Made by a program: the position numbers and the translations under genes
Notes under the pieces: model-generated
Databases searched by the model: none
Seen by the model: only the letters and a program-made list of their open reading frames with translations
What the model was told of the DNA's origin: nothing
Assembly (NCBI GenBank): GCA_020060545.1
Contig: JAGUZX010000134.1
Span: 1 to 64,000 of the forward strand
Direction of reading: 5' to 3'
From: Desulfovibrio sp.
GTDB lineage: Bacteria; Bacillota; Dethiobacteria; DTU022
DNA length: 64,000 nucleotides
Shown here: in pieces, positions 1 to 64,000 of the stretch
Numbering within the stretch: position 1 is the stretch's first letter
Layout: each line of letters starts with the position of its first letter

Positions 1-301
1 ACCTGGTGCCGTAAACAGGCACATCCAGATCCTTGATTAGATAGGGGAGCGCCCCGATGTGATCTTCGTGGCCGTGAGTGAGGATGATCGCTTTGACCTT
101 CTCCCTGTTTTCTACCAGGTAAGTTGTATCCGGGATGACAATATCCACGCCGTGCATCCCTTCTTCCGGGAACTTAAGGCCGGCATCAAGAACGATGCAC
201 TCATCCTCAAAGCGAAGGACAAACATATTTTTTCCGATTTCACCCACTCCGCCCAAGGGGATAACCTGCAGGCAGCCAGGCTTTTTTGTGGCTTTGCGCA
301 A
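1..301 (-). CDS. rnjA: Ribonuclease J (partial, N-terminal part; TTG start)
   Basis: Reverse-strand translation from TTG at 301: [88 protein letters not shown]; metallo-beta-lactamase HGHEDH motif; AAGGAGG upstream. Confidence 0.9.
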
Positions 302-374
302 TAAATTGGATCCTCCTTAGCAGTATTTTTTCCAAGATTTTAGTCAAATATGGCTTATCTTTGCCGCGCTACAG

Positions 375-1262
375 TCAGCCCAGCAGATTGTAGCGCCGGA
401 GTAATATTTCGAGGCTGCGCCTCATCTCTTCCGGCAAGGGCAGCAGCGGCAGGCGCGGTTCACCGGTATCAAAGCCGATCAGCTGCAGCGCCGCCTTGAG
501 CGGTATCGGATTCGTGGCCATAAATAATCCTCTAAAAAGCGGCAGCAGCTCCCAATGCACCCGCGCCGCTTCGGCATTGCGCCCCTGGTGGAACAGGTTT
601 ATCATCTCCGCGATCCGCGGCCCGGCCACATTCGAAACCACGCTCACGACCCCGCACGCTCCCACGCTGAGCATGGGCAAAGTAAAGATATCATCCCCGG
701 AATAGAGGAAAAATCCCGGCGGAGCGTGCTTGCAAATTTCAGCCGCCTGCTCCAGGTTTCCGCTGGCTTCCTTCACCGCGACAATGTTATTAATTTCCGC
801 CAGGCGGAGGCAGGTTTCCGCAGTCATGTTCACACCGGTCCTGCCGGGCACGTTGTAGAGCATCACCGGCAGATCGGTAACGGAAGCCGCGTCTTTAAAA
901 TGTCGGTACAGCCCTTCCTGGGTCGGTTTATTATAATACGGCGTTACGAGCATGATCCCGTTAACCCCTGTTTTTGAAGCCTCCGCAGTCAAAGCGGCTG
1001 ACCCGGCGGTGCTGTTCCCGCCGGTTCCGGCGATAACCGCCGCCTCATTACCCACGGCTGCGGCGACAGAACGGAAAAGGGCGATTTTTTCCGCGTCGGA
1101 GAGGGCCGGTGACTCTCCGGTCGTTCCCGCTACCACCAGGCCCGTCGATCCATTCCGGATCAGGAAACGGGCCAGTTCCGCCGCGGCGTCATAATTGACC
1201 TCTCCCCGGCTGTCGAAAGGGGTTACCATGGCCGTAATCACAGGCCCGAAAAGCGTTTGCAC
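375..1262 (-). CDS. dapA: 4-hydroxy-tetrahydrodipicolinate synthase (likely GTG start at 1262; ORF extends to 1334)
   Basis: QTLFGPVITAMVTPFDSRGEVNYDAAAELARFLIRNGSTGLVVAGTTGESPAL; YYNKPTQEGLYRHF; GGAGGTG RBS before GTG. Confidence 0.93.
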   Translation of the reverse strand: MQTLFGPVITAMVTPFDSRGEVNYDAAAELARFLIRNGSTGLVVAGTTGESPALSDAEKIALFRSVAAAVGNEAAVIAGTGGNSTAGSAALTAEASKTGVNGIMLVTPYYNKPTQEGLYRHFKDAASVTDLPVMLYNVPGRTGVNMTAETCLRLAEINNIVAVKEASGNLEQAAEICKHAPPGFFLYSGDDIFTLPMLSVGACGVVSVVSNVAGPRIAEMINLFHQGRNAEAARVHWELLPLFRGLFMATNPIPLKAALQLIGFDTGEPRLPLLPLPEEMRRSLEILLRRYNLLG

Positions 1263-1388
1263 CTTAAAAGCACCTCCCACCATGATCGGCGGATGACCCC
1301 AAACACAAATATGGCCACCCCCTTCTAAACTCAATAAACGCTCTTACGTCTTTCGCTGCTTCCGGGCCGTTTTCCTGCCAAAAGACGT

Positions 1389-2006
1389 TTAGATGCTTGT
1401 CAAAAGCGGCTGAATCTGTTTTTCCTCCAACGCCGCGCGCAAAGCCGCCAGGATCAGTTCAGTTTTGGATACCAGCGAATTCGGTTTTCCCAGGGGATCG
1501 TCCTGCCCGAAAGGAACCAAATAGATATGCTTGGTATTAAGCAGCGTGGCCAGATTCCTCGCATTAATCCCCAGGCCGTCATTGGTAGAGATCGATAGGA
1601 GCAAAGGCCGGCCGTTGCGCAGATGGGCTTTGGCCGCCATCAGGACGGCAGTATCCACCACCCCGTTGGCCAGTTTAGCCATAGTATTGCCGGTACACGG
1701 CGCGATTAAAAGCAGGTCAAGTATTTTTTCCGGCCCGATTGGTTCCACGTCAGCGATGCTTAACCAGGGTTCCTTTTCCGTAATCCTGACGATCAGGTCA
1801 CGCCATCCCAGAGCCGGCCCGAAACGCGTATCCGTATCACGGACGGAGGGGGATAGGATCGGAAAGATCTCCGCCCCCTCCTGCTTGATTCTTTCCAATT
1901 GAGGGAATATTTTATGCAAGGTGCAGTGAGAGCCGGTCAGCGCCACACCGATCCTTTTCCCATTCAGGGTCAGCAATCTTCTTTCTCCTCCCGAAGCGTT
2001 TTGCAA
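1389..2006 (-). CDS. dpaB: Dipicolinate synthase subunit B (flavoprotein)
   Basis: LNGKRIGVALTGSHCTLHKIFPQLERIKQEGAEIFPILS; position after dpaA. Confidence 0.9.
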   Translation of the reverse strand: MQNASGGERRLLTLNGKRIGVALTGSHCTLHKIFPQLERIKQEGAEIFPILSPSVRDTDTRFGPALGWRDLIVRITEKEPWLSIADVEPIGPEKILDLLLIAPCTGNTMAKLANGVVDTAVLMAAKAHLRNGRPLLLSISTNDGLGINARNLATLLNTKHIYLVPFGQDDPLGKPNSLVSKTELILAALRAALEEKQIQPLLTSI

Positions 2007-2902
2007 ACGGTAAGTTTCTCCATGATTATACGGCGGTAAACACGGTCTAAAATCCGCCCGGCGCTGCGCGGGGCAACCGCTCCCGGTAAGCCGGGCAGGA
2101 GCAGCGCGGTCAGGCCTGACTGCTGTGCCGCCGTAAAATCAGTCCCACCCGGCGCAGCGGCCAGGTCAATCACCAGGCAATCAGGGTTAGTTTCTTTCAG
2201 TACATCGGCCGTAAGAACCGGGGCCGGGACGGTGTTGAAGATAAAATCCGCTGATTTGACCGCGCGGGGCATCTCTTCAAAAAAAACAACGTTCAGGTGC
2301 ATCGTTGCCGCTAAAGCGGCCGCCGCATGGCTCCGGACAACCGCGGTAACTAAAGCGCCAATCCCTTGCAGCGCCCTGGCCAAGGTTGCCCCGCAGCGCC
2401 CCAAACCCAGGACCAGCGCACTGCTGCCGTGCAGGGTTATTTCAGACAACTCCATCGCTTTCTGGATCGCGCCTTCTGCGGTAGGGATGGCATTGAGCAG
2501 GGCCAGTTCGGTGTCTTCTTCGGTGAGGACGATTTCTGCTTTTTCAGGCAAGGCCCCTTGCAGTTCAGGATGAACGGAACCGGCAAGCAGCAGGTATCGC
2601 CGTGCGGGCTGTATTATGTATGGCATAACGCACAACGGTTCCGCCGCAAAAAGAGCACCGGCCATACCGCCCTTTTTAATCCCCGACAACGGCACAATCA
2701 TAACCTCCGCCTCCTGCAAGTCTTCTTGGGCGGCTATTGCTTTTTGCTCCAGACCGGGATAGCGCTCGAAACCCACCAGCTTGACCGTGAGGCCCGCATT
2801 ACTCCAACAGCGAAAAAGCTCGGTCTCCCGGCGGTCGCCGCCCAGGATCACTATGTTCAAACCTTGCAGGAGGGACAATTTTTTCACCATGCCATTCTCC
2901 AA
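1970..2902 (-). CDS. dpaA: Dipicolinate synthase subunit A
   Basis: LNIVILGGDRRETELFRCWSNAGLTVKLVGFE...; Rossmann GLGRCGATLARAL; adjacent dpaB. Confidence 0.9.
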   Translation of the reverse strand: MENGMVKKLSLLQGLNIVILGGDRRETELFRCWSNAGLTVKLVGFERYPGLEQKAIAAQEDLQEAEVMIVPLSGIKKGGMAGALFAAEPLCVMPYIIQPARRYLLLAGSVHPELQGALPEKAEIVLTEEDTELALLNAIPTAEGAIQKAMELSEITLHGSSALVLGLGRCGATLARALQGIGALVTAVVRSHAAAALAATMHLNVVFFEEMPRAVKSADFIFNTVPAPVLTADVLKETNPDCLVIDLAAAPGGTDFTAAQQSGLTALLLPGLPGAVAPRSAGRILDRVYRRIIMEKLTVCKTLREEKEDC

Positions 2903-2924
2903 TTCAGCCCAATGATGCGGAATT

Positions 2925-3036
2925 CAGCATTAAGATTTCAGATTAACAATCCATCTTCGACAATCAGTTTCTCTGATGGTAAGCGGCTTCGCTTTAACCC
3001 CTGACTCCTGACTTCGTAATTATGAGTTCTGAGCCC
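2925..3036 (-). repeat. 7-bp-period degenerate array pair (TCAG type) flanking a short centre
   Basis: Minus strand GGCTCAGAACTCATAATTACGAAGTCAGGAGTCAGGGGTTAAAGCGAAGCCGCTTACC ... TTAATCTGAAATCTTAATGCTGAATTCC; oppositely oriented imperfect 7-mers at each end. Confidence 0.55.
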
Positions 3037-3069
3037 TTTTTATTATATGCCGGCGAGGCGCGATGGGTT

Positions 3070-3100
3070 AAAAAAAACCCCGGGCGTTCTACCCGGGGTT
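3070..3100 (-). terminator. Rho-independent terminator
   Basis: Minus strand AACCCCGGGTAGAACGCCCGGGGTTTTTTT: GC stem plus T tract downstream of the 3136..3609 gene. Confidence 0.85.
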
Positions 3101-3135
3101 CTGACAGCGATCATGAGCACCCTTGCAAATAAGCG

Positions 3136-3609
3136 CTACCGGACGCGGTGTGTCTCGACATCGGATGCGCCGTGCGCTCTGAGCACGGAAGCCGCATCAT
3201 CAACTTTATCGTCGCTGGACTTCATACTGATCAGGATGGCGCCCTGCCGGACCTGTTCCTCGTAGTATTCCCCTCTTTCTTCAGGAACGCCGTAATCGAT
3301 CAGGCCGCCGGCGATACCTCCCGTGACTACCCCGGTAAGGGTTGCCGCGATCGGGCCGGCGGCGATAATCGGCCCGATTCCGGGAATTAACAGCGCTCCC
3401 GCGCCGGCCAGCAGGCCGGCGATGCCACCGACGGCTCCCCCGGTAAACGCGCCTTCCGTTAAATCCTGCCCCTCCGCGCCTCCTTGATCCCTTTCTGCAT
3501 CCCTGGCGATCAGGGAAACATCTCTGTCAAAACCTTGTTCTTTCAGGTCACTTAGCGCTTCCTCGGCCTGGTTCCGGTCGCGGAAAACCCCTAATACTAC
3601 CTTGCTCAT
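3136..3609 (-). CDS. General stress protein 17M/YflT-type protein with glycine-rich hydrophobic segment
   Basis: MSKVVLGVFRDRNQAEEALSDLKEQGFDRDVSLIARD plus GGAVGGIAGLLAGAGALLIPGIGPIIAAGP. Confidence 0.7.
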   Translation of the reverse strand: MSKVVLGVFRDRNQAEEALSDLKEQGFDRDVSLIARDAERDQGGAEGQDLTEGAFTGGAVGGIAGLLAGAGALLIPGIGPIIAAGPIAATLTGVVTGGIAGGLIDYGVPEERGEYYEEQVRQGAILISMKSSDDKVDDAASVLRAHGASDVETHRVR

Positions 3610-3721
3610 GGCAACTCCTCCTTGGACAAAATAAAACTCTGGGGGTTATTATCTCCCCGAGTCCAATTTTTATACCGCCGGGGTATCGCGTCGAAGAACC
3701 ACGGCAACGCCGCCTTGCCGG

Positions 3722-3985
3722 CTAGGCGGAGTTGATCCGGATGATAATGGCATCGCTTCCCACTTTAACCACGCCGGACCAGGGGACTACCACTTCGTCG
3801 CTGGATCCAAAACCGAAAAAACCGGCGTTTCCGGCCAAAACCAGCGCTTTAATGCCGCCGCTGCTCTCCTCGATCAGGAGATCGGCCTTTCCAGCCGGCC
3901 CCCAGAAGTTGCCGCCGTTGATATCGACCAGTTCTTTGCGGGCCAGTTCACTCAGCCGCACCGCCTTCACCCCTTCAAAGTCCAT
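3722..3985 (-). CDS. YlmC/YmxH family sporulation protein (PRC-barrel)
   Basis: [35 protein letters not shown]...[20 protein letters not shown]; located near dpaA. Confidence 0.8.
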
Positions 3986-4511
3986 TTGTTTCTTCTGGCC
4001 TTTGAGAATTCATGCCTTTTCTTTCTGGCTTCTGATTTCTGACTTCTGACCTCTGATTTAATCCGGTATGGCCGAACCCCCCGCTGCCCCTGGCGGTGCC
4101 AGGAAGCCGGTCCACGGCAACCAGTTTTACCCGCGGGATCGGGCATAACACCATTTGAGCGATCCGGTCTCCCCGCCTGACCGTGAACGGCTCCCCGCCA
4201 AGATTGATTAAGATCGCGATTATTTCACCCCGGTAGTCGGCATCGACAGTGCCCGGGGAATTGAGCAGGCCGATCCCGTTCCGGCCGGCCAAACCGCTGC
4301 GGGGACGGATCTGCAGTTCATAACCTGTTGGCACCGCCACCTTGATCCCGGTGGGGATCATCTTAATTTCACCCGGAAGCAGAATTGCCGGATCCTCCAC
4401 CGCCGCGTAAAGATCCATCCCGGCTGCTCCGGACGTCATATACCGCGGCAAAGGGAGATCCCGGGCTCCCGCTATTACTTCTACCGGCAGTTCCACTGTT
4501 TCCTGTGACAC
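3975..4511 (-). CDS. dut: dUTP diphosphatase with repeat-derived C-terminal extension
   Basis: [58 protein letters not shown] motifs. Confidence 0.93.
4010..4062 (-). repeat. 7-bp-period array (GTCAGAA type) inside the dut 3' end
   Basis: Minus strand AATCAGAGGTCAGAAGTCAGAAATCAGAAGCCAGAAAG. Confidence 0.8.
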
Positions 4512-4588
4512 TCAGTATCCACTCCCCGCGTCGTATTGAAAGGGCTTGCGCTTTATCTCTCAACCTTACAATACGCCGGCGGGAGCGC

Positions 4589-5413
4589 TTAGTCCTGCAA
4601 GATGCAAATATCGATACTGCCGCCCAAGGTCGATGTTTTAATCATGATAATGTGATCCGTATTGTTCCTGAACTTGAAGTCCAGCCAGTCGGATACAGTG
4701 GCATCCATTCCGGGCGGGACATAATAAACCGGGACGCTGTGCGGGTACCGTTCCACCACCTCCAACCCCGACCGTAACACGGCATTGTACAGGGTCGTGG
4801 AAACCTGGCACACCCCCCCGCCTATCCCCATCCCCCCGACGACCGGAGCCAGCCGGTAACCTCTTTCCACCGTGCGCGGGCCGTTTGCTTGATTGAAGGA
4901 AAACAAATCCCCCGGCATCATGATATAATTGTTCAGGGAGGCGGTGGCAAGGATAATATTCGTGGCCCTGCCTCCGTTTCCGGCGCCGATCCAGGTCCGG
5001 TAAGCGCCGATTTCTTTTTTGATCCGCTGGTAATGATGCATGGTTATTTTCGGATCGAGCTGGATCAGCTCCAGGAGGACATAGCTGTGCGCCGGTGCGT
5101 TCATTATTTTTTGCACGGTTGTGGCCACATCAACCTGCAGCCCCAGCACCTCGGCCGCAAATTCACCTGTTTTCGTATCCAGGTAAGCGTTGCGCGGCAG
5201 GCGGTTGATCTCCTGTGCCAGTTTCTCGACATATGCTGAAACCTCACCGTGCAGCATTCCTTCCAGCGGGGCCCCTTCCAGGGTTACCCCGTGGTTGACT
5301 CCTTTTTGCCAACGCCGCAGGATCCCGTTTCCGCCTGCCGCCAAAAATATTGCGGCGGCGGATAACCCGATCAAACCGGCTGACAGCAGTTTTATCCTCC
5401 CGCTGAGGCGCAT
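4589..5413 (-). CDS. VanW family protein
   Basis: PGDLFSFNQANGPRTVERGYRLAPVVGGMGIGGGVCQVSTTLYNAVLRSGLEVVERYPHSVPVYYVPPGMDATV. Confidence 0.88.
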   Translation of the reverse strand: MRLSGRIKLLSAGLIGLSAAAIFLAAGGNGILRRWQKGVNHGVTLEGAPLEGMLHGEVSAYVEKLAQEINRLPRNAYLDTKTGEFAAEVLGLQVDVATTVQKIMNAPAHSYVLLELIQLDPKITMHHYQRIKKEIGAYRTWIGAGNGGRATNIILATASLNNYIMMPGDLFSFNQANGPRTVERGYRLAPVVGGMGIGGGVCQVSTTLYNAVLRSGLEVVERYPHSVPVYYVPPGMDATVSDWLDFKFRNNTDHIIMIKTSTLGGSIDICILQD

Positions 5414-6441
5414 TATTGATTCCCCGCCAAGGCGCCGTGCCGCAAACTGGGATTTAACAGTTCGCCGACGGTTACAATTTGCAGTCTTTTTTCCTTGATT
5501 AAAGGGATAGTTTCCGCCAGAAAAGCCTCGCTATCTTCCATCGGATGCATCAGAATGATTTGGCCGGGGGCCAGGTGCCGCATTATTTTATCACGCATCG
5601 CCTTTACCCCCGGTTTTTGCCAGTCCACTGTATCGAGTGACCACAGCACCGTGCGCATACCCTGCCGCGAGACGACCTCCAGGGCCAGTTCGTTGAACTC
5701 TCCTTTGTGCGGTGTAAAATAAAGAGGATAACTGCCCGCCGCATCAAAAATAATTTCATTGGTCTTCCTGATGGAGCGGGCCATCGCCCAACTGTCAAGT
5801 TCAGGAAATTCTTCCGCATCGGAGTAACCATGATTTCCCAGCTCATGGCCTCCGGCTTTAATTCGCCGGATCAAATCTTCATTTTCTTCGGCCCAGCACC
5901 CGGTAAGGAAAAACGTAGCGCGCGCTCCTTTGCTTTCCAGTATCGAGAGTATGGCGGGGAGATATTCGCCTCCCCAGGCAACATTGATCATCAGGGCCAC
6001 CTCCGGCTTTCTGGGGTTGCCGCCGTAAGCTGGATACGAAGGATAGTGATCCCAGCAAAGTGAAGGGACGAGTTCCCGGTAAACCGGTAAAACCGCTGCC
6101 CCGCGCGGCGCATGCATGATTTGTTCGATTGTCGCTTCATGATCGATGGCAATACCGTTTAATTCAGGAATGATCGATTTGCTTTGTTCGTCTACAACCG
6201 CATCGACCGGCAGTCTTCCCTGGATCAGGGCCGCTTTCGCTACCAGGGCCGCCACTTCCGGGCGGAACAATCCCTCCACCGGCTCACCCTGGAAGGTGAC
6301 ATGCGCCTTTACTCCACGGCAGTGCCTCCGGAGCGGTTCGTCAAATTGAAAATAGATTACCAGGATGGCGCCCGCAATCAACACAATCACTGCTACATTT
6401 TGCCAGCGCGAGGCCGTAAAAGATACTTTTTTCATCTTCAA
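5413..6441 (-). CDS. Polysaccharide deacetylase with YoaR-like N-terminal domain
   Basis: VALMINVAWGGEYLPAILSILESKGARATFFLTGCWAEEN...GHELGNHGYSD; N-terminal region resembles that of the adjacent VanW protein. Confidence 0.85.
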   Translation of the reverse strand: MKMKKVSFTASRWQNVAVIVLIAGAILVIYFQFDEPLRRHCRGVKAHVTFQGEPVEGLFRPEVAALVAKAALIQGRLPVDAVVDEQSKSIIPELNGIAIDHEATIEQIMHAPRGAAVLPVYRELVPSLCWDHYPSYPAYGGNPRKPEVALMINVAWGGEYLPAILSILESKGARATFFLTGCWAEENEDLIRRIKAGGHELGNHGYSDAEEFPELDSWAMARSIRKTNEIIFDAAGSYPLYFTPHKGEFNELALEVVSRQGMRTVLWSLDTVDWQKPGVKAMRDKIMRHLAPGQIILMHPMEDSEAFLAETIPLIKEKRLQIVTVGELLNPSLRHGALAGNQ

Positions 6442-6494
6442 ACACCCCCATCACTTCAAACGGTTATAAAACCGCGGGCGGCGCATGCGCACCC

Positions 6495-7196
6495 CTACGG
6501 CGCTTTCAGCAGGACCGATACGGGGACAGGCTCGTAACCTTTTTCCCGCAAGTTTTTAATGATCAGGGGCAGCGCGTCCGGAAGGGCGGGTGCGCCGACC
6601 CGGAATGAGATAATCGCCCCGCCGTGCAACCTTTCCGTCACCCGATCCGCGATTGCACCGCCATCATCGCTGATCGAATCGTAAGACTCGATGGACCAGA
6701 GGATGGTCCGCAAACGGTTTTGACGGGCCTGCTTTAATACCAGGCCGTTGTAAAGCCCCAAAGGCGGCCTGAACAAAGCGGGCCTGTATTCCAGGAGCTC
6801 ATGGGCAAGCTGGTTGAAGCCCTGGATCTCTTTAGCCATCTCTTTCTCGTTCAGATAGAGGAGATTCTTTTGCGACAGGGTATGATTCCCGATTTCGTGC
6901 CCCTTTCTTAAAATTTCCTTTGCCGCTGCGGGGTTTTGTTTCAACCACGTTCCCGAAATAAAAAAGGTCGCGCGAACGCTTTCCTGCTCCAGGATTGCCA
7001 GGATTTGCTCCAGCCCGCTGCTGCTCCAGAGGGTCTCAAAGGTCAGGGCTACCCGGGAAGGGCTCCCCGGAATAAAATATAGCGCCTGCGTTTCCGCCGG
7101 GTAATAATATTTTACAGCGGGCATGACAGCCAGCGCTGCCAGCAGCAGGATCAAAAACAACCCTGTTTTTTTAACCCTGCGCCAGCTACGCAGCAT
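6495..7196 (-). CDS. Polysaccharide deacetylase (YlxY-like by synteny with pnp)
   Basis: RVALTFETLWSSSGLEQILAILEQESVRATFFISGTWLKQNPAAAKEILRKGHEIGNHTLSQ. Confidence 0.85.
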   Translation of the reverse strand: MLRSWRRVKKTGLFLILLLAALAVMPAVKYYYPAETQALYFIPGSPSRVALTFETLWSSSGLEQILAILEQESVRATFFISGTWLKQNPAAAKEILRKGHEIGNHTLSQKNLLYLNEKEMAKEIQGFNQLAHELLEYRPALFRPPLGLYNGLVLKQARQNRLRTILWSIESYDSISDDGGAIADRVTERLHGGAIISFRVGAPALPDALPLIIKNLREKGYEPVPVSVLLKAP

Positions 7197-7400
7197 TTTT
7201 CCACTTCCCGCGCTTCTGTACTAAAAACATTTATTGCATATGTATGCGCATTTCTCTCTTCTTATGCGATAAGAACCCATCCGAAGAAGGAAAACTGGGC
7301 GGTTCGATGGTAATCACTCTCCCTTTGCAGCATGAACGTATGCCTTGCCCGTTTCCCTTCCTGCTACCGTTTACGAAGGTTACGCATGCGTCGCCCCAAT

Positions 7401-7433
7401 AAAAAAGGAACTGCGCGGGCTCAAACAGTTCCT
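7401..7433 (-). terminator. Second rho-independent terminator downstream of pnp
   Basis: Minus strand ACAGGAACTGTTTGAGCCCGCGCAGTTCCTTTTTT. Confidence 0.75.
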
Positions 7434-7460
7434 GTAAATCATGCCTCCGATTCCGTCAAT

Positions 7461-7489
7461 AAAAAAACCCTAGCGAGTAGGGTTTTTTT
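7461..7489 (-). terminator. Rho-independent terminator of pnp
   Basis: AAAAAAACCCTAGCGAGTAGGGTTTTTTT just beyond the pnp stop. Confidence 0.85.
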
Positions 7490-7491
7490 CT

Positions 7492-9633
7492 TTAACGCCT
7501 GGGCTTGTTTCGCGGCGGGTAGCGCCGCTTTGTTTTATCTTCCTCGATTAAATCGGGCGGTTTTTCCAGCAGCGCCTTGCGGGAAAGGTTGATCCTGCCT
7601 TTATCATCGATATCCGTAACCATGACCTGGATTTGATCGCCCAGGTTGGCCACGTCTTCAGTCCTTTCCACCCGGCGGTGGTCCATATGGGATATATGAA
7701 GCAGCCCTTCCTTGCCGGGGAGCACCTCGACGAAAGCGCCGTATTTCTCCACGCGTGTAACGCGCCCGGTGTAGACCTTGCCAGGCTCGACATCCCTCAC
7801 CAGCGCTTCGATCATCTCCCTGGCCTTGTTGCCCGCGTTAACGTCGACGGCGGCGATATAAATCTTTCCATCCGGCTCGATGTCGATCTCCACACCGGTC
7901 TCGGCAATGATCTTGTTCACCATGCGGCCGCCGGGTCCGATCACATCCCTGATTTTATCAATCTCAATCTGGAGTGTAATCATCCGCGGCGCATAGGGAG
8001 AAAGCTCCGGCCTGGGTTCGCTTAAAACACCGTTCATCACTTCCAGGATCGACCGGTAACCGCGGTCGGCCTGTTCCAGCGCTGCGGCGATAATCGCGGT
8101 AGAGATGCCTTTCACTTTAATGTCCATCTGCAGGGCGGTAATGCCTTCCCCGGTTCCGGCGACCTTGAAATCCATGTCGCCGAGGAAGTCTTCCATCCCC
8201 TGGATATCGGAGAGGACGGTGACCTGGTCCCCCTCCTTGATTAAACCCATGGCGATACCCGAAACGGCCTTAGCCACGGGCACTCCGGCGTCCATGAGCG
8301 ATAGTGAACCGGCACAAACGCTGGCCATGGAGGTGGAGCCGTTTGATTCCAGCACCTCGGATACCAGTCGGATGGTATAGGGAAACTGCTCCTGCTGCGG
8401 GATCACCTTTTCCAGCGCTTTTTCGGCCAGGGCCCCGTGACCGATCTCCCTGCGCCCGGGACCGCGCATAAAGCCCGCTTCACCAACGCTGTAAGGCGGG
8501 AAGTTATAGTGGTGGATAAAGCGTTTCGATTCCTCGATCCCCAACCCGTCCAGAATTTGCATATCGCGCAGCGCCCCCAGGGTGCACACATTGAGCACCT
8601 GGGTCTGGCCCCGGGTAAAGATCGCTGAACCGTGCGTCCGCGGCAGGACCGATACTTCACAGCTGATCGGCCTGATCTCTTCCGGTCCGCGGCCGTCGGG
8701 GCGCACTTTCTCCCGGGTAATCATGGTGCGCATCGTTTCTTTGAGCACCTGCTCGTAAATAGCTTTTAAATCCCTTTCGTAATCAGGATATTCCTCCAGG
8801 AAGTAACCGATCAGCTCTTCTTTTACAGACGCCAATTGGGTTTCCCGCTCCTGTTTTTCGGGAACCCTGATCGCCGAAGCTATTTTATCCCGGAGCAGGG
8901 GCTCTACTTTTTCCGCCAAGCCGGGTGGCGGTTGGTGGGCCGGCACCTCCATTTTCGCGGCTCCAACCTGCTTGACCATCTCCTCCTGCAGGGCCACGAT
9001 CTCTTTGATCACCCGGTGCCCCGCTTCGATGCATTCCACCAGCTCCGCTCTGCTTACCTCCCGGGCCGCCGCTTCCACCATCATCACCGCATCTCCGGTC
9101 CCGGCCAGGACCAGGTGCAGCCTGCTTTGCTGCGATTGCTCGAGGTTCGGGTTGATCACCGGACGGCCGTCCAGCAGGCCCACCATCACCGCTCCGATGG
9201 GCCCGTCAAACGGGATCTTGGAAATGGAAAGCGCCGCGGAGGCGCCGATAATGGAGAGAATCTCCGGCGGGCAGTTTTGGTCAACGGAAAGCACCGTGGA
9301 GACGATATGCACGGCATTGCGCATCTCCTTCGGGAACAAGGGCCTTAAAGGGCGGTCGGTCAGCCTGGCGCTCAAGATCGCTTTTTCAGTCGGCCTGCCC
9401 TCCCGCTTGATAAATCCTCCCGGGATCCGGCCCACGGCATATAAACGCTCCTCGTAATCAACGGTAAGCGGAAAAAAATCGATCCCTTCGCGCGGTTCAT
9501 CCGAAACGGTGGCGGCTGCAAGGAGCACAGTTTCGCCGTAGCGAATGTATACGGAGCCGCTGGCCTGCTTGGCCAGGCGTCCTGTTTCCAGGGTCAGGGT
9601 CTTACCCGCCAGTTCCATGGTATATGTTTCCAT
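7492..9633 (-). CDS. pnp: Polyribonucleotide nucleotidyltransferase
   Basis: Full-length PNPase; [29 protein letters not shown] (KH) and [29 protein letters not shown] (S1). Confidence 0.97.
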
Positions 9634-9673
9634 TGAAATGTTACCTCCTTTCGCTGAGTATTCTGCTTAAGAC

Positions 9674-9699
9674 CAAAAAAACGGGGTAATCCCCGTTTA
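9674..9699 (-). terminator. Rho-independent terminator after rpsO
   Basis: Minus strand AAACGGGGATTACCCCGTTTTTTT. Confidence 0.8.
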
Positions 9700-9708
9700 C
9701 AGGTGGGC

Positions 9709-9984
9709 TTACTTCCGCAAGCCCAATTTGCTGACAATTTCCTGGTAGCGCTCCGGTGCACTTTTGCGGAGGTAGTTCAACAACCCCCTCCTCCGGCCGA
9801 CCATTTTCAGCAATCCTCTTTGGGAATGGAAATCGTTCTTGTGGGTTTTTAAATGTTCGGTCAGGTAGTTAATTCGCTCCGTGAGCAAGGCAATCTGCAC
9901 TTCCGGTGAACCGGTGTCTCCTTCGTGCATCCGGTAACGCTCGATAATCCCCTGTTTCCGCTCCTGATCCAGCATCTTCCGCAA
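9709..9984 (-). CDS. rpsO: Ribosomal protein S15
   Basis: [68 protein letters not shown]. Confidence 0.97.
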
Positions 9985-10142
9985 CCTCCCAGATTGTTTT
10001 GAATCGCCGCCTGGCCAAGTAAGAAGCCGGGATACATCAAACCTAGCCTGCGGTTCAGCATTACATGAAATTTTAACATAGTTGCAATCAAAAGTAAATA
10101 AGAGCGCCGTTACTACCGACTTCGCACTGCTGACCCTTGAGA

Positions 10143-11165
10143 TTATTGTTCCCCTTTGGCCCGGTTTTTTTCAAAACGCCGGCCGGAGGCGGGCAGAACC
10201 AGTTCCGTCCCGCCCTGACGCTTAAGGTCCTTGGATAATACCCCGATCAACTTCCCGGCCCTGCGTGCATCAAGGTTAATCTGATCTTTTAACTCTTCCG
10301 GGGAGGAAAAAGCCCTGGTTTCGCGCAGCTTTTCCAAAAAATAAAGACACAGCTCCCGGTTGTAGATATCCCCCTCAAAATCAAGGATATAGGTTTCCAC
10401 CGAGATGCTTTCTTCCATGAAGGTCGGCTTGGCCCCGACATTGGTAAGACCGAAAAAAAGTTCTTCCCCCAACCCTCCCACCGCGGTCAGGTAAACCCCT
10501 CTCCCGGGCCAGATCAGACGTGGTGAAACGGTAATGTTCGCTGTCGGGAAAACCAGCTTTTTGCCGATCCCGTGACCTCTGACAACCCTGCCCCGCCGAA
10601 AAAAATAGTAATTTAAACGTCTGGCGGCCTCTTTCACCGCCCCCGCCTGGAGCAGTTCCCTGATCGCGGAACTGCTGACCGCTTGCCGCCTGTAGAGGAC
10701 CGGGCCGCACACTTCAACGCTAAAACCGAGCTGCCGGCCCCACCGTTGCATCGTATCAGCGCTCCCCCGTGCGCCTTGCCCGAACGAATAATCGTAACCG
10801 ACAACTACCCCGGCCGTATTCAATTTATGTTTTAACATTTCACGCACAAATTGTTCCGGATTTAACGAGGCGAGCGCATCGGTAAACGGTTGCACGATCA
10901 GGTAATCCAATCCCAAAGCGCCCATCAAACTGGCCCGATCGGCGATATCGGTGAGCAGGGCGAAAGAGCGATCCGGTCTGAGTAAAACCGATGGATGCGG
11001 GTCAAAGATGAGCGCCGCACTGTCTCCATCGCAGGACCGGGCTTTCTCAATCGCCGCGGCAATAATCCGCTGGTGTCCTCGGTGCACACCGTCGAAGTTC
11101 CCCAACGCCAGGAAAAGATGCCGTTTACTCCCCGGCCACCGCTCGATCCCGTTAATTATTTCCAT
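10143..11165 (-). CDS. ribF: Bifunctional riboflavin kinase/FAD synthetase
   Basis: [61 protein letters not shown]. Confidence 0.95.
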
Positions 11166-11180
11166 CCTGAGACTCTCCCT

Positions 11181-12092
11181 TTATCCGGCTAAGAATTTTA
11201 CTATTTTTAACTTTAACGTTTCGCCCGTAAGCAGCCACCCGGCCAGAGCCGCGAATGCGCCGTTATGATCATAGACCCGTAGCAGCCTGTCGCCGGCTGC
11301 AACTTCATGCGGGTGCAGTACAACCTGTTCGATATTCACTGTCCGGCCTTGCTTCAGCGCACAAACGGCCTCCGCAGTAACGGATACCGCCGGAAATTGC
11401 TGCAGCGCCCGGTCCATGGGGATGAGCGAGCGCTCACACCGGTCCCTGGTATTTAGCTCTTCCAACTGATGCGCCTGTTCAACGGCAAAAGGGCCGACGA
11501 AAAGGCGCCGCAGCGTCATCAGGTGTGCACCGCAGCCGATACGGCGCCCGATTTCAGCCGCCAGCGTCCGGATATAGGTGCCGCGTGAACATTCCACCTT
11601 TAACAGCAGATGAGGTTCTCTGTCAGGGCTGTAATCCAGCAGCTCCAGGTTGTAAATGAAAATTCGCCGCGCCGGTAAATGTATCGCCTCCCCCCGGCGG
11701 GTCCAGTAATAGAGCGGTTTTCCGTGGTGTTTTACTGCGGAGTAAGCAGGCGGGACCTGTTCCTGCATCCCGGTCAGGGATTGAAACAGCTTTTTTAACT
11801 CCACGTCCTGCATAACCGGTACATCCCGCCGGGAGAGGACTTTACCCTGAGCGTCTTCCGTATCTGTTGTTACCCCCAGGGTTACCCCGGCCAGGTAACC
11901 CTTGGGGTGTTCCATCAGGTACTCCACGATCCTGGTCGCTTGACCCAGGCAAACCGGCAGGACCCCCGTGGCCGCCGGATCCAGGGTCCCGGCATGCCCC
12001 ACTTTTATACCGGGGAAGATCTTGCGGATCTCGGCCACGACCTGGTGCGAAGTCAACCCCGTTTCTTTGTCGATATTCAAAATCCCATCCAT
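11181..12092 (-). CDS. truB: tRNA pseudouridine(55) synthase
   Basis: GILNIDKETGLTSHQVVAEIRKIFPGIKVGHAGTLDPAATGVLPVCLGQATRI. Confidence 0.96.
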   Translation of the reverse strand: MDGILNIDKETGLTSHQVVAEIRKIFPGIKVGHAGTLDPAATGVLPVCLGQATRIVEYLMEHPKGYLAGVTLGVTTDTEDAQGKVLSRRDVPVMQDVELKKLFQSLTGMQEQVPPAYSAVKHHGKPLYYWTRRGEAIHLPARRIFIYNLELLDYSPDREPHLLLKVECSRGTYIRTLAAEIGRRIGCGAHLMTLRRLFVGPFAVEQAHQLEELNTRDRCERSLIPMDRALQQFPAVSVTAEAVCALKQGRTVNIEQVVLHPHEVAAGDRLLRVYDHNGAFAALAGWLLTGETLKLKIVKFLAG

Positions 12093-12100
12093 GGCCTGCT

Positions 12101-13069
12101 TTAAACCTTGTTCTGCCGAAGCAGGTCAAGCGCTGCGGTAAGCACTTTTTGCTTAACCTCGCTTAACCCCCCGCGCATCCGGCATCCCGCGGCCCTGGCA
12201 TGTCCACCCCCGTTCAGTTTTCCCGCCAAAACGCTGACATCAATTTTCCTGGAGCGAAAACCTACCTTAATCTCGCCGCCGCTTTCCACGTAGAACAGGA
12301 TCCCCAGTTCAACTCCCTCGATGTTGCGCGTATAATTCACCAGCCCGTCAATTTCTTCCACGGTAGTGCCGCAGCGCTGGAGCATATCTTTGCTCAGAGT
12401 AATCAAGGCAATTTTATGACCGGCATAAAACTCCAGGGTGGAAAGGGCCTCGCGCAGCAGAAGGTAAAACGCAAGGGGGCGTTCATCAAAAATACGCTGC
12501 GAAAGAGCTCCCGGATTGAGATTCCGTTCCAGCAAATCCGCCGCCACCCGGTGTGCCGCGGCGGTGGTGTTATCGTATTTGAATGAGCCAGTATCGGTCG
12601 CAATGGCGACATAGAGAGCTTCGGCCATACTTTCCGTGATCTTCAGGCGCATCTCAACAAGGAGCTGGTAAATGATCTCCCCGGTGGCCGAGGCTTCGGG
12701 ATCAACCAGGTTAAGCGTCCCAAAGAACTGGTTGGTCACATGATGGTCGATATTGATCAGATGCCGGGCCTGCCGCAGCTCCTTTTGGAAGGCGCTTGCC
12801 CGTTCCAGGTCACTGCTGTCCAGGACCACGGCCACATTGCCGGCCCCTGCCGGCATCCCGTGGCCGGCGATCGCGGCGCTGCCCTTTAAAAAGGCGTATT
12901 TTTTGGGGACGCCTCCCGGTGAAAATAGCTTCGCCTCTTTTCCCATGTTTTGAAGCGCCTCTCCCAGGGCCAGCAGCGAACCGATACTGTCCCCGTCAGG
13001 CAGCATGTGCGAAACCAGATTAAAAGAAGACTCATTTTGAAAGAGATTGACAATCGCCTGCCGGTCCAT
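12101..13069 (-). CDS. nrnA: DHH-family nanoRNase/pAp phosphatase
   Basis: VSHMLPDGDSIGSLLAL, LINIDHHVTNQFFG, GHARAAGCRM motifs; synteny rbfA-nrnA-truB. Confidence 0.92.
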   Translation of the reverse strand: MDRQAIVNLFQNESSFNLVSHMLPDGDSIGSLLALGEALQNMGKEAKLFSPGGVPKKYAFLKGSAAIAGHGMPAGAGNVAVVLDSSDLERASAFQKELRQARHLINIDHHVTNQFFGTLNLVDPEASATGEIIYQLLVEMRLKITESMAEALYVAIATDTGSFKYDNTTAAAHRVAADLLERNLNPGALSQRIFDERPLAFYLLLREALSTLEFYAGHKIALITLSKDMLQRCGTTVEEIDGLVNYTRNIEGVELGILFYVESGGEIKVGFRSRKIDVSVLAGKLNGGGHARAAGCRMRGGLSEVKQKVLTAALDLLRQNKV

Positions 13070-13428
13070 TATTCCTCTTTATTCTCGTCCTGCAGAGTTT
13101 TTAAAACCTGATCGATGCGCGCCCCGTACTCCATGGAGTAGTCCTGGTGGAAAATTATCTCCGGTGTGTGGCGAAGCCTGATCCGCCTTCCGATCTCACC
13201 GCGGATAAAGCCGGTAGCCCGGAGCAGGGCCTGGATCGTTCCCTGTTTCTCATCGTCGCTGCCATAAATACTGACATAGACAGAGGCATAGCGAAGATCT
13301 CGGGAAACCTGCACCTCGGTCACACTGGTAAGCGCCGCTACACGAGGGTCTTTTAGCTCCGAACCGATGATCTGCCCGATTTCTTTTTTAATCTGTTCCG
13401 CTACCCGTCGCGCCCGCGTTTCTGACAT
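13069..13428 (-). CDS. rbfA: 30S ribosome-binding factor A
   Basis: RVAEQIKKEIGQIIGSELKDPRVAALTSVTEVQVSRDLRYASVYVSI. Confidence 0.95.
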   Translation of the reverse strand: MSETRARRVAEQIKKEIGQIIGSELKDPRVAALTSVTEVQVSRDLRYASVYVSIYGSDDEKQGTIQALLRATGFIRGEIGRRIRLRHTPEIIFHQDYSMEYGARIDQVLKTLQDENKEE

Positions 13429-13473
13429 TTTTGTTCCTCCCCGTATGGCTTGACCGTTCCGGGTCAGTTAATC

Positions 13474-15555
13474 TTATTTGACTTGTTCCATCTGGTAAGC
13501 TTCGATAATATCCCCTTCCTGCAAATCGTTATAATTTTCCAGGAGTATGCCGCACTCAAACCCGCTCAGCACTTCCTTCACATCGTCTTTAAATCTTTTC
13601 AGGGAGTCGATCCGGCCCTCGTGGACCACCGTCCCGTCCCTGATTACCCTGATCATGGCGTTCCGCAGGATCTTCCCTTCATTGACATAAGAGCCGGCGA
13701 TGGAACCGAGGCGTGACACCTTGAACACCTGTCTTACTCCGGCCTGGCCCAGGATTACTTCTTTGTAGACAGGCTTGAGCATCCCGGTTACCGCGGCCTT
13801 GATGTCATCCAGGATTTCGTAGATAATGCGGTAGAGGCGCACATCCACCCGATCCTGTTCCGCGAGTTTGCGGGCTTTGGTATCCGGACGCACATTAAAC
13901 CCGATCACAATGGCGTTGGAAGCGGAAGCCAGCATCACGTCCGATTCATTAATCGAACCGACCCCGGTATGGATAATCCTGATTTTAACTTCATCCAAGC
14001 TTAGCTTGCGGATTGCTTCCTGCAGCGCTTCTACGGAACCCTGTACATCACCCTTGATAATCAAGTTTAGCTCCTTGACCTCGCCTTCCTGGATCTGTTT
14101 GAACAGGTCATCCAAAGTAATCCGCTGTGCGCGCTGGGTAGCCTCCTTGATTTTAAGGGACCTTTTGGCGGCAACCTGGCGGGCCACGCGATCGTCGCTG
14201 ACGACCTGGAAGCGGTCGCCCGCCATGGGGACCTCGTCCAGGCCCAGTACCTCCACCGGTGTGGATGGACCCGCCTCAGCAACCCGTTCTCCCTTGTCGT
14301 TGATCATCGCCCTGACTTTGCCGGAAATGGTGCCGCAGATGACAGGCGCACCGACATAAAGCGTTCCGTCCTGGATCAGGACCGTAGCCACCGGTCCGCG
14401 CCCGCGGTCAAGCTGCGCCTCGATTACCGTGCCCCGGGCTGGACGTTCAGGATTGGCGTTAAGCTCGCTTACCTCGGCTACCAGGAGGATCATCTCCAGC
14501 AGTTCGTCAAGTCCATCCGTCTTCACGGCACTTACATTCACGCAGATGGTATCGCCACCCCATTCTTCCGGGACTAACCCCTGTTCCGCAAGCTGCTGTT
14601 TAACCCTTTCGGGGTTGGCGTTCGGCTTATCGATCTTGTTGATCGCCACAATAATCGGCACTCCCGCCGCCCGGGCGTGATTGATCGCCTCCACAGTCTG
14701 CGGCATAACCCCGTCATCCGCGGCGACGACAAGCACAGCAATGTCGGTAACTTGCGCTCCACGGGCGCGCATAGCGGTAAAAGCTTCGTGCCCCGGCGTG
14801 TCCAGGAACACGATCTTCTTCTGGTTGACATCAACCTGGTACGCGCCGATATGCTGGGTAATCCCTCCCACTTCTCCTGCGGTAACATTGGCATGCCTGA
14901 TGGCGTCAAGGAGCGATGTCTTGCCATGATCGACATGTCCAAGCACCGTGACCACGGGGACGCGAGAAATCTTTTTATCACCGGCGGCATCGGTCAGCAG
15001 TTCCTGTTCGATCGGATCGGCGACATAAACAATCTCGACATTATATTCATCCGCCAAAAGCTCGATTATTTCCGGGGCCAGGCTCTGGTTAATATTAGAA
15101 ACAACCCCCAGATCAAGCAGCTGAGTGAGGAGTTTGGCCGGGGTAACATCGAAATGGGCCGCCAGCTCTCCCACAGTGACCCGTCCTTCCAACCTGATTT
15201 GATGCCGCTTTCTTTTTGCCGCCGCCGCCTGTTTTTCTTCCAGCATCGCTTTCCGCGCTTTACGGCCCGGCGTGCCTTTATCCTGGACCCGGGCCTTTTC
15301 TTTTTTCTTCACTTCAGGCGCTGCCGGCGCTTTTTGTTTCTCCTGTGCCACCGCCGGATCTTCCGGTTTTTGTTCGGGCACTGCTCCGCTTTGCGTCTTA
15401 CCGGTAAGAATGGCTACTACTTTTAAAGCCTCGTCGTCCTCCAGGGTGCTCATATGATTCTTGACCTCGATATGCATCGCTTCCATGACCTCGAGTAATT
15501 TCTTACTGGTGGTACCCAGTTCTTTGGCCAATTCGTACACTCTCACTTTTGTCAC
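13474..15555 (-). CDS. infB: Translation initiation factor IF-2
   Basis: [44 protein letters not shown]-terminal [21 protein letters not shown]. Confidence 0.97.
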
Positions 15556-15612
15556 TTAGAACACCTCCAATAATAAGCCCTCCTTGAGACTGAACGGCCA
15601 GGCCAGGCCGGT

Positions 15613-15888
15613 TTATGTTTCCCTCTGTTCAAGCAAAGCCGTGATCGCTTTAACCAGATCTTCGTTTACCGGATGCTGCAAATTTTTCTCCAGCCTTTTC
15701 CCTTTCAGCGCCTTTTTCAAGCAGGCTGTTTGAGGGCAGAGGTAGGCTCCGCGCCCTGATTTCTTGCCGGTTAAATCCAGTACGACTTCACCCTGGGGTG
15801 TACGAACCACCCGGACCAGCTCTTGTTTCAGTTTTTTTTCCTGGCAGCCGATGCAAATCCGGATCGATGGTTTACGTATCCTGGTCAT
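15613..15888 (-). CDS. YlxR family RNA-binding protein (start likely ATG 15888, overlapping nusA stop)
   Basis: MTRIRKPSIRICIGCQEKKLKQELVRVVRTPQGEVVLDLTGKKSGRGAYLCPQTACLKKALK. Confidence 0.88.
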   Translation of the reverse strand: MTRIRKPSIRICIGCQEKKLKQELVRVVRTPQGEVVLDLTGKKSGRGAYLCPQTACLKKALKGKRLEKNLQHPVNEDLVKAITALLEQRET

Positions 15889-17095
15889 CCGCTTCCCGGG
15901 CCCCCTCCCCGTCTGCCTGTTCATCGCTGTCCCGTGGTTCAACAACCCCTGCCAAAACCCCTCCTGCTGCGGGCGCTTCGCGTTTACTGCCGCTGCTGCC
16001 TGCTTGTTCCAAACCATCAGCCAACCCCAGCGAAGAAAGCCGTTTTTGGGCTATTTGCGTTTCACTGCAGATGTCGATTTTCCAGCCGGTGATCTTTGCG
16101 GCCAGGCGGGCATTTTGACCTTCTTTCCCGATGGCCAGCGAGAGCTGGTTATCCGGGACGATTACCGTCGCCATTTTTTGCTCCGAGTGAAGTTCGACGG
16201 CTACTACCTTGGCCGGGCTGAGAGCGCTGGCAATATAAATCTCAGGCTCCTCGCTCCATTTAATAATATCAATTTTTTCGCCCTTCAGTTCATTGCTGAT
16301 GGTCTGGACCCGGCTGCCTTTTGGGCCGACACACGCCCCGACAGGGTCGATATCCTTATTTTTCGACCACACGGCAAGTTTCGAGCGGTTCCCTGCTTCT
16401 CTGGCCACCGCTTTTATCTCCACAATCCCGTCATATATTTCCGGGACCTCCAGTTCGAACAAACGTTTCAGGAATCCGGTATGGGTGCGGGAAACCAGAA
16501 CCTGGGGGCCCTTGCTGGTTTTTTTTACTTCCATGATAAACGATTTAACCCTTTCACCCTGGCGGTATCGTTCATGCGGGATCTGTTCTTCCGCAGCCAG
16601 GATCGCTTCCACCCGTCCCAGGTCAATAATGACGCTGCGGTGTTCAAAGCGCTGGACAAATCCGGTCACAATGTCTTCGGCGCGATCCACAAAATCATCA
16701 TAAATCAGCTCCCGCTCGGCTTCCCTGATCCTCTGGATCACGACCTGCTTGGCGGTTTGCGCTGCAATCCGGCCGAATTCCTTGGGGGTTACCTCCATCT
16801 CCACGACATCGTTCAACTGGCAGCGGGGGTCGTAAACCCGCGCTTCATAAAGGCTTACTTCTGCTTGAGGCGATGTCACATCTTCCACGACTTTCAGTTG
16901 CGAAAAAACCCTGATTTCTCCCGTTTCCCGGTCAATGCTGACCCGCACGGCAGGCGCCGCTTGAAAGTTCCTTTTATAAGCTGAAATTAAAGCCGCCTCG
17001 AGTGCTTCAAATAAAACTTCTTTTTTAATTCCTTTTTCTTTTTCCAGAGTCTCCAGCGCCGCAAATAAGTCTTTATTGATCCCTTTAATTTTCAA
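15872..17095 (-). CDS. nusA: Transcription termination/antitermination protein NusA
   Basis: S1/KH domains: DPVGACVGPKGSRVQTISNELKGEKIDIIKW; acidic C-terminal tail. Confidence 0.96.
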   Translation of the reverse strand: MKIKGINKDLFAALETLEKEKGIKKEVLFEALEAALISAYKRNFQAAPAVRVSIDRETGEIRVFSQLKVVEDVTSPQAEVSLYEARVYDPRCQLNDVVEMEVTPKEFGRIAAQTAKQVVIQRIREAERELIYDDFVDRAEDIVTGFVQRFEHRSVIIDLGRVEAILAAEEQIPHERYRQGERVKSFIMEVKKTSKGPQVLVSRTHTGFLKRLFELEVPEIYDGIVEIKAVAREAGNRSKLAVWSKNKDIDPVGACVGPKGSRVQTISNELKGEKIDIIKWSEEPEIYIASALSPAKVVAVELHSEQKMATVIVPDNQLSLAIGKEGQNARLAAKITGWKIDICSETQIAQKRLSSLGLADGLEQAGSSGSKREAPAAGGVLAGVVEPRDSDEQADGEGAREADDQDT

Positions 17096-17110
17096 TGCCT
17101 CCCTTCCCGT

Positions 17111-17674
17111 TCAAGCGGTAAACCACAGATGAGCTTTAGTGATCTGGTTCAACGGGATCTCCACTTGATCCCCTTTTTCGAGCAGGATTACGATACAGCC
17201 GTTTCTTACTTCGTGCAGCATGCCGTTTATCTTTTTCATCCCTTTAATCGGCTCGCTCGTGTTCACTTTAACCATTTCGCCCTGAAAACGGCGGAAGTCG
17301 CTTTCCTTGGTCAGCGGACGTTCAACCCCCGGTGAAGAAACTTCCAGGATGTAGCTGTTAGGAATCGGATCATACGCATCCAGCAAATCGGAAACATCCC
17401 GGCTTACCGTTTCGCAGTCGGTCAGGGTAACGCCGCCGGGTTTGTCGATATAAAGGCTTAAATGCCCTTTCCTCCCGGCCTTGTAGTCGAGATGGACCAA
17501 CTCCAGGCCTTGTTTTTCCAGGAGCGGTTCCACCAGCTTGACTACCCTTTCCCTTACTTCATCCTGGCCCATCACCATTCCTCCCGCTGTGCCGCAAAAG
17601 TGATCTTTTAACAGGAAAGAGTGGGAAAACCCACCCTTAGCAGTAAAAACGCGGCACTGCTTATAAATTATCAT
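17111..17674 (-). CDS. rimP: Ribosome maturation factor RimP (actual start probably downstream, near MGQDEVRERV)
   Basis: EPLLEKQGLELVHLDYKAGRKGHLSLYIDKPGGVTLTDCETVSRDVSDLLDAYDPIPNSYILEVSSPGVERPL. Confidence 0.94.
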   Translation of the reverse strand: MIIYKQCRVFTAKGGFSHSFLLKDHFCGTAGGMVMGQDEVRERVVKLVEPLLEKQGLELVHLDYKAGRKGHLSLYIDKPGGVTLTDCETVSRDVSDLLDAYDPIPNSYILEVSSPGVERPLTKESDFRRFQGEMVKVNTSEPIKGMKKINGMLHEVRNGCIVILLEKGDQVEIPLNQITKAHLWFTA

Positions 17675-17775
17675 AAATGCTCATAAATTGCAAGCCGACG
17701 GCGCCATTTTGAGCATAAATAAGAGGAAGCATGAGCAGTGTCCCCATGCTTCCCCGTTTCCTGCGTCGCAGCACG

Positions 17776-19146
17776 CTACTTCGTTTTGGGTTTTGGGTAC
17801 GGCGCCAGGACGGTCAGCGCATTCTGTATTTCTTCCTCGGGCAGGCTGTATTCCGCCAGTTTACCGCTAAAATAGGAGTCGTAACCGCTCAAATCCAACA
17901 GCCCATGACCGCTCAGGTTGAAGAGGATGGTTTTCTGGCGTCCTTCTTCCTTGGCCTTCTTGGCCTCATCGATAGCCGCGGCAATGGCGTGGTTGGTTTC
18001 AGGCGCGGGAACAATCCCCTCGGTCCGCGCAAAGGTGACCCCGGCCTCGTAAGTCTGAAGCTGGGTGTAGGCCCGCGGTTCGATCAGGTTGTCCAAAACC
18101 AGCTGGCTGACCAGAGGAGCGCAACCGTGGTATCTCAGCCCGCCGGCATGGACCGGTGCGGGAATGAAGGTATGTCCGAGGGTATACATGGGTAAAAGCG
18201 GCGTAGTGGCGGCGGTATCACCGAAGTCATAAAGGAAAGGCCCTCTGGTCATGGTGGGACAGGCGGTCGGTTCGATGGCCAGTACTTTTACTTCCTTGCC
18301 GTAGATTTTATCCCTGATAAAGGGGAAAGAAAGGCCGGCAAAGTTGCTGCCGCCCCCGACGCAGCCGATGACAATATCCGGGTAATCGCCGAACATTTGG
18401 AGCTGTTTTTGGGCCTCCAACCCGACAATCGTCTGGTGCATTAAAACATGGTTCAAAACGCTGCCCAGAGAATACCTGGTGTTTTCAGAGGTAACCGCAT
18501 CCTCAATCGCTTCACTGATGGCGATGCCGAGGCTGCCCGGGGTGTCCGGCATTTCCGCAAGGACCTTGCGCCCGAAATTGGTATCCGGGCTGGGGCTGGG
18601 AACGCATTCGCCACCCCAGCTGTTCATTAAAAACTTGCGGTACGGCTTCTGGTCGAAGCTGATCCGGACCATGTAAACTTTCAGCGGCATTCCAAAGAGG
18701 GAGCAGGCAAAGCTTAGAGCGCTGCCCCACTGCCCGGCACCGGTTTCCGTAGTCATCCTTTTGATGCCGAAAACCTTGTTGTAATAGACCTGGGCGATCG
18801 CCGTATTGGGCTTGTGGCTGCCGGCAGGGCTCACGGATTCATTTTTGTAATAAATCTTCGCCGGTGTCTGCAGGTGCCGCTCAAGGCCGTAAGCCCTGAT
18901 CAGAGGGGTGGGCCTCCAAATCAGCAGCTTCTCCAGGACCTCCTCCGGTATATCGATCCAGCGCTCGGTGCTGACCTCCTGTTCAATGAGATTCATCGGG
19001 AAAACTGGAGCAAGCGCATCCGGGCCGATCGGCTCTCCCGTGGCAGGGTTCAGCGGCGGCTGCATCGGTGTGGGCATATCCGCCTGCACATTGTACCATT
19101 GCCTGGGGATCTCCTCTTCCTTCAGGAACGCGATTTTCGGCTTCAC
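17776..19146 (-). CDS. Tryptophan synthase beta-like, TrpB2 subgroup
   Basis: [56 protein letters not shown]; long TrpB2-type N-terminus. Confidence 0.9.
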
Positions 19147-19319
19147 CTGATTTTGACCTCCTTAATCGAATGAATAAAAGCACCCCCGCCGAGAAGCGGC
19201 TTGGACATGCCATATTTTAACACAGCCTAAAACCATTGTCAATATATTTGCGTAACTAACAATTATTTTAAATAAATAAATTGTCTGTAAATATTGCCGG
19301 AATAAATTTTCTCATCTGC

Positions 19320-19348
19320 TTGACAATTCAGACTGTATGCGGTAAAGT
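19320..19348 (+). promoter_or_regulatory. Candidate sigma-A promoter for iorAB
   Basis: TTGACA - 17 nt - TAAAGT. Confidence 0.6.
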
Positions 19349-19535
19349 GCAAATGGCGCTCTGTAGCTGCGCTTTCCCCGAGTAACAACCGTAATCGCAC
19401 CGGATCGATATCCCCTGGGAGGTGGCGGAGGTGGCCTTTACCAAGCAAATATTTTACGGGCGGTGCCAGGTTGAAATTTTCAGCAGGCAAACTCTTCAGC
19501 TCGCCAATATACTCGTTCCTGTAAGGAGGTTGTAG

Positions 19536-21356
19536 TTGATGGAAGATAAAGCAGGATCACGGGTACTGATGATGGGCAACGAAGCGATCGCCAGGGGAGC
19601 GGTAGAGGCCGGCATTGCGGTTGCCGCCTCGTACCCCGGCACACCTTCTTCTGAGATTATGGGAACACTGGCCGGTTGGGCCAAAAAATACGGATTCCAT
19701 GCGGAGTGGAGCGTTAACGAAAAAGTGGCGGTCGAAACTGCGGCGGGGGCGTCCTATGCCGGGGCAAGGGCAATCGCATCGCTCAAGCAGATGGGCCTTA
19801 ATGTTGCTTCGGACGCTGTCATGAGCCTTGCCTACATCGGGATCGAGGGCGGTCTTGTTCTCGTGGTAGCCGATGACCCCGGGCCGCATTCATCCCAGAC
19901 AGAGCAGGATACCAGGTACTTTGCCACTTTTGCCATGCTCCCGGTTTTGGAACCGTCCTCGGCGCAGGAAGCAAAAGAGATGACCAGGTGGGCTTTTGAG
20001 CTTTCGGAAGCCCTCCGGTTACCCGTTCTAGTACGCCCTACGACCCGCTCTTCTCACGCCCATGGCGATGTCATTCTCGGAGAGATTACACCGGCTAAAG
20101 TAAATTGCGGCTTCAAAAAAGATCCGCAGTGGTGTATTCTGCCCAGCCTTTCCGCCAGAAAACACGCCTGGCTGGTAAACCAACAGGAAGAAGCAAAAAA
20201 ACTCCTGGCCGAAAGCCCCTTCAACTGGATCGAAGAAGGAAAAGCGGATTGGGGCGTGATCACATCAGGAGTATCCTACAATTACGTCAAGGAGGCGCTG
20301 GAGCTCCTTGACCTAACCCCCCGGATCCTGAAGATTGGGACACCTTACCCCCTTCCTGACGACCTGGCCGGCGGCTTTATCAGGCGGACTAAAAGTGTGA
20401 TCGTGATCGAAGAGCAGGAACCCGTGATTGAGGATCAGCTGATTAGGCTCGCCTGGAAAGAAAAGATCAGCGCTGAGATACGCGGCAAAAGAACGGGTGA
20501 TGTCTCGAGACTGGGAGAATTCAACGTCGACCGGGTCAAGTCTTTCATTGAAAACTCCCTTGGCTTTATGCCCGTCAAACCCGAACCGATCAGCGCTCTT
20601 GCACCCCCGGCTCTCCCCGGGAGGCCCCCGATTCTCTGCGCCGGCTGCGCCCACAGGGCGGCTTTTTACGCCTTTAAAGAAGTCGGAAAGAAAATGGACG
20701 CCGTTTACTGCGGCGATATCGGCTGTTACACCCTGGGATTCGCCCCCCCCTTAAACGCGGAAGACACATGCCTCTGCATGGGAGCCGGCATTACCATCGC
20801 CTACGGCCTTTCGCTCATCGAAAAAGAGAGGCCCCACCTGGCCTTTATCGGCGACAGCACCTTTCTACACGCAGGCATGACCGGTCTTTTGAATCTTGTT
20901 TACAACAAGGCCAATGTAACTGTCGTCATTCTGGATAACGAAACAACCGCCATGACCGGTTTTCAAGCACACCCGGGCGTGGGCGTATCCGCAACGGGAG
21001 ATCCCGCCCCCAAGGCCGACCTCGAAAAAATTGTCCGCGGCCTTGGCGTGGAACACGTGGAAACCGTCAATCCCAATCACCTGCAGGCCACGATCGAAGC
21101 GGCTGAACGGGCCCTTGCCTATAACGGGCCTGCGGTAGTCATCGCCAGGGCTCCCTGCGTGAACAAAAACAGGCCGGATAAAAACTTTTTTATCGACAAA
21201 GAAGAGTGCACGGAGTGTGCCATTTGTATTGAAGAACTTGGCTGCCCGTCAATTATTAAGGATGCGGCCGGGGTCACAATTGCCGATACATGTGCCGGTT
21301 GCGGCGTCTGCGTCCCGATTTGTCCATCTGAAGCAATAAAGGAGGTCACTCCATGA
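19536..21356 (+). CDS. iorA: Indolepyruvate ferredoxin oxidoreductase, alpha subunit
   Basis: MMGNEAIARGAVEAGIAVAASYPGTPSSEIM; TPP-binding CGDIGCYTLG...GDSTFLHAGMTGL; C-terminal CTECAICIEELGCP...CAGCGVCVPICP. Confidence 0.94.
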   Translation: MMEDKAGSRVLMMGNEAIARGAVEAGIAVAASYPGTPSSEIMGTLAGWAKKYGFHAEWSVNEKVAVETAAGASYAGARAIASLKQMGLNVASDAVMSLAYIGIEGGLVLVVADDPGPHSSQTEQDTRYFATFAMLPVLEPSSAQEAKEMTRWAFELSEALRLPVLVRPTTRSSHAHGDVILGEITPAKVNCGFKKDPQWCILPSLSARKHAWLVNQQEEAKKLLAESPFNWIEEGKADWGVITSGVSYNYVKEALELLDLTPRILKIGTPYPLPDDLAGGFIRRTKSVIVIEEQEPVIEDQLIRLAWKEKISAEIRGKRTGDVSRLGEFNVDRVKSFIENSLGFMPVKPEPISALAPPALPGRPPILCAGCAHRAAFYAFKEVGKKMDAVYCGDIGCYTLGFAPPLNAEDTCLCMGAGITIAYGLSLIEKERPHLAFIGDSTFLHAGMTGLLNLVYNKANVTVVILDNETTAMTGFQAHPGVGVSATGDPAPKADLEKIVRGLGVEHVETVNPNHLQATIEAAERALAYNGPAVVIARAPCVNKNRPDKNFFIDKEECTECAICIEELGCPSIIKDAAGVTIADTCAGCGVCVPICPSEAIKEVTP

Positions 21357-21949
21357 AATTCAGCCTTGTTTTAGCCGGAGTGGGCGGACAGGGGACAATC
21401 CTGGCTTCGCGGGTCATCTCCCTGGCGGCGATGGAAAAAGGATACGCCATTCGCAGTACAGAAACTCTCGGCATGGCCCAGAGAGGGGGTTCCGTGATCA
21501 GCCATCTCCGTTTTGGAGAGCAAATCTTCAGCCCCCTCATCCCGGCAGGCCGGGCCGACGCCTTGCTTGGTTTTGAGCTTATCGAAGCGGTGCGCTGGGT
21601 TTCACTGCTGAAAAAAAGCGGCGTGGCCCTGATAAACTCCGCGGTGATCCCTCCATACGAGGTCCTGGCAGGGAGATCGCGCTTCGACGAAGACGCAGCA
21701 AAGCGGTTTCTTGAATCAACGTCCGCCGACACCGCTATTTTTGACATGACGGCCCTGGCGGTTCGGGCCGGCAGTTCTCGCGCCACCAATGCCGTCCTGC
21801 TGGGCGCTTTTTCGGTTAAGGGAGGCTCTCCCCTGGAACCGGAACTCCTGGAGCGAGTGATGCTGGAACTGATCCCGGCAAAACTGGCTGATATAAACCG
21901 GCGCGCTTTTGAGCTGGGGCAGGAGGCTTGTTTAAGAAGTGAGACGTGA
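21353..21949 (+). CDS. iorB: Indolepyruvate oxidoreductase, beta subunit
   Basis: FSLVLAGVGGQGTILASRVISLAAMEKGYAIRSTETLGMAQRGGSVISHLRFG; overlaps the iorA stop. Confidence 0.93.
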   Translation: MKFSLVLAGVGGQGTILASRVISLAAMEKGYAIRSTETLGMAQRGGSVISHLRFGEQIFSPLIPAGRADALLGFELIEAVRWVSLLKKSGVALINSAVIPPYEVLAGRSRFDEDAAKRFLESTSADTAIFDMTALAVRAGSSRATNAVLLGAFSVKGGSPLEPELLERVMLELIPAKLADINRRAFELGQEACLRSET

Positions 21950-21957
21950 GATGTGAG
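21935..21957 (+). repeat. 7-bp-period array (GTGAGAC/GTGAGAT) covering the iorB stop
   Basis: AGAAGTGAGACGTGAGATGTGAG; first 20 nt are an exact inverted match to 22047..22066. Confidence 0.85.
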
Positions 21958-22046
21958 CAATGAAAAAAGGTCGGCGCAAGCGTCGCCCTTCGGTTTAAGC
22001 TGTGCAAAGTTGATCCCAGTTGAAAATTACACCGTTATTTACAGCA

Positions 22047-22078
22047 ACATCTCACGTCTCACTTCTCACATCTCATTT
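22047..22078 (-). repeat. 7-bp-period array just downstream of the minus-strand 22079..22627 gene
   Basis: Minus strand GAAATGAGATGTGAGAAGTGAGACGTGAGATGT. Confidence 0.85.
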
Positions 22079-22627
22079 CTACTCTACCCAGAAACGCCTC
22101 AGGCAGTGATCATCGCCGGCGGCAAGGCATTTTTGTGTTTCCCACTTGATCGCGGCGCCCAGCTTCTCATTGATGTCCGCGGTGAAGGTCCTGAACCATT
22201 GGTCGCAGCCGGCCTGGTCTTCTTCCAAAAGCCCCAGTCTCTGGTGCCAGTCGTACCAGGGACATCCGTCGTGGCGCACAAAGCACTCTCTCTCGTCGGT
22301 GCCTTCCACCACCCTGGCGTCTTCACCCATGCAGAGGCTGCTGAAAACTGTATTCTCCGCCATCTGTTTGGGCAGCGGTTTCGCCGGATCGAGCTGTTTG
22401 AGGTAAGCGGCGGCGGTGTCGTGGCCCACCTCTTCCCAGAACTTCATCACCAGCTCTTTGGGGTCGGCATCCGGGCAGAAAGCCAACGCCGCCCGGCGCC
22501 ATTCGAAGTGCGTGGCCCTCAGAATCTGAGCCATCATCTTGAATCTTTTCTCAAGCGGTAAATCCATCTTTTTGGTGCTCTCCTTCCTGGGGCAGAGAAC
22601 GATCCCCTTTCCCGGATATTTGATCAA
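22079..22627 (-). CDS. L-2-amino-thiazoline-4-carboxylic acid hydrolase/DUF6125-like protein
   Basis: RFKMMAQILRATHFEWRRAALAFCPDADPKELVMKFWEEVGHDTA...HDGCPWYDWHQRLGLLEEDQAGCDQWF; family assignment from recollection only. Confidence 0.5.
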   Translation of the reverse strand: MIKYPGKGIVLCPRKESTKKMDLPLEKRFKMMAQILRATHFEWRRAALAFCPDADPKELVMKFWEEVGHDTAAAYLKQLDPAKPLPKQMAENTVFSSLCMGEDARVVEGTDERECFVRHDGCPWYDWHQRLGLLEEDQAGCDQWFRTFTADINEKLGAAIKWETQKCLAAGDDHCLRRFWVE

Positions 22628-22665
22628 AGAGAAAAGCCAAGCCGGCCGGCGCTCCTGCCACTGCC

Positions 22666-23097
22666 TTATCCCGCGCAGGTGCCAATATGCCCCAGGCCAA
22701 TCGATTCAAGGAAATCGGCATAGTTTTTTTCTTCCAATTCAGGCGGAGAGGCGAGAGTGAAAAAAATAATCTCCCTTTTCCTGATCAGTTTGTAAAAGGA
22801 ACCTTCTTTTCCCGGGGCATTATCACTAGACAAACTTTCCAGAACAGCGCTCGGGGCCACGAAAATAATATCAACAGGCAGTTTCCGGAAACCGGTAAAA
22901 CCCACCTCTTCGATAAGCGGCAGTGCCGCCTGGTTGGGCCTTAAAATCAGAGCGCTGCCCCCCTGGTTTTCAAAGACATCTTTTGCCAGGAAGCCGATTT
23001 GGGCCGAAGAACTTAAACCCGCAAACAGCGCCATGTTATCTTCGATCCAGCTCCGCCAGAGCCCGTTTGCCTTTTTTGCCAGTTCCATACTTGCCAC
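22666..23097 (-). CDS. Hypothetical protein
   Basis: 143-aa ORF immediately downstream of the OYE-like gene; no family confidently recognised. Confidence 0.6.
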   Translation of the reverse strand: MASMELAKKANGLWRSWIEDNMALFAGLSSSAQIGFLAKDVFENQGGSALILRPNQAALPLIEEVGFTGFRKLPVDIIFVAPSAVLESLSSDNAPGKEGSFYKLIRKREIIFFTLASPPELEEKNYADFLESIGLGHIGTCAG

Positions 23098-23102
23098 CCG
23101 TA

Positions 23103-25055
23103 CTACAGTTTCGCTCCCAGGCGGTAACCTTCGTGGATCGCCTGGTAAAGCCCCCTCGGCTTGACTGCGTCCCCAATGCAGTGCAGTTCATCTACCGCGA
23201 ACTCCAGGGTATCCAGCAAAGAACTGTCGGCATCCCGGCGGCTGGAGATCACTGTATCCGCTTCGACCAGCACCGTCTCGTTGTTTTTGTAGATGATCAA
23301 CACGCCCGCTTCACAAATTTCCTTAATCCGGGCACCGGTAAAAGCCTCGATACCCAAATTTTTCACCAGCGAAATATGCCGCCACTTTGCGGTAGGCATA
23401 ACATCCCCGGCCAGATGCTGCTCTGACTCGATGATCATCACCTGTTTGCCTTTGCCGGCCAGGTTTTCAGCAATATATAGGCCCACTTTTCCTCCGCCGA
23501 GGACCGCCACCTTTTCGCCCGCTTGCGTTTTTCCTCTTAAGACGTCCAGGCCGTCTGCAACCTGCCCGCCGGCCAGGGGATAGTCTGTGCTGATCTTTGC
23601 CCCTGTCGCCAGGACTACTGCGTCAACATCCGGGTATAGTTTTCGGAAATTTGGGCCAACGGCAGCGTTCAGTTTGACCTCTACCCCGAGCTTGCCGAGC
23701 ATAGCCCGGTAATACCTAAGGAGGTCGAAGAGGTCCTCCTTGTTCGCCAGGTCGTGCTCCGCCATCAGCCTCAGCTGGCCGCCGATCTGATCTTCTTTCT
23801 CCAGCACAATCACTGCGTGACCCCGCTGCGCGGCGGTGATCGCGCATTCAAGCCCGGCGGGGCCGGAGCCGATGACGGCAACCTTTTTCTTGAGCGGCGC
23901 TTCTTCCGGCTCCGCGCCCAGCTCTACTTCGTGCCCCAGAACCGGATTGCTGGTGCAAAGATAAGGCAGGTCGCGGAAGAGCCTGGAGAGGCAGAGCAGG
24001 CAGCCGATACAGGGCTTGATCTCCGCCTCGCGTCCCGCGGCGTATTTATGCAATCTTTGCGGGTCGGCCAGTAAAGGGCGGCAGATTTCAAAAAAATCAA
24101 TTACGCCGCCCGCGATCAACTCATCGGCCATGGCCGCATCGGGCAGGCGGACGCCGAAAGCGATGGGCACATTTCCGGTCACCTTTTTGGCGTTCTTAGC
24201 CAGGTAATTCCAGTGCCCCGGTTTGACATCCCGCCCGATCGATGAGATCCTTGATTCCTGCCATCCTACGACCAGGCTGATCATGTCAACGCCGCCGGTT
24301 TCCACCGCAATCCTGATCATCTCCAGGCATTCTTCCTCCGTGTTGCCGCCGAACTCGTCCATCAGCTCGGCGCCGTTGAGGCGCAGGCAAAGCGGACGGT
24401 CTCCGATCGCCTCCTTGATCTCCTTGATGATTTCCACCATGAAGCGCGCCCTCTTCTCAACCGGTCCGCCGTACTCGTCAGTGCGCTTGTTGGTAAATTT
24501 CGAGAGGAAATTTGCCATAAAATAGCCCATAAAGCTGGTGACTTCCACCCCGTCAAAACCGGCCTGAATCGATCGCCGGGCCGCGGCGGCGTGTTCTTTA
24601 ACCGTCAGCCTGATCTCCGCTTTGCTCATCTCCCTGGGCGGGCGGAAATGCGGCAGCGTTTGGGGAATTTCCGAAGGCTGGACACAGTATCCAAGGTCGA
24701 TCCCTCCGTAACGCCCGGCATGAAGGATCTGCTGGATCGCCACCCCCCCGTTTTCGTGGATCAGCGCGGCGATCTTGGCAAACTGGGGTATAAACTTATC
24801 GTCATAAAGCGCGATCTGCCTGTAATAGGCTTTTCCCTCCCCCCTGGGGTCGGGATAAGCCCCCTGGTTGGTAATGATCCCGCACCCGGTCGCAGCGATC
24901 ACTTGCACGCGGCCGAGCTCTCTTTCGGTAATCCAGCCGTCCCGGCTGTTGTAATTGGAAACTCAGCAGGCAGCGTATTTGACGCGGTTCTTGGTTTCAA
25001 AGCCGCCGATTTTCCCCGGCTTGAAAATGTGAGGATATTTATCTTTTCCGGTCAA
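23103..25055 (-). CDS. OYE/2,4-dienoyl-CoA reductase-type flavoprotein with C-terminal NAD(P)/FAD domain; candidate selenoprotein read through in-frame TGA at 24963..24965 (Sec31)
   Basis: Same-frame translation from TTG 25055: MTGKDKYPHIFKPGKIGGFETKNRVKYAAC[TGA]VSNYNSRDGWITERELGRVQVIAATGCGIITNQGAY; then TIM-barrel, CIGCLLC...C Fe-S motif and GSGPAGLECAITAAQRG. Confidence 0.8.
24934..24948 (-). promoter_or_regulatory. Candidate bacterial SECIS hairpin
   Basis: RNA after UGA: GUUUCCAAUUACAA-CAGCCG-GGA-CGGCUG-GAUUACC; 6-bp stem, GGA loop beginning 21 nt after UGA. Confidence 0.5.
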
Positions 25056-25209
25056 CCCGTTTCACCGCCTTTCAGTACTCTTGATGCTTTAGCCGGAAAA
25101 TTACGGCAGATCCCGGGTACGGCTACCGTGCCCGCGATCAGGCTGTCTTCAGCAGAAACACCCTCCAGCGGTGCGGGGGCCAACGAGGCAAAGGCCCTTA
25201 ATTCCGCCG

Positions 25210-27225
25210 CTAAAATTGAGGAGTTCGTTTTTCCAGGAACGCGGCGATACCCTCCCTGGCCCCTTGGGTGCAGGCGACTTCGCCAAAAGCCTTGTAGCCA
25301 ACCTCCAGAGCTTCCTCGAAAGAGGGGCTCGCGGCGGCATCCCGGACCGCCTCGGAGATGATCTCCACGACCTCCCGGCTGAGCGGCAATTTCCCGGCCA
25401 TTGGCGCCTCCAGGGATGCCAGCGCGGTGATCGCCACCGGTTGATCGGCAATGCGCGGAATCGGTTTGCCCGCCATCTTCTTCACGGCGCGGACGGCCAG
25501 TTTGATCAGAGCGAGGTAATCGCCGGCCAACCCGGAGACAATGCCCAGGTCGAGCGCTTCTTTCGCTGTCAGCCGTTTTGCCTGCCGAATCATGTCGTGG
25601 AACAGCTCCGAGGCGGCGGGCCAGCGCCGGTAGGGGACCACCATCCCCCCGATGCCGGGAAGAATTCCCAGGGTTACTTCGGGAAACTGGAACCAGGCCT
25701 GCTCCGCAGCCATGATCTGGTGGCAGCGGAGGGCCAGTTCAAAACCGCCTCCCAGGGCCAGGCCGTTCACCGCGGCAACTACCGGCTTGCTGCACCGGTC
25801 CAGGTAGCGCAGGAGCAGGGAACAGTCTCGGGCATACTCCACCGCGGCGGCGGCATTTCCCAGCATCTGGGGAAACTTGCCGATGTCCGCGCCGGCGCAA
25901 AAAGCGCGTTCGCCGTACCCGGTAATGACAAAGCCTTCGACGGCAGGATCGGACTCGTTTTCTTTTAAGACCTCCAGGATCTCCATATTGACCTCGTCGC
26001 TTAAAGCGTTCATCACCTGCGGGCGCCTGATGGTAATGATCTTGACGCCGTCCATTTCATCGACGAGAATATTCCGTTTGAAGTTTTGGTAACTGCCGTA
26101 GCCGGCCTCAATGCCCGGCATCCCGGGGCGATCTTTTTGGAAACCGGCCATGATCTTTTTGACCTTCTCTTCACCAAGCTCGCTCATGATATCGAAGGGC
26201 CCTTTCCGGAAACCGAGGGCGATCTGGCAGCCGAGGTTTAAATCCTCCAGCGTCCCGATGCCCTTGTTGATAATGTCAAACGACTGGGAAAAGAGGACGC
26301 CCAGGAGCCGGCTGCGAATTTTTTCCGCTTTCTGCTCATCCAGCTCCACTTTTTGGCCCGGTTTAAGGGTGACCCAGGTATCAACGGAACGCAGGATATT
26401 GGCGGGACGGTAATGTTCGCCTTCTTCCATCTGCAGGGAGTTTGTCTCCACAATGATCGGATTGCCCCGGGCGAGGTTTAAAACGAAAAAAGGGCCGGCA
26501 AAAACGTATTCCTGGGCGACCTGATCGATCTGGGGAGCGGTAGCGTCATCGAGCAGCAGGGCGGCATCGTTGCACCAGTTGTCAAAGATGCGGTCGAGGA
26601 CAAAACAGATCTTATCCAGGGTCACGATGGGGACCTTTCCGGTGGCGCAAAACATCCAGGTCAGGTAGTCGATGACTGCGCGGTCCGCCTTCGCCCAGGT
26701 AACTACTTCTACGGCGGGGTTGCGCCAGGCCGGGGCGAAGAAGTGGGTTATGGAAGTCCTGGCGGGCATCCCGGCTTCGGCAAAGATCCTTTCCGCGGGA
26801 ATGGAGCTCGTATTGGAGGTGATAATAGTATCTTTACGAACTTGCTCCTCGATCCTGGCCACGATCTTTCTCTTGATCGCCAGGTTCTCCGTGGCGGCCT
26901 CGATCACCAGATCAGCATTTTTAATCGCCGCGTAGTCCGTGGTATAAACAATATTGGCCCCAATGGCCGCGGCATCATCCGCCTTCATTTTTTTCTTTTC
27001 CACGGCCTTTTGAATATAGCCCTGGATTCTCTTTTCCGCGTTTGCCAGCTGCGCTTCCACGATATCGACGATCACCAGCCGAATGCCGGGCAGGGTGCTT
27101 TTAAAGTAATAGCCGATGTCGGGGCCGATCGTGCCGGCGCCGATGATCGCAACTTCTCCCGGCAGCGCCCGGCCGGTTTCGTGCAAAAGCGGATTGCGGT
27201 GTGTGGGGTAGAGCTCTGCTGTCAT
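25210..27225 (-). CDS. Fused 3-hydroxyacyl-CoA dehydrogenase / enoyl-CoA hydratase
   Basis: EVAIIGAGTIGPDIGYYF (NAD-binding) ... DLVIEAATENLAIKRKI ... C-terminal crotonase AFCAGADIGKFPQML, GLALGGGFELALRCHQIMA. Confidence 0.92.
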   Translation of the reverse strand: MTAELYPTHRNPLLHETGRALPGEVAIIGAGTIGPDIGYYFKSTLPGIRLVIVDIVEAQLANAEKRIQGYIQKAVEKKKMKADDAAAIGANIVYTTDYAAIKNADLVIEAATENLAIKRKIVARIEEQVRKDTIITSNTSSIPAERIFAEAGMPARTSITHFFAPAWRNPAVEVVTWAKADRAVIDYLTWMFCATGKVPIVTLDKICFVLDRIFDNWCNDAALLLDDATAPQIDQVAQEYVFAGPFFVLNLARGNPIIVETNSLQMEEGEHYRPANILRSVDTWVTLKPGQKVELDEQKAEKIRSRLLGVLFSQSFDIINKGIGTLEDLNLGCQIALGFRKGPFDIMSELGEEKVKKIMAGFQKDRPGMPGIEAGYGSYQNFKRNILVDEMDGVKIITIRRPQVMNALSDEVNMEILEVLKENESDPAVEGFVITGYGERAFCAGADIGKFPQMLGNAAAAVEYARDCSLLLRYLDRCSKPVVAAVNGLALGGGFELALRCHQIMAAEQAWFQFPEVTLGILPGIGGMVVPYRRWPAASELFHDMIRQAKRLTAKEALDLGIVSGLAGDYLALIKLAVRAVKKMAGKPIPRIADQPVAITALASLEAPMAGKLPLSREVVEIISEAVRDAAASPSFEEALEVGYKAFGEVACTQGAREGIAAFLEKRTPQF

Positions 27226-27404
27226 TTTACCTATTCCTCCGTTTTTTTAGATTCGCGTTCAAACCCGGATGGCCTTTTTTTTCACGATGCGTTTCCGGCG
27301 CGCGCCGGCTGCCGCGCCCGGCACGCGTTAGGCAATCGTTGTGGCAGTGGACAGCGGGGTGATCGAGATAAGCGATGCCGCCGGAGCGCCAGCACAACCT
27401 CCCC

Positions 27405-27439
27405 CTTCTCACTTCCCGCATCTCACCTCTCACTTCTCA
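27405..27439 (-). repeat. 7-bp-period array (GTGAGAA) beginning at the stop codon of the acyl-CoA dehydrogenase
   Basis: Minus strand TGAGAAGTGAGAGGTGAGATGCGGGAAGTGAGAAGG. Confidence 0.85.
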
Positions 27440-28576
27440 TTTGCCCAGCAGTTCCCTGGCGATAACGAGCCTCTGGATCTGATTGGTCCCCTCAAAAATG
27501 GCAAAAATCTTGGCGTCACGCATCATCCGCTCGACCGGGTAATCCCTGGAATAACCGTAGTCGCCCAGCAAATCCGCCGCCTTGGAGGTAACATCCATCA
27601 CCATATCGGAGGCAAACAGCTTGCTCATGGCCGAAAACTTGATATAACCCTCTTCTTTCCGGTCATATTTTACGGCTGCGGCCTGAGTCAGGCTGCGGGA
27701 AGCCTGGATTACAGTCTCCATGTCGGCCAGGGTGAATTGGACCGCCTGGCTCCCGGCGAGAGGAACCCCGTCGGACACCGCGTCCCTGGCAAACGCAAGC
27801 GCGGCATCCAGGGCCCCCTGGGCCAGGCCGGTCGCCATGGCGCCGACCATAACCCTCCCTTTATCCAGGCAGTCGAGGGCGATGCGGAAACCGTCCCCGA
27901 TTTTACCGACGATATTCTCCCCGGGCACCCTGACCTGATCGAAGATTATTTCCGCCGTCGAAGATCCCTTCAGCCCCATTTTCTTTTCCAGCTTCCCTGT
28001 CGACAAACCCGGTGTGCCCCGTTCAACCAGGAAAGCGGTCAGCTTATCTTTCCCGCCGGCGTCTACTTTGGCAAAAACCACGAGCAGGTCGGCAATGTTT
28101 CCGTGCGTAATAAATATTTTACTGCCGCTAATGCTGTAACTGCCTCCATCGAGCACGGCCCTGGTCTGAACCGCGGCGACATCCGAACCGGCATTGGCTT
28201 CCGTCAGGGCGAAAGAGGCCAGGCACTCTCCTGAAGCAACCTTTGGCAGGTACTTCTTCTTTTGCGCCTCGCTGCCCCAGAGCACCAGCGGGCTTGCCCC
28301 GAGAGACTGGTTCCCCAGAATCATGGATGAAGCCCCGCAAACTCTGGACACCTCCTCGATCGCTACGCACAGTGTTGACAGGAGGCCGTCAGTACCCCCG
28401 TACTCCGGCTGCACCACGAGCCTGAACAGCCCGGACGCGGCAAAAAGTTCCTTTACCTCCCACGGAAATTCGCCCTTTTCGTCTGTCTCCGCCGCCTGCG
28501 GCGCCACCCTTTCCAGCATCATTTTCCGCACTTCATCTCTTAAGCGGAGCTGCGCTTCGCTGAGCCAGAGTCCCAT
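27437..28576 (-). CDS. Acyl-CoA dehydrogenase
   Basis: CLASFALTEANAGSDVAAVQTRA; YSRDYPVERMMRDAKIFAIFEGTNQIQRLVIAREL. Confidence 0.93.
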   Translation of the reverse strand: MGLWLSEAQLRLRDEVRKMMLERVAPQAAETDEKGEFPWEVKELFAASGLFRLVVQPEYGGTDGLLSTLCVAIEEVSRVCGASSMILGNQSLGASPLVLWGSEAQKKKYLPKVASGECLASFALTEANAGSDVAAVQTRAVLDGGSYSISGSKIFITHGNIADLLVVFAKVDAGGKDKLTAFLVERGTPGLSTGKLEKKMGLKGSSTAEIIFDQVRVPGENIVGKIGDGFRIALDCLDKGRVMVGAMATGLAQGALDAALAFARDAVSDGVPLAGSQAVQFTLADMETVIQASRSLTQAAAVKYDRKEEGYIKFSAMSKLFASDMVMDVTSKAADLLGDYGYSRDYPVERMMRDAKIFAIFEGTNQIQRLVIARELLGK

Positions 28577-30921
28577 TATTCCCCTCCCCTCTCTTCCGAT
28601 CCGTCTGCGTCAAAAAGCAACTTTTCCGGGGTTAAAGGAAGGCTGCGCACGCGCTTCCCCGTGGCGTCATACACGGCGTTGGCGATGGCCGGGGCGCTTC
28701 CCACCAGCGGGGGTTCACCGATCCCCTTTGCGCCAAACGGGCCAAAACGTTCGCCCGTCTCCACGATGATCGAAGTAATCTCCGGCATGTCGGCAAAGGT
28801 CAACATTTTGTAGTCCAGGAAATTGGGATTCAGGACCTTGCCTTTTTCGGTTTGCAGATTTTCCATGAGGCTGTAACCGATGCCCATGGCCGCGCCGCCC
28901 TCGAGCTGGCCTTCCAGCAGCATCGGGTTGATCGCTTTTCCGACGTCCATGGCGATCACGTATTTTAAAATCTCCACCCGGCCCGTTTCGCGGTCCACTT
29001 CCACCTCCGCCCCGTGCACGCCGTAAGTGTAGGCGGCGGAAAAATTCCCCTTCATCTCCTTGTCGAGCATCTGGGTGGGCGGATCATAAAAATGCGAGGC
29101 CACGATCTGGGTGCCGCCTGTTTTGAAATGGGCCGCCCTTAAGACGCGCTCAAGCTGCATCGATACGGCGGGATTGCGCCGGGAATAGACGACGCTGTTT
29201 TTGATCGCGAGATCCTCCTGCGGTTCATTCAACAGGGAAGCGGCGAGAGCAAGGATCTGTTCTTTGGCGCTGCGCGCGGCATAAAGGGCCGAGTTGCCGG
29301 CGACAAAAGTAGTCCTGCTGGCATGGGCGCCCACGTCCCAGGTTTCAAGATCGGTGTTGCCCATAATCACTTTGATATCGCCGATGCAAACTCCGAGCTC
29401 TTCGGCCACGATCTGGGCGATGACCGTGTCTGATCCCTGCCCCATATCGGTGGCTCCGCTCATGACGGTGACCTTGGCAAAGTCATCCAGCTTGATGATC
29501 GTGCCGCAGGCGTCGGATTTGTAAATCCGCGCCCCGCCGCCGACGTGAATCAGGGAACCGACCCCGACCCCGCGCCCGTTCCGCTTGCCCCTCTTTTCGT
29601 TCCAATTGAGACTTTCACGCACGGCCTCCAGGCACTCTTTCATCCCGCAGCTGCCGACCTTGAAGCCCTGCGGCGTTACCTCGCCGGCAGTGTTGGCATT
29701 AAGCATTCTGAATTCGAGGGGATCAAACCCCGCCTGCTCCGCCAGGGCATCGATCTGGCTCTCGATGGCGAAAGTGGCCTGGGGGTTCCCGTAGCCCCGC
29801 ATCGCCGTAGCGTAAATGTTGTTTGTATACACGCATCGGGCCGTGTAGCGCACGTTGGGCACCTTGTAGAGGGAGGAGATCGGCATCATCATCACCGATG
29901 GTGTCGTCGCGCCCCACGAAGTATAGGCGCCGTTGTCGAGCACCATCTCGACATCGCGGAATGTGAGCCTGCCCTCCCTGGTGCAGCCCTGTGCTATTTT
30001 TGCTTCCACCTTCTGGCGCGCAGGCGTGGCGAAAAATTCTTCTTCCCTGGAGAAAACGAGCTTTACGGGGCGCCCGGCATAGTAAGCCAGCAGGATGGTG
30101 ATGAACTCGAACGGATAGGTATCCAGCTTGCTTCCGAAAGCCCCGCCGATCGCGGTTGAAACTACCCGGACCCGCTTGTCTTTCAAGCCCAGCGCCGCCA
30201 TCGCTTCGAGAAAATCCCGCTGGGCGAGGTAACGGATCTGGGTCGGGCTGTAAACGGTAAGGTTCCCACCCGGCTGGAATTCCGCCAGGCAGCCCGAGGT
30301 CCCCAGGCAGCAGTGCGTCACCCAAGGCAGCAAAAAGGTTTCTTCCACCACAAAGTCGGCCTGCCTGCGCCCTTCGTCCGGATCGCCGCAGATCAGCTTC
30401 CAGGGCAGTTTAAGGATGTTGCTTCCTTTCTCCTCGTGGATCAGCGGCGCGCCCTCGCGCATCGCTTCCACCGGGTCGAAAACGGCCGGCAGCGGCTCGT
30501 ATTCAACCTCGATCAGGCGCACCGCTTCTTCCGCAATTTCCAAGCTTTCCGCGGCGACGGCGGCAACCTCATCCCGGTACTGGCGCACCTTATCCTTTTT
30601 CAAGACCGGGTTGTCCTTTAGAAAGCCTACCTTGATCTCCGGGGTGTTGTAACCGGTGATCACCGCCCTTACCCCGGGTAACTTCTCGGCGCGGGAGGTG
30701 TCAATATTAAGGATGCGCGCATGAGCGTGCCGGCTCCAGAGGATCTTGCCGTAGAGCATCCGCGGCATTTTTAAATCGTGGATGTAAACGGCTTTCCCCT
30801 GGACTTTATCCAGCGCGTCAAGCTTCGGCAACCTCTTTCCGACCGCTTGCAGTGCAACCCCGCCTGATTCCGGTTCAAGAACTTTCGCCACAGGAACACC
30901 CCCTTTTGCTTGCCGCTGCAA
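28576..30921 (-). CDS. Molybdenum hydroxylase large subunit (xanthine dehydrogenase family)
   Basis: GGAFGSKLDTYPFEFITILLAYYAGRPVKLVFSREEEF; MRGYGNPQATFAIESQID; GAKGIGEPPLVGSAPAIANAVYDATG. Confidence 0.9.
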   Translation of the reverse strand: MQRQAKGGVPVAKVLEPESGGVALQAVGKRLPKLDALDKVQGKAVYIHDLKMPRMLYGKILWSRHAHARILNIDTSRAEKLPGVRAVITGYNTPEIKVGFLKDNPVLKKDKVRQYRDEVAAVAAESLEIAEEAVRLIEVEYEPLPAVFDPVEAMREGAPLIHEEKGSNILKLPWKLICGDPDEGRRQADFVVEETFLLPWVTHCCLGTSGCLAEFQPGGNLTVYSPTQIRYLAQRDFLEAMAALGLKDKRVRVVSTAIGGAFGSKLDTYPFEFITILLAYYAGRPVKLVFSREEEFFATPARQKVEAKIAQGCTREGRLTFRDVEMVLDNGAYTSWGATTPSVMMMPISSLYKVPNVRYTARCVYTNNIYATAMRGYGNPQATFAIESQIDALAEQAGFDPLEFRMLNANTAGEVTPQGFKVGSCGMKECLEAVRESLNWNEKRGKRNGRGVGVGSLIHVGGGARIYKSDACGTIIKLDDFAKVTVMSGATDMGQGSDTVIAQIVAEELGVCIGDIKVIMGNTDLETWDVGAHASRTTFVAGNSALYAARSAKEQILALAASLLNEPQEDLAIKNSVVYSRRNPAVSMQLERVLRAAHFKTGGTQIVASHFYDPPTQMLDKEMKGNFSAAYTYGVHGAEVEVDRETGRVEILKYVIAMDVGKAINPMLLEGQLEGGAAMGIGYSLMENLQTEKGKVLNPNFLDYKMLTFADMPEITSIIVETGERFGPFGAKGIGEPPLVGSAPAIANAVYDATGKRVRSLPLTPEKLLFDADGSEERGGE

Positions 30922-31357
30922 CGGCCTCCACGATCTTGGCGTAACCGGTGCACCGGCATAGATTTCCCGCCATCCCCCGCCTGATCTGATCCCGGCTGGG
31001 ACGAGGGTTTTCAGCCAGCAGCGCCTTGGCCGACATGATCATGCCCGGGGTGCAGAAGCCGCACTGGACGGCGCCGTGCTCCACAAATGCCTCCTGCAGC
31101 GGATCGAGCCGGCATTGCTTCCCGGCCAAGCCTTCAACGGTCTGCACGCTTTTCCCGTTAACAAAGGCCGCAAGCATCAAACAGGCGTTCACTGCTTCCT
31201 GCTCGACAAGCACGGTACAGGAGCCGCATTCACCGTAGCCGCAGCCCTCTTTGGCGCCGCGCAGCTCAAAATGCTCCCGGAGCATTTCCAAAAGAGTAAC
31301 CTGATCGGGCACTTCCGCGGTCACCGGGTCACCGTTAAGCAGAAACGATATCTTCAC
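30875..31357 (-). CDS. Molybdenum hydroxylase [2Fe-2S] small subunit (likely GTG start 31357)
   Basis: LREHFELRGAKEGCGYGECGSCTVLVEQEAVNACLML ... CGFCTPGMIMSAKALL ... NLCRCTGYAKIVEAV. Confidence 0.92.
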   Translation of the reverse strand: MKISFLLNGDPVTAEVPDQVTLLEMLREHFELRGAKEGCGYGECGSCTVLVEQEAVNACLMLAAFVNGKSVQTVEGLAGKQCRLDPLQEAFVEHGAVQCGFCTPGMIMSAKALLAENPRPSRDQIRRGMAGNLCRCTGYAKIVEAVAAASKRGCSCGESS

Positions 31358-31362
31358 TGCAA

Positions 31363-32244
31363 TCACCCCTTCATCGTTCGTCCCGAGCGCTCGAGAGCCT
31401 CGGCGGCGGCGCGCGGCAGCAGCGCGCAAATCATCTTCTTCCGGTAAGCGGCAGTTGTCCGGAAGCTCGTTCTGGGGCTCGAATCTTCTAGCGCCAGCAC
31501 TCCCGCTTCTTCCCACACGGCGCGGTAGAAGGGTTTTCCGGCTACATGCTTCTCCGCCCTGATCGCCCTGATCGGGGTCGGAGCGGCCAGCGTCAACGCA
31601 ATCCTTGCTTCTCGACAGATCTCCCCGCCGGCTTCAGGAATCAGCGTGACGGCAACCCCGAGCAGCGGCAGATCCATCGCTTTGCGCCGGGTATGCTTGA
31701 GATAGCGGGAACAGGCCTCCGGCGGAAGCTCCGGGATGATGATCTGTTTCAACACTTCATTGGCGGCCAGCGCGGTTTTACCGGGGCCGCGGAAAAATTC
31801 GTTTAAGGAAATGTTCCTTTCCCCCTCCGGCCCTTCAACCAGGAGTACGGCATCGAGAGCGAGCAGCGGACCCGCCGTATCCGCCGAAGGCGCCCCATTG
31901 CAGATATTCCCCCCCACGGTGGCCACGTTGCGCACCTGAACAGACCCCAGGTTGTCGACAGCATCAGCCAGCAGGGTGAACCGTTCCCGGATCAGCGGCG
32001 AGCGTTCAATCGCCCGGTGCGTAACCATGGCACCGAGCCGCAAATACCCGCCGCTAAAGTTGATTTCATTAACGCCGGGCACGCTGCGCAAAGATATGAC
32101 ATGATCGGGTTCCTTTTTCCCCTGCTTCATCTCCACAACCAGGTCTGTTCCTCCCGCAATAAGGCGGGCTTTTTCCCCGTACGCACTCAAAAGATGGACC
32201 GCATCTGCAATCGATTTTGGTTCGTGATAAGTAAACCTTCGCAA
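31363..32244 (-). CDS. Molybdenum hydroxylase FAD-binding subunit
   Basis: LIAGGTDLVVEMKQGKKEPDHVISLRSVPGVNEI; VRNVATVGGNICNGAPSADTAGPLLALDA. Confidence 0.9.
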   Translation of the reverse strand: MRRFTYHEPKSIADAVHLLSAYGEKARLIAGGTDLVVEMKQGKKEPDHVISLRSVPGVNEINFSGGYLRLGAMVTHRAIERSPLIRERFTLLADAVDNLGSVQVRNVATVGGNICNGAPSADTAGPLLALDAVLLVEGPEGERNISLNEFFRGPGKTALAANEVLKQIIIPELPPEACSRYLKHTRRKAMDLPLLGVAVTLIPEAGGEICREARIALTLAAPTPIRAIRAEKHVAGKPFYRAVWEEAGVLALEDSSPRTSFRTTAAYRKKMICALLPRAAAEALERSGRTMKG

Positions 32245-32261
32245 TGCTTATCCCTCCCCTA

Positions 32262-32282
32262 ATTGGAAGTTGGAAGTTAGAG
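32262..32282 (-). repeat. Short 7-bp-period array (TTCCAAC type) upstream of the FAD-subunit gene
   Basis: Plus strand TTGGAAGTTGGAAGTTAGAGG. Confidence 0.5.
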
Positions 32283-32300
32283 GTTTGCTGTCGGAAATAC

Positions 32301-32340
32301 CCCTCTTACCCTAACCCTCTCCCGCCAGGGGGGGAGAGGG
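32301..32340. repeat. Palindromic CCCTCTCCCGCC...GGGGAGAGGG repeat
   Basis: CCCTCTTACCCTAACCCTCTCCCGCCAGGGGGGGAGAGGG, able to form a strong hairpin. Confidence 0.75.
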
Positions 32341-32445
32341 AATCCTCTCTCTCGCTTCCCGCCATCAGAGCGCCATGCGGCTGTCGGCATGCCGAAACCG
32401 TCCCCACTTTTCTTGCTATCAACAGCTCGAGAGCGGCCTCATTTT

Positions 32446-32485
32446 TTTCCCACTTCCCACTTCTCACTTCCCACCTCTCAATACG
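32446..32485 (-). repeat. 7-bp-period array (GTGGGAA/GTGAGAA) supplying the hyuB C-terminus and stop
   Basis: Minus strand TTGAGAGGTGGGAAGTGAGAAGTGGGAAGTGGGAA. Confidence 0.85.
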
Positions 32486-34227
32486 GCGGTAGCTTTTTCG
32501 TCCACAGTAAAAGTGTCCCTGTCGATGACCACACCGTAATCTTCTCTTGCCTTTTCGAAGGATACGACACCGTTTCTCACGTCGGCAAGAACCTTTTCCG
32601 GCGGGCGCAGGTGCGGGTCGCCGTAACCGCCGCCGCCTCCGGCCTGCTGGTACCAGATTGTCCCTTGCGGGACACCGTGCACCAGCTCCTTGCTCCTCGG
32701 AACGTACACGCGTCCGTCCGGGTAGCGCAGCTCGATTCTGTTCAAAGTGCCCGGCTTTCCTCCAAAAAGGCCGAAAGCGGGCTCGACATCGCCGTCGCCA
32801 AAAGTGACACAGGTAGTATTACCCGCGTTAATAACGAATCCGGTCTCCACGCCCAGCCCGCCGCGCCACCGTCCGGCGCCCGCGGAATCGCAGAGATACT
32901 CGTGCTGGAGCAGCAGGTGGGGATCTTGCAGCTCAAACATTTCATAGTCCTGCGCCAGGACCCCTCCGGAGGCGTCGATCATACCGATATGATCGTAACC
33001 GTCAAAGCCGCGTGTTCCCCCCGAGCCGCCTTTCATGGCCAGGAAAAGAATATCGACGTAGGGTGCGTTCTTCCGGGGATCCTGGCCGGTCACCAGGCCG
33101 CACAGCAGCTGATTCCATCCCGCGGTAACCCGCTCCGGGATGGCCGGGGCAAGCGCCCGGATGATCGCGTCGGCGACCGGCGGGCAGAGATGATTGCCGA
33201 AGGTTGTCGCGGCCGGGAAGGCGGCGTTAAGAATTTTCCCCTCCGGGATGATCATCCGGATTGGCCTGGACATGCCGTCATTGTGCGGGATATCGGGATT
33301 GACCATCTGCAGGAACGTCAGGATCACGGCTGATGCGGAAGAGGTAAAGGTGCCGTTCACAAAAGCAGGCGTCTGGGAGTCGGTTTCTGAGAAATCAAAA
33401 GTAATCGTTTCATCTTCCACGGTGATTTTGACCCGAATTTTGTAGGTTGAACCGATGTTTTTCCCGTCATAATAAACGGTCGATTCGCCAAGGTAGACCC
33501 CGTTGGGGATACTCCTGATCTCCGCCTGCATCATTTTTTCCGTTGAACGGTAAAGATAATCCTTGTGGGCTTCGTATACCGCCAGGCCGTACTTGCCGAT
33601 CAGTTCCAGCATCCGCCTTTCGGCCAGGGTGCAGCTGCCGATCTGGGCCGTTAAATCCGCCGGCACGATATCGTAGCGGATATTGGCAAAGATCAGATCC
33701 CAGACATCCCGGCGCAGTTTTCCTTTTTCGAAAACTTTCACCGGTGGAATCCGCAGGGCTTCCTGCCATACCTCCGTGGCATCGGGATTGTAGCCTCCCG
33801 CCACCGCGCCCCCGATATCGGCCTGATGACCCTTGCAGGCAGCCCAGGCGATAAGCTTTCCCTCGCCGAAAATCGGTTTATATACGGCTACATCATTGTT
33901 CTGGTTTCCGAGGGAGAAAACATCGTTGTGGAAAATCACATCGCCCGGGTAGATCTCGTCCCCAAAATAACGCACAATGTACTCGCATACGGGGCCCAGG
34001 GAGAACGATAAGATGGGGAGATTCTCGGTTTGTTCCAGCATTTTACCCGCCCCGTCATAAAGGCCGGTGACAAAGTCCTTGGCCTCACAAAGGATCGGGG
34101 ACCTGGTTGTCCGGGTAATGGCATGGCTCATCTCCTGGGTGATTGATTTAAACCGCCGCTGAAACACCGAAACGAGAATTTTGTCGATCTTGACCGCGCT
34201 TGCCGCATCCGTTTTCGCTTCGCTCAT
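32464..34227 (-). CDS. hyuB: Hydantoinase B/oxoprolinase family protein
   Basis: FQRRFKSITQEMSHAITRTTRSPILCEAKDFVTGLYDGAGKMLEQTENLP; GRWRGGLGVETGFV. Confidence 0.9.
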   Translation of the reverse strand: MSEAKTDAASAVKIDKILVSVFQRRFKSITQEMSHAITRTTRSPILCEAKDFVTGLYDGAGKMLEQTENLPILSFSLGPVCEYIVRYFGDEIYPGDVIFHNDVFSLGNQNNDVAVYKPIFGEGKLIAWAACKGHQADIGGAVAGGYNPDATEVWQEALRIPPVKVFEKGKLRRDVWDLIFANIRYDIVPADLTAQIGSCTLAERRMLELIGKYGLAVYEAHKDYLYRSTEKMMQAEIRSIPNGVYLGESTVYYDGKNIGSTYKIRVKITVEDETITFDFSETDSQTPAFVNGTFTSSASAVILTFLQMVNPDIPHNDGMSRPIRMIIPEGKILNAAFPAATTFGNHLCPPVADAIIRALAPAIPERVTAGWNQLLCGLVTGQDPRKNAPYVDILFLAMKGGSGGTRGFDGYDHIGMIDASGGVLAQDYEMFELQDPHLLLQHEYLCDSAGAGRWRGGLGVETGFVINAGNTTCVTFGDGDVEPAFGLFGGKPGTLNRIELRYPDGRVYVPRSKELVHGVPQGTIWYQQAGGGGGYGDPHLRPPEKVLADVRNGVVSFEKAREDYGVVIDRDTFTVDEKATAVLRGGK

Positions 34228-36329
34228 TTCACAACCCTCCCCGCAAATTCTTCCTCTCTCTCTTTGAGGAAGAGCATGAAACTGCCGTACCGATCTACAA
34301 CTAAAGCATACTCGGGGGTCACAAACGCCGTTGTATTGACTTGCTCAATGATCGCCGGTCCCGCAATACGGTTGCCGTATTTAAGCCTGGCGCCGTCAAA
34401 TACCGGGACATCGGCGAACTCCTTTTGGGCGGGCAGGTATACCTTGCGGTGCCGTTTGTATGCCGGCGCGGGGTCGCCGCCCGTAAATTCCTCTTCCATA
34501 AACTGCGGTTTATCCGTGCGGCCGATACAGGAAAGGCGCATATTCAAAAGTTCAATCGGTGTCCCCTCTTTTTCCAGCGAGTAGCCGTAAAGCAGGTTGT
34601 GCTTCCGGTGAAACTGCCGGGCGATCTCTTCGAGGTTAAAATTAAAAACGTCTTCCCGCGAAACCGATACGTTAACCTCGTGATATTGCTTGACGTAGCG
34701 CATATCCAGGCTGTAGCTGTTTTCGACCCTTGTTTCGGGGATTCTTTCATTGCGCAGGTATCCCCTTCCTTCTGCCTCCATTTCTTGATACAGGTTCAAA
34801 AACGTTTCCTTTTGTAAACGCGATAACGGGACGGAATAAGTGCGGACGAAATCGTGTTTCAAGTCGGACATGAGCATCCCGGCCGCGCAGAAAATAGATG
34901 ACTCCTTGGGGATAATGATGACCGGTATTTCCAGCTCAAGTGCGATCATGCAGGCATGATTGGGGCCGGCGCCGCCGGCTACCACTAGGGGGAAATCCCG
35001 CGGGTCTTCTCCTCTTTTTACCGACACCTCGCGCACCCCGGCAGCCATATTCACATTGATGATGTTATACATGCCGGCGGCGGCTTCCACCAGATCAAAC
35101 TTTAATTGATCGGCGATATGCTTTTTGATCGCCTCCGCAGCCCTGGCATAGTTGAGCTTCATTTTCCCGCCGGCGAAGAAGTCGGCATCCAGGTAGCCCA
35201 GGACCAGATCGGCGTCGGTACACGTGGGCAGTTCGCCGCCGCGATCGTAGCAGGCGGGGCCCGGTTTTGAACCGGCGCTTTGGGGTCCCATCCGCAACAG
35301 CCCGCCCTCGTCCAACCACCCGATGCTGCCGCCGCCGGCGCCGATGGTAACGATGTCCAGCATCGGCAGAGCCAGGCGGAGCCTGTTGATATCGCCTTCG
35401 GTAGTAACCAGCGGGGTTTTAGCCTTGATCAGGGCCGCATCGAAACTGGTTCCTCCCATGTCCACGGTAATACAATCGTTGAAACCGTTGATGGAGGTAT
35501 AGCTTATCCCCGCCACCGGGCCGGCCGCGGGGCCGGACAGCAGCGTCACGGCCGCTTCTGCCACGGCGACCTCCGGTGCGACAACACCGCCGTTCGACTG
35601 CATAATCAGAAGCGTCCCTTGAAAGCTGTTTTCCTTAAGCCTTGTGACCAGGCTCTGCAGGTAGCGCCGCAGTACCGGACCCACGTAGGAGTTAAGTACA
35701 GTGGTACTGAGGCGATCATAAAAACGGATCGAAGGAAGCAGGCTGCTGGAAACGGAGAGATAGCTTTGCGGCATTTGTGAACCGACAATCTCCGCCGCCT
35801 GCCGCTCATGCTCTTTGTTGGCAAAAGAGTTCATAAAACAGATTGCTACCGCTTCCACCCCTTCTTTTTCAAAGAGCTTGACGGCCTCCGCCACGCTCTC
35901 CGGCTGAAGCGGCATTACTACCGCTCCCCGGTAATCAACCCTTTCCTCCACGGGCCAGCGCAGGTAACGCGGCACCAGCGGCACCACATTCGGGTAACGG
36001 TTGTTGTACTGCTCTTCCCTGATGCCCCTTCTCATCTCCAGGGCGTCACGCACACCCCTGGTTGTCAAAAGGCCCGTTTTGGCGCCGCTGTAAGTGAGCA
36101 CGGCGTTCGTAGTCACGGTAGTGCCGTGCACAATGGTCTCCACCTGCCCCAGGAACTGCGCCAGGGAAAGATCCAGATCGCGGGCCATCTCGTTCAAGCC
36201 GTTTAAAAGCCCGATGGAGGGATCATCCGGAGTGGAAAGCACTTTGTAAATCTTCGAGGTTCCTTCTTCAAAAGCCAGCAGGAAATCGGTGAAAGTTCCT
36301 CCCACATCGATGCCGATCTTGTATTTCAA
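34224..36329 (-). CDS. hyuA: Hydantoinase A/oxoprolinase family protein
   Basis: KIGIDVGGTFTDFLLAFEEG; VHGTTVTTNAVLTYSGAKTGLLTTRGVRDALEMRRG; VDMGGTSFDAALI. Confidence 0.9.
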   Translation of the reverse strand: MKYKIGIDVGGTFTDFLLAFEEGTSKIYKVLSTPDDPSIGLLNGLNEMARDLDLSLAQFLGQVETIVHGTTVTTNAVLTYSGAKTGLLTTRGVRDALEMRRGIREEQYNNRYPNVVPLVPRYLRWPVEERVDYRGAVVMPLQPESVAEAVKLFEKEGVEAVAICFMNSFANKEHERQAAEIVGSQMPQSYLSVSSSLLPSIRFYDRLSTTVLNSYVGPVLRRYLQSLVTRLKENSFQGTLLIMQSNGGVVAPEVAVAEAAVTLLSGPAAGPVAGISYTSINGFNDCITVDMGGTSFDAALIKAKTPLVTTEGDINRLRLALPMLDIVTIGAGGGSIGWLDEGGLLRMGPQSAGSKPGPACYDRGGELPTCTDADLVLGYLDADFFAGGKMKLNYARAAEAIKKHIADQLKFDLVEAAAGMYNIINVNMAAGVREVSVKRGEDPRDFPLVVAGGAGPNHACMIALELEIPVIIIPKESSIFCAAGMLMSDLKHDFVRTYSVPLSRLQKETFLNLYQEMEAEGRGYLRNERIPETRVENSYSLDMRYVKQYHEVNVSVSREDVFNFNLEEIARQFHRKHNLLYGYSLEKEGTPIELLNMRLSCIGRTDKPQFMEEEFTGGDPAPAYKRHRKVYLPAQKEFADVPVFDGARLKYGNRIAGPAIIEQVNTTAFVTPEYALVVDRYGSFMLFLKEREEEFAGRVVK

Positions 36330-36354
36330 TTTATCGCCCCCCCTAACACCCGAG

Positions 36355-36476
36355 TATTCAGTGGTCAGAATCAGTAGCCAGAATATTATGGGCGCTAAAC
36401 CGTTTGCTCCAATTCCTGATTTCTAAATTCTGACTCCTGGCTCTTGACTTCTGAATTCTGACTCCTGCCTTCTTAG
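36355..36476 (-). repeat. Complete-looking 7-bp-period element: long sense array, centre, opposed array
   Basis: Minus strand AAGGCAGGAGTCAGAATTCAGAAGTCAAGAGCCAGGAGTCAGAATTTAGAAATCAGGAATTGGAGCAAACGGTTTAGCGCCCATAATATTCTGGCTACTGATTCTGACCACTGAATACTC. Confidence 0.85.
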
Positions 36477-38099
36477 TTAAAATATTGACGGTTCTTTATA
36501 CTCCCCAAAAACCTCTTTAAAGACCGCTGTCATCTCGCCCACTGTGGCATACGCTTTTACCGCCTCCACCAGGTAAGGCATCACATTCTTCCCGGCCTTG
36601 GCTGCAGCCTCCAAATCTTTCAAAGTGCGCACCACCGTTCTTGAATCCCTGGTGCGCCTGACTTCCCTTAATCTTGCCACCTGTTCATCCAGCGCGGCGG
36701 GGTTATATTCGTGGAGCTCAACATCCGGCTCATCTTCTTCAACCACGTACTTGTTTACGCCGACCTTCACCAGCGTTCCATCCTGGATCGCCTTTTCCTG
36801 TCGGTAAGCCTGTTTGGCCACTTCTCTCTGGACATAGCCGCTTGAGACCGCCGCGGCCATGCCGCCGATTGCTTCGACATTGCGCATCTCGGCGCTAATT
36901 TTTTGCTCCATCGTGCTGGTGAGAGACTCGATATAATAAGAGCCTCCCAGCGGGTCAACCGTATCCCGCAAACCCATTTCTTCCGCAAGGATATGACTGG
37001 TCATTAAAGAGATCAACGCCGCTTTCGGCGTTGGGATAGTGTAGGCCTCGTCATAAGAGCAGAGCGCCATGGTCTGTGTCCCGCTGAGGGCGGAGATAAG
37101 CGCATAATAGGCTCCCCGGACGATATTGTTCTCGGGCTGCTGCATGGTCAACCCCGCGCCGCCCCCTCCGGCCAGCATGCGGAACTGCAGCGAACGCTTT
37201 TCTTTGGCGCCGTAGCGCTCCCGAATCGTTTTGGCCCACAGCCGGCGGGCGGCGCGAAACTTGGCCACCTGTTCAAAAAGGTTCCCGTAGATATCGAGAT
37301 TAAAAGAAAGGCGGCCTACAAAATCGTCGATACCGAGCCCGCGCGCGAGAACATGCTCGATATAGGTAATCGCAATCTCAAAAGCATAAGCGATCTCCTG
37401 GACGGGATTGGCTCCCGACTCGCGGATATGGTAACCGCATATGCTGACCGGGTAAGTGCGCGGCATCGCTTTGCAGCTGTATTCAATGGTGTCGCCGATC
37501 AGCCGGATCGACGGCTCCACCGGGAAAATCCACATCCCCCGGCCCACCATCTCCTTCAGAATGTCATTCTGTGGGGTGGCGCTGATCCGGTCCAGCGGAA
37601 AACCGAATTTCTCCGCCACCACCTGGTACATGGCCAGGATAATCGAGGCCACGGCATTGACCGTCAGGCCGCTGCCGATGGTGTCCATTTTAATACCCGC
37701 AAAGGCAATCTCGAAGTCGCGCAAACTGTCTACCGCCATCCCCACGCGTCCCACTTCTCCCTCCGCCATGGGGTCGTCGGAATCCAGGCCCAGTTGCGTC
37801 GGCAGGTCGAAGGCCACATTCAGCCCTGTTTGACCGTGCGAGATAAGGTATTTGAAGCGTTCATTCGTTTCCCCGGGAGTACCGAAACCCGAGTACTGCC
37901 GGGTTGTCCAGGGAAGCTTGCGAAACATTTCCGGGTGAATCCCGCGCGTATACGGAAATTCTCCGGGGTTGCCGAGATCCCTGGCATAGTCGATCTCTTT
38001 CAAATCTTCAGGAGTGTAGATCGGTTTTACGCTTATCCCCGATTCCAGGATGACTTCCTTAATTTCTTCACCATCCTTAATATATCTCGCTCCGCTCAT
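36477..38099 (-). CDS. Methylmalonyl-CoA mutase-type acyl-CoA mutase, large subunit
   Basis: PWTTRQYSGFGTPGETNERFKYLISHGQTGLNVAFDLPTQLGLDSDDP; EPSIRLI; CGYHIRESGA; no B12-binding domain in this ORF. Confidence 0.92.
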   Translation of the reverse strand: MSGARYIKDGEEIKEVILESGISVKPIYTPEDLKEIDYARDLGNPGEFPYTRGIHPEMFRKLPWTTRQYSGFGTPGETNERFKYLISHGQTGLNVAFDLPTQLGLDSDDPMAEGEVGRVGMAVDSLRDFEIAFAGIKMDTIGSGLTVNAVASIILAMYQVVAEKFGFPLDRISATPQNDILKEMVGRGMWIFPVEPSIRLIGDTIEYSCKAMPRTYPVSICGYHIRESGANPVQEIAYAFEIAITYIEHVLARGLGIDDFVGRLSFNLDIYGNLFEQVAKFRAARRLWAKTIRERYGAKEKRSLQFRMLAGGGGAGLTMQQPENNIVRGAYYALISALSGTQTMALCSYDEAYTIPTPKAALISLMTSHILAEEMGLRDTVDPLGGSYYIESLTSTMEQKISAEMRNVEAIGGMAAAVSSGYVQREVAKQAYRQEKAIQDGTLVKVGVNKYVVEEDEPDVELHEYNPAALDEQVARLREVRRTRDSRTVVRTLKDLEAAAKAGKNVMPYLVEAVKAYATVGEMTAVFKEVFGEYKEPSIF

Positions 38100-38130
38100 A
38101 CTTTACCTCCTTACCTGGTCAACACTTAGG

Positions 38131-38568
38131 CTAAAGAGCCTGCCGGAGGGCGGGTACCTCTTTTTGGAAAAAATGCGTAATCTCTTCAAACGAAGTGCCG
38201 CCGGGGAAGACTGCTTTTACCCCCAGGGACTTCAAGCGCGCCAGATCACGCCGGGGGATAACCCCCCCGACGGTTACAATGATGTCTCCCAGGCCGGCAT
38301 GGCGCAGCTTCGCCATCAGCTTCTCGGTAATCGGGAGATGCGCCCCCGAGAGGATACTGAGCCCGATCACGTCTACGTCTTCTTGAAGAGCGGCTTCCAC
38401 GATCTGATCCACGGTTTTGTGCAGTCCCGTATAAATCACGTCCATCCCCGCGTCCCTCAGTAAATAGGAGATTACCTTCGCGCCGCGGTCGTGACCGTCA
38501 AGTCCCGGTTTTGCAATCAACACACGCACTCTTTTATGCTCGTTCATCAGCGCCACCAATCCCTTCAC
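38131..38568 (-). CDS. Cobalamin-binding subunit of the acyl-CoA mutase
   Basis: RVLIAKPGLDGHDRGAKVISYLLRDAGMDVIYTGLHKT (DxHxxG), VGGVIPRRDLARLKSLGVKAVFPGGT. Confidence 0.93.
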   Translation of the reverse strand: MKGLVALMNEHKRVRVLIAKPGLDGHDRGAKVISYLLRDAGMDVIYTGLHKTVDQIVEAALQEDVDVIGLSILSGAHLPITEKLMAKLRHAGLGDIIVTVGGVIPRRDLARLKSLGVKAVFPGGTSFEEITHFFQKEVPALRQAL

Positions 38569-38757
38569 CCGATAGAGGCCATGATGGTGTGCCTTACCGG
38601 CCGTATGATAATTAGGGTGTCACTCCAACAAAAGAGGCCTCTTGCTGGCATTGTAGCACACCGCCTTTGGAATAGGTATGTTCGTTTTAGGCAAAATAAA
38701 CCCATCCCTTTCGTTCCGGTCATACAAATAAAATCAATCTACAAAAACCGTTCGGGT

Positions 38758-39894
38758 TCACAAGTTAAAAAGCCCTCCGGCAATCAAAGCGCGCTGGGCA
38801 AAGCCGCCGCCTTCAAAGAGCTGCAGCGTTTTGGCGTCCCGCATATACTTCTCGACCGGGTACTCCCGGGAATACCCATAACCGCCTAAAACCTGGACGG
38901 CATCGGTCGCGATCCGCATCGCCGCCTCTGTAGCCACAAGCTTGGCCATCGCTGACTGGCCGGTGCAGGGAAAACCCTGGTCCAACAGCCAGGCCGCCTG
39001 GTAAACCAGAAGCTTTGCCGCTTCGATCCCCGCCGCCATTTCCGCCAGCATAAACTGAATCGCCTGGTTTGCGGCGATCGGCTTGCCAAACTGGACCCTC
39101 TCACGGGCGTATTTAACCGCTTCCGCCATGGCCGCCCGGGCCAGGCCCACGCCGGCAGCCCCGGCGAGCACACGGGCAAGGTCGGAGGCTTGCGCGGACA
39201 ACGCCATGCCGTCTCCTTCTTCACCGACACGGTCACCCGCGGGCACCCTGACATTTTTAAAAGAGATTTTTGCGGTATTGACTGCCCGGAGCCCCAGTTT
39301 TTTCTCGGTTTTCTCGATCGTCACCCCGGGAGAGCGGCAATCGACCGTAAAAGCGGAGACTTTTTTATTCTCTTCCCCGCCGCTTGCGGCGAATACAACC
39401 AGATAATCGGCATAAGCGGCGTTGTTAATGAAAGCTTTTGCCCCGTTAAGAACGTAGTTATCACCATCGCGCCCGTAGCAGGCGGCCAGCGCCGCCAAGT
39501 TGGAACCGGCTTCGCGCTCCTTTAAGGCAAATGAAACCAGTTTTCCCTGGGTGCAAATTAAAGGCAAATATTTCTCTTTTTGGGGCCCGGTGCCGGCGCA
39601 AATAAGAGGATGCAGCGCAACGGCATGGCCAATCACGCTGGCTGCCACTCCGGCACAGCCGCAAGCCAGTTCCTCAATCACCGCGGCGGCGGTAAGGGTA
39701 TCGATTCCCGCTCCCCCGTACGCCTCGGGGACGGTCAGGTTGGCGAGGCCCAAGGCGTTCAGTTTTTTAAAAATCTCGCCAGGAAAGCGTTCCGTTTCAT
39801 CGATAGCAGCGGCAACAGGCGCAATCTCTTTTACCGTAAAATCGCGAACCATCTTTTTAATGGCCTCTTGTTCTTCGCTGAGCTTGAAATCCAT
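38758..39894 (-). CDS. Acyl-CoA dehydrogenase
   Basis: FKLSEEQEAIKKMVRDFTVKEIAPVAAAIDETERFP; YGYSREYPVEKYMRDAKTLQLFEG. Confidence 0.92.
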   Translation of the reverse strand: MDFKLSEEQEAIKKMVRDFTVKEIAPVAAAIDETERFPGEIFKKLNALGLANLTVPEAYGGAGIDTLTAAAVIEELACGCAGVAASVIGHAVALHPLICAGTGPQKEKYLPLICTQGKLVSFALKEREAGSNLAALAACYGRDGDNYVLNGAKAFINNAAYADYLVVFAASGGEENKKVSAFTVDCRSPGVTIEKTEKKLGLRAVNTAKISFKNVRVPAGDRVGEEGDGMALSAQASDLARVLAGAAGVGLARAAMAEAVKYARERVQFGKPIAANQAIQFMLAEMAAGIEAAKLLVYQAAWLLDQGFPCTGQSAMAKLVATEAAMRIATDAVQVLGGYGYSREYPVEKYMRDAKTLQLFEGGGFAQRALIAGGLFNL

Positions 39895-39999
39895 TATTCC
39901 TACCCCCGTTTATCAAATATCCGGTCTATGGGAGGGCTTGAGCGCTCTTCCGCCCGCAGCGATTAGGGGCCTGAGCAATCCGCGCCCGGCAAGGGCCGC

Positions 40000-41247
40000 T
40001 CAGATTATTTTCGCTTCACGGAGCGCTGCCAGCTCTTCCCTGCTCAACCCCATGGCGCCGCAATAGGTTTCCTCATTGTGTTCCCCGAGGCGGGGCGGGA
40101 AGCTCAAGACTTTCCCCGTGCCTTTCAGGAAAGCGGTCATATGGGGAGGGGGGGCCAGCGTCAGTTCAATACCGCTGCGCTCATCCCTGGCCCGGAGGAT
40201 GTTCTTTTGCACGGCCGTTTCAGCAAGGACCTCGGGAATCGTGTTGACCCTGGAAATGGCGACTTGCGCTTCATTAAAGAGTTCGATCAGCTCAGCGGTC
40301 GTAAAAGTGAGGGTAATTTCGCTTATGGCCCGGTTAAGGTTGTTGACATCGGCGATGCGCCCGGCATTGCGTTGATACTCTTCTTTGGCCAGCACACTAA
40401 ATGCGGGTATGGCGGTCACCGACTCCCACTGCCGGTCATTGCCTACGGCGATGTAGACAAAGCCGTCCCGGGTCCGGTAAACGGAAACCGGGGCAAAAAA
40501 TTCATGGGTATTCCCGCGGCGGGTAATCCGGTTGCCGAAGCTCTTCGCCAGGCAGAGCGGGACTGTCAGCCAAGAAACTGTGCTCTCAAACATCGCCACA
40601 TCAATCCTGCTGCCCTCTCCGGAAATTGCTCTCTTCAGAAGGGCTTTCATGATCAGGCCGTAAGCGTGCTCGCTCGTGCCCATATCGGGAAGGGGAATCC
40701 CGGTGACAACGGGGCTTCCTTCTTTTTCACCGGTTAGCTCCATCAAGCCGCCCCTTGCCTGCAGAATCGGATCGTAAGCAGCCTCGTTGGATTCAGGGCC
40801 GAAACCGGTAATCCCCACCCAGATCAGGTCTTTTTTTACGGCGGCCAGCCGCTGGTAATCTATCCCCAGTTTGAGATAATTTTTAGGAAGCTGGTTGGTG
40901 ATGAAAACGTTCACTTTCAGCCTGGCGACAATCTCCAGTAAAAGCTGCCGGCCTTTTTCTTCGGCGAGGTTGAGGGTAATCGCCTTCTTTCCGGCATTAA
41001 TCGCCAAAAAATAAGTGTTCATACCGTCCTCGTTTAACCTCTTCTCCCCGACATAACGGTTGGGGTCCGGCATGGCGGGGTTTTCAATCCGGATCACCTT
41101 CATCCCGTCCTGGGCCAGGCGGTAGGTCAGATAAGGAGCCACGGTGGCCTGTTCCAGGGCAATAACCGTGATATGCTTAAATAGATCTTCTTCCATGGTT
41201 ATCCCATCCTCTATTAAGTATCGGCTCGTCCCGCTCTGTTGCCGCAA
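40000..41247 (-). CDS. CaiB/BaiF family CoA transferase
   Basis: VIALEQATVAPYLTYRLAQDGMKVIRIENPAMPDPNR; KKAITLNLAEEKGRQLLLEIVARLKVNVFITNQLP; KALLKRAISGEGSRIDVAMFES. Confidence 0.92.
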   Translation of the reverse strand: MRQQSGTSRYLIEDGITMEEDLFKHITVIALEQATVAPYLTYRLAQDGMKVIRIENPAMPDPNRYVGEKRLNEDGMNTYFLAINAGKKAITLNLAEEKGRQLLLEIVARLKVNVFITNQLPKNYLKLGIDYQRLAAVKKDLIWVGITGFGPESNEAAYDPILQARGGLMELTGEKEGSPVVTGIPLPDMGTSEHAYGLIMKALLKRAISGEGSRIDVAMFESTVSWLTVPLCLAKSFGNRITRRGNTHEFFAPVSVYRTRDGFVYIAVGNDRQWESVTAIPAFSVLAKEEYQRNAGRIADVNNLNRAISEITLTFTTAELIELFNEAQVAISRVNTIPEVLAETAVQKNILRARDERSGIELTLAPPPHMTAFLKGTGKVLSFPPRLGEHNEETYCGAMGLSREELAALREAKII

Positions 41248-41399
41248 GCATCCGCTTGAATGTTTAAACTTGAAGCCCGCAGCACAGCGGGTGTTGGCGC
41301 CCTATAATTCTGCTATTCTTTTAAATATTCGACCTTGTTTGAATCATTCCTGCATGATCAAACCATTACAATTCCGGTAATCAAGAATAGTTCCGGCCA

Positions 41400-42284
41400 T
41401 CATTTCCCCTTCCACGCCGGTTTTCTCTTTTCCAAAAAAGCGCTGATTCCCTCCCTGAAGTCCTCGCTTTCAAAGCAGCTCCTCTCGATGAGATCGATCG
41501 CGGCGCTGCTTGGGCAGCGGTGATCCGCAGAGCATTGGTTAACCGCCTTTTTCATTCCTTTCACCGCCAGCGGGGCGTTGCCGGCGATGAGCCGCGCCAC
41601 TTTCAAGGTCGCCGTTTCGAGTTCCGCTGCGGGAACAACCTGGTTTGCCAGGCCGATGGCGTACGCCCTCGACGCCGGCATCGGCTCCCCGACCAGGAGC
41701 ATTTCTTTGGCCGCCGCTATCCCCACCAGGTTCACAAGCCTCTGAATAAGATTATAATTCAGGGAGATGCCGAGTTTTGCGGCGGGGATGCCAAATCTCG
41801 CTTCCTCAGCACAGATTCTCAAATCGCAACTAATGGCCAGCTCGCAACCCGCGCCCATGGCCCACCCGTTAATCATGCCGATGACAGGTTGGGGGCACCC
41901 GGTGATGCTCTCGATGGCCCTTTCCACATTGCTCAGGTACTCGCGGTGCCTTTCTTTACCGGCCAGTTCTTGCAGCTGGGTTATATCCGCCCCGGAGGCA
42001 AAAGAGTTGCCCGCCCCGGTAATGATCACAACAGCGGTCTGCTCGTCAGCGGCCAGCGAAAACATCATTCCTGCAAGCTGGACCCACATAACGGCGTTAA
42101 AAGCGTTGCGTTGTTCGGCACGGTTGATCAGGATTTTGGCAATACCGTCTTTTTTGCTGATCTGAAAATAACTCAAGCCGCTCACTCCTCCATAAATGGC
42201 CAAGGTTAGTTCTTTCACCTGGATTTTACTTAATCGGGCTGATTCGGTCAACTTCGAGGCATAATCTACCGGCTGCGGCAGCAT
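41400..42284 (-). CDS. Enoyl-CoA hydratase/isomerase family protein (true start probably internal)
   Basis: SYFQISKKDGIAKILINRAEQRNAFNAVMW; VVIITGAGNSFASGADITQLQ; MGAGCELAISCDLRICAEEARFGIPAAKLG. Confidence 0.9.
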   Translation of the reverse strand: MLPQPVDYASKLTESARLSKIQVKELTLAIYGGVSGLSYFQISKKDGIAKILINRAEQRNAFNAVMWVQLAGMMFSLAADEQTAVVIITGAGNSFASGADITQLQELAGKERHREYLSNVERAIESITGCPQPVIGMINGWAMGAGCELAISCDLRICAEEARFGIPAAKLGISLNYNLIQRLVNLVGIAAAKEMLLVGEPMPASRAYAIGLANQVVPAAELETATLKVARLIAGNAPLAVKGMKKAVNQCSADHRCPSSAAIDLIERSCFESEDFREGISAFLEKRKPAWKGK

Positions 42285-42366
42285 GCCCTCTCCATGGTGA
42301 CATTTTCTCAGACCGCTTACAGGGTGACAATATCACAGTCCGATTACACCCGCGGGTAAGGTTTCA

Positions 42367-42395
42367 TTGACTTTGCCTTAACGCGGATTTATAAT
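42367..42395 (+). promoter_or_regulatory. Candidate sigma-A promoter for the carboxyltransferase gene
   Basis: TTGACT - 17 nt - TATAAT. Confidence 0.75.
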
Positions 42396-42443
42396 AAACA
42401 CAACCTTGTTCGAGGAAAGGTTGCCGGGAAACATACGGGAAAT

Positions 42444-42542
42444 CCATCTTTTTTGAACACATAGCCCGCTTCGAATAATCAGACACTTCCTGCTCCGATC
42501 ATTATACTCCGGCGGGTTCATCAGAACAGGACTGAAAGATGG
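42444..42542 (+). promoter_or_regulatory. Candidate structured 5' leader with SD-overlapping stem
   Basis: CCATCTTTT (42444-42452) can pair with GAAAGATGG (42534-42542), whose GG starts the GGAG Shine-Dalgarno; inner GCCCGC/GCGGGT pairing. Confidence 0.35.
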
Positions 42543-42554
42543 AGTGATGAAAGA

Positions 42555-44114
42555 ATGCCAAAAAAAACCTACCAGACTGAAATTGAAAGGCTGCGGGCCT
42601 TGCAGGAAAAAGCAAGGCTGGGAGGTGGGGAAAAGGCCGTCGCGAAGCAGCACAGCCAGGGCAAACTCACCGCCCGGGAAAGAATCGACGTCCTCCTGGA
42701 TCCGGGCAGTTTTGTCGAGTTTAATACCCTGGCCGAACACCAGTGTTACGATTTCGATATGCAGGAAAAGAAGTTTCCGGGCGACGGGGTGGTGACGGGT
42801 TACGGGACCATAGACGGCAGGCTTGTTTTTGTCTTCTCCGAAGATGTAACCGTTCTCGGCGGATCGGTCGGCGCAACCCACGGCGCAAAGATCTGTTATA
42901 CCATGGACAAGGCGATTACCGTGGGCGCTCCTTTAATCGGTCTCTATGAATCCGGCGGCGGGAGGATCCATGAAGGTTTCACCGCTTCCCGCAATGTTGC
43001 CGGCATGTTTCACCGCAACACCAGAGCCTCCGGCGTGATCCCGCAAATCTCGGCGATCATGGGCACCTGCGCCGGGGTGGCCGTCTATTCGCCGGCCATC
43101 ACCGACTTTATTTTCATGGTCGAAGGCACCAGCCAGATGTTTATAACCGGTCCCGGTGTGATCAGGGCGGTGATGGGTGAACAGGTTGATCCGGAAAGCC
43201 TCGGCGGCGCCAAAATACACTCCGAATTAAGCGGCAACGCCCATTTTGTTTACCCGAATGACCGGGAGTGCCTCCAGGGCATCAGGAGGCTTTTGAGCTT
43301 CCTCCCCCTCAACAACACGGAGGATCCCCCGTTCGTTGAGACGGGCGATGACCCCAACCGGACCACTGACGACCTGATGGAAATTGTCCCCGACGATTTT
43401 CGTTTCCCTTACGATGTCAAGGCTGTAATTACCCGCATCGTTGATAATGGCGATTTTATGGAAATTCTCCCTAAGTTTGGCAAAACTCTGGTGATCGGCT
43501 TGGCCAGGCTTAACGGCAACACGGTAGGCATTGTCGCCAACCAGCCCCTGGTCATGGCCGGCTGCCTCGATGTTGACTCTTCCGATAAAGGCGCACGGTT
43601 CATCCGTTTCTGCGACGCCTTTAACATCCCCCTGGTTAACCTGGTCGATGTACCGGGGTTCCTGCCCGGGACCAGGCAAGAGTATAGCGGAATCATCCGG
43701 CACGGCGCTAAAATGCTTTATGCTTATTCCGAAGCAACCGTACCCAAGATCACCCTAAACTTAAGGAAAAATTACGGCGGGGCGGTCATGGCCATGTGCT
43801 GCAAGGGCACGGAAGTCGACCAGATGTTCGCCTGGCCGATCGCCCAGCCGGTAGTCCTGGACACGGCGGCTGCCGTGGAGATCATTTTCAGGAAAGAAAT
43901 TGCGGGAGCGGCTGACCCGGCGGCGGAAAAAGAAAGGAGGATCAGGGAGTACGACTACTCTTACTCCAACCCCTTTAATCCGGCCGGCAAAATGCTGCTT
44001 GACGATGTGATCGAACCCCGTGAGACCAGAGCCCGGTTGATCTCCGCCTTGAGAATGATGAAAACCAAGCGGGAGGAAAAGCCCTGGCGGAAACACGGCA
44101 ACATCCCGCTTTGA
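42555..44114 (+). CDS. Acyl-CoA carboxylase carboxyltransferase subunit (propionyl-CoA carboxylase beta / methylmalonyl-CoA decarboxylase alpha-like)
   Basis: QGKLTARERIDVLLDPGSFVEF; ARLNGNTVGIVANQPLVMAGCLDVDSSDKGARFIRFCDAFNIPLVNLVDVPGFLPGTRQEYSGIIRHGAKMLYAYSEATVPK; C-term KHGNIPL. Confidence 0.94.
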   Translation: MPKKTYQTEIERLRALQEKARLGGGEKAVAKQHSQGKLTARERIDVLLDPGSFVEFNTLAEHQCYDFDMQEKKFPGDGVVTGYGTIDGRLVFVFSEDVTVLGGSVGATHGAKICYTMDKAITVGAPLIGLYESGGGRIHEGFTASRNVAGMFHRNTRASGVIPQISAIMGTCAGVAVYSPAITDFIFMVEGTSQMFITGPGVIRAVMGEQVDPESLGGAKIHSELSGNAHFVYPNDRECLQGIRRLLSFLPLNNTEDPPFVETGDDPNRTTDDLMEIVPDDFRFPYDVKAVITRIVDNGDFMEILPKFGKTLVIGLARLNGNTVGIVANQPLVMAGCLDVDSSDKGARFIRFCDAFNIPLVNLVDVPGFLPGTRQEYSGIIRHGAKMLYAYSEATVPKITLNLRKNYGGAVMAMCCKGTEVDQMFAWPIAQPVVLDTAAAVEIIFRKEIAGAADPAAEKERRIREYDYSYSNPFNPAGKMLLDDVIEPRETRARLISALRMMKTKREEKPWRKHGNIPL

Positions 44115-44123
44115 TCGTTTTCG

Positions 44124-44783
44124 TTATTTGGGGTGAGGGTTGGCCTTGGCGGCATACTTGATAATTTCCCAGTACATCTTTCCCCTGGCCGCGATACCTT
44201 TCCAAAAACCCAATTTTTCTTCCTTCATCACATGGGAAAGATCGGCCAGGTTTACAATCTTGACCGGAATATTCATTTCTTCAACATAGCGATGCAGCGC
44301 CACCTCCATCCCGAAACGGGAGAGGTCAAGGTCTGAAATAGATTCCAGGAGTTCCCTGCGTAGCGCTCTCTGCCCTGAAAGAAACGGCGTTATTTTCTGG
44401 GCGATATCGGTGGCCACCCTGCCCTTTTCAAACAGCCCCACGGTCATGGGACACCGCTCGTTGATTACCGGATCCAGTAGATCGGTCACATGCTTCTCGG
44501 TCAGGCCGATTAAATCGGCATCCAGGAAAAGCAAGATTTCGGCGCGGGCATGATCCAGCCCGGCCTTGATCGCCCCACCCTTGCCACGGTTTTCCAGCAG
44601 TTCGATTACCTCCACACCGTCATACTGCAGGGCCACCTGCACCGTGCTGTCACTCGAACCGTCGCTGACAACGATAATCTGATTCACTACCGGGCACCGT
44701 TTTAAAACGCAGAGGACCTCACCGATAGTTCTTGCTTCGTTGAAAGCCGGTATGATGGCAGCGATCATGGCCCTCTCCTCCAA
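44124..44783 (-). CDS. Glycosyltransferase family 2
   Basis: IAAIIPAFNEARTIGEVLCVLKRCPVVNQIIVVSDGSSDSTVQVALQYDGVEVIELLENRGKGGAIKAGLDHA. Confidence 0.88.
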   Translation of the reverse strand: MEERAMIAAIIPAFNEARTIGEVLCVLKRCPVVNQIIVVSDGSSDSTVQVALQYDGVEVIELLENRGKGGAIKAGLDHARAEILLFLDADLIGLTEKHVTDLLDPVINERCPMTVGLFEKGRVATDIAQKITPFLSGQRALRRELLESISDLDLSRFGMEVALHRYVEEMNIPVKIVNLADLSHVMKEEKLGFWKGIAARGKMYWEIIKYAAKANPHPK

Positions 44784-44812
44784 TATTAAATATTGTGCGT
44801 AAACATCGCCTG

Positions 44813-45973
44813 TTATTCCTGAAAAAGGCGGCGCAGCTCTTCCTGAAAAGCATGCAAAATCCGGTCAGAGCGGACAGTGCGGACGACTTCTCCTTTCCGG
44901 AAGATGATGCCGTGAGCCCGCCCGGCGGAAATGCCAAGATCAGCTTCCCTGGCTTCCCCCGGCCCGTTGACCGCACAGCCCATGACCGCAATTTTAACCG
45001 GCCTGCGGTACCCTGCAATCATCTCCGCTACCTTGTTTACCAGCGGGATCAGGTCGATCTCACAGCGGCCGCATGTGGGACAGGAAATCAGTTCGGGGCC
45101 AAATTCGCGCAAACGCAGCACCTGCAGAATCTGGCGCGCCACACGCACTTCTTCGACGGGATCGGCGCTCAAAGAAACCCGCACGGTGTCCCCGATCCCC
45201 TCCGCCAGCAAAGTGCCGATCCCCACGGCCCCTTTAATCGTCCCGCTCTCCAGAGGGCCGGCTTCGGTAACCCCGACATGCAAAGGATAAGGGATCAGGT
45301 TGGCGATCATCCGGTATGCTTCAATCGTCGTCACCACATCCGACGCCTTTAAAGAAACGACGACATCGCTGAATCCGGCCTTTTCCAGCGTCTCCAGATA
45401 GCCCATGGCCGATTCCACCAGGGCCGGGGCGGTAGCCCCGCCGTACTTCTTCAGCAGGGATTTTTCCAGTGAACCGGCGTTGACTCCGATGCGGAGCGCC
45501 GCTCCCGCCCCGGCGGCCCGGCGGGCCAGTTCAACCAGTTTTTCTCTCCCTCCGATATTCCCGGGGTTAATCCTGATCTTCGCCGCTCCCCGCTCCAGGG
45601 AGAGGTAGGCCAGGCGGATGTCAAAATGGATATCGGCGATCAGGGGCACACCGCTTTCCGCGGCCAGAAAAGCCAGTGCCGCAGCCGATTCTTCATCCGG
45701 CACGGCCACCCTGACCAGCTCGCAGCCGGCTTCCACCAGCCGCCGGATCTGGGACAATGTTCCTGCCGCATCTGCGGTTTTGGTATTGGTCATTGATTGG
45801 ATCGTTACCGGCGCCTCGCCGCCGATCACCACATGCCCCACTTTAACCGCCAGGGAACGCCTCCGCTGCATAAATTCACATCCCATCTCGATCCTGAGAA
45901 TTAAATCCCTCCTGCCCCCCCCTTTAAATAAGGAAGGGGGTGACTTCCCGTCACATAAGAGCTCGGGTCGCAT
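44813..45973 (-). CDS. ispG: (E)-4-hydroxy-3-methylbut-2-enyl-diphosphate synthase (true start downstream, near MQRRRSLAVKVG)
   Basis: VKVGHVVIGGEAPVTIQSMTNTKTADAAGTLSQIRRL; SCPTCGRCEIDLIPLVNKV; VAVMGCAVNGPGEA-like KIAVMGCAVNGPGEAREAD. Confidence 0.95.
   Translation of the reverse strand: MRPELLCDGKSPPSLFKGGGRRDLILRIEMGCEFMQRRRSLAVKVGHVVIGGEAPVTIQSMTNTKTADAAGTLSQIRRLVEAGCELVRVAVPDEESAAALAFLAAESGVPLIADIHFDIRLAYLSLERGAAKIRINPGNIGGREKLVELARRAAGAGAALRIGVNAGSLEKSLLKKYGGATAPALVESAMGYLETLEKAGFSDVVVSLKASDVVTTIEAYRMIANLIPYPLHVGVTEAGPLESGTIKGAVGIGTLLAEGIGDTVRVSLSADPVEEVRVARQILQVLRLREFGPELISCPTCGRCEIDLIPLVNKVAEMIAGYRRPVKIAVMGCAVNGPGEAREADLGISAGRAHGIIFRKGEVVRTVRSDRILHAFQEELRRLFQE
45903..45950. repeat. 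Palindrome-like CCTCCTGCCCCCCCTTTAAATAAGGAAGGGGG element at the ispG 5' end
   Basis: C-run/G-run arms around TTTAAATAAGGAA. Confidence 0.5.
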
Positions 45974-46009
45974 TTAAGCATTCAATTTTTGATCAACGCC
46001 AATCGGTAT

Positions 46010-46048
46010 GGAATCTCACTTTCAACATCTCACTTCTCACTTCTCACA
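46010..46048 (-). repeat. 7-bp-period array (GTGAGAA) directly after the rseP stop
   Basis: Minus strand TAA then TGTGAGAAGTGAGAAGTGAGATGTTGAAAGTGAGATTCC. Confidence 0.85.
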
Positions 46049-47062
46049 TTACCGGCGGAGGATATCCCAGCGAATCAGGTCGTTGTAGGTTACCAGAAGG
46101 ATCAGCAGGATCAACAGAGCAAAGCCGATAAAGTGGATGAACCCTTCTTTCTCCGGATCCACCGGACGGCCCCGGAGCCCTTCGATCGCCAGAAAAAGAA
46201 GCCTCCCCCCATCCAGGGCTGGAACCGGCAGCAGGTTGATCAAACCCAGGCTGATGCTGATCAAAGCCGTCAGCGAGAGCAGGTTTACAAATCCCGTCTG
46301 GGCCACTTCCCCCACGACAATAATGATCCCGACGGGTCCCGCGACATCCAGGGGAGCCCGGCCGGTAACAACCTGGTAGACCGAAAAAAGCACCATCCTG
46401 AATTGCCTCATACTCGATTGCAGAGATGCCGCAAACTTGTATTTCTGGACCATGGCGGTAATCCCGATCATTCCCCGCCCGGTTTCCGGAGACCTTGCGA
46501 CAACAATATTGAACTGCTTGATCTCCCCGTTTCTTTTAACGGTCAGGCTGATCTCTTCACCGGGGCGCCCGGAGATTGCGCCCACCACCTCCGTCCACCG
46601 GGTTACGCTTTCACCGTTAATCGCGGTAATCTCGTCGCCCGCCTGCAGGCCTGCCGCCTCCGCCGGCGTTCCGGAGAGCACCGACCCCAGCCGGGAATCA
46701 TCCTGCACAACCCCCACCATGAAGAAGAAAATAACGAAAAACACAATCAAGGCGAGAATGAGGTTCATCCCCGCTCCCGCAGCCAACACGGCGGCTCTTT
46801 GCAAAATCGGCTTTCGGGTGAAGCTGTCAGGCTGGTCTACTTCTTCGTGGCTTTCGCCGAGCATCCGGCAGAAGCCGCCCAGTGGAAACAGGCGCAGGGA
46901 ATAATTGATTTCATTTTTCCGCCACCCGATTATTTTTGGGCCGAAGCCGATCGCCAGCTCCAGGACCTTAATCCCGCTTAAGCGCGCCGCAAGGTAATGA
47001 CCTAATTCATGGGCCAGAATTAAAAAGCCGAAAACAAAAATTGAGGCGATGAACGTCTGCAT
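46049..47062 (-). CDS. rseP: RIP metalloprotease RseP (site-2 protease)
   Basis: LILAHELGHYLAARLSGIKVLELAIGFGPKI; PDZ GTPAEAAGLQAGDEITAING; LINLLPVPALDGGRLLFL. Confidence 0.95.
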   Translation of the reverse strand: MQTFIASIFVFGFLILAHELGHYLAARLSGIKVLELAIGFGPKIIGWRKNEINYSLRLFPLGGFCRMLGESHEEVDQPDSFTRKPILQRAAVLAAGAGMNLILALIVFFVIFFFMVGVVQDDSRLGSVLSGTPAEAAGLQAGDEITAINGESVTRWTEVVGAISGRPGEEISLTVKRNGEIKQFNIVVARSPETGRGMIGITAMVQKYKFAASLQSSMRQFRMVLFSVYQVVTGRAPLDVAGPVGIIIVVGEVAQTGFVNLLSLTALISISLGLINLLPVPALDGGRLLFLAIEGLRGRPVDPEKEGFIHFIGFALLILLILLVTYNDLIRWDILRR

Positions 47063-47080
47063 TAGCCTGCATCTCCCGTC

Positions 47081-48325
47081 TTACTGATCATTAATCAAGC
47101 AGAACGCTTTTGCGCGGGCCCACCGGTCGGCTTCCAGTATATCCGCCAGTTCCGGCTGATTGACTGCCTTATGTTCCGCCATAACCGCGCCGACAACCCT
47201 GGGGATACCGGTAAAAGAAAGGTTGCCTTTTAAAAACTGCTCCACCGCAACCTCGTTGGCCGCATTCAAACAGGCCGGCATCGTTCCACCGATCTCCCCG
47301 GCCTGGTAGGCATAATCCAGGCAGGGAAAGCGTTCCCTGTCGGGTTCGCCGAAACTCCAGCATTGCCCGTATAAATCGAACCCTGGAAGCACGCTTTCCC
47401 GGCGCTCAGGATAAGTCAAGGCATATTGGATCGGCAGGCGCATATCCGGCGGGCTTATTTGCGCGATCATGGCGCCGTCAATAAATTCAACCATTGAATG
47501 AACGGCGCTCTGGGGATGCACGACCACTCTTATTTGATCCAGGTTTAAGCCGAACAGCCATCGTGCTTCCAGCGCCTCGAACCCTTTGTTCATCATGGTT
47601 GCGGAATCAACGGTTATTTTAGCCCCCATCCGCCAGTTCGGATGGGCCAGGGCCTGTTCCGGAGTAACCCCGGGCAGCTTTGCCGCCTCCCAGTCCCTGA
47701 AGGGACCTCCCGAAGCGGTAAGCCAGATCCGGCGGACTTGGCTTACTGGCGCTGCACCAATACACTGCCAGATGGCCGAATGTTCGCTGTCTACAGGGTA
47801 GATCCGCTCACGGTCCAGCAGCCCCTGCCTTTGCAGCAGCTCACCGCCCACCACCAGCGCCTCTTTATTGGCCAGGGCGACAGTTTTGCCGCACTGAAGC
47901 GCTTTAAGGACCGGAATAAAACCGCTAAAGCCTACCAGGGCCGCCACGACGATATCAACAGCGGGGTGGCAGGCGGCTGATACCTGTCCTGGCAAGCCGG
48001 CTTCAACACGGCAGGCCACTCCTTGCAGTGAACGCGCCAGGGCGTCCGCGGCGGTTAAATCGCTTAAAACCGCCAGCTCAGGCGCGTAGCGCCGGACTTG
48101 ATCAGCCAACAGGCCGGCGTTGCCGCCTGCCGTCAGGGCTACAACCCGGTAACCGGCACCGAGGTTGTCAATTACCTGCAGGGTTTGCCGCCCGATCGAA
48201 CCGGTTGATCCCAGGATTGCGATCTTCTTCTCCACATTTCCCCCCCCCCGGCCGTGGCAGCAGCTTGCGTCAATTACTTTTGCAGCCTTATTTCTAGCGG
48301 ACCAGCACAAAAAAAGCATACACAA
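47081..48325 (-). CDS. dxr: 1-deoxy-D-xylulose 5-phosphate reductoisomerase (true start near 48235)
   Basis: KKIAILGSTGSIGRQTLQVIDNLG; ANKEALVVGGEL; YPVDSEHSAIWQC; LTASGGPFRDW. Confidence 0.96.
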   Translation of the reverse strand: MCMLFLCWSARNKAAKVIDASCCHGRGGGNVEKKIAILGSTGSIGRQTLQVIDNLGAGYRVVALTAGGNAGLLADQVRRYAPELAVLSDLTAADALARSLQGVACRVEAGLPGQVSAACHPAVDIVVAALVGFSGFIPVLKALQCGKTVALANKEALVVGGELLQRQGLLDRERIYPVDSEHSAIWQCIGAAPVSQVRRIWLTASGGPFRDWEAAKLPGVTPEQALAHPNWRMGAKITVDSATMMNKGFEALEARWLFGLNLDQIRVVVHPQSAVHSMVEFIDGAMIAQISPPDMRLPIQYALTYPERRESVLPGFDLYGQCWSFGEPDRERFPCLDYAYQAGEIGGTMPACLNAANEVAVEQFLKGNLSFTGIPRVVGAVMAEHKAVNQPELADILEADRWARAKAFCLINDQ

Positions 48326-49088
48326 ACGGGGCCGCCAGCATCAGGCTGTCAAATCGATCCATGACGCCCCCGTGTCCGGGGATTAACTGTCCCGTATCTT
48401 TAACCTGAAACTGGCGCTTTAGCGCCGATTCCATCAGATCGCCCAGCTGGGCGAATACCGCCGTTCCGAATCCAAGCAGGACGGCCTTCCATGCCGGTAA
48501 AGGGATTAACCAGGGGATGAACCAGACGGCCAGAAGCGCCGCCAAAACTGTCCCGCTGATCCCCGCCAGCGCGCCTTCCACCGACTTCTGGGGGCTGATC
48601 CGGGGAGCCAGTTTGTGCCTTCCCCATTTAATCCCGACGAAATAGGCAAAAGTATCGTTTAGCCAAACCCCGATCAGGAGCATATAGGTGTAAACAGCGC
48701 CTTGCGGGAGCATGCGCAGAAGGAGCATAAACCCCAACAGCCCGCCCAGATAGATTATACCCCAGAAAATAACCGCTGATTCCCAGAAGTTTATCTTTTC
48801 AAAATAGATCAGCACGGCCATGAAAAGGAGAACCAGGATCAGCATGATCAGGTGAAAAAGCAACGCCGGTTGCTGCCAGAATAATAAAACGATGATGGCG
48901 CTGGCTCCAAAATAACCCGGCCAGGCCGGCAAACCGAAGCCGCGCGCCCTGAGCATGCGGGTATACTCGTAAATGCCGAGGTTTGCTACCAGCAGTAAAA
49001 ACAGGCAGTACCAGGCCTCTCCCAGGTAGACTGCGCCCAGGATGAGCGGAATTCCGACCATGGCCGATAAAATGCGGAGATGCAGCAT
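48294..49088 (-). CDS. cdsA: Phosphatidate cytidylyltransferase
   Basis: WLNDTFAYFVGIKWGRHKLAPRISPQKSVEGALAG; DLMESALKRQFQVKDTGQLIPGHGGVMDRFDSL. Confidence 0.95.
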   Translation of the reverse strand: MLHLRILSAMVGIPLILGAVYLGEAWYCLFLLLVANLGIYEYTRMLRARGFGLPAWPGYFGASAIIVLLFWQQPALLFHLIMLILVLLFMAVLIYFEKINFWESAVIFWGIIYLGGLLGFMLLLRMLPQGAVYTYMLLIGVWLNDTFAYFVGIKWGRHKLAPRISPQKSVEGALAGISGTVLAALLAVWFIPWLIPLPAWKAVLLGFGTAVFAQLGDLMESALKRQFQVKDTGQLIPGHGGVMDRFDSLMLAAPFVYAFFVLVR

Positions 49089-49112
49089 AGGCCACCACCT
49101 TCACAAACTTTT

Positions 49113-49850
49113 TTACACCTTGCCGAAACGGCGCTCCCTTTGCTGGAAGTCATAGACAGCCTGGAGCAGGTGGACAGGGTTAAAATCAGGCCAGTAAACA
49201 TCCGTAAACCACAGTTCAGTATAAGCCAGCTGCCAGAGCAGGAAATTGCTGAGGCGGTATTCACCGCTGGTGCGAATGAGCAGGTCCGGGTCAGGCAGGC
49301 CGGCGGTGTAGAGATACGAAGTAAAAAGCGCCTCGTTGACGGGCCCTCTCAACTTTCCCTGCCGGTCCGCTTCCACCATGGCCTGGGCCGCCTGGACTAT
49401 TTCCATCCGCGAGCCGTAATTAAGGGCAAAATTGAGAGTCATCCCTGTGTTTCCCCCGGTATCGCGCAAGCCCTTGTCGATCGCTCTTCGCACCGGCTCG
49501 GGCAGTCTGGCCGGATCGCCGATCAATTTAACCCGCACATTTTTCTTTACCAGCTCAGGCAGCTCCGAGTGCAGGTACTGTTCGGGAAGGCTCATCAAAA
49601 AATTAATCTCCCAGGCCGGACGGCGCCAGTTTTCCGTCGAAAAGGCGAACAGTGTCAACACCTTGATCCCCAGTTCACTGCTGAAGCGCACTATTTGCCT
49701 GACCGTCTCCACTCCCTGCCGGTGCCCGGCGGAGCGGGGCAGGCCTCTTTCCTTGGCCCAACGTCCGTTACCGTCCATGATCATCGCCACATGGCCGGGG
49801 ATCCGGTCCGGGTCAATTTTTTGACGCCATTCACTTTCGCTGGTACTCAC
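49113..49850 (-). CDS. uppS: Isoprenyl diphosphate synthase (UPP synthase)
   Basis: IPGHVAMIMDGNGRWAKERGLPRSAGHRQGVETVRQIVRF; LLIRTSGEYRLSNFLLWQLAYTELWFTDVYWPDF. Confidence 0.96.
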   Translation of the reverse strand: MSTSESEWRQKIDPDRIPGHVAMIMDGNGRWAKERGLPRSAGHRQGVETVRQIVRFSSELGIKVLTLFAFSTENWRRPAWEINFLMSLPEQYLHSELPELVKKNVRVKLIGDPARLPEPVRRAIDKGLRDTGGNTGMTLNFALNYGSRMEIVQAAQAMVEADRQGKLRGPVNEALFTSYLYTAGLPDPDLLIRTSGEYRLSNFLLWQLAYTELWFTDVYWPDFNPVHLLQAVYDFQQRERRFGKV

Positions 49851-49961
49851 CGGCTACCCCACCGTTCAATAGTAGCGGCTCCCTCATTCATCTAAGAGAG
49901 CCGCTTCTGTATTCATCCAGCTGCCACCGGTCTCTCCCTCCGTCCCCGGAGCATCGGTGTG

Positions 49962-50519
49962 TCAAACTTCCATGATCTCTTTCTCTTTAGCCTGCAGGAT
50001 ACCGTCGATTTCCTTGATCTTCTCATCGGTCAGTTCCTGGATCTCATCCTGGGCGCGCCTGCGCTCGTCCTCGGTGAGATCACCGTCTTTTTCCAGCAGC
50101 CTGATCGACTCATTGGCGTCACGGCGCACATTCCGGACCCCGACCTTGCATTCTTCCGCTTTCTTTTTTACATATTTAACCAGTTCCCGCCGGCGTTCTT
50201 CGGTCAGCTGGGGGATGGACAGCCTGATTACCGATCCGTCGTTGACCGGATTAAGGCCGAGGTCTGATTTGAGGATGGCTTTTTCAATGTCCTGAATTGA
50301 CTTCTTGTCCCACGGCTGGATTACCAAAAGCCGCGGCTCAGGCGCGGTTATTCCGGCCAACTGCTTTAACGGAGTCATCGTATCGTAGTAGTTTACCTCG
50401 ATCCGGTCCAGAAGCGCCGGTGTCGCCCTGCCCGCCCGCAAAACGGCCAGCTCTTTCTGGAAAGCGGCAATCACTTTGTCCATCCGTTCTTCGGCCTCAA
50501 GATAAGTTTCCTCGAACAT
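49962..50519 (-). CDS. frr: Ribosome recycling factor
   Basis: [46 protein letters not shown]. Confidence 0.96.
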
Positions 50520-50522
50520 AAA

Positions 50523-51245
<723 letters not shown>

Positions 51246-51297
51246 TCAAGACCTCCATCGTCTTATTCGACAATTTGCCGTAATTATCCTTTAGCGC

Positions 51298-51330
51298 AAA
51301 AAAAGAACACCTTTTCGAGTGTTCTTTTTG
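51298..51330 (-). terminator. Rho-independent (potentially bidirectional) terminator after tsf
   Basis: AAAAAAAGAACACCTTTTCGAGTGTTCTTTTT. Confidence 0.8.
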
Positions 51331-51336
51331 CAGTGC

Positions 51337-52020
51337 TCACGCTTCTTTTCCGGCTTGTTCGCCAGTAGCGACTTCGCCGACGGCAAAACGGCTGAACCTC
51401 CGGACCACGATATTTTCGCCGATCCTGGCAATCAGGTCCGCCAGGAGTGCATTAATCGTGATCTCTGGATCTCTGATAAAAGGCTGCTCCAGCAGGCAGT
51501 TTTCCCGGTAGAACTTCTCAATTTTGCCTTCGACAATTTGATCGACCACTTTTTCCGGTTTTTTTTCATTAAGCGCCTGGGCCCGCAGGATTTGTTTTTC
51601 TTTTTCCACTACCTCCGCCGGAACGTCCGCCCTGGCGAGGTACTGCGGGTTCGCCGCGGCGACCTGTAGGCAGATATCACGGACAAAGGACCGGAATTGG
51701 TCGTTGCGGGCGACAAAATCAGTTTCGCAGTTCACCTCTACCAGAACACCGACCTTGCCCCCCAGATGGATATAGGAATCAACAATCCCCTGAGCGGCGA
51801 CCCTCCCCGCGCGCCGCGCGGCCGCCGCGAGCCCCTTCTCCCGGAGAATGGTTACCGCTTTTGCTTCGTCGCCGCCAGCTTTCTGCAGCGCTTTTTTACA
51901 ATCCATCATCCCCGCTCCGGTTTTCTCCCGCAGCGCCTTTACTAATTTCGCATCAATATCCACTTTGTTCCCTCCTGTATTCGTTACCACAGCCCTCACG
52001 GGGTTGGAGCTACGGCGCAA
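51337..52020 (-). CDS. tsf: Elongation factor Ts (true start near [18 protein letters not shown])
   Basis: [58 protein letters not shown]. Confidence 0.96.
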
Positions 52021-52074
52021 GTGCTTTTTTGCGGCGCGCCTTTCGAGCGGTAAGCAAAACTGCGGCTCCGCTTA

Positions 52075-52920
52075 TTATTCTGCTTCGTCTGTTTCTGACC
52101 GGACTTCCGTCGCCGGGACCGGGAATTCAAAAAGCGATTCCTCTTCCGCCTCCGGTTTCAGTTCTGCGCTGTCTTCTTCAACTGCATGCCGGCGTCCGGA
52201 TCCGCGGCTCTGATCTTGCTCGTCCCTTTCATCCGTCAGGCTTTGCTTCCCTTCGATCACGGCATCGGCTAGACAGGCGGTAATCAGCTTGACCGCCCTG
52301 ATCGCATCATCGTTGCCCGGGATGATGTAATCGACCTCGTCGGGGTCGCAGTTAGTGTCCACGATGGCAATGATTGGTATACCCAGTTTGCGCGCTTCGG
52401 CGATGGCGATCTTCTCTTTGCGCGGATCGACCACGTAAATGGCATCCGGGAGCATTTTCATGTAGCGGATTCCACCCAGGAATTTGAGTAGCTTCTCCTG
52501 TTCGTGCTTCAAGGTGAGAACTTCTTTTTTCGGCAGGCGATCAAAAGTACCGTCAGCTTCCATTTTCTCCAACTGATTTAAGCGGTCGATCCGCTGGCGG
52601 ATGGTCTTGAAATTGGTAAGCATCCCCCCCAGCCAGCGCTGGTTAACGTAATGCATACCGCATCTTTCAGATTCGGCTTTAATCGATTCCTGCGCCTGCT
52701 TTTTCGTTCCTACAAAAATAACGCTGCCGCCTTGCGCAACGAGATCGCGCAGGTAATTGAAAGCAACCTCCATCAACCGGACCGTCTTTTGCAGGTCGAT
52801 AATGTAAATCCCGTTCCGTTCGGTAAAGATATAGCTTTTCATTTTGGGGTTCCAGCGGCGGGTTTGGTGCCCGAAATGAACCCCCGCTTCCAGCAACTGC
52901 TTCATACTTACTACGGCCAC
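52075..52920 (-). CDS. rpsB: Ribosomal protein S2 with C-terminal acidic extension
   Basis: [45 protein letters not shown]. Confidence 0.97.
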
Positions 52921-53032
52921 ATTAATTCCTCCTTAGCGGTTTTTGCCACCGCCCGTTTCTTTACCGCCCCCAAGCCTCGGCCAACCCGGGACAGGTTCCA
53001 CGGACGTGTGTATTTGTAAATTACCATGAGGT

Positions 53033-53061
53033 AGTATAGCACAGTTCCTTACAAATGGCAA
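53033..53061 (-). promoter_or_regulatory. Candidate sigma-A promoter of rpsB operon
   Basis: Minus strand TTGCCA - 17 nt - TATACT. Confidence 0.65.
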
Positions 53062-53155
53062 TTAGTTGACGGAGGGACGGGGTTGTTGTCAACTTTTCTA
53101 ATCAGTGACAGGGGACAGTTGTTGACGCCTTTACCGCTAATGAGAAACGGGGATA

Positions 53156-53184
53156 TTGACAATGATTTTTATCTTACATAAAAT
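53156..53184 (+). promoter_or_regulatory. Candidate promoter of the transposase gene
   Basis: TTGACA - 17 nt - TAAAAT. Confidence 0.55.
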
Positions 53185-53201
53185 GGTTTCGGGGTGTTAT
53201 C

Positions 53202-53963
53202 ATGCCCAGAACGGCCAGAAAAAAAAGTTCAAGCGGGATTTACCACATAATCATGCGAGGAATCAATCGGCAAAGTATCTTTGAAGACGAAGAAGATAAT
53301 TGGAAATTTCTTCAAACCCTGAGGCGCTATAAAAAAATAAGCGGCTTTTGGATTTTTGCTTATTGTTTAATGGGTAATCATGTTCACTTGTTGTTGAAAG
53401 AAGGTCTGGAACCCTTAGAGCAAGTAATGCGCAGGTTATGTGGAAGCTACGTTTATTGGTATAACCGGAAATATGAAAGGATCGGAAATCTCTTTCAAGA
53501 CCGTTTTAAAAGCGAGCCGGTAGAAGATGATCCCTTTTTTATAACAGTATTGAGGTATATTCACCAGAATCCGTGTCAAGCCGGCCTAGTCAAAGAGATC
53601 GGCCACTACCGCTGGAGCAGCTATCATGAATATCTCCAGCCAACGTCGTTTGTCGATATAGATTTTGCGCTCAACCGATTTCATACTGACCGGGAAAAAG
53701 CGGTGGAAATCTATATTGCTCACCAGAGTGCGCCAAAAAATGATCGCTGTCTTGAACTGGAAGAAAAACATCATTTTTCGGACCAAGAAGCCAGAGCTAT
53801 TATTAAGAAAGTATGTAACATCATGAACGCACCTGATTTGCAAAGGCTGGAAAGACAAAGCAGAAACGACTGCTTGAAAAAGCTAAAAGAAGAATATAAC
53901 CTTTCCGTCAGGCAAATCTCAAGACTGACCGGAATCGGAAGAGGGGTTGTCTTTAAAGCATAA
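53202..53963 (+). CDS. REP-associated tyrosine transposase (Y1_Tnp/IS200-like, TnpA_REP family)
   Basis: MPRTARKKSSSGIYHIIMRGINRQSIFEDEEDN...FAYCLMGNHVHLLLKEG...RIGNLFQDRFKSEPVEDDPFFITVLRYIHQNPCQAGLV; HVH motif and C-terminal HTH. Confidence 0.92.
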   Translation: MPRTARKKSSSGIYHIIMRGINRQSIFEDEEDNWKFLQTLRRYKKISGFWIFAYCLMGNHVHLLLKEGLEPLEQVMRRLCGSYVYWYNRKYERIGNLFQDRFKSEPVEDDPFFITVLRYIHQNPCQAGLVKEIGHYRWSSYHEYLQPTSFVDIDFALNRFHTDREKAVEIYIAHQSAPKNDRCLELEEKHHFSDQEARAIIKKVCNIMNAPDLQRLERQSRNDCLKKLKEEYNLSVRQISRLTGIGRGVVFKA

Positions 53964-54950
53964 AGTTGACAACAACCCCGTCCCTCCGTCACCTACGTCA
54001 CCCTCCGCATCCCATTTACCGCAGCGGCTGCCCCAACGGGAGGCCAGTTCTCCCTGGATATAGATTTCGCTTAACTCGCAGCTGTTGGCGCAGCCGGTAC
54101 AGACAAAACCTCGCGGCCGGCAATCCCCCGCGGCCACATTGGCCACGCCGCGGAAGGCGCTCCGCCCGATCTCGCCGCCCAAAAAATTTTGCCGCGCCAG
54201 CAGCGCCGCCCCCAGGGCGCCCATCACTTTGAAATGCTCCGGGATCCGGAGTTCTACTTTCAGCAAACTTTCCAGAGCCCAGCGGATGCCGGCATTGGCC
54301 GCAACCCCTCCCTGGAACAGCACCACCGGCTCGACTTTACGGTTTCGGGCCACATTGGTCAGGTAATTTTTGGCCAGGGCCATGCACAATCCGGCAATCA
54401 GGTCCTCTTTGCGATAGCCCATCTGCTGCTTGTGAATAAGATCCGACTCGGCAAAGACGCCGCACCGCCCGGCGATCGCCACCGGGTTCCTGGAGCGCAA
54501 GGCATAGTCGCCGAACTCTTCGATCGGGATATTGAGGCGTCCGGCCTGGTGGTCCAGAAATGAGCCGGTCCCGGCCGCGCAAACGGTATTCATGTTGAAA
54601 CCCACCGAAACGCCGTTTTGCAAGTAGATTATTTTTGAATCCTGGCCGCCGATATCGATTACCGTTTGGACCCGTGGTTCCACTGCCCTGGCGGCCAGGG
54701 CATGCGCGGTTATTTCATTGACTACCACGTCGGCTCCGATAATCACCGCCGCCAGCCGCCTTCCCGAGCCGGTAGCCCCCGCCGCCGCGATCGGGTAGCG
54801 TTTGGCGCCGAGAGCCGCAAAGCTTTTTTGGATCGCCTCGATCGGCCCCCCGTCATTCCGGCGGTAGGCGGTAAAAACGATCTCCCGGTTTTGCTTGAGC
54901 AGTGCGATCTTGGTGGTCAGGCTTCCGACATCGACACCCAGGAAAAACAT
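53919..54950 (-). CDS. Acyl-CoA dehydratase activase (BadF/BcrA/HgdC-type ATPase); C-terminus runs into the transposase element
   Basis: FFLGVDVGSLTTKIALLKQNREIVFTAYRRN; IDIGGQDSKIIYLQNG; NTVCAAGTGSFLDHQAGRL; QGGVAANAGIRWALE. Confidence 0.9.
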   Translation of the reverse strand: MFFLGVDVGSLTTKIALLKQNREIVFTAYRRNDGGPIEAIQKSFAALGAKRYPIAAAGATGSGRRLAAVIIGADVVVNEITAHALAARAVEPRVQTVIDIGGQDSKIIYLQNGVSVGFNMNTVCAAGTGSFLDHQAGRLNIPIEEFGDYALRSRNPVAIAGRCGVFAESDLIHKQQMGYRKEDLIAGLCMALAKNYLTNVARNRKVEPVVLFQGGVAANAGIRWALESLLKVELRIPEHFKVMGALGAALLARQNFLGGEIGRSAFRGVANVAAGDCRPRGFVCTGCANSCELSEIYIQGELASRWGSRCGKWDAEGDVGDGGTGLLSTLCFKDNPSSDSGQS

Positions 54951-57151
54951 CTTTTCCGGACCTCCTTCTCTTCCCTTCGTTCCCGCAGGACGTGCGCAAA
55001 GGACTCCACACGCGTTTGCAACCCCGCTTCACCGGTCTGCTCGTTAATAATCACCGTCAACAAGGGAATTTCCAAGTCGCGCACTACACGGGTGAGAATG
55101 CTCTGGGCGATGATCTCCGGCATACAGGTAAAGGGCCACAGGTGCACGACGCCGTCGATTCCTTCCCGCGGCGCCAGAGCGGTCAGCCCGACGCTTTCCA
55201 GACCGTGCCCTCCCACCATATCGTGCAGATACGGCCGCGCGGCCCGGGTAACCTGGCGGTACCGCCGCAGTGCGGCGGGGCTGTGCAGAATGTGGTGCCT
55301 GAACCAGTTGATCACGGTGATCTCCCGTTCCACTTCGATGCGTACATCTTTCAGCGTGCCGAGAGTACGCGCGATTTCATGGTTGACATAGTCCTCGAAG
55401 ACGGCATAAATTTCGCCGATCAACCTTACTTTGAACGGAGGCGGCCCGTTTTCACGGGGCAGCAAAGCACAAGACTGCTTGAAGCGGCGAAAAGCCGCCG
55501 TCAATGAACCGAGCGAAGCCGCCTCTTTTGCTTCCGCCAGGAACAGCCGGTAGGTCCGGTCCGCTTCGCCGCGCCGGCTCTCCCTGGCCCGCAGAACGTA
55601 GAGCGCCTCTTCCGCCTTCTCGGTAAGTGCGGCCTTGTAGAACGCCAGTAAAGCGCTCCAGGCGGCCCGCCGGCCCATGCGCATGCCGAATAACTGGCGC
55701 ATCACCTTCACGAACGGCTGGTAATTTTTATTTAAGGGGAGCGGTGAATTAATCACCAGCATTTCAAAATCATAACCGGCTCTTCTGAGCAGCGTTTCCT
55801 GCATTTCGGCATACCAGCCGAGGCGGCAACGGCCCTTCCCCCCGACCATGACCAGGGTATTCGCTCCCGCCTCCAGGCACTGGCGCATCTGACCAACCGT
55901 CACAGTAAGCGGGTAGCAGATAAATTCGGGTGCCAGTGCGGCTCCAAGTTCCGTGGTTAGGCGGGTGATGGGGAGCGGCCCCACTGCTTTTACCAGCTCG
56001 CCGTTGAAGATCGTGGCCAGGGCGCCGCCGAGTTTGCCAAGGGTGGGGAAGCCAAGTACCCGGGTTTCAGGCACAGGCGGAGGGATAAACCTGGGCCCCG
56101 GGGAAGCGGCAGCCGGCAGGTCTGGTTTTTTCTCCAGTACCTTTTGCACCGTTTTCCCCGCCGCCGTAACGGTATCCAAAAAGGCTTCCAGCCGCGTCAC
56201 CAAACCGGCCTCCCCGGTTTGCTCGTCTACCGTTAAGATCAGCAGTGGAACGCCGTGTTTTCGCGCTTCCTCTTCCAAAAAGACTTCAATTACCGCTTCG
56301 GGACCGCATTCAAAAGGACTGAGCAGGATCAGGCAGTCGATCATCTGCTGATGGAGCCAGTAGAGGGCGCTGCCGACAATAATCTGCTCGAAGCTCCAGA
56401 GTTCCTTGCCGTAGCTTGTGCCGGCCAGCACCCTGGCTGCCGCCCGGGGTGGAACCATCTCCGGGACGAATACCACGGCATGCTCTTTAAGGCGGTCAGC
56501 CAGGTTGTGCGCGATATAGTCGTAAAGGATGTAACTGTGCCCGGCAACTCCAACCCGCAGGGACCGGTTAAAACGGGCCCGCCGGTTGTAGGGATGGCTG
56601 CGCTTAAAACTTTTAATCCCGACCACCTTTTCGAGGGCTTCGGGAAAAGTTAAACCTTGCTCTGCCGTAGCCGCGCTAAACCGGTTTTGACAGCGCCAGG
56701 CGTCACGCAGGGCAGCCCGGGTTTGCCTTTCGCCGGCGCCCAGCCTTCTGCCGGCGGCGGCGAGTGAATCGAGGCTGGCGCGGGGGTTGCAGCGCCAGTC
56801 GATTTGCGGGGTGAGGAAAAGATCTTCCGGCAGCGCCAGGCCGTTGCGCAGCATCGCCGGCGCCCCGATATGCTTGGGGCAGTAGTAGCTGTAACGATCC
56901 CGGCTGACCAGGGTTGGCATAAACAAGAAGTCCACTTTCTTTTCAACTAGCTCCAGGGTATGCGGAAAAGCCAGCTTAACCGATATGCAAGGCTCATCGG
57001 TGGGGCATACCGTTAAGTTTTCCAGGGTCCTCGGTCCGGTAGGGCTGGAGAGGACCACCGCGGCGCCCAACCTCTCCAGGAACACCTTGTAAAACGGCAG
57101 ATAATAGAAAAAAGATAATACCCGGGGAATCCCAACTTGCATTATCTTCAC
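54917..57151 (-). CDS. DUF2229/acyl-CoA dehydratase activase-related protein with two HgdB-like domains
   Basis: MQVGIPRVLSFFYYLPFYKVFLERLGAAVVLS; CPTDEPCISVKLAFPH; DEQTGEAGLVTRLEAF and NEQTGEAGLQTRVESF duplicated. Confidence 0.88.
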   Translation of the reverse strand: MKIMQVGIPRVLSFFYYLPFYKVFLERLGAAVVLSSPTGPRTLENLTVCPTDEPCISVKLAFPHTLELVEKKVDFLFMPTLVSRDRYSYYCPKHIGAPAMLRNGLALPEDLFLTPQIDWRCNPRASLDSLAAAGRRLGAGERQTRAALRDAWRCQNRFSAATAEQGLTFPEALEKVVGIKSFKRSHPYNRRARFNRSLRVGVAGHSYILYDYIAHNLADRLKEHAVVFVPEMVPPRAAARVLAGTSYGKELWSFEQIIVGSALYWLHQQMIDCLILLSPFECGPEAVIEVFLEEEARKHGVPLLILTVDEQTGEAGLVTRLEAFLDTVTAAGKTVQKVLEKKPDLPAAASPGPRFIPPPVPETRVLGFPTLGKLGGALATIFNGELVKAVGPLPITRLTTELGAALAPEFICYPLTVTVGQMRQCLEAGANTLVMVGGKGRCRLGWYAEMQETLLRRAGYDFEMLVINSPLPLNKNYQPFVKVMRQLFGMRMGRRAAWSALLAFYKAALTEKAEEALYVLRARESRRGEADRTYRLFLAEAKEAASLGSLTAAFRRFKQSCALLPRENGPPPFKVRLIGEIYAVFEDYVNHEIARTLGTLKDVRIEVEREITVINWFRHHILHSPAALRRYRQVTRAARPYLHDMVGGHGLESVGLTALAPREGIDGVVHLWPFTCMPEIIAQSILTRVVRDLEIPLLTVIINEQTGEAGLQTRVESFAHVLRERREEKEVRKRCFSWVSMSEA

Positions 57152-57282
57152 CCCTGAAAGGTAATCTAGAAAAGCTTAAGCTATTTTAGCCCAATCTAGC
57201 TTTGCCTATTCTTTAGCCTGGCTTGAAAAGGAAATTACTGCTATCAGTTTCCTGAGCCGGGAGGAGGTGTGGGATTTCGAAG

Positions 57283-57597
57283 ATGCAGGATATTGAATAT
57301 ATCGTCCGGCAATCCCTTTTTGTCGTCATCCTGCTTTTAGAAATCTACGGCAGTTTTATCATCGTTTTTTCTTCGAACCGCATTTTCATGCTCTTTTTGC
57401 GCACCGCCAGGGATGGTACCGAAGCGCGGCTTAATCTGGCCAGCCACCTGGCCATGGGGCTCGAATTTCTGCTTGCCGCCGAAATAATTCGCACGATTGT
57501 CATCCGCAGCTGGACGGAGCTGCAGATTTTAGGCGCGGTACTGCTGCTCAGGGCGATCCTTTCGGTGTTGATCATCTGGGAAATCAAGCAAGGTTAG
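57283..57597 (+). CDS. DUF1622-like small membrane protein
   Basis: Two-three hydrophobic helices; LNLASHLAMGLEFLLAAEIIRTIVI. Confidence 0.75.
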   Translation: MQDIEYIVRQSLFVVILLLEIYGSFIIVFSSNRIFMLFLRTARDGTEARLNLASHLAMGLEFLLAAEIIRTIVIRSWTELQILGAVLLLRAILSVLIIWEIKQG

Positions 57598-57653
57598 CTC
57601 GAGGTAAAAACTGATATTGCGCAGGGTCTAAAATTATAATAAGATGACGGTAA

Positions 57654-58955
57654 ATGTTAATTGAAAGGCGCGTAAACATGGCCGTCATCATCCCTTTTAA
57701 AGGAATCCGCTTCAACCTGGACCGGGTCGGAGACCTGGCGGCGGTAATTACCCCGCCCTACGACGTAATCGGTCCCGCTGAGCAGGAGCTCTATTACCGG
57801 CGCAGCCCTTATAATCTCATCCGCCTGGAATATGGCAAAACCGGACCCGAGGACAACGACTCGAACAACCGCTACACCCGCGCCGCCGCCACCCTGCAGG
57901 CATGGCTGGAAGAAGGGGTACTCCTGCGGGAGGAGGAGCGCCTTTTTTACCTTTTTGAGCAGGAATTTAATTACCATCATATGCTATTTCGCCGCACCGG
58001 GATCGTGGCCGCCCTGAAGCTGGAGCCTTACACCAACGGGGTTGTGATCCCCCACGAGAGAACAATGGCCCAACCAAAGTTTGACCGTCTGCAGCTGCTG
58101 CGGCACTGCCGCACCAACTTCAGCCCCATCTTCGGGCTTTTCGCCGACCAGGACGGCCGTTTGGCGGAGTTCAGCACCCCTGTGCGTAAAACGGTGCCAT
58201 TGAGCGATTTTCGGGCAGACGACGGGCAGCGCTACCGCCTCTGGGCCGTGCGCGGTTCTTCCCGCCAGGAAGCGCTGGCGCGCCTCCTGGCCCCGCTTCC
58301 TGTATTTATCGCCGACGGGCACCATCGTTATAAAACAGCGCTGCGCTTCGCCCGCGAGCTTAACGGCAATCAAGCGCTGCCGCCCGGTTCCGGCTATGTC
58401 CTTTCCGTACTGACCGGCCTGCAGGATCCCGGCTTGTTAATCCTCCCCACCCACCGCCTGCTGCACGGTCTTACCGCCGTGCAGCTGGAAGAGCTGCCCC
58501 GGATTATCGCGGAAAGCTTTGACACCCGGGTCCTGGGCGATTTAACAAAACTCGAGATGCGTAAATTTACCGCGCTGTTGGAGCGGGAAGGCCGGAGCGC
58601 TCCGGTCATCGGGCTATTGCTAGCGGGGCGGGCCTGGCTGCTGACGGCAAAGCCGGGGGCAACCGGAAATAACCTGGATGTAATCACCCTGCAGGAGCGG
58701 ATCCTGAGGCCAATCCTGCAGGATACAGACCCCGAGCTATATCTTACCTACACCAGGGACGAAACGGAAGCGCGACAAGCGGTCCTCTCCGGGGCGGTAC
58801 AGGCCGCCTTTATCCTTAACCCGGCTCCAATCGAAAGGGTAACCGCACATGCCTTGCAGGGTGAAATATTGCCGCAAAAATCAACCTATTTCTACCCCAA
58901 ACTGCCCAGTGGCCTGGTACTTTACCACCACACCTTAAGTTATTCCGATCGCTGA
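57654..58955 (+). CDS. DUF1015 family protein (start likely MAVIIPFKG at 57678)
   Basis: MAVIIPFKGIRFNLDRVGDLAAVITPPYDVIGPAEQELYYRRSPYNLIRLEYGK; FIADGHHRYKTALRFARE. Confidence 0.88.
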   Translation: MLIERRVNMAVIIPFKGIRFNLDRVGDLAAVITPPYDVIGPAEQELYYRRSPYNLIRLEYGKTGPEDNDSNNRYTRAAATLQAWLEEGVLLREEERLFYLFEQEFNYHHMLFRRTGIVAALKLEPYTNGVVIPHERTMAQPKFDRLQLLRHCRTNFSPIFGLFADQDGRLAEFSTPVRKTVPLSDFRADDGQRYRLWAVRGSSRQEALARLLAPLPVFIADGHHRYKTALRFARELNGNQALPPGSGYVLSVLTGLQDPGLLILPTHRLLHGLTAVQLEELPRIIAESFDTRVLGDLTKLEMRKFTALLEREGRSAPVIGLLLAGRAWLLTAKPGATGNNLDVITLQERILRPILQDTDPELYLTYTRDETEARQAVLSGAVQAAFILNPAPIERVTAHALQGEILPQKSTYFYPKLPSGLVLYHHTLSYSDR

Positions 58956-59087
58956 CCTGGCAAAACCAGGCTGTATTTTTATCTGGACGGGCTGCGACAC
59001 GTCCGTATCTTCATTTCTGCAAAAACAGCTGTACGTGAGCATTGAACATTACGTGCAGCTAGGCCGGGTCCTGCCGGGTTTCATAAC

Positions 59088-59120
59088 GTCTCACATCTCA
59101 CTTCACTTCTCACCTCTCAA
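59088..59120 (-). repeat. 7-bp-period array supplying the C-terminus and stop of the histone-deacetylase-like gene
   Basis: Minus strand TTTGAGAGGTGAGAAGTGAAGTGAGATGTGAGACG. Confidence 0.85.
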
Positions 59121-60185
59121 AGGCCAGTATTGCGACTGCACCTGCAGCACCTCTTCAAGGCGGCGCAAAGTCGCCGGGGCCGGTTCCCGGGGCGGGTTTT
59201 CTTCGGGAACGGGGAGCCCCCAGCGGCCGATGGCATTCAGGACCTGAAGCACCGCTCCCGCCTGCCCCTGGAGGTGGTAGCCGCCCTCGAGACAGAGAAG
59301 CATTCTCCCGCTGCAGCAGGCGGAGGCGGTTTTAGACAGCGCTTCCGCCATGCGGTAATAGCCTGAGTGCGTCAGTGACATCCCGGCCAGGGGATCGCGG
59401 TAATAGGCATCCTGCCCGGCCGATATGACCAGCAAATCCGGTTTAAACCGCTCCAAAACCGGTAAAATTACCCGTTCAAAAAAGAGAAGATAGTCCGCAT
59501 CGCCGGATCCGGCGGGCAGGGGGATATTGATGGTGTAACCTTCCCCTGCGCCGCAGCCCGTTTCCCGGAGCTGCCCGGTGCCCGGATAAGCCGGGCTCTG
59601 GTGCAGCGACAGGTAAAGGACATGCGGGTCTGCCTCAAAGATGTGCTGGGTCCCGTTGCCGTGGTGGACATCCCAGTCGATTACAGCCACCCGTTCCAGG
59701 CCGTAGTCCCGGCAGGCCGAGCGCGCCGCCACGGCCGCATGGTTAAAAATACAGAAGCCCATGGCCCGGTTTCTTTCGGCATGGTGCCCCGGCGGCCGGG
59801 TTAAAGCAAATACTTTCCGGCACTCTCCTTCCAGGACTTCTTTCAGCCCGGCCACTGCGCCACCGGCGGCCAGAAGAGCTACCTCGTAAGAGCGGCTGAC
59901 AATGTATGTATCCATGTCCAGAAAACGCCGGCCCTGGCGGCAGGCCTCATCGATCGATTCAATATACCCCGGATCGTGAACCAGGGCGACCGTCCCCAGC
60001 TCTGCCGGCAGCGGCGTAATTTTCTTGATTTTGTTCTCGAGAGGATGCGCCTCGAGCGTGGAAAGGATCTGCTCCAGCCGTTCCTTCCGCTCGGGGTGGT
60101 GTTCCTGATTGTGAACAAGGTAGTCAGGATGATAGACCAGTCCGATTCGCTCTCCGCTATTTGGCATCTGTTCCTTTCCCTTCAT
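59103..60185 (-). CDS. Histone deacetylase family protein
   Basis: LTRPPGHHAERNRAMGFCIFNHAAVAAR; VAVIDWDVHHGNGTQHIFEADPHVLYLSLHQSPAYPGTG; LLVISAGQDAYYRDPLAGM. Confidence 0.93.
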   Translation of the reverse strand: MKGKEQMPNSGERIGLVYHPDYLVHNQEHHPERKERLEQILSTLEAHPLENKIKKITPLPAELGTVALVHDPGYIESIDEACRQGRRFLDMDTYIVSRSYEVALLAAGGAVAGLKEVLEGECRKVFALTRPPGHHAERNRAMGFCIFNHAAVAARSACRDYGLERVAVIDWDVHHGNGTQHIFEADPHVLYLSLHQSPAYPGTGQLRETGCGAGEGYTINIPLPAGSGDADYLLFFERVILPVLERFKPDLLVISAGQDAYYRDPLAGMSLTHSGYYRMAEALSKTASACCSGRMLLCLEGGYHLQGQAGAVLQVLNAIGRWGLPVPEENPPREPAPATLRRLEEVLQVQSQYWPLRGEK

Positions 60186-60637
60186 TTTTTGTCGCCGTGA
60201 GCTTCATCCATGGCCTTGCACAGCCGCCCCCACAAAAAAGGGCTGTGCTTGCGCAGCACCACGGGGCGCCCGGTGGAATTGACAAAGGCGTGCTCCGTGC
60301 TTCCCCGGGCCAAAAGCTCTTCCTCCCGGCGCACTTCATAGCCAAAGACGACCCTCACTTCTTGAAGGCTCTCAATCCAGGTTAGAAGGGCGATTTCATC
60401 GTCGTAGCGCGCCGGCACCTTGTAATCACAGGAAACCCTGATTACCGGCAAGTAGAGGTTATTTTTCTCAAACTCCCGGTAAGGCATCCCCAGCCTGCGC
60501 ATCAGCTCTGTGCGCCCGATTTCAAACCAGACGAGATAATTGGCGTAATAGACTATCCCCATCTGGTCGGTGTCTTTGTAGCGCACCCTGATCCTGCTTT
60601 CATCGCGCATCATCCCAGTTTTCGCCTCCCGTATCAA
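60182..60637 (-). CDS. Acyl-CoA thioesterase (YbgC/4-hydroxybenzoyl-CoA thioesterase family)
   Basis: IRVRYKDTDQMGIVYYANYLVWFEIGRTELMRRLGMPYREFE. Confidence 0.9.
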   Translation of the reverse strand: MIREAKTGMMRDESRIRVRYKDTDQMGIVYYANYLVWFEIGRTELMRRLGMPYREFEKNNLYLPVIRVSCDYKVPARYDDEIALLTWIESLQEVRVVFGYEVRREEELLARGSTEHAFVNSTGRPVVLRKHSPFLWGRLCKAMDEAHGDKK

Positions 60638-60670
60638 AATAACCGGTAAAAGGAAGAATTTACCCGGCAG

Positions 60671-62419
60671 TTAGAGGACGTTCGCCCGGCCCCGGTAGAT
60701 TAAGCCCCGGATTGGATCCACGGTGATCAGTTCACCGGGCCGGATCAGGCCGGTGGCCTTTTCCGCACCGACCACGGCCGGTTTCCCCAGGTTCAGGGCG
60801 ATGATGGCGCCGTGGGAGGTAAGCCCCCCTTCCTCGGTGACCACGGCGGCCGCCTTTTCCAGGGCCGGCAGATAATCCCGGTTGGTGCCGCGAGTTACCA
60901 GGATCTGCCCTTCCCGGATGCCGGCCGGGATTTTACCACCGGCAACGACAAAGGCCGTCCCGCTGACCGCCTTCTGGCCCACCCCTGTTCCCTGGGCCAG
61001 AACCTCGCCGATCGTTTCCACCCGCAGCAGGTTGGTGGTACCGGTAACGCCCACCGGCACACCGGCGGTAATTACCACCAGGTCCCCCTCCTTGATCAGC
61101 CCCTCCTGCATCGCCGCCCGGGTCGCGGCGACAAACATTTCGTCCGTAGATTCCACCGGCGGGTAAAGGACCGGGTAGATTCCCCAGGTCAGCTTGAGCT
61201 GTGCGGCAACCTTGAGACGCGAAGTTACGGCGATTACGGGCGCTTTCGGCTTGTATTTGGACACCATCCGCGCCGTGTGCCCCGATTGGGTGGAAGTGAT
61301 AATCGCGTCGGCGCCGAGTTCCTGGGCTGTGTGGCAGGTGGCGTAGCTGATCGCGTCGGTCACCGTTTTACTCATGGCCGCTTCCAGGCTTTCAAGGATC
61401 TTCTTATAATCGAGCGCTTCCTCGACCCGCACGGCGATTCGGCTCATCGTCTGGACAGCTTCCACCGGAAAACGCCCCACGGCCGTTTCCCCGGAAAGCA
61501 TCACCGCATCGGTGCCGTCAAAAATGGCGTTGGCCACATCGCTGGCTTCGGCCCTGGTGGGGCGGGGATTGCGGATCATGCTGTCCAGCATCTGGGTGGC
61601 GGTAATTACCGGCTTTCCGGCCCGGTTGCAGCGGTAAATAATTTTTTTCTGCAGCAGCGGGACCTCTTCGGTGGGGATTTCGACCCCCAGATCGCCGCGG
61701 GCGACCATCATCCCGTCCGCTACATCCAGGATGGAATCAAACTGCTGCATCCCTTCCCGGCTTTCAATCTTGGCGATCAGCATCGCCTCGCCGCGCAAAT
61801 CCTCCATCAACTGCCTGATTTCCAGGATGTCTTCCCGGCTGCGGGTAAAAGAGGCGGCGATAAAATGGATCTCCTGCTCCAAAGCGGCCTTGATGTCAGC
61901 CCGGTCCTTGGGGCCGAGAGCGGGCAGGTTTATCCTTGTCCCGGGCAGGTTTAAGCCCTTGTAGCTTCTTAGCTCCCCGCCGTGAATCACCCGGCAAAAA
62001 ATTTCCTCGCCCTGGATCTCAAGCACCTGCAGGGTAATCATCCCGTCATCAATTAAAACAGTGCGCCCCGGGGCGAGATCTCCCGGCAGCCCCGGGTAGG
62101 TCACCGAAACCCGCCGGTTATCCCCCGGGACAGCCGCCGCGGTAAGGATGAAGCCCTGCCCGTCTTCTAAAGATACGCTCTCCTCCACCAGCGTACCGGT
62201 GCGCACTTCCGGGCCGCGGGTATCAACCAGCAACGCCACGGTCTGTTTCAGCTGCCGGCCCACTTCCCGGATCATCTCCACCCTCCGCCAATGCTCCTCG
62301 CTCCGGCCGTGGGAAAGGTTCAGGCGCGCCACATCCATCCCCGCTTCAATCAAGGCTGCGATCCGATCCGGTGTATCAGTACTGGGACCGATCGTGCACA
62401 CAATCTTTGTCCTGCGCAT
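60671..62419 (-). CDS. pyk: Pyruvate kinase with C-terminal PEP-utilizer mobile domain (start likely 62419)
   Basis: MRRTKIVCTIGPSTDTPDRIAALIEAGMDVARLNLSHG; VTEEGGLTSHGAIIALNLGKPAVVGAEKATGLI. Confidence 0.96.
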   Translation of the reverse strand: MRRTKIVCTIGPSTDTPDRIAALIEAGMDVARLNLSHGRSEEHWRRVEMIREVGRQLKQTVALLVDTRGPEVRTGTLVEESVSLEDGQGFILTAAAVPGDNRRVSVTYPGLPGDLAPGRTVLIDDGMITLQVLEIQGEEIFCRVIHGGELRSYKGLNLPGTRINLPALGPKDRADIKAALEQEIHFIAASFTRSREDILEIRQLMEDLRGEAMLIAKIESREGMQQFDSILDVADGMMVARGDLGVEIPTEEVPLLQKKIIYRCNRAGKPVITATQMLDSMIRNPRPTRAEASDVANAIFDGTDAVMLSGETAVGRFPVEAVQTMSRIAVRVEEALDYKKILESLEAAMSKTVTDAISYATCHTAQELGADAIITSTQSGHTARMVSKYKPKAPVIAVTSRLKVAAQLKLTWGIYPVLYPPVESTDEMFVAATRAAMQEGLIKEGDLVVITAGVPVGVTGTTNLLRVETIGEVLAQGTGVGQKAVSGTAFVVAGGKIPAGIREGQILVTRGTNRDYLPALEKAAAVVTEEGGLTSHGAIIALNLGKPAVVGAEKATGLIRPGELITVDPIRGLIYRGRANVL

Positions 62420-62429
62420 ATCTTCTCCT

Positions 62430-62486
62430 CCGAAAAAGTTCATTTGGTGCCTGGCACCGAATGAACTTTTTCGGCGCCAGGCACCT
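62430..62486 (-). repeat. Large pfkA-pyk intercistronic palindrome with GGTGCC-N-GGCACC core
   Basis: CCGAAAAAGTTCATT-T-GGTGCC-T-GGCACC-G-AATGAACTTTTTCGG (15-bp perfect arms), then CGCCAGGCACC. Confidence 0.9.
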
Positions 62487-62494
62487 GAGTTTTT

Positions 62495-63469
62495 TTACAT
62501 GGAGAGGATGAGGGCCAGTTCGTAGAGATCTGCCGGGAAGGCACGGCCTGCCGTTAACGCTTCCAGCAGCGGCACCGGGTGGATTGCGCCGCCCTTGGCG
62601 GCGGTGATCATGCCGCCCCGCCCCTCCCGCAGCAGGTCTACCGCCGCGGCACCCATCCGGCTGGCCAAAAGGCGGTCCGCCGCGGAAGGGCTTCCGCCGC
62701 GCTGGATATGGCCGAGCACGGTGACCCGGGTCTCCAGGCCGGTCTTCTGTTCAATCTGCGCGCCGACACAAAAGGCGCTGGCCGCCCCTTCCGCCACCAG
62801 GATAATGCTGTGCGTCTTTTGGCGGCGGACCCCCTTTACCAACCGCCGGCAGATCTGATCCAGGTCGAACTCTATCTCCGGCACCAGGATTACCTCGGCC
62901 CCTCCGGCCAACCCCGCCGCCAAGGCGATAAACCCGTTGTGCCGCCCCATCACTTCCACCACAAAAACCCGGCCGTGGGAGGTGGCCGTATCCCTGAGCC
63001 GGTTCAATGCATCCAAAACAGTATTCACCGCCGTGTCGAAGCCGATGGTGCTGTCTGTGCCGTAAATATCGTTGTCGATCGTGCCGGGTATGCCGACCGC
63101 CTTAATCCCCAGCACGTCCAGGGCCTGAGCGCCCCGGAATGAACCGTCGCCGCCGATTACCACGATCCCTTCGATGCCCCGCTCCCGAAGGCGGGCGGCG
63201 GCCTTTTCCTGAACTGCTTTTTCCATAAATTCGGGCGCCCGGGCCGTGTGCAGGATCGTCCCGCCACGGTGGATAATCCCGGCCACCGAACTGAGCTCCA
63301 TCTTTCGCCAGGGCGACGGGTTTATCAGCCCGGCAAAACCCCTTTCAATACCGTAGATTTCCATCCCGCAGTAAATCGCTTTGCGCACCGCCGCCCTGAT
63401 CGCGGCATTCATCCCGGGGGCGTCGCCGCCGCTGGTTAAGATCGCTATTTTACGCATTTTTTTGTTCAC
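62495..63469 (-). CDS. pfkA: ATP-dependent 6-phosphofructokinase
   Basis: KIAILTSGGDAPGMNAAIRAAVRKAI; VIGGDGSFRGAQAL; GIPGTIDNDIYGTDSTIGFDTAVNTVLDALNRLRDTATSHGRVFVVEVMGRHNGFIAL. Confidence 0.96.
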   Translation of the reverse strand: MNKKMRKIAILTSGGDAPGMNAAIRAAVRKAIYCGMEIYGIERGFAGLINPSPWRKMELSSVAGIIHRGGTILHTARAPEFMEKAVQEKAAARLRERGIEGIVVIGGDGSFRGAQALDVLGIKAVGIPGTIDNDIYGTDSTIGFDTAVNTVLDALNRLRDTATSHGRVFVVEVMGRHNGFIALAAGLAGGAEVILVPEIEFDLDQICRRLVKGVRRQKTHSIILVAEGAASAFCVGAQIEQKTGLETRVTVLGHIQRGGSPSAADRLLASRMGAAAVDLLREGRGGMITAAKGGAIHPVPLLEALTAGRAFPADLYELALILSM

Positions 63470-64000
63470 TCTTTGATAGCATACTCCATAAATTAGATTT
63501 TATATCCTCCACCTTCGCCGCGCCCCGGCCCAGCAGCCTTTCCAGGCGCTGCCGGCAGCTCTGGAGATCGGAAACCCAGTATTCTTCCGGCAGAAAAATG
63601 ACCTTCTTCTCCCGGACGAAGTACAAGGAGACCGGGATCTCTCCTTCGCCGGAACTTAAAATCCTTTTCAGCTCGGCCAAGGTGTCGGGGCCGTGCGCGG
63701 GTTTAATCAAGAGGCAGAGCTGCCTCGGCTCCCGGGGCAGGGGAGTGACCGATTCGGCAATGATTTTGGCCTCTTCTTCCTCTTTGAGGTCGGTCTTTCC
63801 CCTGATCAGAACGAGGCTGTCTTCTTTGAAGAGGCCGGATTCACGCTCGTAAAGATCGCTGAAAACCACCACCTCGACACTTCCCGTCAGGTCCTCCAGT
63901 TTTACGAAGGCCATCGGCTTTCCTTTCTTGGTATAAATTGAGCGGACGGCGGCGACGATACCGCCCACCGTTACCTGGCGCCCGTCTCCCGCCTCCGGCA
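63450..64000 (-). CDS. dnaE: DNA polymerase III subunit alpha (partial, C-terminal end with OB fold)
   Basis: QVTVGGIVAAVRSIYTKKGKPMAFVKLEDLTGSVEVVVFSDLYERESGLF; frame open to window end. Confidence 0.88.
   Translation of the reverse strand, partial: PEAGDGRQVTVGGIVAAVRSIYTKKGKPMAFVKLEDLTGSVEVVVFSDLYERESGLFKEDSLVLIRGKTDLKEEEEAKIIAESVTPLPREPRQLCLLIKPAHGPDTLAELKRILSSGEGEIPVSLYFVREKKVIFLPEEYWVSDLQSCRQRLERLLGRGAAKVEDIKSNLWSMLSKSEQKNA

Follow-up and report, generated by a model that had tools for sequence, protein, structure and literature searches.

An OYE-family gene whose in-frame UGA codon very likely encodes selenocysteine

The window, the 64,000-nucleotide stretch of DNA analysed here, belongs to an uncultured anaerobic bacterium (MAG G000) and contains an Old Yellow Enzyme (OYE)-family gene on the reverse strand (23103-25055), whose 650 codons are split by a single in-frame TGA at 24963-24965. 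The ORF lister gave a 601-codon reading frame with a GTG start for this locus (23103-24908), and the upstream codons share its frame, as does the TGA. If the TGA is read through, translation from a TTG at 25055 to the TAG stop at 23105-23103 yields 650 residues without any further stop. A ribosome-site-like stretch (AGGCGGTG, 25063-25070, reverse strand) precedes the TTG and is conserved in the closest relative, locus L011, where both the TTG start and the aaggcggtgaaa box have been kept. The gene encodes a TIM barrel for FMN, a [4Fe-4S] motif (C349, C352, C355, C367), and FAD/NAD(P)-type domains. The Pfam profile Oxidored_FMN (PF00724) matches the read-through protein over profile positions 2-341 of 342, with 171 bits against a cut-off of 27. 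Because the match begins at profile position 2, the part in front of the TGA is the missing N-terminus of the domain. Between the window gene and L011 the synonymous sites are saturated, and dN is about 0.10 for codons 2-30, 0.12 for codons 32-60, and 0.09 for codons 61-340. The combination of low dN and saturated synonymous sites indicates that the codons upstream of the TGA encode protein and are as constrained as the domain itself. A sequence-only reading of the window had proposed the single in-frame TGA, the upstream TTG, the box resembling a ribosome-binding site, and the conserved N-terminus, and all of these held. Its statement that no other gene of the window is interrupted in this way was not systematically checked; elsewhere in G000, selD and two fdhA genes contain in-frame TGA codons.

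Next to the OYE gene lies a gene for a 143-residue protein without any family match (22666-23097, reverse strand), which is listed as a probable partner. At the other loci of the Sec/Cys clade that were examined, homologues of this protein (23-30% identity, E-values of 1e-11 to 1e-21) adjoin the OYE gene, and it is possible that the ~145-residue protein is a partner of the Sec/Cys OYE. Members of this family were located at L116:10863-11333, L160:7992-8423, L117:3196-3723, L161:886-1311, L162:5917-6366, L164:10881-11318, and L165:7334-7768, and none of the members scanned matched a Pfam or NCBIfam model. The upstream neighbour of the OYE gene, also on the reverse strand, encodes a fusion of 3-hydroxyacyl-CoA dehydrogenase and enoyl-CoA hydratase (25210-27225). 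It is followed on the same strand by an acyl-CoA dehydrogenase (27437-28576; the acryloyl-CoA reductase and cyclohexane-carbonyl-CoA dehydrogenase models are closest, both below their cut-offs), a three-subunit molybdenum hydroxylase of the xanthine dehydrogenase / 4-hydroxybenzoyl-CoA reductase type (28576-32244), and a hydantoinase B/A-type ATP-dependent cyclic-amide hydrolase (32464-36329; closest to the NCBIfam caprolactamase beta and alpha models, below cut-off). Downstream of the OYE gene, on the opposite strand, there is a 2-oxoacid:ferredoxin oxidoreductase-like gene. The operon order of the window is kept in genome G011, and the region 28576-36329, whose order is also kept there, resembles a catabolic cluster for cyclic amides or N-heterocycles. 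In other Sec/Cys lineages the gene is found in a different context, with a dihydropyrimidinase-type hydrolase, ATC-hydrolase-family proteins, sigma-54 regulators, and a purine/cytosine-type permease. Genes of the ATC-hydrolase family (PF14196) recur beside these OYE genes (L119:4540-5028, L116:11589-12182, L160:7184-7783), and these recurrent neighbours hint at chemistry on N- or S-containing heterocycles.

The homologues of the OYE gene were collected in an initial screen of 85,462 species genomes and in subsequent whole-genome searches across the order, class, and phylum. The first search gave one close relative, L011, from a Bacillota MAG (G057), which is 74% identical and has a TGA at the same codon, and the later searches contributed further orthologues of 59-69% identity. 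Altogether, five genomes have a TGA at the identical residue, namely that of the window and those of L011, L142, L143, and L144 (the latter four 59-74% identical to the window protein), and another five have a cysteine codon, TGC or TGT, at residue 31 (L111, L112, L140, L141, and L146, 59-69% identity). L142 to L144 are not independent of each other. The surrounding motif is KNRVKY(A/G)AC(U/C)VSN, in which the cysteine preceding the site (Cys30, TGC at 24966-24968, reverse strand) is invariant throughout the Sec/Cys clade. In the tree all ten Sec and Cys copies form one clade with support of 100/100, within which the two states are interleaved so that at least two changes are needed. Computationally, the distribution of UGA and Cys at residue 31 is thus shown to be that of a classical Sec/Cys pair. 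The OYE gene of G011 that is found in the matching gene order is 44% identical and encodes Thr in place of Sec/Cys; the syntenic gene has neither Sec nor Cys in both G011 and G012. Two further candidates were discarded. L145 (G500:C8) resembles the family from residue 50-51 onwards, whereas its preceding sequence is unrelated; this copy is therefore uninformative on residue 31 and is likely to be a truncated relic. L034 (G009), considered as a second UGA-containing OYE, has its TGA upstream of the start and therefore outside the gene.

In bacterial SECIS elements the consensus is a hairpin just downstream of the UGA with a G as the first or second base of its loop. The window gene contains such a SECIS-like hairpin, CAGCCG-GGA-CGGCTG (24934-24948, reverse strand), whose loop starts at 24942, 21 nucleotides after the A of the TGA, with a G as its first base, exactly as the sequence-only reading had described it. 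All five TGA copies have a stem of 5-7 base pairs, a loop starting 18-20 nucleotides past the TGA by the count of our script, and a G within the first two loop bases. Among the Cys copies, by comparison, four do not have a hairpin and one has a weak stem of 4 base pairs, so that a stem of at least 5 base pairs is present in none of the five. The peptide encoded there, N(T/S)RDG, is nearly identical in the TGA and Cys copies. The L011 hairpin is the same as that of the window except for the outermost pair, which is C-G in the window and U-A in L011. L142 to L144 build their stems from other codons (AACACC-CGTGAT-GGTGTT) with the register shifted by one base and at the same distance. When compared to synonymous re-coding, the hairpin has a P-value of 0.04 in the window, 0.011 in L011, and 0.16-0.23 in the other three copies. 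By itself, the hairpin is therefore only moderately unusual in any single copy; the difference between the TGA copies and the Cys copies is the better evidence, and it is the comparison of homologues that carries the case.

The genome of the window is 95.5% complete and distributed over 135 contigs. It encodes an intact selB (C14:17002-18891), directly followed by selD (L056:7172-8221, contig C14), which has an in-frame TGA at codon 17, in the catalytic position (TASAG-U-AAKIG). When read through, selD scores 380 bits to TIGR00476. The TGA of selD is followed by a strong hairpin, and the protein is a Sec-type SelD. In addition, G000 has two fdhA genes for formate dehydrogenase (contig C37:10743-12740 and 240-1283; L122 and L127) with a TGA before HAP, where Sec usually stands, as have related genomes. 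Of selA there is solely an interrupted fragment (C14:104-436; L002, L098), which has lost a large internal part and contains a TAG in frame. This fragment brings together stretches similar to the two ends of SelA and is located on the same contig as the intact selB and selD. A tRNA-Sec gene (selC) was not found when this 95.5% complete MAG was searched with a tRNA-Sec model. The check for sel genes that the sequence-only reading had suggested thus gives intact selB and selD, a remnant of selA, and no detected selC. tRNA-Sec is present in the other four TGA genomes (G057, G484, G501, G510), in the Cys-form genomes checked, and in 18 of the 21 genomes of the first genome set. This distribution rules out that SelA and tRNA-Sec are simply missing from the lineage. 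The L011 genome, G057, has tRNA-Sec, selA, and selB (at least its beginning) side by side.

The AlphaFold2 model of the protein, built with 25 homologues, has a pLDDT of 92.1 and a pTM of 0.90. Its best match in the PDB is 2-naphthoyl-CoA reductase (NCR; 6qkg, TM 0.93, 37% identity), followed by E. coli 2,4-dienoyl-CoA reductase (DCR) and then by the group of trimethylamine dehydrogenase (TMADH) and histamine dehydrogenase. The comparison to YqjM and FadH made in the sequence-only reading is refined accordingly, the nearest characterised enzyme being NCR, a dearomatising type III aryl-CoA reductase. Most relatives were gapped at Sec31 in the first alignment, and the alignment of this loop is uncertain by one residue. 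According to the local-pair alignment and the NCR numbering, residue 31 corresponds to V38 of NCR and to H26 of E. coli DCR. In DCR, H26 is near the N5 atom of FMN, from which the hydride is donated, and V38 takes the place of this residue in NCR (PMC6502838). From this alignment and the published structures, without any distance having been measured, Sec31 is inferred to lie beside the N5 atom of the FMN in the active site. The earlier assignment of the TGA to a flavin-contacting position held; the site has an offset of eight from the conserved Asn. The residue at this site is Val in NCR, His in E. coli DCR, Thr in the closest non-Sec relatives, and Cys in the direct orthologues. It is known that Cys26 of YqjM, Thr37 of OYE1, and Cys30 of TMADH share the offset after the conserved Asn.

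Both the Oxidored_FMN domain and the catalytic tyrosine (Tyr178, Y197 in NCR) support the assignment to the OYE family. Also conserved with respect to NCR (6qkg, 6qkr), which has the same fold over the full length, are the second tyrosine (Tyr77, Y82 in NCR), the flavin-binding arginine (Arg225, R245), the potential-lowering glutamate near N1-C2-O of the FMN (Glu323, E341), and the four cysteines of the [4Fe-4S] cluster. The fold and these four cysteines match an architecture with FMN, FAD, and a [4Fe-4S] cluster, which is inferred from the motifs as cofactors were not measured. Apart from the exchange of Val38 by Sec/Cys and the vicinal Cys30, the protein differs from NCR in H284, which contacts the proton donor and is Gln266 here, in W459, which blocks NADPH and is Leu442 here, and in H123, which is absent. 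Because these three residues are not conserved, the electron donor and the substrate may differ from those of NCR, and because W459 and H284 are replaced we describe the enzyme as related to the characterised aryl-CoA reductases and not as one of them. A naphthalene or phenanthrene gene set was not seen next to the window gene.

Similar comparisons can be made with the other relatives. E. coli FadH/DCR (1ps9) has the same three-cofactor architecture, and its H26 also faces N5 of the FMN (PMC6502838), but it is only 29% identical in the structure alignment and has a His where the window protein has Sec and its orthologues Cys. YqjM and the thermophilic-like OYEs (1z41) have a redox-modulating cysteine, Cys26, at what is generally known to be the same offset after the conserved Asn; however, YqjM is a single-domain protein without Fe-S cluster and FAD domain, and uses Cys instead of Sec. 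TMADH (2tmd, 1djn) shares the architecture and has Cys30 at the same offset. Its FMN is known to be covalently bound as 6-S-cysteinyl-FMN, whereas there is no evidence of a covalent link in the window enzyme. TMADH contains ADP instead of FAD and oxidises amines. With respect to recoding, FdhA, SelD, and the FAD-dependent CoA-disulfide reductase likewise combine a UGA codon, a SECIS-like hairpin, and Cys homologues. The named NCBIfam families do not reach their curated cut-offs on the window protein (mycofactocin OYE 2, 368 against 793 bits; BaiCD, 332 against 825 bits; bilirubin reductase, 291 against 750 bits), and L111, L112, and L142 likewise remain below the cut-offs of these three models.

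Taken together, the OYE-family gene very likely encodes a selenoprotein in which UGA codon 31 specifies selenocysteine, although this conclusion is computational and the protein has been neither produced nor labelled. The assignment of Sec31, which the sequence-only reading had put forward, is supported because there are five UGA and five Cys homologues, the hairpin is confined to the UGA copies, and the relatives possess the Sec machinery. While the claim is strong for the family, active decoding in the window strain is inferred and not shown. In the proposed mechanism, SelB would decode the UGA as selenocysteine with the aid of the hairpin about 20 nucleotides downstream, and the product would be an OYE-family flavoenzyme of 650 residues that carries an iron-sulfur cluster and is related to the NCR group. 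Electrons would enter at the FAD and cross the [4Fe-4S] cluster to the FMN, which would pass a hydride on to an aromatic ring or an activated C=C bond while Tyr178 donates the proton. The selenolate of Sec31 and the vicinal Cys30 would tune the potential or reactivity of the FMN, or protect the reduced flavin site. The operon with molybdenum hydroxylase, cyclic-amide hydrolase, and beta-oxidation enzymes leads us to infer a (hetero)aromatic or unsaturated acyl-CoA or a lactam as the class of substrate. Reaction and substrate are inferred without any assay; the most likely function, at roughly even odds, is to reduce a conjugated or aromatic ring of a substrate that contains N or is activated by CoA. 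A bolder reading, which we consider unlikely, is that the selenolate forms a transient or stable Se-flavin adduct at N5/C4a or C6 of the FMN, or that Cys30 and Sec31 form a selenenylsulfide as an extra two-electron centre coupled to the FMN, either of which would enable hydride transfer at very low potential to a (hetero)aromatic substrate. To our knowledge, such a use of selenium has not been described in any flavoenzyme and would, if true, be new.

The alternative that survives best concerns this function. The protein could be a selenoprotein but an ordinary 2-enoate or dienoyl-CoA reductase, or a TMADH-like amine-type dehydrogenase, in which Sec would have a structural, covalent-flavin, or regulatory role. 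In favour of this are the missing W459 and the Gln in place of H284 of NCR, the architecture shared by TMADH and histamine dehydrogenase, and the position of the flavin-linked Cys30 of TMADH at the same offset. However, the tree places the protein together with NCR (100/100 support) and separately from the enoate-reductase-like sequences, and the low-potential signature E341 is conserved. We rate this alternative at somewhat less than even odds.

The next alternative accepts the selenoprotein family but supposes that the organism of the window has recently lost Sec decoding through deletion of selA and disappearance of selC. The window copy would then be a relic that is no longer decoded, and no more than a short peptide or, from the GTG at 24908, a protein without its N-terminus could be made. 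The selA remnant with its internal deletion and TAG, and the lack of a tRNA-Sec match in a 95% complete MAG, speak for this scenario. Against it, selB, the UGA-containing selD, the two UGA-containing fdhA genes, and the OYE gene are all intact downstream of their UGA codons. The selA remnant is located at the very end of a contig, about 100 bases from it, and thus both an assembly fault and a real loss are possible. In G057 the tRNA-Sec is just upstream of selA, and therefore the missing tRNA-Sec of G000 could lie beyond the end of contig C14. The ends of the selA deletion also resemble each other in sequence, which makes an assembly collapse possible. We regard a loss of decoding as unlikely.

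Still less likely is that, at least where selA is missing, the UGA is read as Cys or another residue by a tRNA with a UCA anticodon. Such tRNAs are known, and this reading would agree with the missing selA and with the Cys found in orthologues. However, the hairpin is present only in the UGA copies, the other four UGA genomes have a canonical tRNA-Sec, and no UCA anticodon was found among the G000 tRNAs at the best matches to the tRNA-Sec model, the genome not having been scanned as a whole. A nonsense mutation, pseudogene, or sequencing error, the standard reading of an in-frame TGA, is all but excluded and is rejected for the family by the presence of the TGA in five genomes, the low dN on both sides at saturated synonymous divergence, and the Cys in orthologues.

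Selenocysteine decoding of the OYE gene thus remains the preferred reading. An inventory from 2026 lists 119 prokaryotic selenoprotein families, none of which has an Oxidored_FMN (PF00724)/OYE domain (PMC13188914), and no model of NCBIfam as of June 2026 accepts the Sec/Cys OYE proteins. In the literature searched, which excluded subscription literature, nothing relevant was found for selenoprotein or selenocysteine together with OYE or naphthoyl-CoA reductase, and those papers on phenanthrene or PAHs that carry the word selenocysteine do so in reference titles only. The proteins are therefore very likely a new Sec-containing subfamily of OYEs, related to the type III aryl-CoA reductases and within a known flavoenzyme superfamily. 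Automatic gene calling trims such genes, here to 601 residues, and thereby loses the N-terminal strand that contacts the FMN. With this subfamily, the selenoproteome would gain a flavoenzyme superfamily, and selenium would be placed at the residue beside N5 of the FMN, which is among the best-studied positions of flavin enzymology. The natural pairs of Sec and Cys orthologues with about 60% identity, together with the Thr-type sister group, permit a direct test of the effect of selenium on flavin potential and hydride transfer.
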